From Bacteroidota bacterium (GTDB lineage Bacteria > Bacteroidota > Bacteroidia > Palsa-948), in the NCBI GenBank assembly GCA_004297845.1, contig SCSP01000049.1, forward strand, positions 1 through 37,851: a stretch of 37,851 bases of DNA, given 5' to 3'. Each line of letters begins with the position of its first letter. Positions within the stretch are counted from its first letter, which is position 1. The position numbers and the translations under genes were made by a program. Shown here piece by piece: positions 1 to 37,851 of this stretch. The notes under the pieces were generated by a model. It worked only from the letters and a program-made list of their open reading frames with translations. It made no database searches and had not been told where the DNA came from.

Positions 1-100
1 GATCTCAGGGGTTTATTCGTACAGCTTGGTTTCAGAAGGAACAATGATCCATTCCGGGAAAATCGCGTTCTGCAAATAATCCTCTTTACTCTTGAAAACT
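1..100. other. Downstream flank of the Omp28-type gene, no supported gene
   Basis: This short stretch lies after the stop codon of the first gene and runs to the window edge. On the minus strand a frame is open for about 30 codons and stops at 13-15, but it has no start of its own and enters from inside the neighbouring gene in another frame. I see no hairpin or promoter that I would support. Confidence 0.3.
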
Positions 101-982
101 TTAATTGATCTTTTTTTCCTCCACCTGTATTATTTCATAAGTAGCGGCATCATAAATATACGCCACCACGTAACAATGGCTGGGATCAGGAGCAGTATTG
201 TTAAAGTTAACGGGCAGTGTATAATTGAAAGTTCTTACAACCGTATCTCCGGAAGAGATATTGCCTGAAACAAGTGTATCTCCATAGCTTGAAGTGATAC
301 CGCCTCTCAACAGATGGCGATGAACATAATTTGTATCATTAGATGGGCTTGGCAATGTATAATCCTTTTGAGGAGAAACAATACTGTCTTCTGTCAGAAG
401 TAAAACGATTTTGTAAGTGCCATTAAGAGCATTAAGAAATTTGCAACGCACCGATGTACTAAGTTGACGCGGTCCGGAATAATACGTGTTGATGATTTGA
501 ATATCTGCATCCGGAGCTACTGCAAGAATAGAACTTACAAGCCCGCCCCATTCACCCACATCCTTCAAGTGATCATTGGCGGGATGATCTTTCCTGTTCA
601 CCATGCCAACAGGATTGTAAGCCACCTCAAAGTCTGTAAAGTATGCATCCCCTTCGTTACAATGAAAATCGGCAGTATACAATGGCGGAGTTACTTGTGC
701 CCAGCTGCCCGAATGAATTGTCACAGCAATAATTTTTCCTTCATACTGGGGATTGATTTGTAACGTATGTATGGTCTGCGCGGCAGGAGGGCAGTTGCCG
801 CATTGATGCCCGGTAAACTCTTCTATCAACACTTTGCGAACTTTTACTGTGCTGGTATCTCCTCCTCCTGTTGTCTCGGGCAGATATGGATTTTCCACTT
901 TATCGCAGGCAGAGAGGAATAAGGAACAAGGTATAAGGTATAAGGTATAGGGTATAAGGTAATATTTGAGAAAATGTTTCAT
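101..982 (-). CDS. Omp28-related outer membrane lipoprotein
   Basis: A 293-residue lipoprotein of the Omp28 type, a Bacteroidota surface protein family with a thioredoxin-like region; its biochemical role is not settled. The N-terminus is a hydrophobic signal ending in a lipobox (FLSAC, lipidated Cys26), so it should be anchored in the outer membrane. A CGNC motif (Cys61, Cys64) follows the sequence EEFTGHQ, as in other Omp28 proteins. The central region (about 150-290) looks like all-beta secreted sequence. The signal peptide is unusual: it is encoded by five 7-nt repeats and reads as the cyclic motif YLIPYTL. The gene starts 12 bp after the stop of the beta-barrel gene and probably shares its operon with that gene and the TlpA-like gene, all transcribed leftward. 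A disulfide or redox-linked envelope role is inferred from the CxxC and the neighbours only. Confidence 0.8.
   Translation of the reverse strand: MKHFLKYYLIPYTLYLIPCSLFLSACDKVENPYLPETTGGGDTSTVKVRKVLIEEFTGHQCGNCPPAAQTIHTLQINPQYEGKIIAVTIHSGSWAQVTPPLYTADFHCNEGDAYFTDFEVAYNPVGMVNRKDHPANDHLKDVGEWGGLVSSILAVAPDADIQIINTYYSGPRQLSTSVRCKFLNALNGTYKIVLLLTEDSIVSPQKDYTLPSPSNDTNYVHRHLLRGGITSSYGDTLVSGNISSGDTVVRTFNYTLPVNFNNTAPDPSHCYVVAYIYDAATYEIIQVEEKKIN
926..960 (-). repeat. Five-copy heptamer repeat inside a lipoprotein signal peptide
   Basis: Five consecutive 7-nt units read on the plus strand as acaaggt, ataaggt, ataaggt, atagggt, ataaggt. They encode the hydrophobic core of the lipoprotein signal. Because seven is not a multiple of three, each frame encodes the same cyclic heptapeptide. 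Confidence 0.85.
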
Positions 983-994
983 ATTTCGTAGATT

Positions 995-2662
995 TTAAAA
1001 GCTGGATGTTACCGAAAGCATTAATCCGTTTGAGGCAGGAACATAGCGGCAGACACCCCCCACACAGAAAATTCCGGCACGCTGCCTGCCATAGCCAAGA
1101 GCGATACGAGTAGCATTTTTCACATATACTACAGTAGCGTTGTAATAATGAAGCTGTTCATTGGCTTTGTCATTGCCGTAATTGTATTGGTCTTGTAAAC
1201 TGATAAGCCAGTTTTCTCCTGTACCATATTCAACCAATCCCATTGCCCAGTTTTTATAATCCTGTTTAGTGGAAAGATGCTGCAACTCTATTCTAACTGA
1301 TTTCGAACTGCTGATTTTATAAGTAAGTTCCGTCATGCCGATATTAGAATAAATTGTTTCGTATCCTTTTAATCCCTGTATTACATTTTTATTATAAACC
1401 TGATTTGTATAGATCAGAACGAGTTTAAACTTGGGGCTGAACTTACGGGTGATCTCAATATTGAGGTCTTGAAAATAAGCATCTCCCAATGCGAATGGAT
1501 GGGTGGTGTATCCAATGCGGGAACTGTCATACATTGGTATAGTGGGGGTGGTATCAAGGCCGTTAGCGCCCGAAAAATTTATCGCGAGGTCTGTTCCGTA
1601 TTTTCCTCCGAGTTTGGTTTCCTTATTTAACTTTTTCTGAATATCTATTTGATACCCGATTTCTCCGTTTGACTGAGTGGCGTATGGATAAAATGCGAGA
1701 AGAGAATATGTATGCTGCCGGGTGAGCGAGGAAAGAAAATTAATATTCAAATCACTGCCTGTTGCAGTCCGGTCTGACTTAAAAGAAAAATTATCCGTAC
1801 GCTTTGCACCAAGCGATAATCCGAAACCTTTTTGTGAATATGCGGCATTGAGAAGAATTGCTTCTCCCGGCCTGTAAATAAATTTATTGGAGGCTGAAGG
1901 GTCGTTTATTTTGTAAGCATATTCCGCCATCACATTTATTTTTTTTCGGTTGATGGAGATACGTCCCGCAGAGGCGCCTACATTTTCAGGGACATTGAGC
2001 GTGCTGGTTTGATACGTTACTTTGTCCCCATCCTGAAATTTGCTCACAAAACTTCCGCCAAATATTATTTGCGTGGGGGAGTCGGCCCATTTCCTGATTA
2101 ACTCGCCCAAACGGACTTCTCCGTCAAATCCCCGCACGATGCCGGGTCCCTGTGAAAAATAACTGCGCTGCTTGGCGACCAATCCTTTCAGGTAAAATCC
2201 GTTTACGGTATATTTTAAACGCAGACCGTCAAATACGTTATCAATTCCCAATCCCTTTTCTTCGTAGGCGCGTAAAACCATTCCGCTGCCAAATTGCTCG
2301 TAAAAATTTCCGGCTGTAACTTCCAGTTCGTCCACCACATAATTTGCGTAGCGATACGGAATGCCATTCCCTTTATATCGGGGGTCAAAGCCCTGAAGGG
2401 TGTTGAGGTAACTTTCGTAACGGATTCCTGCTTTGAAATTTCCTTTAACGTAATTAATATTAGCAAAACCATTCATCAGCATCTTTTCGGGAACAGGAGC
2501 AGCGCCAATGCCGGAATCGGGGTTGTAATACTGCGCATCCAGCTGTATATTTCCGTGTATCTCACCGGCATTGTTGGAAGGAAGGGAGGGGGGGGAATCG
2601 TCCTGGGCGGAAAGAAATGAATAAATGGAAAGAAGAAAAAAAGAAGATAGTATTTTTTTCAT
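995..2662 (-). CDS. Outer membrane beta-barrel protein, probably DUF6029-like
   Basis: A 555-residue protein with a Sec signal peptide (MKKILSSFFLLSIYSFLSAQ, cleavage near residue 19-20) and a mature part rich in alternating polar/aromatic beta strands. It ends in an aromatic residue (SVTSSF), the usual Bacteroidota outer membrane barrel signature. The segment GNFYEQFGSGMVLRAYEE (about residues 118-135) resembles the Bacteroidetes family I know as DUF6029; this is recognition from memory, not a search. No TonB box or plug domain is visible, so it is probably not a TonB-dependent receptor. It lies 57 bp after the TlpA-like gene and 12 bp before the Omp28-type lipoprotein gene, suggesting a three-gene operon. 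Substrate and function are unknown. Confidence 0.75.
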   Translation of the reverse strand: MKKILSSFFLLSIYSFLSAQDDSPPSLPSNNAGEIHGNIQLDAQYYNPDSGIGAAPVPEKMLMNGFANINYVKGNFKAGIRYESYLNTLQGFDPRYKGNGIPYRYANYVVDELEVTAGNFYEQFGSGMVLRAYEEKGLGIDNVFDGLRLKYTVNGFYLKGLVAKQRSYFSQGPGIVRGFDGEVRLGELIRKWADSPTQIIFGGSFVSKFQDGDKVTYQTSTLNVPENVGASAGRISINRKKINVMAEYAYKINDPSASNKFIYRPGEAILLNAAYSQKGFGLSLGAKRTDNFSFKSDRTATGSDLNINFLSSLTRQHTYSLLAFYPYATQSNGEIGYQIDIQKKLNKETKLGGKYGTDLAINFSGANGLDTTPTIPMYDSSRIGYTTHPFALGDAYFQDLNIEITRKFSPKFKLVLIYTNQVYNKNVIQGLKGYETIYSNIGMTELTYKISSSKSVRIELQHLSTKQDYKNWAMGLVEYGTGENWLISLQDQYNYGNDKANEQLHYYNATVVYVKNATRIALGYGRQRAGIFCVGGVCRYVPASNGLMLSVTSSF

Positions 2663-2719
2663 AAAGAAGAAATCGTATCCACCGATTTACGAATTTGTAT
2701 TGATTAGTACATGGGCAGA

Positions 2720-3229
2720 TTAATGGCCGATTTTTTCCCTTTTCACAATTTTCCTAACCACTTCAATGTACTGTTCTTCATCCCCGTCTTTAAATCCAAT
2801 ATGCTGCCAAACGATGTTTCCCTTGCCATCGAGAATAAATGTATGCGGAGGCATGTTTACGTTCATGGCGCGTTTGAAATCGGAATTTATATCAAGGTAT
2901 TCTTCGTATTCCCAGCCTTTGCTGTTCACATAGGGAGCTACCTTGCTTGAGCTTTTGGAATCATCAATGGAAATTGCGATAAGCTTAACGCCAGTTTCCT
3001 TTTGCCAGTCGCTGTAAACTTCCGCAACAGCATTCAATTCCTTTTTGCAGGGGGCGCACCAGGTAGCCCAAAAGCTGATGATAATCGGCCTGCTATCATT
3101 TGAGAAGGTAGAAGAATTAACGGTTTTTCCTTCGAGGGTTTTGAGATCGGTTGATGCTACTTTGCGTGCATTATCCTGAAAAGAAACCAACAACGCAAAA
3201 AGCGAGAAATAAATGAGTGTTTTTTTCAT
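2720..3229 (-). CDS. TlpA-like periplasmic thiol-disulfide oxidoreductase
   Basis: A 169-residue thioredoxin-fold protein of the TlpA/ResA type. It carries the active-site motif WCAPC (Cys58 and Cys61) after the strand SRPIIISFWAT, and NMPPHTFIL further on supplies the cis-proline loop facing the active site. An N-terminal hydrophobic segment (MKKTLIYFSLFALLVSF) acts as a signal peptide or anchor, so it works in the periplasm reducing or oxidising cysteine pairs. I chose the ATG at 3229; an in-frame TTG five codons upstream is possible but gives a worse signal peptide. It is the first gene of the run with the barrel protein and the CxxC-containing Omp28 lipoprotein. That neighbourhood makes the CxxC lipoprotein a plausible partner, though this is inference. 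Confidence 0.88.
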   Translation of the reverse strand: MKKTLIYFSLFALLVSFQDNARKVASTDLKTLEGKTVNSSTFSNDSRPIIISFWATWCAPCKKELNAVAEVYSDWQKETGVKLIAISIDDSKSSSKVAPYVNSKGWEYEEYLDINSDFKRAMNVNMPPHTFILDGKGNIVWQHIGFKDGDEEQYIEVVRKIVKREKIGH

Positions 3230-3333
3230 AATGGTATTTGCCAAATCAGCAACTCAGTACAAGAATTGCACCAAACATTCTGCACATTTGTGTTGTTACA
3301 ACTGCTCGGGACTTGAAATTCCGGCTAATATTT

Positions 3334-5427
3334 TTAATGGATCACCTGCAGCAGCTTAGCGCTTCTTGCATTTACTCCATTCGTAATTCTGTACATATAC
3401 ATTCCTGATTCAAGTTTAGAAGTATTTAGCTTGAAAACTCCTGTACTCTTTTCTATTTTATTTTCAGAAAGAATTCTTCCTGTCATATCCATCACCTGAA
3501 ATGTTACATCCGATTTTAATTCAGAGAACGGGATGTACGTGAAATCTACTGCCGGATTAGGAAAATTCTGTCCCATGCTCAATGCAAGCATTGCATTGTC
3601 AAGTTCCTCCGTGCTTGTTGCCGTATGGAACCAATCATGAGAAATTTTCAGAACTGCATTTTTAGTAGCCGCTGTTGAGAACTGTTCTATTCCGGGCGCG
3701 AGGTAAACTGTTTTGAAAGTACCATTCGTATTACGCACCCCGGCTGTTTTGGAGTTGGAACTGTAACGGAAGATTATCTGCCCGCTTCCGGCTGTATTTA
3801 TGTTATCAGGAAAAAAGCTGGTTCCGGTGTATACATTCGCTAACAGGGTAACGCTTCCGGAAGTGCCGAACACGGCATCGGACGTGTTTGCTGCAATGGC
3901 AGTGGTTGTTGCCACACCATCATCCACAAAAGAAGCGCCCAGAAAATTAGTGAAGAAAGTTTGCTGTGCAGGTGTTCCGTGGCCTCCACCGGAAGCTGCT
4001 GTCCAGATATCCCATCCAAAATCCTGCCCGGATACAAAAAGGCATCCACCGCTATTGAGGAAAGCGGTGAGTTGAGCAGCTAAATTATCGCTGCTAAAAG
4101 CAGGAAATGTCCAGGCCACATTCCAGTAAATATATTTGATCTGTCCCATGGCATTATCCTGCATGGCTCGCAGCAATACCGCATCATCGGTTGCACCATA
4201 GGTAGTATTGCTTGCATATTGCAAACCGGCAATGTAATCGGGTTCGTATTGCAGACCTGTTCCTGAATTATCGCCTTGTCCTCCTGCATTGGATACGACC
4301 AAATCCGTTACTCCGGAAATAACATATACATTGGTAACATTAGGAGGAGAAGAAGGATTGGTCTGCGATTGCATCGTGAGTGTATATTTTCCCACGGCCG
4401 GTGTAGTACCCGGAGTAATATTGATCTGAACGGGATACGAAGTATTTGCAGGGATGCTTACCGTTCCGGCGGTTGTATAATTCACGCTGTTGACCGTGAA
4501 TGCTCCTGACCAATTGCCGGGAGCGTTGGTGGTAAGCGTGTACGTGAATGATTCGGTAGCAGTTCCGATATTACTTGTATTAAAACTGAACGATTGCGGA
4601 GTAGCCGCAGGTCCATTAACCACCACCTGTGAAGGCGTTGCTAATGTTCCGTTTATAGGAGGGTCGAACGAAGCACCGCATTGAATGACCTCTTGGGTAC
4701 TTGTATTTTGTATCCATGCAATGGAAGCCAATTCCGTAACTCCTCCATTGATGGCAATACTCTCTGGATAATTATAAGGACCCATGGTGACAGAATTTCC
4801 CTGTGTAGCTAACGTAATCGCAACACCATTTGCGTTTCCACCCGGTAATGTTTGCGGATTGCCGCTGATCATCTGGCGAAACACATTGGGAAAAGTTTTT
4901 TCTCCGTTGCTTCCGGGAGCAGAAGTATATACCGCATTCCTGTGAATGGCAGCTACATATAACTGATAGGTTCCGGAAGGAGGAGCCCCTACCGAAGTGA
5001 CGGTAACCGTAACATCGCGGTTATTTCCATTATCAACTTCCACCACATTTACTTTAATAGGACTGGAATTGCTCCAAATCGCGTCTACATCAGATTGAGT
5101 AAAACTACCAGGTGAGGAGTTTTTTACGTTGCCCATTAATCGAATATTTGGCACTCCGCTGACTGCATAAAAATTAGTTCTGGCTGCCGCTCCTCCTGTA
5201 TTAAAAGAATACATAGGATCAGTGCCCGGAAAGGAAGTATGATAGGCAATGTGCCTTACCTTAACGGGGTTGGGAGTCATGATGGCACTCACAAAACCGG
5301 GGTTTTGAGAAGCACATGGACCACAACTTGCCTGCGTAAAATGTTCAAACAAGGCAAAGCGTGGAACCTGAGCAAAGGTGCCGGCTGTTACAGCCATTGC
5401 GAACAAAGGGAATAAGATTTTTTTCAT
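3334..5427 (-). CDS. Large Omp28-like protein with T9SS type A sorting domain
   Basis: A 697-residue secreted protein. A signal peptide (MKKILFPLFAMAVTAGTFAQ) is followed by an Omp28/thioredoxin-like start with LFEHFTQASCGPC (Cys35, Cys38). This continues to about residue 260, including a segment (NGEKTFPNVFRQM) typical of the family. Next comes an Ig-like beta region (about 260-370), then a region of about 220 residues (LVVSNAGGQGDNSG...) that may be a flavodoxin-like or PKD-associated domain I cannot name. The last 80 residues are a type A sorting domain: NFPNPAVDFTYI, then MDMTGRIL, then LESGMYMYRI. It should be secreted by T9SS and anchored to or released from the surface. A good Bacteroidota promoter lies upstream, so it is probably its own transcription unit. 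Confidence 0.82.
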   Translation of the reverse strand: MKKILFPLFAMAVTAGTFAQVPRFALFEHFTQASCGPCASQNPGFVSAIMTPNPVKVRHIAYHTSFPGTDPMYSFNTGGAAARTNFYAVSGVPNIRLMGNVKNSSPGSFTQSDVDAIWSNSSPIKVNVVEVDNGNNRDVTVTVTSVGAPPSGTYQLYVAAIHRNAVYTSAPGSNGEKTFPNVFRQMISGNPQTLPGGNANGVAITLATQGNSVTMGPYNYPESIAINGGVTELASIAWIQNTSTQEVIQCGASFDPPINGTLATPSQVVVNGPAATPQSFSFNTSNIGTATESFTYTLTTNAPGNWSGAFTVNSVNYTTAGTVSIPANTSYPVQINITPGTTPAVGKYTLTMQSQTNPSSPPNVTNVYVISGVTDLVVSNAGGQGDNSGTGLQYEPDYIAGLQYASNTTYGATDDAVLLRAMQDNAMGQIKYIYWNVAWTFPAFSSDNLAAQLTAFLNSGGCLFVSGQDFGWDIWTAASGGGHGTPAQQTFFTNFLGASFVDDGVATTTAIAANTSDAVFGTSGSVTLLANVYTGTSFFPDNINTAGSGQIIFRYSSNSKTAGVRNTNGTFKTVYLAPGIEQFSTAATKNAVLKISHDWFHTATSTEELDNAMLALSMGQNFPNPAVDFTYIPFSELKSDVTFQVMDMTGRILSENKIEKSTGVFKLNTSKLESGMYMYRITNGVNARSAKLLQVIH

Positions 5428-5468
5428 TTGAGAATTTTTTAAATGGCACTCGGTAGTTTTTTTGTTGT

Positions 5469-5501
5469 CAAATATAGGAAACTGCCCCTCATATATTCAA
5501 A
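5469..5501 (-). promoter_or_regulatory. Bacteroidota-type promoter for the Omp28/T9SS gene
   Basis: On the minus strand TTTG (5498-5501) is followed after 21 nt by TATATTTG (5469-5476), matching the Bacteroidota -33/-7 pattern TTTG and TAnnTTTG. The start codon at 5427 leaves a leader of about 35 nt. Confidence 0.6.
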
Positions 5502-5603
5502 CCAAAGCTGAATATAATTTCAGATTCTATTAAATACATTTTTATATTAACTAATTGAATTTCAATATATTATAAATTAATAAATGTATTTTTAAAATAG
5601 CTG

Positions 5604-5611
5604 TATGTTTG
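5604..5611 (+). promoter_or_regulatory. Possible -7 element (TATGTTTG) upstream of the helical protein gene
   Basis: TATGTTTG matches TAnnTTTG and sits 26 bp before the start codon at 5638. No TTG/TTTG is found at the expected upstream distance, so only half of the promoter pattern is present. The surrounding region is strongly AT-rich. Confidence 0.35.
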
Positions 5612-5637
5612 CTGATCAAAAGATCATTCTATGAACT

Positions 5638-7140
5638 ATGAGGGGCGTTAGAAAACTCCACCACTTGATTCAATCCCTCTCCAAAACCGAGAAGCGGTAC
5701 GTTTCCATCGCACTTTCTAAGCAGCGTTCTAAAAAAGGCGAGATTGACCTGAAGCTTTTTGATATTCTGAAGAAACAGGAACCCATTGACCTGAAAAAAA
5801 TATCGGCTGTTCCGGAATTCAACAGTACGCTAAAGCTCATTATCCGAAGCAAATATCTTTTTGAATATATCCTGCGCTGCCTGATAGACTACTATTACGC
5901 CCGCGAGATCGAAATCGCGATCGGCAATCACATCCGCATCATCAAAATATTCATCCTGAAAGGGCTGTACGAGTATACACACTATCACTTTAAGGCAGCT
6001 CAAAAACTCGCGGAAAAATATGAAGACCTTTACAGTCTGGGTATGCTTTGCTCGCTGAGGAAAATAATCGTGAACAGGAATTCGGCCAGTCACGCGGAAT
6101 TTTTTAAAGAGGTGGAAAAGATAGAACGGCAGGAGCAGGCGGTGCATGAAAAAATCATCAACCTGAACAGCTACAACAATCATATCAATTATCTCACCAT
6201 TGCGCTGAAAAAAAATTCGGGCAGTAAACTGGATGAAGTTACCATCCGGATCATAACAACTACTCTTGCATCTCCACTTTTCAAGGATGAAAAAAACGCA
6301 CATACCAAGAAGGCGCTGGGCATTTTTTACCAGGCACATTCCATCTATCACGAGCACATCACGTTTGATTTCAAGCAGGCATTAAACTGCACCGAGAAAC
6401 AGATGGAGATCATTAAAAATTTCGAGTCGTACCAGAAGATCACTTCTCCCTCGTACGTAGCCTGCCTGAAACAGCGCTGCATTTTCGCAGCAGAAACCCG
6501 ACAGTTTGCAAAAGCAAAAGAGACGCTGCAACAGTTAAAGGATCTTTACAACGATAGGTTGACCTCCAAATATGTATTTGAAAAATCGCTGATCCTTCTG
6601 AGCATAATCGAAGCGGAGACCCGGCTTACGCTGATCGATCATCAGTTAGAACGTTTAGACAAAACTCATGCAAAAATAATTGAAGAGATAGAATTTTTTG
6701 ACAAAATGTTTGACGGTGAATCAAAGATGGTGATCTGCTTTAACCTGTCGCTTCGCCTTTTGCTTATTAATGATTACAAAGGAGCTTTTCGCTGGCTTGA
6801 AAAGATCCTGCACGAGTACCATGGCATGCGTATAGATATTTTGCAGGATGTCCATGTGCTTTCGCTGGTTTGCATTTACGAGATAGATTCTGTAAATCTT
6901 TTCCAAAGTCGGGCGCGCTCCTATCTGCGGCACTACCAGGCCCGTTCCGGTGAAGCAGAGGATGTGCATACAAAAATCATTCATCTGCTCGCACACGTTT
7001 ACCAGTTCAAGAACAACACAGAATTGGTACGGAAAAACATTAAGGAACTGGAATCATACATAGAAATCCAGATGAAAAAAAATGAGGTGGATCATCTGCT
7101 CGGAGAGACCGTGCTGGAGTGGATAAGGAAAAAAACATAG
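5638..7140 (+). CDS. All-helical protein of unknown function, TPR-like
   Basis: I do not recognise a named family. The 500-residue product has no signal peptide and no membrane segment, so it is probably cytoplasmic. It is rich in Lys, Glu, Leu and His. It reads as continuous alpha-helix pairs with spacing resembling degenerate tetratricopeptide or HEAT-type repeats; examples are the helices around ALNCTEKQMEIIKNF and FAKAKETLQQLKDLY. The start MRGVRKLHHLIQSLSKTEKRY is a conserved-looking N-terminus and supports the ATG at 5638 over the overlapping ATG six bases upstream in another frame. It stands alone: it is divergent from the Omp28/T9SS gene and followed by a gene with its own promoter. 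A scaffolding or regulatory role would be a guess. Confidence 0.75.
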   Translation: MRGVRKLHHLIQSLSKTEKRYVSIALSKQRSKKGEIDLKLFDILKKQEPIDLKKISAVPEFNSTLKLIIRSKYLFEYILRCLIDYYYAREIEIAIGNHIRIIKIFILKGLYEYTHYHFKAAQKLAEKYEDLYSLGMLCSLRKIIVNRNSASHAEFFKEVEKIERQEQAVHEKIINLNSYNNHINYLTIALKKNSGSKLDEVTIRIITTTLASPLFKDEKNAHTKKALGIFYQAHSIYHEHITFDFKQALNCTEKQMEIIKNFESYQKITSPSYVACLKQRCIFAAETRQFAKAKETLQQLKDLYNDRLTSKYVFEKSLILLSIIEAETRLTLIDHQLERLDKTHAKIIEEIEFFDKMFDGESKMVICFNLSLRLLLINDYKGAFRWLEKILHEYHGMRIDILQDVHVLSLVCIYEIDSVNLFQSRARSYLRHYQARSGEAEDVHTKIIHLLAHVYQFKNNTELVRKNIKELESYIEIQMKKNEVDHLLGETVLEWIRKKT

Positions 7141-7216
7141 ACCTGTGCCTTTACCATTTTTTTTCAGTCGATTTTTCATAAACAAGTATCCTCCATGTAC
7201 TTTTTTCACTTCTCTC

Positions 7217-7246
7217 TTGTTTATTCAAAATATGTTTTTAACTTCG
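7217..7246 (+). promoter_or_regulatory. Bacteroidota-type promoter for the T9SS esterase gene
   Basis: TTG at 7217-7219 is separated by exactly 19 nt from TAACTTCG at 7239-7246, a one-mismatch form of TAnnTTTG. The implied leader to the ATG at 7286 is about 34 nt. It also argues against the in-frame GTG at 7145, which lies upstream of this promoter. Confidence 0.55.
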
Positions 7247-7285
7247 TTTTGTAAGTCCCAAAATACAAATACCTCAACTAAGATC

Positions 7286-9199
7286 ATGAAAAACATTCAC
7301 TCTTTATTTAGAATCTTATTAGTGTGCATAGGAGCGCTGTCAGCGCAAATTTCTTTCGCACAAACTACGGGCTCTTTTACCCGTACAGTGAATTTTGGGG
7401 GAAACCCGAGCTGGGCGCTCTGTTACTATGTGCCCGCCAGTTACAATGCCGCCAATAAGTATAAATTAATTATTGGTTTGCATGGTTTGGGCGATACCCC
7501 TCAAAATTACCGATCGTATCTTGCCGGTGTATCCACCACTTCCGGTTCCCCTGTTTACAATTCCATTGTTGTTGCCCCTTATGCCGGTGGGGATGTAAAT
7601 ACCGATTTTTGGTCTCCCGTAAGCGATACCGGTATTATCACTAAAAGCATTACGGATGCATTGTCCGCGTATAATATTGATCCGGAGTATATATATCTCA
7701 ACGGATTTTCCTTGGGAGGAAGATCCGCTCTTCGTTACGGCCTGCTGAACTACTGGCGTTTCCGCGGTCTTGAACTCTGGACGCCAGCCATCCAATCCAT
7801 GAACGAAGCCAATAATTTAACCTCCTTCAAATATGTATGGCAAAATGGCAAGCATATCCCGATATGCATGTCGGTGGGGTCTGAAGATTCCTATGGCGGA
7901 ATCATAGCGGCCGCTCATCAGCATTTATCCGATTCAGGAGCTATTGTTAATTATCAGATTGTTGATGGAATGGGTCATACCGGGCCGCCTAATTCATATA
8001 AGTTCGCTTGTTTTGATTATTTGAATATCAATGCTACTTCTTATGCAGTGAATGATGCCGGAGTTTCAGTCATTGCAACGCCTTTTGATGAAGAGTGCAA
8101 TACTTCTTTCACGCCTTCTGTTACCATTCAGAATAAAGGCATAAATAATCTGACCTCTGTTACCCTCAACTACCAAATTGATAATGGAACGGTTAATACC
8201 TATAATTGGTCAGGTAATCTTATACTGCTTGGAGCCAGTAAAGTAATTTTACCTTCGCAATCCGTGTCAGCGGGGGCGCACACATTCAAGGCGTATACTA
8301 CCCTGCCCAATGGCGTTGCAGACGCTCTTGCATCTAATGATGCCATGACAAAGAATTTTAGTTTCATAACCAATGGAGCCGTTTCCCTTGCAGAAGGGTT
8401 TGAAGGCGTTACCTATCCTCCAACCGGATGGAAGTGTGCAGGACCTGACAATGCCTGGAGTTGGGTAAAGAAAAGCGGTGGCACATCAGGTGGAAACGGA
8501 CTAAGCGCATCCAGCATCCGGTTTGATAATTACACACCGGATAATACAGGCAAACGTTATTCCATCCGTACCCAGCAATATGATTTCACCAATACAGTAA
8601 ATCCTGTTTTGAGTTATGATTACGCGTATGTTCCGTATCAATCCGGATCCGGTATTACTACGGATACCCTTGCCGTGTATTATTCTACAGATTGCGGCAG
8701 CAGCTGGACCTTCCTTATGAAAAAGGGTGGCGCTGCACTTAGTACTGCAGGCGCGGCTATCAATACTGTATTTGTGCCAACCTCCGCTCAGTGGAAGAAA
8801 GAAATCATTAATCTTACGGGTAGTTTAACCGGCCAATCCAGAGTAATGTTCTCCTTTGAAGACATATCCGGATATGGAAACATGTTGTATTTGGATAATA
8901 TCAACCTAACCGGCATTACAGGCATTGTGAATGAAATGCAGGAGCAAGAAATTGTTATTTATCCCAATCCTTCAAAAGGGATGTTTAATGTTCAATGGCT
9001 ATCCCGTCCAATAGCGGGACAACCATTAACCATTGAGGTTAAAAATGTTCTTGGTCAAATCATGTATAGTGAACAGTGGAATGAACAGCCGGAAGATCAT
9101 ACCAAACAACTTGACCTGAAAACTTTTGGCAAGGGATTTTATTTTGTGAGTTTAAAAACAGCCCATAGCGAAACAGTTAAGAAAGTGATTGTTTACTGA
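7286..9199 (+). CDS. Secreted alpha/beta-hydrolase (esterase-like) with adhesion and T9SS sorting domains
   Basis: A 637-residue multidomain exported enzyme. A signal peptide (residues 1-26, ending ISFAQ) is followed by an alpha/beta-hydrolase domain to about residue 250, resembling PHB-depolymerase/feruloyl-esterase-type enzymes. The strand LIIGLHGLGD supplies the oxyanion region, GFSLGG holds the nucleophile Ser142, GSED gives Asp201 and GMGH gives His231, so the catalytic triad is complete. A CARDB-like beta domain follows (about 255-365), then a jelly-roll 'choice-of-anchor' type domain (EGFEGVTYPPTGW, about 370-550). The tail is a type A sorting domain (YPNPSKGMFNV ... GKGFYFVSLKT). The substrate is unknown; a polymer ester is plausible. 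I chose the ATG at 7286 because it gives a proper signal peptide and lies after a good promoter. Confidence 0.85.
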   Translation: MKNIHSLFRILLVCIGALSAQISFAQTTGSFTRTVNFGGNPSWALCYYVPASYNAANKYKLIIGLHGLGDTPQNYRSYLAGVSTTSGSPVYNSIVVAPYAGGDVNTDFWSPVSDTGIITKSITDALSAYNIDPEYIYLNGFSLGGRSALRYGLLNYWRFRGLELWTPAIQSMNEANNLTSFKYVWQNGKHIPICMSVGSEDSYGGIIAAAHQHLSDSGAIVNYQIVDGMGHTGPPNSYKFACFDYLNINATSYAVNDAGVSVIATPFDEECNTSFTPSVTIQNKGINNLTSVTLNYQIDNGTVNTYNWSGNLILLGASKVILPSQSVSAGAHTFKAYTTLPNGVADALASNDAMTKNFSFITNGAVSLAEGFEGVTYPPTGWKCAGPDNAWSWVKKSGGTSGGNGLSASSIRFDNYTPDNTGKRYSIRTQQYDFTNTVNPVLSYDYAYVPYQSGSGITTDTLAVYYSTDCGSSWTFLMKKGGAALSTAGAAINTVFVPTSAQWKKEIINLTGSLTGQSRVMFSFEDISGYGNMLYLDNINLTGITGIVNEMQEQEIVIYPNPSKGMFNVQWLSRPIAGQPLTIEVKNVLGQIMYSEQWNEQPEDHTKQLDLKTFGKGFYFVSLKTAHSETVKKVIVY

Positions 9200-9220
9200 T
9201 AGCGATGTTGAAGAAATAAT

Positions 9221-9259
9221 AGTAAACAAACAACTGAAAACTGTAAACTGGCTGTTTAC
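9221..9259. repeat. Heptamer word array and hairpin at a convergent junction
   Basis: Four 7-nt words run 9221-9248: agtaaac, aaacaac, tgaaaac, tgtaaac. The last word also forms a hairpin GTAAAC-tggct-GTTTAC (9243-9259) that overlaps the stop codon of the leftward gene. It lies between two convergent genes and could act as a transcription terminator. Confidence 0.6.
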
Positions 9260-10848
9260 CTCGGCATCAACGCGATTTTTCCGCTGGCTGTTGAATTTCC
9301 TGCACAGATCGTGTAGAAATAAATTCCTGCAGGAAGTTTTACCCCTTCATTATTTTTCCCATCCCAGTTCACTGTATAGTCCCCTGCAGCGTTATATTGA
9401 TATGCCAGGTTTTTTACCTCGCTGCCATAAATGTTATACACCGATACTGCTGTTTCAGCAGGATGTGTAAGCTCGTAACCGATCTTTACATATTCATTGA
9501 ATGGATTCGGATAAGCGAAGGATTGAATACGCATTGGCGATTGTTCATTCACGGAAGTGGTTAACAGCGTATCGTTCGCGAGCAAATTTCCAATGTCTAT
9601 CAATTCATCACCGGCTTGGTATAAAAGATATTGGAACGAATCAAAAAGCATTTCATCTTTTGTGCCCGTACCCGCCATCACAAGTGCCGGAGGATTATTA
9701 GGATTATTAGGATTATTAGTTGTGTTATCAAACAAATGGCTTGCACGAATGGTATATCCTGTCGGAATTTTCGGCATTTTCTTATACGTATAAAACCCCT
9801 GCCACGCAAAATCCCAGCTATTGATTTTAATAAGAGGAATAGTAGTGGTGCCATTATCAGCCCAGTTAGTCATGGTTTTGCAAACCGTGTGCGAATGCGG
9901 AAAAGCCCCGAAAATAGAATAGGCCGTAGTCAATCCTCCGCTGGATGGGTATTTGGCAGTAAATGTTGGGGTTGTATTGGGAAGTATGGGCATCGTCCAG
10001 TTTTGCAGGAGCGTGTTAACATATACAGGTCTGATTCCCGTAGTTCCCAGTGGATAAAAATACAAACGTATCTGCGTACTGTCAAGCTGACCTGCCGTTC
10101 CCGGAGGATAATGAATCTGCAAAATCATTTTCGATCCGGCTTTCAATCGAATTCCTATTTTCAATGGCGCTTGTCCGGGGAAAACAGTTGGCGCCCCTCC
10201 GGGAGCGTACACATCCAGATCAAAATCTCCCGGCTGGGAAAAACATCCGCCCGATAAATCATTGGTTACGGTGCCTGTTGTATCTACTTTTACTACCACA
10301 TGATGTACAATGGCGGGATTGCCCGGAACAACCTCAAACGCACGGATAACACGATCCACAGATAGTCCGGTAGGCAGCGCAAAACAATCATAGACATCGG
10401 CTGCGCCTCCATTACTTGAAAAAGTTGGAATTTGAAGCACTAAATCCGGTGTTCCGCTCAGATGGTATTTTGTATATGTTGGAGCCGGAGGAGCGAGGGT
10501 TGTATCTCCTTTTTGTGCACCGTTCGATATCCAGGTTAGAATGGCATTTTTTTCCGATGTTGTGATAACGCGTTCGTGCAGGAAACGAGAGTATGTTGTG
10601 TCGGGGGACCAGGGGGGCATCTTTCCGGTATTCAAATCGGTTTGTATCCACGAAGCCCAGGGATAAGTTTCACTGTAGTTCATCATTGAAAAGGGCGCTC
10701 CGCCATTCAGATGGTGGCATCCGGTGCAACGGCTGTAAAATATTCCTGCTACGTCCTTATAAACTAACTGTGCGGATACGGTGATAGACCCTTCGATTAC
10801 GCTCAGGGTGACCGCTGCTGTGAAAACAAAAGCGTAAAGTTTTTTCAT
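9256..10848 (-). CDS. Secreted c-haem/copper type II monooxygenase-like protein with T9SS tail (copy B)
   Basis: A 530-residue secreted protein. After a signal peptide (cleavage near Gln27) there is a single c-type haem motif CTGCH (Cys41, Cys44, His45) in a short cytochrome-like domain (PPW at about 72-74). A two-lobed region (about 140-430) follows that resembles copper type II ascorbate-dependent monooxygenases (PHM/DBM fold). It carries VHHVVVKV (His pair), ILQIHYPPG and FPHSHTV as likely copper ligands. The C-terminal 80 residues are a T9SS type A sorting domain (YPNPFNEYV ... PAGIYFYTI). The reaction and substrate are unknown. It is the second gene of a tandem pair, 29 bp after copy A. 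I prefer the ATG at 10848 over the ATG at 10875. Its signal peptide contains a palindromic repeat missing from copy A. Confidence 0.8.
   Translation of the reverse strand: MKKLYAFVFTAAVTLSVIEGSITVSAQLVYKDVAGIFYSRCTGCHHLNGGAPFSMMNYSETYPWASWIQTDLNTGKMPPWSPDTTYSRFLHERVITTSEKNAILTWISNGAQKGDTTLAPPAPTYTKYHLSGTPDLVLQIPTFSSNGGAADVYDCFALPTGLSVDRVIRAFEVVPGNPAIVHHVVVKVDTTGTVTNDLSGGCFSQPGDFDLDVYAPGGAPTVFPGQAPLKIGIRLKAGSKMILQIHYPPGTAGQLDSTQIRLYFYPLGTTGIRPVYVNTLLQNWTMPILPNTTPTFTAKYPSSGGLTTAYSIFGAFPHSHTVCKTMTNWADNGTTTIPLIKINSWDFAWQGFYTYKKMPKIPTGYTIRASHLFDNTTNNPNNPNNPPALVMAGTGTKDEMLFDSFQYLLYQAGDELIDIGNLLANDTLLTTSVNEQSPMRIQSFAYPNPFNEYVKIGYELTHPAETAVSVYNIYGSEVKNLAYQYNAAGDYTVNWDGKNNEGVKLPAGIYFYTICAGNSTASGKIALMPR
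9692..9718 (-). repeat. Three-copy 9-nt repeat coding NNP units in copy B
   Basis: Three units of about 9 nt (ggattatta) encode repeated Asn-Asn-Pro in the linker TTNNPNNPNNPP. The paralogue has the corresponding repeat at about 11287-11316, with drifted third positions, so the peptide and not the DNA seems to be conserved. Confidence 0.7.
10609..10778 (-). repeat. Near-identical paralogous block, copy B
   Basis: This 170-bp block covers the mature N-terminus including the haem motif. It matches 12213-12382 in copy A with only six differences by my alignment, far closer than the remainder of the two genes. Confidence 0.85.
10787..10813 (-). repeat. TTCGA/GCTCA palindromic repeat inside a signal peptide
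   Basis: The sequence holds a stem ACCCT (10788-10792)/AGGGT (10805-10809) around a core TTCGA-ttac-GCTCA. It encodes VTLSVIEGS in the signal peptide of copy B. Copy A lacks it. Related cores occur at 16094-16122 and 22944-22985. Confidence 0.7.
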
Positions 10849-10877
10849 AGTATAATCAAATTTTTGTTTGTGCATTT

Positions 10878-12434
10878 TTATTCAGGCAGTAAAACAATTT
10901 TCCCTTCTCCCAAAACTTTTCCGGAATGGAGGGTATAAAAATAAATCCCCGAAGGCAAATTTCCCCTGTGAATAATGAATGCGTCCGCTTTTCGGATAAC
11001 ATCCATTGAAACCTCTTTTCCATAAATATCGAACAGCTTTAACGTGCAGTTTGCCACTTGTTCATTTGTAACAATCAATGTACCGCTTTCACAAAGTGGA
11101 TTCGGATAAACATAAGAAGTAATGGTTTCTGCAGAAATGGCGGGGCCATTTGCAGACAAAAGTAAACTGTCTCCGCCAAGCAAATTTCCAATGTCAATAT
11201 TTTCGTCTCCTGTTTGATAATACATCCACTGAAACGAATCGAAAAGCATTTCATTCGTGGTGCTGGTGCCTGCCGATACAAGTTGGGGAGGGTTATTGGG
11301 GTTATTAGGGTTGTTAGTGGTATTGTCATAAATATGTTTTGAACCCAGCTTATACCCTGCAGGAATTTTCACCATATTTTTATGTACATACATTCCCTGC
11401 CATTCAAAATCCCAGTTTGGAATGTGTATGAGAGGAATGGTATCAAGAGGACTGGCCCTGAATCCATACACCAGCATACTTTTATTTACTTTATGCGCAT
11501 GAGGCGAGGTAGCATAAATGGATATGGCGGTTGTAAGTGTGCCGCTCGTAGGGTACTGCGCTGTATAAGTTTTTACAGTATTTGCCGGAATTGACATGAG
11601 CCAGTTCGTCAGGAATGTATTCGCATAAACAGGGCGGACCCCCGTGGTTCCCACAGGATAAAAGTATAAACGTATCTCCGTACTGTCTATTAAACCTCCG
11701 CTTCCCGCAGGATAATGCTGCTGCGAAATTAACTTTGAACCGGCTTTTATCCGGATACCGATCTTTAAAGGCGCCTGTCCGGAAAAAATCACAGGAGGCG
11801 TTCCCGGGGCGTAACCTCCAATTCCAAAATCTCCCGGTTCGTTAAAACATCCTCCTGAGAGATTGCTATTCACAGTGCCGGTGGTATCTACCTTCACTAC
11901 AGTGTGATGGATAAGACCGGGGTTGTTGGGTACGATTTCATAGGCACGCAGAATGCGGTCAACAGTCAATCCGGTTGGAATAGCAAAACAATTATATACA
12001 TCAGCAGTTGTTGCATTGCTTGGGAATGCCGGCATTTTTAAGATAAGATCAGGGGTTCCTTTAAGTTTATGCTTGGTATATACCGGGGCAACAGGCGCCA
12101 GCGTTGTGTCGCCTTTTTGAACTCCACCGGAGATCCAATTCAGGATATCGTTCTTTTCCGTTTGGGTAATGATACGTTCGTGAAGAAAACGCGTGTACGT
12201 TGTATCAGGGGGCCAGGGGGGCATCTTTCCGGTATTCAAATCGGTTTGTATCCACGAAGCCCAGGGATAAATTTCACTGTAGTTCATCATTGAAAAAGGC
12301 GCTCCGCCATTCAGATGATGACAGCCGGTGCAACGGCTGTAAAATATTCCCGCTACGTCCTTATAAACTAACTGTGCGGATAAAGTAATGGAAACACAAA
12401 CTAACAAAAGGAAGAGAAAGTAAATTTTCTTCAT
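10878..12434 (-). CDS. Secreted c-haem/copper type II monooxygenase-like protein with T9SS tail (copy A)
   Basis: A 518-residue paralogue of the next gene, with the same architecture. A compact signal peptide ends in LSAQ (residue 21), followed by haem motif CTGCH (Cys35, Cys38, His39). A copper type II monooxygenase-like region carries IHHTVVKV, QQHYPAG and SPHAHKV as candidate copper ligands. The C-terminus is a type A sorting domain (YPNPLCESGTL ... LPSGIYFYTL). Export is by Sec then T9SS. As the first gene of the pair it carries a near-perfect promoter (12469-12499), and copy B probably depends on it. The haem-proximal 170 bp are almost identical to copy B while the rest has diverged. Loss or gain of catalytic residues between copies is not evident to me. 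The substrate is unknown; a c-haem electron donor feeding a copper centre is the inference. Confidence 0.8.
   Translation of the reverse strand: MKKIYFLFLLLVCVSITLSAQLVYKDVAGIFYSRCTGCHHLNGGAPFSMMNYSEIYPWASWIQTDLNTGKMPPWPPDTTYTRFLHERIITQTEKNDILNWISGGVQKGDTTLAPVAPVYTKHKLKGTPDLILKMPAFPSNATTADVYNCFAIPTGLTVDRILRAYEIVPNNPGLIHHTVVKVDTTGTVNSNLSGGCFNEPGDFGIGGYAPGTPPVIFSGQAPLKIGIRIKAGSKLISQQHYPAGSGGLIDSTEIRLYFYPVGTTGVRPVYANTFLTNWLMSIPANTVKTYTAQYPTSGTLTTAISIYATSPHAHKVNKSMLVYGFRASPLDTIPLIHIPNWDFEWQGMYVHKNMVKIPAGYKLGSKHIYDNTTNNPNNPNNPPQLVSAGTSTTNEMLFDSFQWMYYQTGDENIDIGNLLGGDSLLLSANGPAISAETITSYVYPNPLCESGTLIVTNEQVANCTLKLFDIYGKEVSMDVIRKADAFIIHRGNLPSGIYFYTLHSGKVLGEGKIVLLPE
12213..12382 (-). repeat. Near-identical paralogous block, copy A
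   Basis: This is the partner of 10609-10778. It encodes the same mature N-terminus and haem motif, with six differences in 170 bp. It suggests recent local gene conversion or strong constraint on this segment. Confidence 0.85.
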
Positions 12435-12468
12435 TGGGATGGGGGTTTTGTAAATTTACTTATTGTGT

Positions 12469-12499
12469 CAAAGTTACATAAAAAAGTATCTTATGCAAA
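12469..12499 (-). promoter_or_regulatory. Near-consensus Bacteroidota promoter for the haem/copper gene pair
   Basis: On the minus strand TTTG (12496-12499) is followed after exactly 19 nt by TAACTTTG (12469-12476), a full match to TTTG-N19-TAnnTTTG. The leader to the ATG at 12434 is about 28 nt. This is the best promoter in the window. Confidence 0.72.
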
Positions 12500-12580
12500 T
12501 ATTTTTAGCCTGTATATTAGTAACCTAACAGATCACGGGTGTATAATCATGTTATATAAAATTGTAATCTTATTACCTTC

Positions 12581-13015
12581 GTGAAAGATATGCTGAAGAA
12601 TGGTATTGAGATAGCCTCCGCTTCTGAAGCAGATATGCCGGCTATTGAACAACTTGCAAAAAGGTTTGACCTGGATTGTGAAAATATTTCCATGAATCAA
12701 TTTCTTGTAGCTAAAAGAAATAATAAAATAATCGGGTTCGGAAGATTGCGTAAATATCCTGCATGTACGGAAATAGCTACTGTGGGAGTTATCCCTGAAG
12801 AACAAAAAAGAGGTGTGGGATCGCTCCTTGTGAAAGAACTGATCCGGTCGGGGCCAGATGAAATTTTTGTAACCTGTGTAATTTCCGGTTTCTTCAAAAA
12901 GTTCGGCTTTCAGTTGGTGAAACAATATCCTTCCGTACTTCAAAAAAAAGTAGATTTTTGCATCTCGTATGATTTTAAACCGGAAGAGGTATTTGTGATG
13001 AAGTTCAGTAAATAG
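12581..13015 (+). CDS. GNAT-family N-acetyltransferase
   Basis: A 144-residue acetyltransferase of the GNAT superfamily, transferring acetyl from acetyl-CoA to an unidentified amine. The acetyl-CoA binding signature is clear at about residues 70-90 (VGVIPEEQKRGVGSLLVKEL, with the Q-x-x-G-x-G loop). The Phe-rich FFKKFGFQLV near residue 103 is the usual GNAT motif B ending. The start may be the GTG at 12581 or the ATG at 12590; the mature fold begins after either. It is 20 bp upstream of the GT-C/TPR gene and probably cotranscribed with it. The overlapping antisense frame is a shadow. A weak TAnnTTCG match (12574-12581) overlaps the start, so if used the message would be nearly leaderless. Confidence 0.82.
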   Translation: MKDMLKNGIEIASASEADMPAIEQLAKRFDLDCENISMNQFLVAKRNNKIIGFGRLRKYPACTEIATVGVIPEEQKRGVGSLLVKELIRSGPDEIFVTCVISGFFKKFGFQLVKQYPSVLQKKVDFCISYDFKPEEVFVMKFSK

Positions 13016-13035
13016 AATTATCTCTTTCAATAAAA

Positions 13036-15162
13036 ATGGCAAAGCAACCACCTAAAAAATATTCGCAACCCAAAAAGCAACAGGCTCCGGCAACGGTTAT
13101 TCCTGCCGTTCCTTCCCTCTCTCCTATTTCATCGTATTTGCATCAATCCATTTTTATTGCGCTTATAGGATTCGTAATTTATTTTAATTCCTTTTCTAAT
13201 AAGTATGCGCTGGACGATGATATAGTAATGCGCCTGAATGATTATGTGCAGGAAGGATTTTCGGGTATCGGCAAAATCATGACCACTGACTCGTACGACA
13301 GTTTTTTTAAATCCATGGGCTCAAGCGGGGAGCTTTCCGGGGGCAGATACCGGCCTCTTTCCATACTCACCTTCGCGGTGGAACAGCAGCTTTTCGGAGA
13401 ATGCCATGGCACCCGTATGCTGGAAGTACGCGATTCATTGGCAAACTTTCAGTTGATGCAGATGAATCCGAATCTGGCGAATAAACTGATTGCCACAAAA
13501 GCGGGACTGGAAGCGCAAATATCAACCTCGCACGAAAGTCTTGCCATGATCCGGCACGTTGTAAGCGTTCTGTTATATATACTCTCCGCAGTTTTGCTTC
13601 TTAAATTATTACGCGATTATATTTTTAAGTACGCCAATCTCAAGTCCATCAATTATAAGGATATCGCTTTTTTTACAGCCCTGATCTTTCTGGTGCATCC
13701 CATTCACACCGAGGTGGTGGCAAATGTAAAAAGCCGGGATGAGATACTTTCATTTTTATTCATCGTACTTACCTTCATTTACGTTTTCAAATATGAAGAG
13801 AATAAAAATAATTCCAAGGTCCTTTTTCTGGGACTGTTCTTTTTCTTGCTTGCGCTGCTTTCAAAAGAGTGGGGTGTTACGCTGGTTGCTTTGATACCGA
13901 TGTCGCTCTATATTTTCAAAAAATATTCCATCGCGCAAAGCATACGATCCTCCCTCTTCTACTTCGGAGTCGCCTTTGTATACATGGCCCTGCGGTATGA
14001 ATTTGTAGGCGCGGGCAAACAGGGCGAGATCACCGAAGTGCTGAACAATCCATTTGTTTACGCCACCGCCATTGAAGCAAAAGCGACCCATATTTTTGTC
14101 CTTATTAAATATCTCGGGCTCCTCATTTTTCCACATCCGCTTTCAGCCGATTATTCCTGGAAAACCCTTCCCTATAACAATTTCGGAGATGCCCTGGTTT
14201 GGATATCTATTTTAGTGCATGGTGCCATAATCTATTACTTCTTTAAATTACTGAAGAAAAAAAACTGGATCGCATTTGCCATCGCATTTTATCTTTCCCA
14301 TTTGTTCTTGGTCTCCAACCTGGCTATGCCTATCGGGGCAACCATGGGCGAGCGGTTGATCTATCACTCTTCGCTGGGCTTTGTGATGGCGCTTGCCTTT
14401 GGGTTGCTTACGCTTCTGAACCGCCTCATCCCACCTCACCCCCAGCCCCTCCCCCCTGGGAGAGGGGAGCAAATGCTTTCAGGAGAAGGGAGCGTAATAA
14501 GGAAAATCGGTTTTGTCGCTTTGCTCCTTTTGATATCTGTCCCTATGAGCTACAAGACCATTGCAAGAAACCCGGATTGGGAAACGGACAACATACTTTT
14601 TATGCACGATGCATGGGTAGTGCCTAACAGCGTACTGGCGAACGGAAACTCCGGCAAAGCATTTATAGAATACGCGCAGAAAGACACGGCTCAAAGGCAA
14701 GCGCTTCTGGATTCTGCTATTTACCACCTCGAGAAAGCCGTTACGCTGCACCCTAAATATGTGAACGGCTACCTGAACCTGGGGCTTGCCTTTTTCCAGA
14801 AAAGAGACCTGGATAAAGCGGAGTATTACTGGGGATTCGCCCGAAAATATTTTCCTACCCATCCATTCTTCCGGCAATCCTACGATCCTGCACTGGCTAA
14901 CGCCCTGGTGGAACGGGCAAAGCAGGAAGGGCAAAAAGGCAATGTGCCCAAGGCAATTGAATATGTGGCACGGGCTTTGCGGTACGACAGTACCAATTCG
15001 GAAACCTGGTATCATTACGGAGGCGCAAATTATTCCATCGGCAATAGGAAGGAAGCATACCGCGGATGGAGTAAATGCCTGCAGTTGAATCCTAACAATA
15101 CAGAGGCTAAAAAAGGACTTGACATACTTACGCAACAGCCGAATGCAAACACAAAGCATTAA
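13036..15162 (+). CDS. Multi-pass GT-C glycosyltransferase-like membrane protein with C-terminal TPRs
   Basis: A 708-residue inner membrane protein. A proline/lysine-rich cytoplasmic N-terminus (1-37) leads into the first membrane helix (about 38-55). ALDDD (Asp60-62) follows at the position of the acidic catalytic motif of GT-C enzymes that use lipid-linked sugars. RYRPLSILTF, then HPIHTEVVANVKSRDE, resembles the TMTC/O-mannosyltransferase-like group. About ten membrane helices run to residue 510, followed by about three TPR units (about 555-700, e.g. AIYHLEKAVTLHPKYVNGYL). A low-complexity loop (about 464-480, PPHPQPLPPGRGE) is encoded by a palindromic repeat also found inside the GNAT gene at 23.8 kb. 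It is likely involved in glycan or glycoprotein assembly; donor and acceptor are unknown. It follows the GNAT gene by 20 bp. Confidence 0.78.
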   Translation: MAKQPPKKYSQPKKQQAPATVIPAVPSLSPISSYLHQSIFIALIGFVIYFNSFSNKYALDDDIVMRLNDYVQEGFSGIGKIMTTDSYDSFFKSMGSSGELSGGRYRPLSILTFAVEQQLFGECHGTRMLEVRDSLANFQLMQMNPNLANKLIATKAGLEAQISTSHESLAMIRHVVSVLLYILSAVLLLKLLRDYIFKYANLKSINYKDIAFFTALIFLVHPIHTEVVANVKSRDEILSFLFIVLTFIYVFKYEENKNNSKVLFLGLFFFLLALLSKEWGVTLVALIPMSLYIFKKYSIAQSIRSSLFYFGVAFVYMALRYEFVGAGKQGEITEVLNNPFVYATAIEAKATHIFVLIKYLGLLIFPHPLSADYSWKTLPYNNFGDALVWISILVHGAIIYYFFKLLKKKNWIAFAIAFYLSHLFLVSNLAMPIGATMGERLIYHSSLGFVMALAFGLLTLLNRLIPPHPQPLPPGRGEQMLSGEGSVIRKIGFVALLLLISVPMSYKTIARNPDWETDNILFMHDAWVVPNSVLANGNSGKAFIEYAQKDTAQRQALLDSAIYHLEKAVTLHPKYVNGYLNLGLAFFQKRDLDKAEYYWGFARKYFPTHPFFRQSYDPALANALVERAKQEGQKGNVPKAIEYVARALRYDSTNSETWYHYGGANYSIGNRKEAYRGWSKCLQLNPNNTEAKKGLDILTQQPNANTKH
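14436..14470 (+). repeat. GC-rich palindromic repeat inside the GT-C/TPR gene
   Basis: The element contains CCCCTCCCCC and GGGAGAGGGG as imperfect arms (14446-14467) preceded by CACCCCCAG. It is clearly the same family as 23843-23890, read in the same direction and the same codon phase relative to each host gene. Confidence 0.8.
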
Positions 15163-15227
15163 ATTGTGTTAATTATTTTTTGGAGGCCGTTCTATAAAAA
15201 AAATTATTTTTATCAAAAAATAAATAT

Positions 15228-15662
15228 ATGATCAAAAAACTTATTCTCGTTTTTATCCTTTCCGCACCGGTTGCCGTTTTTTCACAGTCTCCGGCAAAAG
15301 GTCCTCTTGACGGAAAAACGTATGAAACAGAGGTTACCAAAGAAGGGAAGAAAAAACCTTTGGACCCCGATGAATTTAAATTCTCTGCCGGAAAATTCAA
15401 AAGCAGGAATTTTGGTGAGTCGTACGGTTTCAGAAAACAGGTTCCTTACCTGGTTACCTCAGTTGATTCGAGCAATGTCGCGGAAAAAATTTATACATGG
15501 AAGGCCGAATCAATCAACGACTTAAAAGAGGTGCTTACCTGGGAAGGCACGATCACGGGAGATGATATGGAGGGCACCGGTATCCTGGCAAATGCAAAAG
15601 GAGAAAAAAAATGGTCGTATACCTTCACCGGAAAATTAAAAAAGAAGCCGGGGCAGAAGTGA
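15228..15662 (+). CDS. Small secreted protein of unknown function
   Basis: I do not recognise a family. The 144-residue product begins with a Sec signal peptide (MIKKLILVFILSAPVAVFSQ, cleavage near residue 19-20). The mature part of about 125 residues is Lys/Glu/Gly-rich and predicted mainly beta. It has strands such as GKTYETEV, VPYLVTSVDSS, IYTWKAESI, VLTWEGTITGDDMEG and KKWSYTFTGKL; a small lipocalin- or META-like barrel is possible. No cysteine, lipobox or sorting domain is present, so it is probably periplasmic. It follows the GT-C/TPR gene by 65 bp, AT-rich without a convincing promoter. A terminator-like hairpin follows. Confidence 0.72.
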   Translation: MIKKLILVFILSAPVAVFSQSPAKGPLDGKTYETEVTKEGKKKPLDPDEFKFSAGKFKSRNFGESYGFRKQVPYLVTSVDSSNVAEKIYTWKAESINDLKEVLTWEGTITGDDMEGTGILANAKGEKKWSYTFTGKLKKKPGQK

Positions 15663-15684
15663 TGTTTTTTACCAGTTTATGTAT

Positions 15685-15707
15685 ATTGTTTTTGTATAAC
15701 AATTTTT
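15685..15707 (+). terminator. Probable intrinsic terminator between convergent genes
   Basis: The hairpin ATTGTT (15685-15690), loop of 7 nt, AACAAT (15698-15703) is followed by a run of T. It lies between the small secreted protein gene and the end of the leftward adhesin gene. It may serve both directions. Confidence 0.5.
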
Positions 15708-15713
15708 GAAGGA

Positions 15714-18700
15714 TTAGCGTAATACCGTAATAAACCCTTTCAGTTGTAACCCATTCAGGTCAAACAGGTAGAAATAGGTTCCATCAGGAACGCTTATCCC
15801 CGCAGCAGTACGCCCATCCCAGCACGCTCCTGAGTATTCGGTATGGAAAACCTGAACCCCCCAGCGATTATAAATGGTGAGATCGGCACAGCCGGCAAAG
15901 CGCCCGTTGGTGTTTAAGCGGAAGCAATCATTCATTCCATCGTTGTTGGGAGTAAACACATTGTAGGTATCAATGTTCAGATAGCTTGAAAGGTTGTCAA
16001 CAGAAATTGTGGTCTGCGCGGCATCCAGGCAGGGAGGATTTGTTACAGTAAGTGTTATCACATAATTCGCGCTGTACGGAAATGTATGAATTGGTGAGCT
16101 TGTGGTGAGCGAAGTCGAACCATCTCCAAAGTTCCAGGACCATCCTGTTGCGTTTAAACTTGAATCCGTAAACTGTGCCTGCATTCCTCCGCAAGCGAGC
16201 GAAAGCGTGTATCCGAAATTCGCTGTGGGAATTAATCCGATGGAAATGGTTATGAAATCAGAATCAGTACATCCGTTTGCATTCGTTCCAACAACAGTAT
16301 AGGTTGTAATTACAGAAGGAGAGGCATCCGGATTTGAAATGGTAGAATTACTTAGTCCCGTGGATGGAGACCAAACGTATGTTATGCCTCCTGTTGCATT
16401 TAAAGTTACTGCACTTCCCGGACAAACAACAGTATTTGTCCCGGCATCAATAAGAGGCGATGGATTTATTGAAACTTTAACAGAATCTGTTTTTGTACAT
16501 CCATCTGCGTTTGTAACAGTTACAGTATACGTAGTGCTTATTGTTGGCGAAGCAATTGGATTTGCAATTGTGGAATTGTTCAGCGCAGTGGAAGGCGACC
16601 AATTGTAGCCAAGCCCTCCCGATGCATTTAACGATGCAGCATTGCCGGTGCAAATCGCGGTATCGTTTGAAGTGAGAATGGATGGAAGGGCAAGTACAAT
16701 TACATTCACGGTATCCAGATTGGAACAAGAATTTGCATCTGTTGCCACCATGGTGTACGTTGTTGCTGAAGTCGGTACCGCAACCGGATTTGAAATGTTG
16801 GCGTTGTTCAACGTGCCTGCCGGACTCCAGATAAATGTTTGTCCTCCGCTGCCGGTGAGCGTTGTTGCGCTTCCGAAACAAACTGAAACATCTGTCCCCG
16901 CACTCACTGCGGGCAGCGGGCTTACAAAAACTGTTGCCGTATCCAGATTGGTACATCCGTTCACATCCGTGCCCACCACGGTGTAGGTTGAAGAAGAAGT
17001 CGGAACAACCGGAATACTGCTTGTTGTTACTCCGGTATTCCATAAATAAGTTTGTGCCCCGCTGCCGGTAAGTGTTGAACCGGTTCCAATGCAAATGGAA
17101 ACATCCACACCCGCACTCACGGCAGGCAAGGGGCTCACAAAAACAGTTGCTGAGTCAACATTTGTACATCCATTCGCATCGGTACCTGTTACCGTATAAG
17201 TGGTGCCAATTGTTGGTGATACGGACACCGTTGTGGTTGTTGCCCCGGTGCTCCATAAATAAGATGGTGCCCCGCTGCCAATGAGTGTTGCTGCAGTGCC
17301 GCTACACACTGAAAGATTACCGCCCGCACTTACTATGGGTAAGGTATTCACGAAAACATTTGCTGAATCAGAGTTTGTACATCCGTTCGCATCGGTTCCT
17401 GTGACCGTGTAGGTTGAAGAGGAAGTCGGAGCAACAGAGATGCTGGTTGTTGTCCCCCCATTACTCCACAAATATGATTGCCCCCCGCTACTGATGAGTG
17501 TTGAGCTATTACCAACGCAAATGGAAACATCCGCGCCTGCGCTTACCACAGGCAAGGCGTTCACAGAAACAACTATTGTATCCTTTCCATTGCAGGTATT
17601 GCTTGTTGTAGTTAGAATATAGGTTGTTGTAGCGATCGGGGTTGTCACCGGATTCGCGATGGTGGAACTGTTCAAACTTGTTGAAGGTGTCCACTGATAG
17701 CCGGTAACATTTAAGGGCGCAGTTGGGTTTCCGCCAAGAGTAGCGCTTTGCCCGAAGCAGATGGAAGGATTATTGCCTGCATTGGTAGGAATAGTAGGCG
17801 AAGGTGAAATAGTAACCGTGTCCCTGTTTGAACAGCCATTTGAATCTGTAATGTTTACTGTATATGTGGTAGCACTGGTTGGTGTTGCTACAGGGTTTGA
17901 AATATTCGGATTGCTCAGACTTGCCGAAGGAGCCCAGTTGTAAGCAACACCGTTCGATGCACTGAGAGAAAGGCTGAACCCCGGGCAAACCCATCCGGGT
18001 TTTGGTCCGGCATTGGCAAGGGGAAGGGGATTCACCATAACCTGAACCGCATCGCTGTTTGTGCAGGAAGATGCATCGGTAATCGTAACCGTGTAATTAG
18101 TGGTTGTGGATGGATTTGCAACCGGGCTTGCACAGGTAATGCAACTTAATGCAGATGATGGGCTCCATAAATAGGTTCCGGTGCCTGCCGCACTCAGAGT
18201 GGCGGACCCTCCGATACAGAATGAAACATCTGCCCCCGCACTCACCGCAGGAAAGGGCAGCGTAGTCATGGAAACAAAATCAGTGTCTGTGCAATTGCTC
18301 AGCGAAACAACGAGCGTATAGGTTGTATTTGATGTAGGCGAAGCAACGGGATTTGAAATATTCGGATTGTTTAAACTGGAGGATGGAGACCAGTTATACG
18401 TTCCTCCACCGGTTCCATTAAGCGTGGTATTGGATCCGGGACAAACGGTAATATCACTTCCCGCATTTGCAACGGGCGGAGAACTTATTGCTATAGTAAC
18501 AACATCTGTGTCTTTACAGGCGGTTGCATTGGTTACGACCAGGGTATAGGTAACTGCCGATGTTGGAGAAACTATTGGATTAGCGGAGGAGGTACTGCTC
18601 AAGCCGGTTGCCGGACTCCACAAATAGGTAGATCCTGCCGGGCCCGTGGGACTGCCGCCCAGTGTTAAAGAACCTCCTGTGCAAACGGTGTTGTTGTTTC

Positions 18701-20558
18701 CGGCATTTGCCATGAAGGGCGCATGAAGATTTATAGAAACCGTATCGGTGTTGGAACACCCGATAGCGGATGTAACAGTAACAATATAATTTGTTGCAGA
18801 AGTGGGACTTGCCACCGGATTTGAAATATTCGGATTGCTCAATCCGGCAGAAGGGACCCAGAAATACGATCCGCCTCCGGTGCTGGTAAGCGTTACAGAA
18901 CTTCCCGCGCAAATAGTGCTGTTTGTCCCCGCATTGATCACAGGCGGGGACTGAATATTTACATTCAGAGAAATCGGATCGGAAGGACAGCCGTTCACAT
19001 TGTACGAAGTAACGCTCACCGTTCCGCTGCTGGAAGCGCCCCAGTTTATATTTATGCTGTTGGTGCTCTGGCCCGAAGTAATGGCTCCGCCCGTAACCAC
19101 CCAGGTAAAAGTAGTGCCGCTGGCTGCAGGCACACTATATGTTCCGGAAGAACCGGTACACAGGGGGCTCGGACCTGTAATAACAGTCGGGCCCACATAT
19201 GGCAACACCTGAATGGTATAAACCACATAGGCAATTTTTGGCGGGCAACCGTTGTCGGGAGATTGAACAATGAAAATATAATTTCCAGGTTGGTTGCATC
19301 CCATATCCCAGCAGAACTGACTGGTGGCGCTTCCAAGCCCTGCATTTGGATTGGGTGTGAGCGTAGCAGCGGGATTTGTAGGAAGATTGAAAATAGCTCC
19401 TGATCCGGTCAAGAAAACGCTGTCACCGGGATTCACGTCCGCAAACTTGATGGGAAAACATAGACTATCGCCTGCCTGTGCCACATAACTTGTTTGTGAA
19501 GTGGTAGAAGAAAGTACAGGCGCATTATTCGGAGGGCAATTGATAACAATGATCTGCATATCCAGACGCGTAACCCCGATGAGTTGGTTGTTCCGGTATT
19601 CCTGCAACTCTACAGCCACCACATAGTTGCCAATACCCGGGGAAAGATATTGTGACAAGCCTGTAAATGCATTTACGCTGGCATAACCTCCCGCACCAAA
19701 GGGTTGCGCTGCGCTGAATCCCATATTATAGGGTACTAGCGGAATAGGAAATACATAGGGATTAGATGCTGCAGGAGCCGGGTTGAATTGATCAGCATAC
19801 CCGGTAAATGGATGCACCAGGGAATAAACGATCACATCTCCATCCGGATCAATGGCTGTGTTGAGAATGCTTGCCGTGTCATTCACGCATATATAAGGGA
19901 CGGGAGGTTGTGCGAAAGTGGGGGAATTGTTATTGATGAAAGTGGGCGGAATGAATGCATAATAGGTTTGTCCTTCATATACGGGGGGAGAAGGAAGGTT
20001 AATAATGTTATAGTTTCGGCAGCAGCGCTCAAAGATAAGATGATAGCCTCCGTTGCTGGGAGGAAGCTCTACCTGCATGGTGTAGATGCCCTCCTCTACA
20101 CAAACCACAGGGGCTGTTGCACATTGCGCGGCACCCGGCAGCGGCACCCAGGTTTGTGAACCGAGCGGAATGGTAAAAGAAGCCGCAAGAATTTTATTGG
20201 GATTATTGGGATCGAGAAAATCCTGTGTGTAAGCGCCTACCTGTATGCTGGGATCAAGTGGCGCATTGGTACAAGTGCCGCAGGGAAGCGTAATGTCATC
20301 GCAGTACAGATAAACCTTAAATGTAACCTGGTACTCATAATTTCCGGTAACAGAATTTAATCCAAGGTACTGGTAGCCGGCCCAGCCACCCATGAGGTGA
20401 GTGGCCGAAGCGGTAGTAGATAATAGACAAGAAACAGTAAGCGACAAGCAGCCCAACAGCCGAAGTACGAACAATCGAACAATTGAACAATTATGATTTT
20501 CCCGCTTACTATGTTCTGTAGAAGACACTTTATTGAGAAATTCTTTTCCCCTGTTCAT
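15714..20558 (-). CDS. Giant Ig-repeat surface adhesin with PKD domain and CHU_C (T9SS type B) C-terminus
   Basis: A protein of about 1614 residues. A long N-region and a hydrophobic signal ending near TASA precede an N-terminal domain of about 330 residues (ATHLMGGWAGYQYLG...), which I cannot name and which has several cysteines. Next come an Ig/PKD-like domain (about 445-540) and twelve tandem Ig-like units of 70-80 residues. Each unit has a CxG cysteine near its start and a GC/NxC cysteine near its end, probably forming one disulfide. A PKD domain (NFGDGSTS) follows, then the gliding-motility/CHU_C C-terminus (YNVFTPNNDGMND ... IYNRWGVQVF ... DGTYFYLF). It should be exported by T9SS and attached to the surface as an adhesin. 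The first ATG is at 20558; a TTG two codons earlier is less likely. A palindromic repeat contributes to the PKD domain. Confidence 0.85.
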   Translation of the reverse strand: MNRGKEFLNKVSSTEHSKRENHNCSIVRLFVLRLLGCLSLTVSCLLSTTASATHLMGGWAGYQYLGLNSVTGNYEYQVTFKVYLYCDDITLPCGTCTNAPLDPSIQVGAYTQDFLDPNNPNKILAASFTIPLGSQTWVPLPGAAQCATAPVVCVEEGIYTMQVELPPSNGGYHLIFERCCRNYNIINLPSPPVYEGQTYYAFIPPTFINNNSPTFAQPPVPYICVNDTASILNTAIDPDGDVIVYSLVHPFTGYADQFNPAPAASNPYVFPIPLVPYNMGFSAAQPFGAGGYASVNAFTGLSQYLSPGIGNYVVAVELQEYRNNQLIGVTRLDMQIIVINCPPNNAPVLSSTTSQTSYVAQAGDSLCFPIKFADVNPGDSVFLTGSGAIFNLPTNPAATLTPNPNAGLGSATSQFCWDMGCNQPGNYIFIVQSPDNGCPPKIAYVVYTIQVLPYVGPTVITGPSPLCTGSSGTYSVPAASGTTFTWVVTGGAITSGQSTNSININWGASSSGTVSVTSYNVNGCPSDPISLNVNIQSPPVINAGTNSTICAGSSVTLTSTGGGSYFWVPSAGLSNPNISNPVASPTSATNYIVTVTSAIGCSNTDTVSINLHAPFMANAGNNNTVCTGGSLTLGGSPTGPAGSTYLWSPATGLSSTSSANPIVSPTSAVTYTLVVTNATACKDTDVVTIAISSPPVANAGSDITVCPGSNTTLNGTGGGTYNWSPSSSLNNPNISNPVASPTSNTTYTLVVSLSNCTDTDFVSMTTLPFPAVSAGADVSFCIGGSATLSAAGTGTYLWSPSSALSCITCASPVANPSTTTNYTVTITDASSCTNSDAVQVMVNPLPLANAGPKPGWVCPGFSLSLSASNGVAYNWAPSASLSNPNISNPVATPTSATTYTVNITDSNGCSNRDTVTISPSPTIPTNAGNNPSICFGQSATLGGNPTAPLNVTGYQWTPSTSLNSSTIANPVTTPIATTTYILTTTSNTCNGKDTIVVSVNALPVVSAGADVSICVGNSSTLISSGGQSYLWSNGGTTTSISVAPTSSSTYTVTGTDANGCTNSDSANVFVNTLPIVSAGGNLSVCSGTAATLIGSGAPSYLWSTGATTTTVSVSPTIGTTYTVTGTDANGCTNVDSATVFVSPLPAVSAGVDVSICIGTGSTLTGSGAQTYLWNTGVTTSSIPVVPTSSSTYTVVGTDVNGCTNLDTATVFVSPLPAVSAGTDVSVCFGSATTLTGSGGQTFIWSPAGTLNNANISNPVAVPTSATTYTMVATDANSCSNLDTVNVIVLALPSILTSNDTAICTGNAASLNASGGLGYNWSPSTALNNSTIANPIASPTISTTYTVTVTNADGCTKTDSVKVSINPSPLIDAGTNTVVCPGSAVTLNATGGITYVWSPSTGLSNSTISNPDASPSVITTYTVVGTNANGCTDSDFITISIGLIPTANFGYTLSLACGGMQAQFTDSSLNATGWSWNFGDGSTSLTTSSPIHTFPYSANYVITLTVTNPPCLDAAQTTISVDNLSSYLNIDTYNVFTPNNDGMNDCFRLNTNGRFAGCADLTIYNRWGVQVFHTEYSGACWDGRTAAGISVPDGTYFYLFDLNGLQLKGFITVLR
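16094..16122 (-). repeat. TTCGA/GCTCA repeat inside the PKD domain
   Basis: On the coding strand GGTTCGACTTCGCTCACC carries the core TTCGA-cttc-GCTCA, encoding GSTSLTTSS after the NFGD turn of the PKD domain. The core is shared with the repeats at 10787-10813 and 22944-22985. Confidence 0.55.
16240..18955 (-). repeat. Twelve tandem Ig-like repeat units in the adhesin
   Basis: Twelve units share the pattern PLPxVxAGxDxxxCxG, then YxWSP...NPNISNPVAxPT, then TTYTV...GCxxxDxVxV. Three adjacent units near the C-terminal side are shorter (about 71 residues) and replace the NPNISNPVA segment with WSTGATTTSISV-type sequence. The others are about 75-80. DNA identity is highest among the three short units. 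Confidence 0.85.
20469..20492 (-). repeat. Three-copy octamer repeat inside the adhesin signal region
   Basis: Three 8-nt units read gaacaatc, gaacaatt, gaacaatt on the plus strand, preceded by a related cgaagtac. They encode CSIVRLF at the start of the hydrophobic signal region. Confidence 0.75.
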
Positions 20559-22911
<2,353 letters not shown>

Positions 22912-22943
22912 AAATTTTCAAGACGTAAAATGAGTGCCGCCAT

Positions 22944-22985
22944 TGAGTGCTTGTCGAAGGATCAATAGATGCTTCGACAGGCTCA
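22944..22985. repeat. TTCGA/GCTCA hairpin at the gyrB convergent junction
   Basis: The arms GCTTGTCGAAG (22949-22959) and CTTCGACAGGC (22972-22982) pair over 11 positions with one G-U. The right arm contains TTCGA-cag-GCTCA. It lies between gyrB and a convergent gene, where it could end transcription from both sides. Confidence 0.7.
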
Positions 22986-23004
22986 GTATGACAGACGATT
23001 GAAA

Positions 23005-23547
23005 TTATAGCCCTACGCTTATTCCCATTCGTATCTGTGGATTGGGAAGATATCCCTCATCATTCAAATTCCATAGAGCCGTGATATTAAGAGACGCGTT
23101 GCCGGCTACCTGACGCAATCCGCCTCCAACCCATACATTAATAATGTTAAATCGTTTTGCTCTGTATTGATTCCATGGCCCGTTGAGAACTTCATATTCT
23201 CCATGCAGGAAGAAAAAATCGGTGACGATAAATCGGTTGAAAATGCTTCCACCGTAAATATTCAATTCAAAAGGAGGCGTGTATCTTCTGTCAGAAAAAT
23301 ACATATATCTGATTCCAACTCCTGCGGAATATCTTTCTGTGATCTTATACCCAATGTCCGGGGCAACATTTATTAAAGTGACAGATCCAAACTGCATACC
23401 CAAGCCTCCTCCCATGTAAACTCTATCCCAACTCCAGAATGGTTTCTTCTCATTTTCTTTTTTGGGCTTGGGAGGATTGAAGTCCTGGGAAAAACAATAG
23501 ACAGTAAACAATAGACAATAGACGAAAATAACAGAAAGCTGTTTCAT
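23005..23547 (-). CDS. Small outer membrane beta-barrel protein of unknown function
   Basis: A 180-residue protein with a Sec signal peptide encoded partly by heptamer repeats (VYCLLFTVYC), cleaved near FSQ. A charged linker (PKPKKENEKKPF) precedes about eight strands such as VYMGGGLGMQFGSVTLI, YSAGVGIRYMYF, FFLHGEYEVL and IRMGISVGL. The repeated glycine/aromatic pattern and hydrophobic C-terminal strand fit an OmpW- or porin-like small barrel. I cannot name a family or ligand. The ATG at 23547 is preferred; an in-frame TTG at 23565 would overlap the upstream gene. The gene begins 7 bp after the GNAT stop and should be cotranscribed with it. Confidence 0.72.
   Translation of the reverse strand: MKQLSVIFVYCLLFTVYCFSQDFNPPKPKKENEKKPFWSWDRVYMGGGLGMQFGSVTLINVAPDIGYKITERYSAGVGIRYMYFSDRRYTPPFELNIYGGSIFNRFIVTDFFFLHGEYEVLNGPWNQYRAKRFNIINVWVGGGLRQVAGNASLNITALWNLNDEGYLPNPQIRMGISVGL
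23495..23522 (-). repeat. Four-copy heptamer repeat inside an outer membrane protein signal peptide
   Basis: Four 7-nt units read caataga, cagtaaa, caataga, caataga on the plus strand. They encode the hydrophobic core of the signal peptide as cyclic VYCLLFT units. Confidence 0.82.
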
Positions 23548-23554
23548 TAAAAGT

Positions 23555-24067
23555 TTATTTTTCAAATACTAATTTACAGTTCACCCATTCATTATCAAAA
23601 ACTGTGCGGTATTTTTTATAGAAATTAATTGCCGGCTTGTTCCAGTTCAACACCTGCCATTCTAATTTCCGCACTTTCATTTTTTTTGCAACCGCAATTA
23701 CCGCTTCAAATAGTTTTTTGCCTATTCCTGCTCTTCGCGCGGATTCTGTAACAATAATATCGTCAAGGTAGATGCATTTCCCTTTCCATGTGGAATATTT
23801 TGTATAGTACAACGCCATCCCCACAATTTTATTTATGTTAAGGGGTCTCTTCCCTCTCCCCGAGGAGAGGGATTGGGGGTAAGGCGGGATGAGACATTCC
23901 GCCACAAAACAATCGAACACTTTTTCTTTTCCAAATCCATTTCTTCCCAGCTCTTTCAGCGTAACCTTCACCTCTTTGGGCGCTTGTTCGTAAGCAGCAA
24001 GTTCTTTGATTAATGACAAAATAGACGGCAAGTCTTTTTTTAGCGCTTTTCTGACTTTAATTTTCAT
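23555..24067 (-). CDS. GNAT N-acetyltransferase with a repeat-encoded insertion
   Basis: A 170-residue GNAT resembling diamine (spermidine/spermine-type) acetyltransferases, transferring acetyl-CoA to an amine. The N-terminus IKVRKALKKDLPSILSLIKEL is the usual strand 1/helix 1. IYLDDIIVTESARRAGIGKKL holds the acetyl-CoA loop (R-R-A-G-I-G), and WQVLNWNKPAINFYKKY is the family's C-terminal motif. Between CFVAE (about 53-57) and IVGMALYY (about 81-88), where homologues normally have a short turn, there is a segment of about 20 residues (PPYPQSLSSGRGK) encoded by a palindromic repeat. The fold could tolerate it as a surface loop. The ATG at 24067 is chosen over an upstream in-frame ATG at 24085. 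It is divergent from fbp. Confidence 0.85.
   Translation of the reverse strand: MKIKVRKALKKDLPSILSLIKELAAYEQAPKEVKVTLKELGRNGFGKEKVFDCFVAECLIPPYPQSLSSGRGKRPLNINKIVGMALYYTKYSTWKGKCIYLDDIIVTESARRAGIGKKLFEAVIAVAKKMKVRKLEWQVLNWNKPAINFYKKYRTVFDNEWVNCKLVFEK
23843..23890 (-). repeat. GC-rich palindromic repeat inside the GNAT gene
   Basis: A perfect stem CCCTCTCC (23852-23859)/GGAGAGGG (23864-23871) with a 4-nt loop is flanked by sequence matching the repeat in the GT-C/TPR gene. Read on the coding strand both begin CT-n-ACCCCCA and end GGGAGAGGG, and both are translated in the same phase. Confidence 0.82.
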
Positions 24068-24089
24068 TGAAGTGTGAAAATACAAATAT

Positions 24090-24097
24090 CAAAATTA
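24090..24097 (-). promoter_or_regulatory. Possible -7 element for the GNAT/outer membrane gene pair
   Basis: The minus strand reads TAATTTTG, matching TAnnTTTG, 23 bp upstream of the GNAT start codon. No clear TTTG is present at the expected -33 distance. Confidence 0.4.
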
Positions 24098-24124
24098 TCG
24101 GGGATTTTCTTTTACAGGAATTCG

Positions 24125-24132
24125 TATATTCG
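24125..24132 (+). promoter_or_regulatory. Possible -7 element for fbp
   Basis: TATATTCG is a one-mismatch TAnnTTTG about 59 bp before the fbp start at 24191, with no convincing -33 element. If real, it argues against the upstream in-frame ATG at 24074. Confidence 0.35.
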
Positions 24133-24190
24133 TCCTCCATTCGCCCGTCCGTACCACCCGAAGTACATCCGGACTGGATATTCGTACACT

Positions 24191-25204
24191 ATGAGAATCA
24201 AAACACTTGGACAATTTATCATCGAAAAGCAAGCAGATTTTCCGTATTCAAAAGGGGAGCTTTCCCGTTTACTCAGAGACCTTGGCATTGCCGCCAAAAT
24301 CGTTCACCGCGAAGTGAACAAGGCAGGCCTTGCTGATATACTTGGCATGACTGGTGAAACAAATGTGCAGGGCGAACAGGTAAAAAAATTAGATGTTTTT
24401 GCAAATGAACAGTTTATTGCGGCCCTGAAAGCGGGGGGCGAATGTTGTGCCATTGCTTCGGAAGAAAATGAGGATATTATTCCGGTTGATAATGAAATGT
24501 CAAGGAACGCGAAATATGTGGTTGCCATCGATCCGCTTGATGGATCATCCAATATTGATGTGAATGTTTCGGTGGGCACGATTTTTTCTGTTTTCAGGAG
24601 AACTACGCTTTCCGGGCAAGGCGCTACCGAAGACTTTCTTCAGCGCGGAACGGAGCAAGTTGCTGCGGGATATATTATCTACGGCTCCTCCACCATGCTG
24701 GTTTATACAACAGCCAAAGGAGTAAACGGATTCACACTCGATCCAAGTATCGGGGAGTTTTGCCTCTCGCATCCTGCAATGAAAATTCCTAAAATAGGCA
24801 AAACGTATTCCATCAACGAAGGGTATTATGTACATTTCCCTGATGGAGTGAAAAAATTCATTAAATATTGCCAGGAAGAGGATGCAAAAACTAATCGTCC
24901 GTATTCATCACGATATATTGGTTCTGCCGTGGCGGATATTCACCGCAACCTGATCACAGGAGGGATATTTATTTATCCGGTTACTTCCCAAAATCCCAAA
25001 GGAAAGCTGCGCCTTATTTACGAAAGCAACCCGCTCGCGTTCATTATTGAACAGGCAGGAGGAAAAGCCACAGATGGTTTCAAACGTATTCTGGAAATTG
25101 AGCCAACCAACATTCATCAGCGCACTCCGTTTTTCATAGGATCGCCTGAAATGGTGGATATGGCGGGAGATTTCATGGTGAAATATTCAGCGGTAAATAC
25201 CTGA
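24191..25204 (+). CDS. fbp: Fructose-1,6-bisphosphatase, class 1
   Basis: Hydrolyses fructose 1,6-bisphosphate to fructose 6-phosphate in gluconeogenesis, in the cytoplasm, with magnesium. The 337-residue length from the ATG at 24191 matches the class I family. The metal site [19 protein letters not shown] is intact, and an upstream glutamate pair (SEENE) gives the other metal ligands. [18 protein letters not shown] and [21 protein letters not shown] are family motifs of the sugar-phosphate half. The reading frame stays open upstream to an ATG at 24074, but that extension is not family-like and overlaps the divergent gene's control region, so I reject it. The gene ends 13 bp from the convergent tgt gene with no terminator visible. 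Confidence 0.96.
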
Positions 25205-25217
25205 TTTTATTTTCCCA

Positions 25218-26381
25218 TTACAACCTCTGCTCCGTCTGCTTTACCATTTTATTTTTCCACTCTCTGAATGTTCCTGCAACGATCTGCTCTCTTGCTTCCC
25301 GCATCAGTCTTGCATAAAAAGCAAGGTTGTGAACGCTTGCTATCATAGAAGCCAGCATTTCATCTGCAAAGTTCAGGTGGCGAAGGTACGCCCTGCTGTA
25401 TGCGTTGTCAACGAACGATGTTCCTTCGGGATCAATGGGGGAGAAGTCGTCTTTGTATTTGGCGTTGCGGATAGAAATAGTCCCCTGCGAAGTGAACAGC
25501 ATTCCGTTGCGGGCGTTTCGAGTGGGCATCACGCAGTCAAACATATCAATGCCAAGTGCTATGCATTCTAAAAGCTGTTCGGGTTTTCCAACTCCCATGA
25601 GGTAACGCGGTTTTTCTTTCGGTAAGATGCTGCACACCACTTCTGTCATTCCAAACATTTCTTCTTGCGCTTCTCCTACCGATAATCCTCCAATCGCGTT
25701 GCCTTCACAGTTTTGCGATGCAACAAATTCTGCTGATTGGATTCTTAAATCTTTATAAACGCTTCCCTGCACAATTGGAAAAAGATCTTGGGCGTATCCG
25801 TATTTTCCCTCTGTTTTGTTGAATTGCGTAATGCACCGTTTCAGCCAGCGATGTGTCATTCCCATGGAATTTTTTGCGTACTCATATTCGCAGGGATAAG
25901 GGGTGCATTCGTCAAAGGCCATGATAATATCTGCTCCTATCGTGCGCTGAATGTCAATGGTGTTTTCCGGAGAAAAAAAATGTATAGAACCGTCCGTATC
26001 CGCGTTGAATTTTACTCCTTCCTCGGTGATCTTCCGCACTGGCTTTGCCCCCGGCTGTGATTGCCTGCGTTCATCCGCCAAAGAAAATATCTGGAAGCCT
26101 CCACTGTCGGTAAGCAGTGGCAGATCCCATCCGATGAATTTATGTAGTCCCCCGGCTTTTTCTATCACATCCATGCCGGGCTTCAGGTAAAGGTGATAGG
26201 TGTTTCCAAGTATTATCTGCGCTTTTACTTCCTCTTTTAACTCGTGCTGGTGCACTGCCTTCACCGTACCGCGTGTTCCTACAGGCATGAAGATGGGAGT
26301 CTGTATTTTTCCATGAGCGGTGGTGATCTCTCCGGCTCTGGCTTTGGTCTCCTTGTCTGTATGGTCAATTTTGAAAATCAT
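25218..26381 (-). CDS. tgt: tRNA-guanine transglycosylase
   Basis: Exchanges guanine for preQ1 at position 34 of tRNAs with GUN anticodons in queuosine synthesis. The 387-residue length is normal. TDSGGFQIFSL carries the general base Asp92, MAFDEC (about 154-159) and GGLSVGE (231-237) line the substrate pocket, and FDCVMPTRNARNG holds the nucleophile Asp282. The family's C-terminal zinc site normally reads C-x-C-x-x-C before YSRAYLRHL. Here the segment is DPEGTSFVDNAYSRAYLRHL, so all three cysteines are replaced, although His351 (SVHNL) remains. I recall other Bacteroidota enzymes also lacking these cysteines, so this may be a lineage trait. It lies 9 bp after the membrane protein gene and is probably cotranscribed. 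Confidence 0.95.
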   Translation of the reverse strand: MIFKIDHTDKETKARAGEITTAHGKIQTPIFMPVGTRGTVKAVHQHELKEEVKAQIILGNTYHLYLKPGMDVIEKAGGLHKFIGWDLPLLTDSGGFQIFSLADERRQSQPGAKPVRKITEEGVKFNADTDGSIHFFSPENTIDIQRTIGADIIMAFDECTPYPCEYEYAKNSMGMTHRWLKRCITQFNKTEGKYGYAQDLFPIVQGSVYKDLRIQSAEFVASQNCEGNAIGGLSVGEAQEEMFGMTEVVCSILPKEKPRYLMGVGKPEQLLECIALGIDMFDCVMPTRNARNGMLFTSQGTISIRNAKYKDDFSPIDPEGTSFVDNAYSRAYLRHLNFADEMLASMIASVHNLAFYARLMREAREQIVAGTFREWKNKMVKQTEQRL

Positions 26382-26390
26382 TTTAGCTGG

Positions 26391-28202
26391 TTACCTCCTG
26401 ATTATCTCGAATTTCTCTCTATCCCCTATGGTTTCTCCAAGTGCAAAGAGCTGCGATGATCTTTCGTCCACACTCAGATATTTGCCATTTGCCGCTTTAA
26501 AGGCTGCGTAATTGCTGTCGAGTTGTTCCAAAGAAAATGTTTCCCAATTCCCGATGTTATTTCTGGAAGCCGTAACTTGGCTCTGCAGGTTCAGTTCAGC
26601 ACAGAAAAACTGACCGTTGGCTGCCCGGACGGCACATTCGTTTTTTTCGAATAACAGCAGCGTGAATGTTTCCCATCCCAATGCAGTATCACGGTTAGCA
26701 ATAACAATATTGTTTGCTGCCTCATCCGCGCAAACATATTTCCCGTTTGCAGCTTTCAACTGTATGGTCTTTCTGCTTACTTCTGTTCTGTTATAAGCTT
26801 GCCAGGCCTTGTTATCAATGCCTGTATTAGCTGAACCTGCCGCTTCGCAATCATTCCCCTTTCCCGCTTCATCGTAATTCGGATAGCTCACCATGTTGTC
26901 GAAGTCTTTCACCTGGGCCATCTTTCCGAATTGTTTAAAGTACAGTTCCTTTGTCATTCCGTCATAGTGGAGCGAATGAATCTCAAACTGGTATATTTGG
27001 AAAATATTCAGCCAGATGAAAAAAACTGCGACTAAATAAAATGGCAGATTAAAATACCATTTCTTCTCCGACAGGAATTTTATGAATGAAGCGAAAGGAA
27101 TTGCCAGCAATCCATAGCTTTCAATGAAACTTCTCTGTCCGTGTGTGCCTCCGTACCACCAGCACCACCAGGAAAAAATAATGTAGATATTAACTGCCAT
27201 AAAAACCAGAATCGGCAATCGGAATTTTTTGAGATCGCCTTTCAGAAAAAATATTCCCGCCAATGCAAATGCCATCATTGGCGTGTAAACTAACCAGCCT
27301 TTCCTCCAACTGAACAGGCCTTCCAGTATCCGGGGATGGGAAAAGAAAAATCCCTCATCACCGTAGGGATAAGCCAGAAAATGCCCGGTGGCTGTTTTCC
27401 AGTAAATGAATTGAGGAATCCACACCAAAAAAACGCAGAAGGAGATCAGGATCATCAGCAGATATTTTTTTAAAAAAAAACGAATGCGTTCCTTCAGACC
27501 GGAAAAAGTGGTTATCCCGTAAAAGATAAAAAACAGTACGATCACTGCATTGGTAGGCCGTATCAGGGAGATAATACCCAGGAGGAATCCGATGGCGAGT
27601 GTATTCAGGAAGGCAGGGCTTTCATGCCACTTCATGGTGCAATAAATAAATAGGCAGAAAACACAAAAACTGTAAATATGGCTCATAGGCGCTGAATGCG
27701 AAGCATAACAAAGCATGTTGGTTCCCAGTCCGATCAGCAGAATGACAACTGCAATAATTCTATCGGAGAAATCAAGTTTCGTCAGGAACTTTCGCAGGAA
27801 GTCCAATCCGATAATGAGATAGAAAATGGTGCTGAGTAAAAGAAATATTTTGTAGGGTTCTGAGAATCCGTCTTCCGGATAATCCGTAACAGAAGCGTAT
27901 GCGTGTGCGGCAAAAAAGAAGGGAGCATAAAAGAAAGCGGTGCCCATGGACATCTTGATGACCTTTCTGCCGTCTTCCGTAAAAACCGGCCAGAACAAAA
28001 ACCGGTTATCACCCAGATGATAATCGCTCTTCTCGAATTTTATGTCATCATAAATAAAATAGGCGGGCAGATATTCGTAGTAGGAATGTACATCCCATTC
28101 GATCACGCGGTCTTCCTTTTCCCAGTTCTTGAGGCTGAAATCAATCAACAGGCAGACAAAAGCAACCACAGAGATTGCGAGAGTGGAGAAAGAGAGCTTC
28201 AT
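26391..28202 (-). CDS. Multi-pass membrane protein fused to a C-terminal fascin-like beta-trefoil
   Basis: A protein of about 603 residues. The N-terminal 440 residues carry around ten membrane helices. An early loop WDVHSYYEYLPAYFIYDD resembles GT-C type membrane glycosyltransferases of Bacteroidota. The last 135 residues (from about 465) form a soluble beta-trefoil with three internal repeats, each starting with a KAANGKY-like motif: QLKAANGKYVCADE, AVRAANGQFFCAEL, AFKAANGKYLSVDE. This matches fascin-like actin-crosslinker/ricin-type trefoils, which bind protein or carbohydrate. A membrane glycosyltransferase with a binding trefoil is an unusual combination. The start could be 28202 or 28214; the latter ATG directly touches the flanking CACAGATT repeat. 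The gene has no promoter of its own outside that cassette. Confidence 0.75.
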   Translation of the reverse strand: MKLSFSTLAISVVAFVCLLIDFSLKNWEKEDRVIEWDVHSYYEYLPAYFIYDDIKFEKSDYHLGDNRFLFWPVFTEDGRKVIKMSMGTAFFYAPFFFAAHAYASVTDYPEDGFSEPYKIFLLLSTIFYLIIGLDFLRKFLTKLDFSDRIIAVVILLIGLGTNMLCYASHSAPMSHIYSFCVFCLFIYCTMKWHESPAFLNTLAIGFLLGIISLIRPTNAVIVLFFIFYGITTFSGLKERIRFFLKKYLLMILISFCVFLVWIPQFIYWKTATGHFLAYPYGDEGFFFSHPRILEGLFSWRKGWLVYTPMMAFALAGIFFLKGDLKKFRLPILVFMAVNIYIIFSWWCWWYGGTHGQRSFIESYGLLAIPFASFIKFLSEKKWYFNLPFYLVAVFFIWLNIFQIYQFEIHSLHYDGMTKELYFKQFGKMAQVKDFDNMVSYPNYDEAGKGNDCEAAGSANTGIDNKAWQAYNRTEVSRKTIQLKAANGKYVCADEAANNIVIANRDTALGWETFTLLLFEKNECAVRAANGQFFCAELNLQSQVTASRNNIGNWETFSLEQLDSNYAAFKAANGKYLSVDERSSQLFALGETIGDREKFEIIRR

Positions 28203-28214
28203 AGGGAAAGTCAT

Positions 28215-28336
28215 GCCACAGATTCACAGATTATTTTAAGCAGTCAATTAATACAAACAGCAAATTAAACAGATTAATGTTATGGCCGGCAAGCCGGCTG
28301 AATTTGGTTGTTTGTATTAATCTGTGAATCTGTGGC
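28215..28336. repeat. Left CACAGATT inverted-repeat element
   Basis: The outer 19-nt arms (28215-28233 and 28318-28336) are perfect reverse complements built from the octamer CACAGATT twice. A second inverted pair ATTAATACAAACA (28247-28259)/TGTTTGTATTAAT (28309-28321) and a small GCCGG-caag-CCGGC hairpin (28285-28298) lie inside. Confidence 0.85.
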
Positions 28337-28356
28337 GGTTAATGGCTGTTAAATAA

Positions 28357-28743
28357 TTATAAAATAACTCTTTTTGATACTAGCGAGTTCTCTCCAAAAT
28401 TGATGATTAATCCTAAAGGACACTTGGAAATTCCTAAATAATTAATTACCCAACTATAATGCTCATCCACTATTCCTTTCTGGGATTTTACTTCCAGTAT
28501 AATTTTGTCGAATACTACAAAATCTGCAAAAAAATGATGAGACAGAATTTTTCCTTTATAGTCCACTTCGTACTTTTTTTCACGTGTATAGGGGATGTGC
28601 TTAAGTTGAAATTCGTATTCGATCGCGTCTTTATAAACAATTTCCGATAGGCCTTTTCCTAAAATGCGGTGAACTTCCATGCATATTCCAATGATCTGAT
28701 AACTTTCTTTTTGTAATGGATATTCCTTTTCTGAATATTGCAT
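28357..28743 (-). CDS. GxxExxY protein, PD-(D/E)xK nuclease-like
   Basis: A 128-residue protein of the GxxExxY family (known to me as PDDEXK_3). The defining motif GLSEIVY is at residues 31-37. The nuclease-fold core is visible: ADFVVFD (Asp74) followed by ILEVKSQ (Glu84, Lys86), the D...ExK arrangement. NYLGISKCPLGLIINFG is the usual C-terminal signature. The biochemical role of this family is not established. The ATG at 28743 is chosen; an in-frame GTG six codons earlier lies inside the flanking repeat. The gene sits between two CACAGATT inverted-repeat elements, and is codirectional with the ABC gene upstream and the membrane protein gene downstream. A role linked to the repeats, such as recognising or processing hairpins, is inference. 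Confidence 0.88.
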   Translation of the reverse strand: MQYSEKEYPLQKESYQIIGICMEVHRILGKGLSEIVYKDAIEYEFQLKHIPYTREKKYEVDYKGKILSHHFFADFVVFDKIILEVKSQKGIVDEHYSWVINYLGISKCPLGLIINFGENSLVSKRVIL

Positions 28744-28756
28744 GACTAAAAATAAC

Positions 28757-28850
28757 GCCACAAATTTACAGATTAGCAGCCAGAGAAAATCTGTGTAATA
28801 GTGGTTGGCTGTTAATTGGGCTATTTGTGTTCAATCTGTGAATCTGTGGC
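28757..28850. repeat. Right CACAGATT inverted-repeat element
   Basis: The arms at 28757-28775 and 28832-28850 are reverse complements apart from a few positions. They are near-copies of the arms of the left element. Both elements also contain TGGCTGTTAA (28806-28815 here, 28343-28352 just beyond the left arms). This one also lies just after the ABC gene and could end its message. Confidence 0.8.
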
Positions 28851-28856
28851 AGTCTC

Positions 28857-30656
28857 TTATTGTGCTACATTTTCTTTTGTCTCGATCCTTGTCTTAATAC
28901 CATCCAGCTCCCCCTTAGGAATGGCGCTGATAAGTTTTTGAGTGTATCCGGTCTGGGGATTGTTATAAATAGAATCGGCCTCTCCCATTTCCACAATTTT
29001 TCCTCCCTGCATCACGATCATGCGGTCACTCATGAACTTTACAACGGAAAGATCGTGTGATATAAAAATATAGGTAAACTTGAATTCCTTTTGCAGATGC
29101 CTCAGCAGGTTGAGTACCTGCGCCTGTATAGATACATCCAGTGCGGAAACCGATTCATCGCAGATGATAAACTCGGGATTAAGCGCGAGCGCACGGGCAA
29201 TGCAGATGCGCTGCCTTTGACCTCCGGAAAATTCATGGGGATAACGGTAGAAATGTTCTTCTGCCATGTTTACTTTATGAAGCAACTCAATGGCTTTATC
29301 TTTCCTGAACTTGTCGTTTTCGTGCAATTTGTGAACGCGCATAGGTTCCATCAAAGCTTCTCCCACCGTGATACGCGGGTTAAGTGAAGAGTACGGATCC
29401 TGAAAAATTATCTGCATGTTCTTACGCAACGGGCGCATCTCACCTGCTGAAAGATTGCGGATGTTTGTTCCTTTGTAAATTATTTCACCGCCTGTAGGCT
29501 CTATCAGTCTGAGTATGGTTCTTCCCAGCGTAGTCTTGCCGCAACCCGACTCTCCCACCAGTCCCAGGGTTTCTCCGGGGTAAACATCAAACGAAACATC
29601 ATCCACTGCTTTATTAAAATGTTTTGAACTGCCGAACAATCCGGTGTGAATGGGGAAATATGTTTTGAGGTTCCTTACACTTAAGAGGGGTCCTGTGCTG
29701 TAAATTTCTTTATGCCTTACTTCCCGTTCTTTGGGAGATACGATCAGTTTCGTTGTTATCTGCTCAATGGTATACGGGTTTTGAGTAAGTGTTCCGTCTT
29801 CGCGGGTAATCATAAAATCGGAGATCGTAGGGAGCCAATGATAACGCTTGCTCAGCGGAGGGCGGCAGGCAAGCAGGCCTTTTGTGTAGGGATGCTGTGG
29901 ATTAGCAAATATTTTCCATGCGCTGCCCTCTTCCACAATTTTTCCTTTATACATCACGATCACGCGGTCGGCCAGCTCAGCTATAACGCCCAGATCATGG
30001 GTGATAAAAACAATAGACATTCCTCTTTCTCTCTGAAGTTTTTGCAGCAGCTTCAGAATGGTGTCCTGCACAGTAACATCCAATGCGGTAGTGGGTTCGT
30101 CCGCAATCAAAATAGAAGGATTGCAAGAGATTGCCATCGCTATCATTACGCGCTGTCTTTGTCCGCCCGAAAGTTGGTGCGGAAAAGTATCCATCATCTG
30201 CTCCGGGCGGGGCAGTTGCACTTCTTTGAAAAGCTCTACTGTTTTCTGCTTAGCCGATTTAGGGGTACATTTCTGATGAAGCAGAATGGCTTCCATCACC
30301 TGATCTCCGCAGGCATAGACCGGATTCAGCGAGGTCATGGGCTCCTGGAAGATCATGGCAATGTCATTTCCGCGAAAAAGGCGTATCTCGTCTTCGCTGA
30401 GTTTCAGCAGGTCTACCTGACCGAATTTTTTACTGTGGTAAATGATCTCCCCATCCGATATCCTGCCTGGAGGGTTTTTCACCAGGCGCATGATGGAAAG
30501 GGAGGTTACGGATTTTCCGGTGCCGGATTCTCCCACAATACCTAATGTCTCGCCCTTGTGTAAATTGAAACTGATTCCGTTCACCGCGCGGATGGTTTCC
30601 TCTTCGGTTCGGAATTCAGTAATCAGATTTTTTACTTCGAGGAGCCGTGGACCCAT
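28857..30656 (-). CDS. Fused two-domain ABC transporter ATP-binding protein, di/oligopeptide type
   Basis: A 599-residue protein joining two ABC ATPases of the DppD/DppF (OppD/OppF) type, which power a peptide-family importer at the inner membrane. Domain 1 has Walker A GESGTGKS (42-49), signature LSGGQRQR (about 164-171) and Walker [12 protein letters not shown]. Domain 2 has Walker [10 protein letters not shown] (about 364-372), signature FSGGQRQR and Walker [13 protein letters not shown], where the usual EPVSALD reads ESVSALD. The linker [16 protein letters not shown] in the first half is the oligopeptide-family tail. No permease or binding protein lies in the window, so the membrane partner must be elsewhere. 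The ATG at 30656 gives the conventional start ([11 protein letters not shown]). Confidence 0.92.
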
Positions 30657-30697
30657 ATATGAGAATGAAAGCTAAAAATACGATTTTTAGGGTTACG

Positions 30698-30786
30698 GAT
30701 TGCAAGTTGCAGATTACAGATTTTTGGTGATGGAATTTAAAAACTGCCGTTTAATTTGAAATCTGCAACTTGTAATCTGCAATTCT
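30698..30786. repeat. Hairpin of permuted heptamer words between the ABC gene and atpG
   Basis: The left arm words (7 nt, from 30698) are gattgca, agttgca, gattaca, gattttt. The right arm (30759-30786) reads aaatctg, caacttg, taatctg, caattct. The reverse complement of the right arm holds the same words as the left with two of them swapped in order. Confidence 0.7.
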
Positions 30787-30797
30787 TTTTATCTTCG
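30770..30797 (+). promoter_or_regulatory. Possible promoter for atpG
   Basis: TTG at 30770-30772 is followed after 17 nt by TATCTTCG (30790-30797), a one-mismatch TAnnTTTG. It would start transcription near 30804, placing the following heptamer array in the atpG leader. Confidence 0.45.
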
Positions 30798-30836
30798 TAT
30801 CGCATTAAAAAAATCTCATATCGCACTTCGTAAATC
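30795..30836. repeat. Six-word heptamer array in the atpG leader
   Basis: Six phased 7-nt words run without gap: tcgtatc, gcattaa, aaaaatc, tcatatc, gcacttc, gtaaatc. Most end in TC. The array lies 12 bp before the atpG start. Confidence 0.6.
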
Positions 30837-30848
30837 ACATGTTGAATT

Positions 30849-31733
30849 ATGCCTAGTTTAAAAGAAGTCCGCAACAGGATCACCTCCACCATCTCCACGC
30901 AGCAGATTACCAGCGCCATGAAAATGGTGAGTGCGGCTAAATTGCGCAGGGCGCAGGATGCCATCATCCAGCTTCGCCCCTATGCTGGAAAGCTGAAAGA
31001 TATCCTGAGCAATATAACATCTTCGGCTGATTCTTCTTCGGGCGGGGATTTTGCCAAAAAAAAGCCGGTGAAAAATGTGTTGCTTGTTGTCATCACTTCC
31101 AACCGTGGATTGTGCGGTGCATTCAATTCAAATGTTATCAAGCTTGCATCAAGGACTGTCCGTGAAAAATACGCAGAGCAGAAAAAAGCAGGCAATGTAC
31201 AGGTGCTTGCCATCGGGAAAAAAGCGGCAGACTTTTTTCGGAAAGCGAATTATAAAATATTCTCCAACAACAGCGAATTATTGAACGGCTTGAACTACGA
31301 AAATACTTCGGTTGTTGCCGAAACCATCATGAAAAAATTTGCAATCGGAGAGTTTGATGCAGTGGAACTTTTCTACAACCAGTTCAAAAATGCGGCTTCT
31401 CAGAATCTGACATCTGAACAGTATCTTCCTGTGGCTGCGCCCGCACAAGATAAAAATGCGAAAAAAACTACGATCGATTATATATACGAACCTGACAAAG
31501 AAGAAATTGTAAAAGAACTCATCCCGAAAGCGCTCAGGATACAGCTGTACAAAGCCCTGCTGGATTCATATGCTGCCGAGCACGGTGCGCGCATGACCTC
31601 CATGCACAAGGCCACAGACAACGCCAACGAAATTCTGCGTGACCTGCGCCTCACTTACAACAAAGCACGCCAGGCAACCATCACAAAAGAAATTTTGGAG
31701 ATTGTGGGAGGAGCGGAAGCTTTAAAAAATTAA
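30849..31733 (+). CDS. atpG: ATP synthase F1 gamma subunit
   Basis: The central rotor shaft of F1F0 ATP synthase, coupling proton flow to the alpha/beta hexamer. The 294-residue length is typical. The N-terminal helix SLKEVRNRITSTISTQQITSAMKMVSAAKLRRAQ is the conserved long coiled-coil half, and the C-terminal helix HGARMTSMHKATDNANEIL...LTYNKARQATITKEILEIVGGAEAL is the conserved other half. The middle domain (VLLVVITSNRGLCGAFNSNV) is intact. No other ATP synthase gene is adjacent: the upstream gene is a divergent ABC ATPase and the downstream gene a convergent TonB-like protein. The upstream leader contains heptamer repeats, and a heptamer hairpin begins at its stop codon. Confidence 0.96.
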   Translation: MPSLKEVRNRITSTISTQQITSAMKMVSAAKLRRAQDAIIQLRPYAGKLKDILSNITSSADSSSGGDFAKKKPVKNVLLVVITSNRGLCGAFNSNVIKLASRTVREKYAEQKKAGNVQVLAIGKKAADFFRKANYKIFSNNSELLNGLNYENTSVVAETIMKKFAIGEFDAVELFYNQFKNAASQNLTSEQYLPVAAPAQDKNAKKTTIDYIYEPDKEEIVKELIPKALRIQLYKALLDSYAAEHGARMTSMHKATDNANEILRDLRLTYNKARQATITKEILEIVGGAEALKN

Positions 31734-31812
31734 GAAGTAAGATTTTAGAAGTGAGAAGTAAATACAAGCTATGGTTTTACTGCTAAAATCTAACTTTTGA
31801 CTTCTCACTTTT
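31733..31812. repeat. Heptamer-word hairpin filling the atpG convergent junction
   Basis: The left array (31733-31760) is agaagta, agatttt, agaagtg, agaagta. The right array (31785-31812) is aaaatct, aactttt, gacttct, cactttt. Its reverse complement reads aaaagtg, agaagtc, aaaagtt, agatttt, so the two arms share words. It occupies the whole gap between two stop codons and may work as a bidirectional terminator. Confidence 0.75.
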
Positions 31813-31813
31813 C

Positions 31814-32239
31814 TTAATGGGCTTTCACTGGAAAATCCATCATCAGATTCATTTTCACTTTCATACCCATCTGAATGGCGGGAGCGAATTTTAATTGCCC
31901 TACAAGTTTTTTAACCCCATCCCCCGTTCCATAGCCTAAATCGCTGATGATGTTCACATTCTTGACTGTGCTATCGGGCATCACATCAAAGCTGAGCGAG
32001 ACATTTCCTTCAATGTATTTCTGTTTAGCCTCTTCGGAATATTTCACGTTATACATTATATACATATAAAGCGCCTGGTCGCCTTTGGGATAAAAGGCAT
32101 CCTGCGTGCTTACCTCCATGTTCTGCTTGTCGGGAGGAGGTATATTTTGGGCAGAAGCCTCTCCCGCGGTCCCTCTCAAAAAGAGAGGGGAGAAAAATAA
32201 AATCAATGTCGAAAAGGTAATGATGCGTTTGGATTTCAT
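31814..32239 (-). CDS. Secreted protein with a TonB C-terminal-like domain
   Basis: A 141-residue protein. After a signal peptide (about 1-30) it has a domain (about 55-138) resembling the C-terminal domain of TonB: GDQALYMYIMYNVKYSEEAKQKYIEGNVSLSFDVMPD, then VKNVNIISDLGYGTGDGVKKLV. It lacks an N-terminal membrane anchor of the usual TonB type and any proline-rich linker. It may be a secreted TonB-like domain protein, and an energy-transducing role is doubtful. Its signal peptide (FFSPLFLRGTAGEASA) is encoded partly by a perfect hairpin repeat. I chose the ATG at 32239; the frame is open upstream but enters purN. It is separated from purN by one base and probably cotranscribed. Confidence 0.75.
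   Translation of the reverse strand: MKSKRIITFSTLILFFSPLFLRGTAGEASAQNIPPPDKQNMEVSTQDAFYPKGDQALYMYIMYNVKYSEEAKQKYIEGNVSLSFDVMPDSTVKNVNIISDLGYGTGDGVKKLVGQLKFAPAIQMGMKVKMNLMMDFPVKAH
32171..32189 (-). repeat. CCCTCTC/GAGAGGG hairpin inside the TonB-like signal peptide
   Basis: A perfect 7-bp stem CCCTCTC (32171-32177)/GAGAGGG (32183-32189) with a 5-nt A loop encodes SPLFLR. The core matches the repeats in the GNAT and GT-C/TPR genes. Confidence 0.75.
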
Positions 32240-32240
32240 G

Positions 32241-32834
32241 TTATCTGGATTTATCCCCTCCCCTTTGGGGGACGGGGGCCAATATTTCTGCAATTGTCTT
32301 CGGATACCACTCATATTCTAACGCCTGCACTTTTTGTGCCAGCATTTCAGGAGTATCGCCCTTTTGAATATCACATTTTTTCTGTAGAATGATCTTGCCC
32401 TCATCATAACGCTCGTTCAGATAATGAATGGTGATACCGCTTTTCTTTTCGTCTGCTTCGATCACTGCTTTATGGACGTTTATCCCGTACATACCCCTCC
32501 CCCCAAATTTAGGCAAAAGAGCCGGATGGATGTTTACAATCTTATTCGGAAATGCCTTCAGAATGTTATCCGGAATCTTCCATAAAAATCCTGCACAAAC
32601 GATCAGGTCAACCCGGTCATTCAATAAGCGTTTTATTGTATCCTCCCCACTGTAAAATGTCGTCTTGTTCACTAATAACACTGGAATCCCTTCCTTTTCA
32701 GCACGTTTTATCACGTTTGCTTTGGGATTATTGCAAACAAGCAAGACAATCCCGGCACTAACGCCCTTAAAATGGTCTATAATATGCTGGGCATTCGTCC
32801 CTTCTCCCGATGCAAAGATGGCTATTTGTTTCAT
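32241..32834 (-). CDS. purN: Phosphoribosylglycinamide formyltransferase
   Basis: Transfers a formyl group from 10-formyl-tetrahydrofolate to glycinamide ribonucleotide, step three of purine synthesis. The 197-residue length is normal. FASGEGTN (7-14) is the phosphate-binding loop, and the catalytic residues are Asn101, His103 (NIHPALLP) and Asp144 (RYDEGKIILQ). The tail after AEILAP (about 187 onward: VPQRGGDKSR) is encoded by a palindromic GC-rich repeat and does not look like the normal family ending. The gene is divergent from acpP, the arrangement commonly seen in Bacteroidota (purN-acpP-fabF). It is followed by the TonB-like gene one base after the stop. No clear promoter match is visible upstream. 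Confidence 0.95.
   Translation of the reverse strand: MKQIAIFASGEGTNAQHIIDHFKGVSAGIVLLVCNNPKANVIKRAEKEGIPVLLVNKTTFYSGEDTIKRLLNDRVDLIVCAGFLWKIPDNILKAFPNKIVNIHPALLPKFGGRGMYGINVHKAVIEADEKKSGITIHYLNERYDEGKIILQKKCDIQKGDTPEMLAQKVQALEYEWYPKTIAEILAPVPQRGGDKSR
32255..32280 (-). repeat. GC-rich palindromic repeat forming the PurN C-terminal tail
   Basis: The core CCCC-ttt-GGGG (32260-32270) with flanking C/G runs lies at the end of purN and encodes the last residues (PVPQRGG). It resembles the other GC-rich hairpins in the window, but its sequence is more diverged. Confidence 0.6.
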
Positions 32835-32969
32835 AATTATATAGCTGCAGACTTATCAGAAAACAAAAAAACTATAATCCCCCAACAAAAATGAAAAACG
32901 GACGACTTTTCCACTAAAGTAGCATTTTCCGTAGTTCAGGTATAAGGAGAAATCGGGTGATAAATTTTT

Positions 32970-32999
32970 TTTGTTGTTATAAGGGAACGTATATCTTTG
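32970..32999 (+). promoter_or_regulatory. Bacteroidota-type promoter for the acpP operon
   Basis: TTTG at 32970-32973 is separated by 18 nt from TATCTTTG at 32992-32999, a full match to TAnnTTTG. The expected start near 33006 gives an 80-nt leader containing a strong folded element. Confidence 0.65.
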
Positions 33000-33009
33000 C
33001 GCTCAAACA

Positions 33010-33073
33010 AATCCTGATAGCTGCCTGCCCGTCTGGTCCGTAAGGACTCCTTCGGAGCAGGCCGGTCGGGATT
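33010..33073 (+). promoter_or_regulatory. Structured leader element before acpP
   Basis: Nested pairing: AATCCTG (33010-33016) with CGGGATT (33067-33073), GCCTGC (33023-33028) with GCAGGC (33057-33062), and inside two hairpins, GTCC-gtaa-GGAC (33036-33047) with a GNRA loop and CTCC-ttc-GGAG (33047-33057). The AATCCCG bracket recurs before fabF. It may be a dispersed repeat, a regulatory RNA structure, or both. Confidence 0.5.
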
Positions 33074-33087
33074 CAAAATCTCACAAA

Positions 33088-33333
33088 ATGACAAAAGTAG
33101 CAAACATTGACGGAAAAGTAAAAGCGATTATTGCCGACAAACTCGGAGTAGACGAAAAAGAGATCACTCCACAAGCAAGTTTTACCAATGACCTGGGAGC
33201 GGACTCGCTTGATACCGTGGAACTCATCATGGAGTTTGAAAAGGAATTCAATATTGCCATTCCTGATGAACAGGCTGAAAAAATCAGCACTGTTGGCGAG
33301 GCCATCGAGTATATCAGGAAGAATATCAAATAA
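33088..33333 (+). CDS. acpP: Acyl carrier protein
   Basis: The acyl carrier of fatty acid synthesis, loaded with a phosphopantetheine arm at Ser40 in [15 protein letters not shown]. The 81-residue length and acidic composition are typical. [24 protein letters not shown] is the conserved C-terminal helix pair. It is the first gene of acpP-fabF-tatA, divergent from purN, with a good promoter and a folded leader. Confidence 0.97.
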
Positions 33334-33356
33334 TAACTATTTCTGAAGTTAATGTT

Positions 33357-33387
33357 AATCCCGGCAAGGCAAAACCTGGTCGGGATT
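33357..33387 (+). promoter_or_regulatory. AATCCCG/CGGGATT hairpin before fabF
   Basis: A perfect 7-bp stem AATCCCG (33357-33363)/CGGGATT (33381-33387) encloses 17 nt with a small AGG/CCT pair. It lies between acpP and fabF and matches the closing stem of the acpP leader. It could modulate the acpP:fabF message ratio or be a dispersed repeat. Confidence 0.5.
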
Positions 33388-33431
33388 GATTTTGTAATTA
33401 GGATTGCACCGAAAAGATTTATCACTAAAAA

Positions 33432-34682
33432 ATGGAATTAAAGCGGGTAGTTGTTACTGGCTTGGGCGCTATCACTCCTGTTGGCAATAATATTGCTGAT
33501 TTCTGGAATGCATTGATTAATGGAGTAAGCGGTGCGGCCACAACCATTCGTTTTGATGCTTCCAAGTTCAAAACCAAATTTGCCTGCGAAGTAAAAGGCT
33601 TTAAAGCCGAAGATTATTTTGACCGCAAAGAGGCCCGCAAACTGGATGCCTATTCCCACTACGGACTTGCCGCGGCATCGGAAGCCTATAAAGATTCCGG
33701 TCTCAATAAAGAAAAGATAAATCTGGATCGTTGCGGAGTTATCTGGGGATCGGGCATAGGCGGGCTGGACACGTTTCTTTCGGAGGTTTCCGGATTCGCC
33801 AAAGGAGATGGAACCCCGCGTTTCAATCCTTTCTTTATTCCGAAAATGATCGCAGACATCTGCGCAGGTCATATTTCCATCCAATATAGTTTTCGCGGCC
33901 CTAACTTCACCACCTGTTCTGCCTGCGCTTCGTCTACCAATGCTTTAATCGATTCCTTTAATTATATCCGTTTGGGAAAAGCCGATGTGTTCATCACCGG
34001 CGGCTCCGAAGCGGCAGTGAACGAATCTGGCGTAGGAGGATTTAACGCCATGCATGCGCTTTCTGTTCGAAATGATTCGCCTCAGACTGCATCCCGCCCT
34101 TTTGACAAAGACCGCGATGGTTTTGTTTTGGGAGAAGGGTCCGGTTGCCTCGTATTGGAAGAACTGGAACATGCCAAAGCGCGCGGTGCGAAGATTTATG
34201 CAGAAGTAGCGGGTGGCGGAATGACTGCCGATGCACACCACATTACCGCTCCGCATCCCGAAGGATTAGGTGCGCTCAACGTAATGCGAAATGCGTTGCA
34301 GGATGCCAACCTGAAGCCGGAGGATATTGATTATATTAATGTTCACGGAACATCCACTCCGCTGGGAGACATTGCAGAAAGCAAAGCCATACTGGGAGTA
34401 TTCGAAGAAAATGCGTATAAGCTTAACATATCTTCTACCAAATCCATGACCGGCCATCTGCTCGGTGCCGCTGGTGCTATTGAGGCCATTGCCTGCATAC
34501 TTGCTGTTAAGAACGATATTGTTCCTCCTACCATCAACCATTTCACCGATGATCCTCAGTTTGACCCCAAGCTGAATTTTACTTTCAACAAGGCACAGAA
34601 AAGAACGGTGCGTGCGGCTCTGAGCAATACTTTCGGCTTTGGAGGTCACAATGCTTCAGTTATTGTAAAGAAATTTCAATAA
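33432..34682 (+). CDS. fabF: Beta-ketoacyl-ACP synthase II
   Basis: Condenses malonyl-ACP with acyl-ACP in each elongation round of fatty acid synthesis. The 416-residue length is that of FabF. The Cys-His-His catalytic triad is present: Cys165 (TTCSACASS), His305 (NVHGTSTP) and His342 (MTGHLLGAAGA). The C-terminal SNTFGFGGHNASVIVKKF is the gate/GFGG loop. It follows acpP by 98 bp that hold a hairpin and precedes tatA by 27 bp. The RNase III gene that often follows in this phylum is absent. Confidence 0.97.
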   Translation: MELKRVVVTGLGAITPVGNNIADFWNALINGVSGAATTIRFDASKFKTKFACEVKGFKAEDYFDRKEARKLDAYSHYGLAAASEAYKDSGLNKEKINLDRCGVIWGSGIGGLDTFLSEVSGFAKGDGTPRFNPFFIPKMIADICAGHISIQYSFRGPNFTTCSACASSTNALIDSFNYIRLGKADVFITGGSEAAVNESGVGGFNAMHALSVRNDSPQTASRPFDKDRDGFVLGEGSGCLVLEELEHAKARGAKIYAEVAGGGMTADAHHITAPHPEGLGALNVMRNALQDANLKPEDIDYINVHGTSTPLGDIAESKAILGVFEENAYKLNISSTKSMTGHLLGAAGAIEAIACILAVKNDIVPPTINHFTDDPQFDPKLNFTFNKAQKRTVRAALSNTFGFGGHNASVIVKKFQ

Positions 34683-34709
34683 GTAATGAATAACCATTAA
34701 CCTTGTCCT

Positions 34710-34922
34710 ATGTTCAACATCGGTGGCAGCGAACTTTTTTTCATCCTGTTCATGGCACTGCTGTTTTTCGGCTCCAAAAAAATTCCCGAAATAGCCCGTG
34801 GACTGGGCAAAGGTCTGCGCGAAATGAAAGATGCCGCACGCGGAGTGGAGAATGAGATCACCCGCGAGATGAATGATATCAAGAAGGATGTCGATGTAAA
34901 AAAGCTAATCGATAAGGAGTAA
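34710..34922 (+). CDS. tatA: Sec-independent protein translocase TatA/TatE
   Basis: The pore-forming component of the twin-arginine translocase. The 70-residue product has one N-terminal membrane helix (GGSELFFILFMALLFFGSKKIPEIAR), then the FGSKKIPEIARGLGKGLREM amphipathic helix typical of TatA, then a charged tail (VENEITREMNDIKKDVDVKKL). It closely follows fabF and probably belongs to the same transcript. No tatB or tatC lies in the window. A GC-rich hairpin follows before the convergent secDF. Confidence 0.95.
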   Translation: MFNIGGSELFFILFMALLFFGSKKIPEIARGLGKGLREMKDAARGVENEITREMNDIKKDVDVKKLIDKE

Positions 34923-34958
34923 CCCTCTTTTTACTACAAGCTCTTACTACGAAGTTTG

Positions 34959-34986
34959 TCCCCCGCTGGAGGGGGCCAGGGGAGGA
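34959..34986. repeat. GC-rich palindromic repeat at the tatA/secDF junction
   Basis: The core CCCCC-gctgga-GGGGG (34960-34975) is followed by CCAGGGGAGGA. It lies in the gap between two convergent genes, one base from the secDF stop, and may terminate both. It resembles the GC-rich hairpins inside purN, GNAT and GT-C/TPR genes. Confidence 0.65.
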
Positions 34987-34987
34987 T

Positions 34988-37851
34988 TTAAGCGGCATCT
35001 TTCTTCTTCCTGTCAAAATCAATTACGATAGGAGTAGCGATGCAGATGGAAGAATAGGTTCCGATCACGATACCGATGAGAAGCGCAAACGCAAAGGAAC
35101 GAATTACCTCTCCGCCAAAGATGAAGATCGCTACCAATACGAAGAAGGTGATGAGCGATGTGATCATGGTTCTGCTTAAGGTGCTGTTAAGCGCATAGTT
35201 GATGATGCGGTTCTTTTCTTCTCCCGGAATAAGGCCGCTCTTGCCTTTATCTCCAAGGTATTCGCGAATTCTGTCAAATACCACAACCGTATCCGTCATG
35301 GAATAACCCATTACGGTAAGGATTGCTGCAATAAAATCCTGATTAATCTCCAGCGTGAGTGGAAGAACACCGTCAAATATGGTGTAGCAGGAAAGGATCA
35401 CCGCCACATCGTGAAAGAGCGCCACGGTTGCTCCCAATCCGTACTGCCATCCTTTGAACCGGATTAGAATGTAAACGAACATCAACGCGCAGGAGAACAG
35501 GATCGTCCATACGGCATTGTTTCGTAAGTCGCGCGAAATGGTTCCCCCCACTTTTTGCGATTGAATGATTTCAAATTTATTGTCCAGCGAGCCAAGTCCT
35601 TCAATCAGTTTTTCCTGCACCGTCTGATCCGCAGTGGCACTGGTATCATCGATCATGAAAGAAGTGGTGATGCGCACCTGCTTTTCTCCTCCGAATGTTT
35701 TCACCTCTCTTCCTTCCCCGTTAAAGGGCGTTCTCAGCGATTCACCAACCGCTTCGGTCTGAACCGGATTCTCAAATCGCACATAGTAACTTCTTCCTCC
35801 CTTGAAATCCACGCCCATCTGGAACCCATCGTTCTTGAAAAAGAAAATAGCCCCCGTGAGGATGATCGCGCTGGAGAAAACATAATACATTTTTCTGTTC
35901 TTCACAAAATCTATGTTCACATTCTTGAAAATATTTTGTGTAACAGGGATGGAAAAGGAAATATCCATTTTTTTCCCCAGCAGAAATTCGAAAACAATTC
36001 TGGAAATAAATATGGCAGAGAAAAGTGAGCAGAGAATACCAATAATAAGTGTGGTTGCAAACCCTTGTACCGGGCCTGATCCGTAAGCAAACAGAATGGC
36101 GCCAAGCAGGATGGTGGTGATGTTGGAGTCAAGGATAGATGACAAAGCGTGCTTGTATCCGTCAGAAACCGCCAGTTGCAATCCTTTTCCGGCACGCAAT
36201 TCCTCGCGTATGCGCTCGTAAATAAGTACGTTGGCATCCACGGCAAGCGCAACTACCAGTACCAGCCCCGCAATACCGGGAAGGGTGAGTACCGCGCCAA
36301 GAGAGGCAAGTACTCCGACAATAAAAAATGTATTTATAAGCAGCACAATATCGGCAACAATACCCGCTTTGCCATAATAGAACAGCATGAAAACAAATAC
36401 AAGCAATAACGCGATAACAAATGAACGGAACCCTGCACTGATGGATTCAGCTCCGAGGGTTGGTCCAACAACAGTTTCTTCTACAATACGTGCGGGAGCA
36501 GGCATTTTTCCCGCTTTCAGAATATTCACCATGTCATCCGCTTCCTGACCGGTAAAATCGCCTGTGATTTGAGAAACTCCTCCGGTAATTTTTCCCTGAA
36601 CGGTAGGATAAGAATAAACATACCCATCCAGAACGATTGCAATGCTTTTTCCAATATTATCTCCTGTAAGTGCAGCCCAGATTTGTCCGGCCTCGTCCGT
36701 CATGGTCATCGAAATATTCGGGCGGCCCTGCTGACGCTGATCGTATTCCTTGCGTGCATCGGTCATGATATCGCCATAAAGCGCAGCTTTTTTATCCCTG
36801 CGCGTGATCTTTAAAGCAATAAGCTGTGTAACAGATTCAGCGCCTTTTACGGGCTTGTACGTCCATGCAAATTTTATGTTATCGGGCAGGACGCGTTTGA
36901 TCTTATCATTGTTCAGATAAGACATGATTTGCGCTGTATCTTTTATCAGGGATCTTCCAACGATTGGGCCCGGAACAGTTTTTCCTTGTTGATCAATGAA
37001 AGGCTGAAGTAAAAAGAATAGGGGATGTTCGCGCTTTGCTTTCGCCATGGCCGAAGTATCTTCCTGTGCTTTCGATAATGCTGCATTTTTGGAAGTATCA
37101 TTCAGGCCAAGCTGTGAAAGTGCAGAAGCAGTATCATTTTTTGATGAGTCGGCTTTTGCGATTGCTTTCAGCGAGTCAGCTTTTGCAACAATTTTTAAGG
37201 AGTCTGCTTTACGGATAATCTTCAAAGAATCGGCAGCAACCGTATCTTTTTTGATAACAAATCCAAGAATTTCAGCCAGGCGTTTGTCGGCTTCCACGAG
37301 TTTTCCAATAGCTTCTTCGTTCTCGTAGGTTTCCCAGAACTCAAGGTTAGCGGTTCCCTGTAAAAGTTTACGTACACGCTCCGGGTCATTAACTCCCGGA
37401 AGTTCGATCAGGATTCGTCCTGCTGTTTGCAGTTTCTGGATATTGGGCTGCGTAACACCGAACTTGTCGATACGCGCACGGAGTGTTTTTTCGGAAGTGG
37501 CCAGGGCCTCATCCACACGTTCTTTGATGAGAGCAATAACGGTTTCATCGGGAGTGTTGAAGTCTATCTTCCCTTTCAGCTCAATGGTGCGGAAATAGCT
37601 GGCAAGAGAAATTCCGGGGTCAATAGTCTTAAGCTCTTCCGCGAAAAGTTCTGACAGATGTTTCTTCTCTTTGTGCTCGCGTATGCGGGCTTTGCCGATG
37701 GCAAGATTGAGCTTTGCATCATCCGGCTTGGCCGACATGTTGCGAATGATATCCGCTACCGATACTTCGAGGGTAACATTCATGCCGCCTTTCAGATCAA
37801 GGCCGAGGTTTATCTCATGGTCTTTGCAGTCTTCGTAGGTAAAAACATAGC
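34988..37851 (-). CDS. secDF: Fused SecDF protein translocase subunit (5' end cut by window)
   Basis: The proton-driven SecD-SecF fusion that helps preproteins leave the SecYEG channel. The reading frame stays open to the window end, encoding YVFTYEDCKDHEINLGLDLKGGMN, so the true start is outside. The D1 motif DLKGG is seen only in this extension, upstream of the first Met in the window. The SecD half ends with VALAVDANVLIYERIREEL (D4 region) and several membrane helices. SecF begins after NIDFVKNRKMYYVFS and repeats the pattern with GVDFKGG and GYSMTDTVVVFDRIREYL. A low-complexity insertion (about residues 184-215 of the visible Met frame) holds ADSLK repeats. Its convergent neighbour is tatA. 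Confidence 0.96.
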   Translation of the reverse strand, partial: YVFTYEDCKDHEINLGLDLKGGMNVTLEVSVADIIRNMSAKPDDAKLNLAIGKARIREHKEKKHLSELFAEELKTIDPGISLASYFRTIELKGKIDFNTPDETVIALIKERVDEALATSEKTLRARIDKFGVTQPNIQKLQTAGRILIELPGVNDPERVRKLLQGTANLEFWETYENEEAIGKLVEADKRLAEILGFVIKKDTVAADSLKIIRKADSLKIVAKADSLKAIAKADSSKNDTASALSQLGLNDTSKNAALSKAQEDTSAMAKAKREHPLFFLLQPFIDQQGKTVPGPIVGRSLIKDTAQIMSYLNNDKIKRVLPDNIKFAWTYKPVKGAESVTQLIALKITRRDKKAALYGDIMTDARKEYDQRQQGRPNISMTMTDEAGQIWAALTGDNIGKSIAIVLDGYVYSYPTVQGKITGGVSQITGDFTGQEADDMVNILKAGKMPAPARIVEETVVGPTLGAESISAGFRSFVIALLLVFVFMLFYYGKAGIVADIVLLINTFFIVGVLASLGAVLTLPGIAGLVLVVALAVDANVLIYERIREELRAGKGLQLAVSDGYKHALSSILDSNITTILLGAILFAYGSGPVQGFATTLIIGILCSLFSAIFISRIVFEFLLGKKMDISFSIPVTQNIFKNVNIDFVKNRKMYYVFSSAIILTGAIFFFKNDGFQMGVDFKGGRSYYVRFENPVQTEAVGESLRTPFNGEGREVKTFGGEKQVRITTSFMIDDTSATADQTVQEKLIEGLGSLDNKFEIIQSQKVGGTISRDLRNNAVWTILFSCALMFVYILIRFKGWQYGLGATVALFHDVAVILSCYTIFDGVLPLTLEINQDFIAAILTVMGYSMTDTVVVFDRIREYLGDKGKSGLIPGEEKNRIINYALNSTLSRTMITSLITFFVLVAIFIFGGEVIRSFAFALLIGIVIGTYSSICIATPIVIDFDRKKKDAA
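37139..37234 (-). repeat. Four 9-residue repeats in the SecD periplasmic region
   Basis: The peptide ADSLKIIRK, ADSLKIVAK, ADSLKAIAK, ADSSKND repeats with a 27-nt period. It lies in an Ala/Ser/Lys/Asp-rich insertion of the first periplasmic region and could form a charged helix. Confidence 0.8.

Follow-up and report, generated by a model that had tools for sequence, protein, structure and literature searches.

A GxxExxY nuclease gene between inverted arms of tandem words, probably one of a family of mobile cassettes that move without a transposase

Overall architecture of the cassette

The window, by which we mean the whole stretch of 37,851 nucleotides analyzed here, contains a gap (28215-28856) between a membrane-protein gene and an ABC transporter gene, both on the minus strand. 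Within this gap, one GxxExxY (PF13366/TIGR04256) gene lies between two hairpins with inverted outer arms. The locus is composed of the following features:

28215-28850, minus strand: whole cassette (hairpin, GxxExxY gene, hairpin)
28357-28743, minus strand: GxxExxY gene for a Cas4/RecB-like PD-(D/E)XK nuclease of 128 aa, with D74, E84 and K86
28357-28359, minus strand: stop codon of the GxxExxY gene
28833-28851, minus strand: left arm of 19 bp, made of CCACAGATT-CACAGATT words, upstream of the GxxExxY gene
28214-28232, plus strand: right arm, downstream of the GxxExxY gene, a perfect inverted copy of the left arm
28757-28850, no strand assigned: upstream hairpin of the gene-less type, 94 bp, with the left arm at its end
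28215-28336, no strand assigned: downstream hairpin of the gene-less type, 122 bp, with the right arm at its end
28857-30656, minus strand: upstream host gene, a double ABC transporter ATPase, co-oriented with the cassette gene
26391-28214, minus strand: downstream host gene, a 607-aa membrane protein, co-oriented with the cassette gene

The unit directly adjoins the membrane-protein start codon at one end and stops 6 bp short of the ABC transporter stop codon at the other. The right arm reads TGCCACAGATTCACAGATT and the left arm is its inverse, with 600 nt between them; the initial annotation had given the arms one difference, but 19 of 19 positions are complementary. Its description of a single gene boxed by two hairpin-like elements was correct, as each side forms a hairpin. 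When folded as single-stranded DNA, both hairpins were better than their shuffles, the downstream one by far: positions 28214-28338 gave -36.2 kcal/mol (z -10.1, with 0 of 200 shuffles as good) and positions 28755-28853 gave -14.1 kcal/mol (z -2.5, with 4 of 200 as good). The GxxExxY gene starts at an ATG; the mechanical open reading frame begins at a GTG at 28761. GxxExxY was the only ORF inside the cassette, where a Pfam search revealed no transposase domain and a PHROGs search nothing useful.

Family, fold and conserved residues of the GxxExxY protein

The window protein matched both TIGR04256 (4e-36, 123.8 bits; curated cut-off 35) and PF13366 (5e-32, 111.3 bits; curated cut-off 22). As the initial annotation had stated, Asp74, Glu84 and Lys86 of the nuclease core are present, and together with G29 and E34 they are invariant in a set of 45 relatives with identity to the window protein down to 24%, which points to an active GxxExxY nuclease that is probably under selection. 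The conserved D...ExK core and the alpha-beta fold of the AlphaFold (AF2) model, which had a pLDDT of 95.2, are those of the PD-(D/E)XK superfamily. The best PDB match of this model was Cas4 SSO0001 (PDB 4ic1; E 2e-5, TM 0.58), followed by LHK-Exo, MGME1 and RecE, all of which are enzymes working on DNA ends or single strands. The likeness to Cas4, the closest solved fold, is at the fold level only (17% identity), and unlike Cas4 the cassette protein is a stand-alone protein of 128 aa without a Cas neighbourhood. We found no solved structure related by sequence to the window protein, and the PADLOC anti-phage defence models gave no match to it up to E 0.1. In the literature, GxxExxY receives a passing mention next to a gene annotated as cas4 by a different tool.

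Arms and words of other GxxExxY genes

The source genome (G000, 3.47 Mb) contains six PF13366 genes, and all six are tight units with inverted arms of short tandem words. The words differ by locus: CGCTAAGACGCGAAGGCGCAAAG at L001, CACTAAGACACACTAAG at L002, CACAGATT in the window and TACGAA words at L004, L005 and L006. The same anatomy was found for about 50 GxxExxY genes in the seven genomes of the genus, and GxxExxY cassettes lie between genes in about half of the sampled Bacteroidota genomes. For a quantitative comparison, we used 210 GxxExxY genes, which came from the genus, 148 genomes of the phylum and named genome contigs, and scored arms as present when the inverted match between the 160-bp flanks reached a score of at least 12. 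Inverted arms were present at 146 of the 210 genes (70%), compared with 6 of 293 other ORFs of the same loci (2%), and the two sets of arm scores differed strongly (Mann-Whitney p = 4e-55). The rate was 5.8% when flanks of different loci were paired and 1% in shuffles. The other 64 genes fell under the strict score, though words were still visible in many of those inspected by eye.

In each arm, a word of 7-9 bp with the general form YRCNRAK, such as CACAGATT, occurs two or three times in tandem; the spacing of the word repeats peaks at 8, 9 and 10 bp, close to one DNA turn. A typical cassette measures about 0.45-0.6 kb, and its stop codon often lies in or adjoins the right arm. Such arms on other genes, which the cassette idea of the initial annotation implied, were indeed found: relatives 65-88% identical to the window protein have GCCACAGATT(n)CACAGATT or close CGCAGATT arms, and related words occur in more distant relatives. 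These 65-88% relatives include copies in Methylococcales metagenome assemblies, with a much higher flanking GC (0.43-0.54 versus 0.30-0.32) and often with the GxxExxY stop codon inside the right arm (TAATCTGTGAATCTGTGGC); some of the cross-phylum cases, which are from metagenome assemblies, may be binning errors. A count of CACAGATTNCACAGATT across the 148 genomes, in which 7 of 9 word-bearing genomes had the gene, hardly separated genomes with the gene from those without it and was uninformative because the word differs between clades.

Cassettes between co-oriented gene pairs pointed in the same direction as the genes in 153 of 158 cases and in the opposite direction in 5; some of these loci are orthologous, so that the effective number is smaller, although the bias is strong. 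A further 12 cassettes lay between convergent genes and 16 between divergent genes. We infer that the co-orientation reflects selection for read-through expression from the host operon.

Linkage between word and nuclease

Word classes (GAT, AAT, AAG or GAG) were set by the three final letters of the YRCNRAK form. In 115 of 169 cases, the class was shared with the nearest non-orthologous protein neighbour, compared with 45 expected (maximum of 62 in 500 permutations), and class agreement dropped from 96% to about 11% with rising protein distance. On the protein tree we counted 35 word-class changes versus a shuffled mean of 98 (minimum 88); without the one heavily sampled site, the values were 34 and 88. 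As judged from these comparisons, the word goes with the nuclease clade and not with the site.

The miaB-sigma54 gap revealed the same relation within a single place. We searched for this gap in 150 genomes from the genus to which G031 belongs and read 72 loci; as the site also occurs in named Flavobacterium loci, we took the genus to be Flavobacterium. These comprised 23 empty gaps (<40 bp), 14 short hairpins or remnants, 24 GxxExxY cassettes with readable arms and 11 other contents, one of which also matches GxxExxY. The proteins of the 24 cassettes form three clades, with identities of 63-70% between clades and about 83-86% within them, and every clade has a word of its own. On the tree of the flanks, the three clades, empty sites and hairpins are intermingled (L332/L330 and L337/L315 are examples of GAA/GAT sister pairs), so that the word goes with the nuclease rather than with the place. 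The left and right arms of one locus matched each other more closely than did arms of different loci (18.4 versus 12.9; 0 of 20,000 permutations as good); inside one word class, this within-locus advantage was marginal (p 0.05). Turnover at this site could occur via homologous exchange between species.

Other material was also present in the miaB-sigma54 gap. YcxB-like ORFs lie within TTTCAGGTTTCAAG-word repeats at L320, L321, L328, L329 and L339, and such repeats are without any gene at L322, L333 and L340. One Flavobacterium gap without a cassette (L303) contains AATTAGCC-TCT-GGCCAAAA, with the outermost GCC and GGC kept, a possible scar of a lost element.

Turnover at the sites of the source genome

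At the position of the window cassette, the arms are not fixed among relatives, in agreement with the cassette idea. The corresponding site in G005 holds a gene-less CACAGATT element of 140 bp. In G003 (L105, G003:C63), the site is without CACAGATT arms and holds an insertion with a nucleotidyltransferase gene (PF01909) and a further ORF pair, in which the ABC transporter gene 3' end is partly duplicated beside the membrane-protein gene.

Similar changes were found at the other sites. The hisS-HAL gap has a cassette in G000 and is empty (0-2 bp) in G001, G003 and G004; in G002 (L089, G002:C57), we observed a 97-bp CGTCATTGCGAG...CTCGCAATGACG hairpin. An empty site was also seen in relatives for SDR-amidohydrolase. 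Between rid and acd, G000 has GxxExxY in TACGAAT arms, the gap in G001 is empty, and G006 (L097, G006:C83) has an HNH-like ORF between matching TACGAAT arms. This HNH-like ORF was considered as a general exchange of cargo and rejected as a single case, as its only homolog among the 148 genomes is without such arms. The panB-RluA gap contains GxxExxY in G000, gene-less hairpins in G004, G005 and G006, and 5 bp in G002. In G003 (L085, G003:C100), the same gap contains a DUF559 (PF04480, Vsr-like) gene in GGGAGAGG-type inverted arms, and the gene-less hairpin in G004 (L086, G004:C154) is of the same kind as these arms. DUF559 with GGGAGAGG arms is possibly a parallel nuclease-repeat system. No target-site duplication was visible in the pairs of occupied and empty sites, which are from diverged species, and the cassette boundaries rest on comparison of these diverged species.

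Gene-less copies as internal-deletion derivatives

Among the copies read, one full 427-bp cassette was found in each of the genomes that contain L136, L137 and L139, which are labelled Methylococcaceae, Methylococcales and Methylobacter. Elsewhere in these genomes we found shorter copies of 76, 77, 78, 90 and 91 bp and a group of about 48 bp. The short copies retain both arms and the first codons of the nuclease gene (ATGAAATATTCAGAAAAGGAATAT...), several also retain its last codons (...GTCATTTTATAA), and the deletion endpoints vary between copies at different places. In 5 of 5 tested cases, the short copies aligned to the full cassette better than 200 interior shuffles did. MITEs likewise retain parts of their parent transposon, and the internally deleted copies with both ends kept (L393, L394, L395, L402, L416 and the 48-bp copies) have the makeup of such non-autonomous elements. 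Gene-less hairpins in at least three genomes are internal-deletion (MITE-like) derivatives, and their retention of both arms suggests that the arms are sufficient in cis. These multi-copy derivatives strongly support the earlier proposal of a transposase-free selfish or repeat-linked unit.

In the Methylococcales-labelled genomes, the repeated unit exceeds the inner arms, and an outer GTAACTACTCAG...CTGAGTAGTTAC frame, which also encloses CGCTGATGACGC-word elements, moves along with it; another activity may therefore mobilise the unit there. Additionally, an outer frame GTAACTACTCAGCAG...CTGAGTAGTTAC was observed around GxxExxY elements of two word families in G302-G304 (L375, L376, L383, L388, L389 and others).

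Comparison with known systems

REP/REPIN sequences with their RAYT (TnpA-REP) genes resemble the cassette in several ways: short palindromic repeats are dispersed between genes, inverted copies of them flank a small gene, the repeat type is tied to the gene clade, and gene-less copies are more numerous than the gene (PMC3116915, PMC2817692, PMC8266576). Inverted palindromic repeats around the gene and dispersed solo copies were both found here. However, RAYTs are HUH Y1 transposase relatives, whereas the cassette gene encodes a PD-(D/E)XK (Cas4-like) nuclease, and the HUH Y1 (TnpA-REP) gene of a REP/RAYT system is absent beside the repeats. The cassette arms also differ in being tandem-word arrays, and the cassette gene itself is gained and lost at sites and has given rise to deletion derivatives.

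Insertion sequences and MITEs share with the cassette terminal inverted repeats, one gene, internal-deletion derivatives and empty sites. In contrast to insertion sequences, the cassette has no DDE, HUH, serine or tyrosine recombinase, shows no visible target duplication in the diverged species compared, and lies in operon gaps in one orientation; no DDE/DEDD transposase gene, as in a DDE insertion sequence, was found in the unit. The 23S rRNA intervening sequence with an S23 four-helix-bundle ORF, as in the Coxiella IVS, likewise places a small selfish ORF (about 0.4 kb) in a stem formed by inverted ends, within a transcribed host unit (PMC4990558). Unlike the IVS, the cassette lies outside rRNA, its gene is a nuclease, and its arms are word arrays with clade-specific words. 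REP/RAYT systems, insertion sequences with MITEs, and the IVS therefore have their anatomy in common with the cassette, but not their enzyme. Homing endonuclease genes, which include PD-(D/E)XK, HNH and Vsr-like kinds, are similar in their sole small nuclease cargo, their occupied and empty alleles and their fast gain and loss; they differ from the cassette, which has inverted word arms, dispersed gene-less copies and many unrelated insertion sites.

Proposed mechanism and alternatives

We consider it probable that the window cassette belongs to a widespread family of mobile cassettes whose sole gene is a Cas4/RecB-like GxxExxY nuclease, and that this nuclease starts movement at the arms without a transposase. 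Sequence comparison shows that gene and arms travel as one unit that is mobile in evolution, with sites gained, lost and exchanged. We infer from the gene-word linkage, the invariant catalytic residues and the predicted Cas4-like fold that the nuclease acts on the arms or hairpins. The cassette settles in short gaps between co-directional genes, where its gene could be expressed by read-through from the host operon. The nuclease would recognise its own arm words, probably as a hairpin or in single-stranded form during replication, with a duplex also considered, and would nick or cut at the element ends to initiate movement. Host repair or replication would do the joining, and full copies as well as gene-less derivatives would move in trans, without a transposase.

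An unlikely but substantial alternative is that the cassettes are mobile and their arms are moved in trans by another enzyme, such as an unseen transposase on REP-like repeats, or by homologous recombination, the nuclease being a passenger with, for example, a homing-like or addictive function. The outer repeat frame common to two word families in the Methylococcales-labelled genomes fits this explanation, as do the rapid allele exchange at miaB-sigma54 and the HNH-like, DUF559, nucleotidyltransferase and YcxB-like genes in the same gaps. The HNH-like ORF in G006 even occupies the same TACGAAT arms as a GxxExxY gene in G000, although this case is single and the one homolog found is without such arms. 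Against this explanation, the word changes with the clade of the nuclease rather than with the site, a pattern that a general mobiliser would not produce.

Less likely again is that the arms act as RNA: as in 23S rRNA intervening sequences, RNase III-type processing of their paired stems would insulate the insert from the operon transcript or release it, and the nuclease would act on RNA or be unrelated. Such a role would agree with the extreme co-orientation with host operons (153 to 5), with arms that remain mutually complementary as the word drifts, and with stop codons often in or beside the right arm. A stem, however, needs no tandem words at 8-10 bp spacing, the deletion derivatives disperse as DNA, an Rfam search of the region gave no family match, and the fold is nearest to DNA nucleases. 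That ordinary inverted repeats or terminators flank a small gene by chance is highly improbable: single intergenic hairpins are common, but arms at 70% versus 2% of control genes, the word-protein linkage, the empty sites and the deletion derivatives already contradict this explanation.

Returning to movement started by the nuclease, a broader reading, which we hold tentatively and at slightly less than even probability, is that GxxExxY represents a new class of mobilising enzyme. As a Cas4-like nuclease, it would mobilise in trans both the tandem-word hairpins at its own ends and their gene-less derivatives, with no transposase or recombinase, and the word specificity would be encoded by the nuclease and diversify with it. 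The DUF559 and HNH small nuclease families may be parallel systems with their own words. The family of mobile cassettes is apparently undescribed: in the full-text literature searched, which most subscription journals lie outside, we found no description of it, and the tested repeat words did not occur; earlier notice of the repeats is possible. If correct, the proposal would explain many intergenic repeats that are so far unexplained (CACAGATT, CACGAATT, CGCAAAG, CACTAAG, TACGAAT and similar words), give a testable role to a family of unknown function, and add a new kind of mobile DNA whose sole gene is a Cas4-type nuclease. The word-protein linkage would also provide natural enzyme-target pairs from which to learn how a nuclease of 128 aa reads DNA.

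Further repeats in the source genome

Six complete CACAGATT-type hairpins were found in G000 (L008, L010, L022, L026, L028 and L031), and their origin from the window gene is a conjecture. A broad scan of this genome for CACAGATT gave 38 matches, which were not used as a count, as they are partly a distinct, near-identical ACAGATAACAGATT repeat. This multi-copy repeat, with the words ACAGATAACAGATT...AATCTGTGTTTATCTGTTATCTGT, is separate from the CACAGATT cassettes and breaks the assembly; its loci (L012, L014, L016, L019, L020, L021, L024, L027 and L034) are mostly at contig ends.
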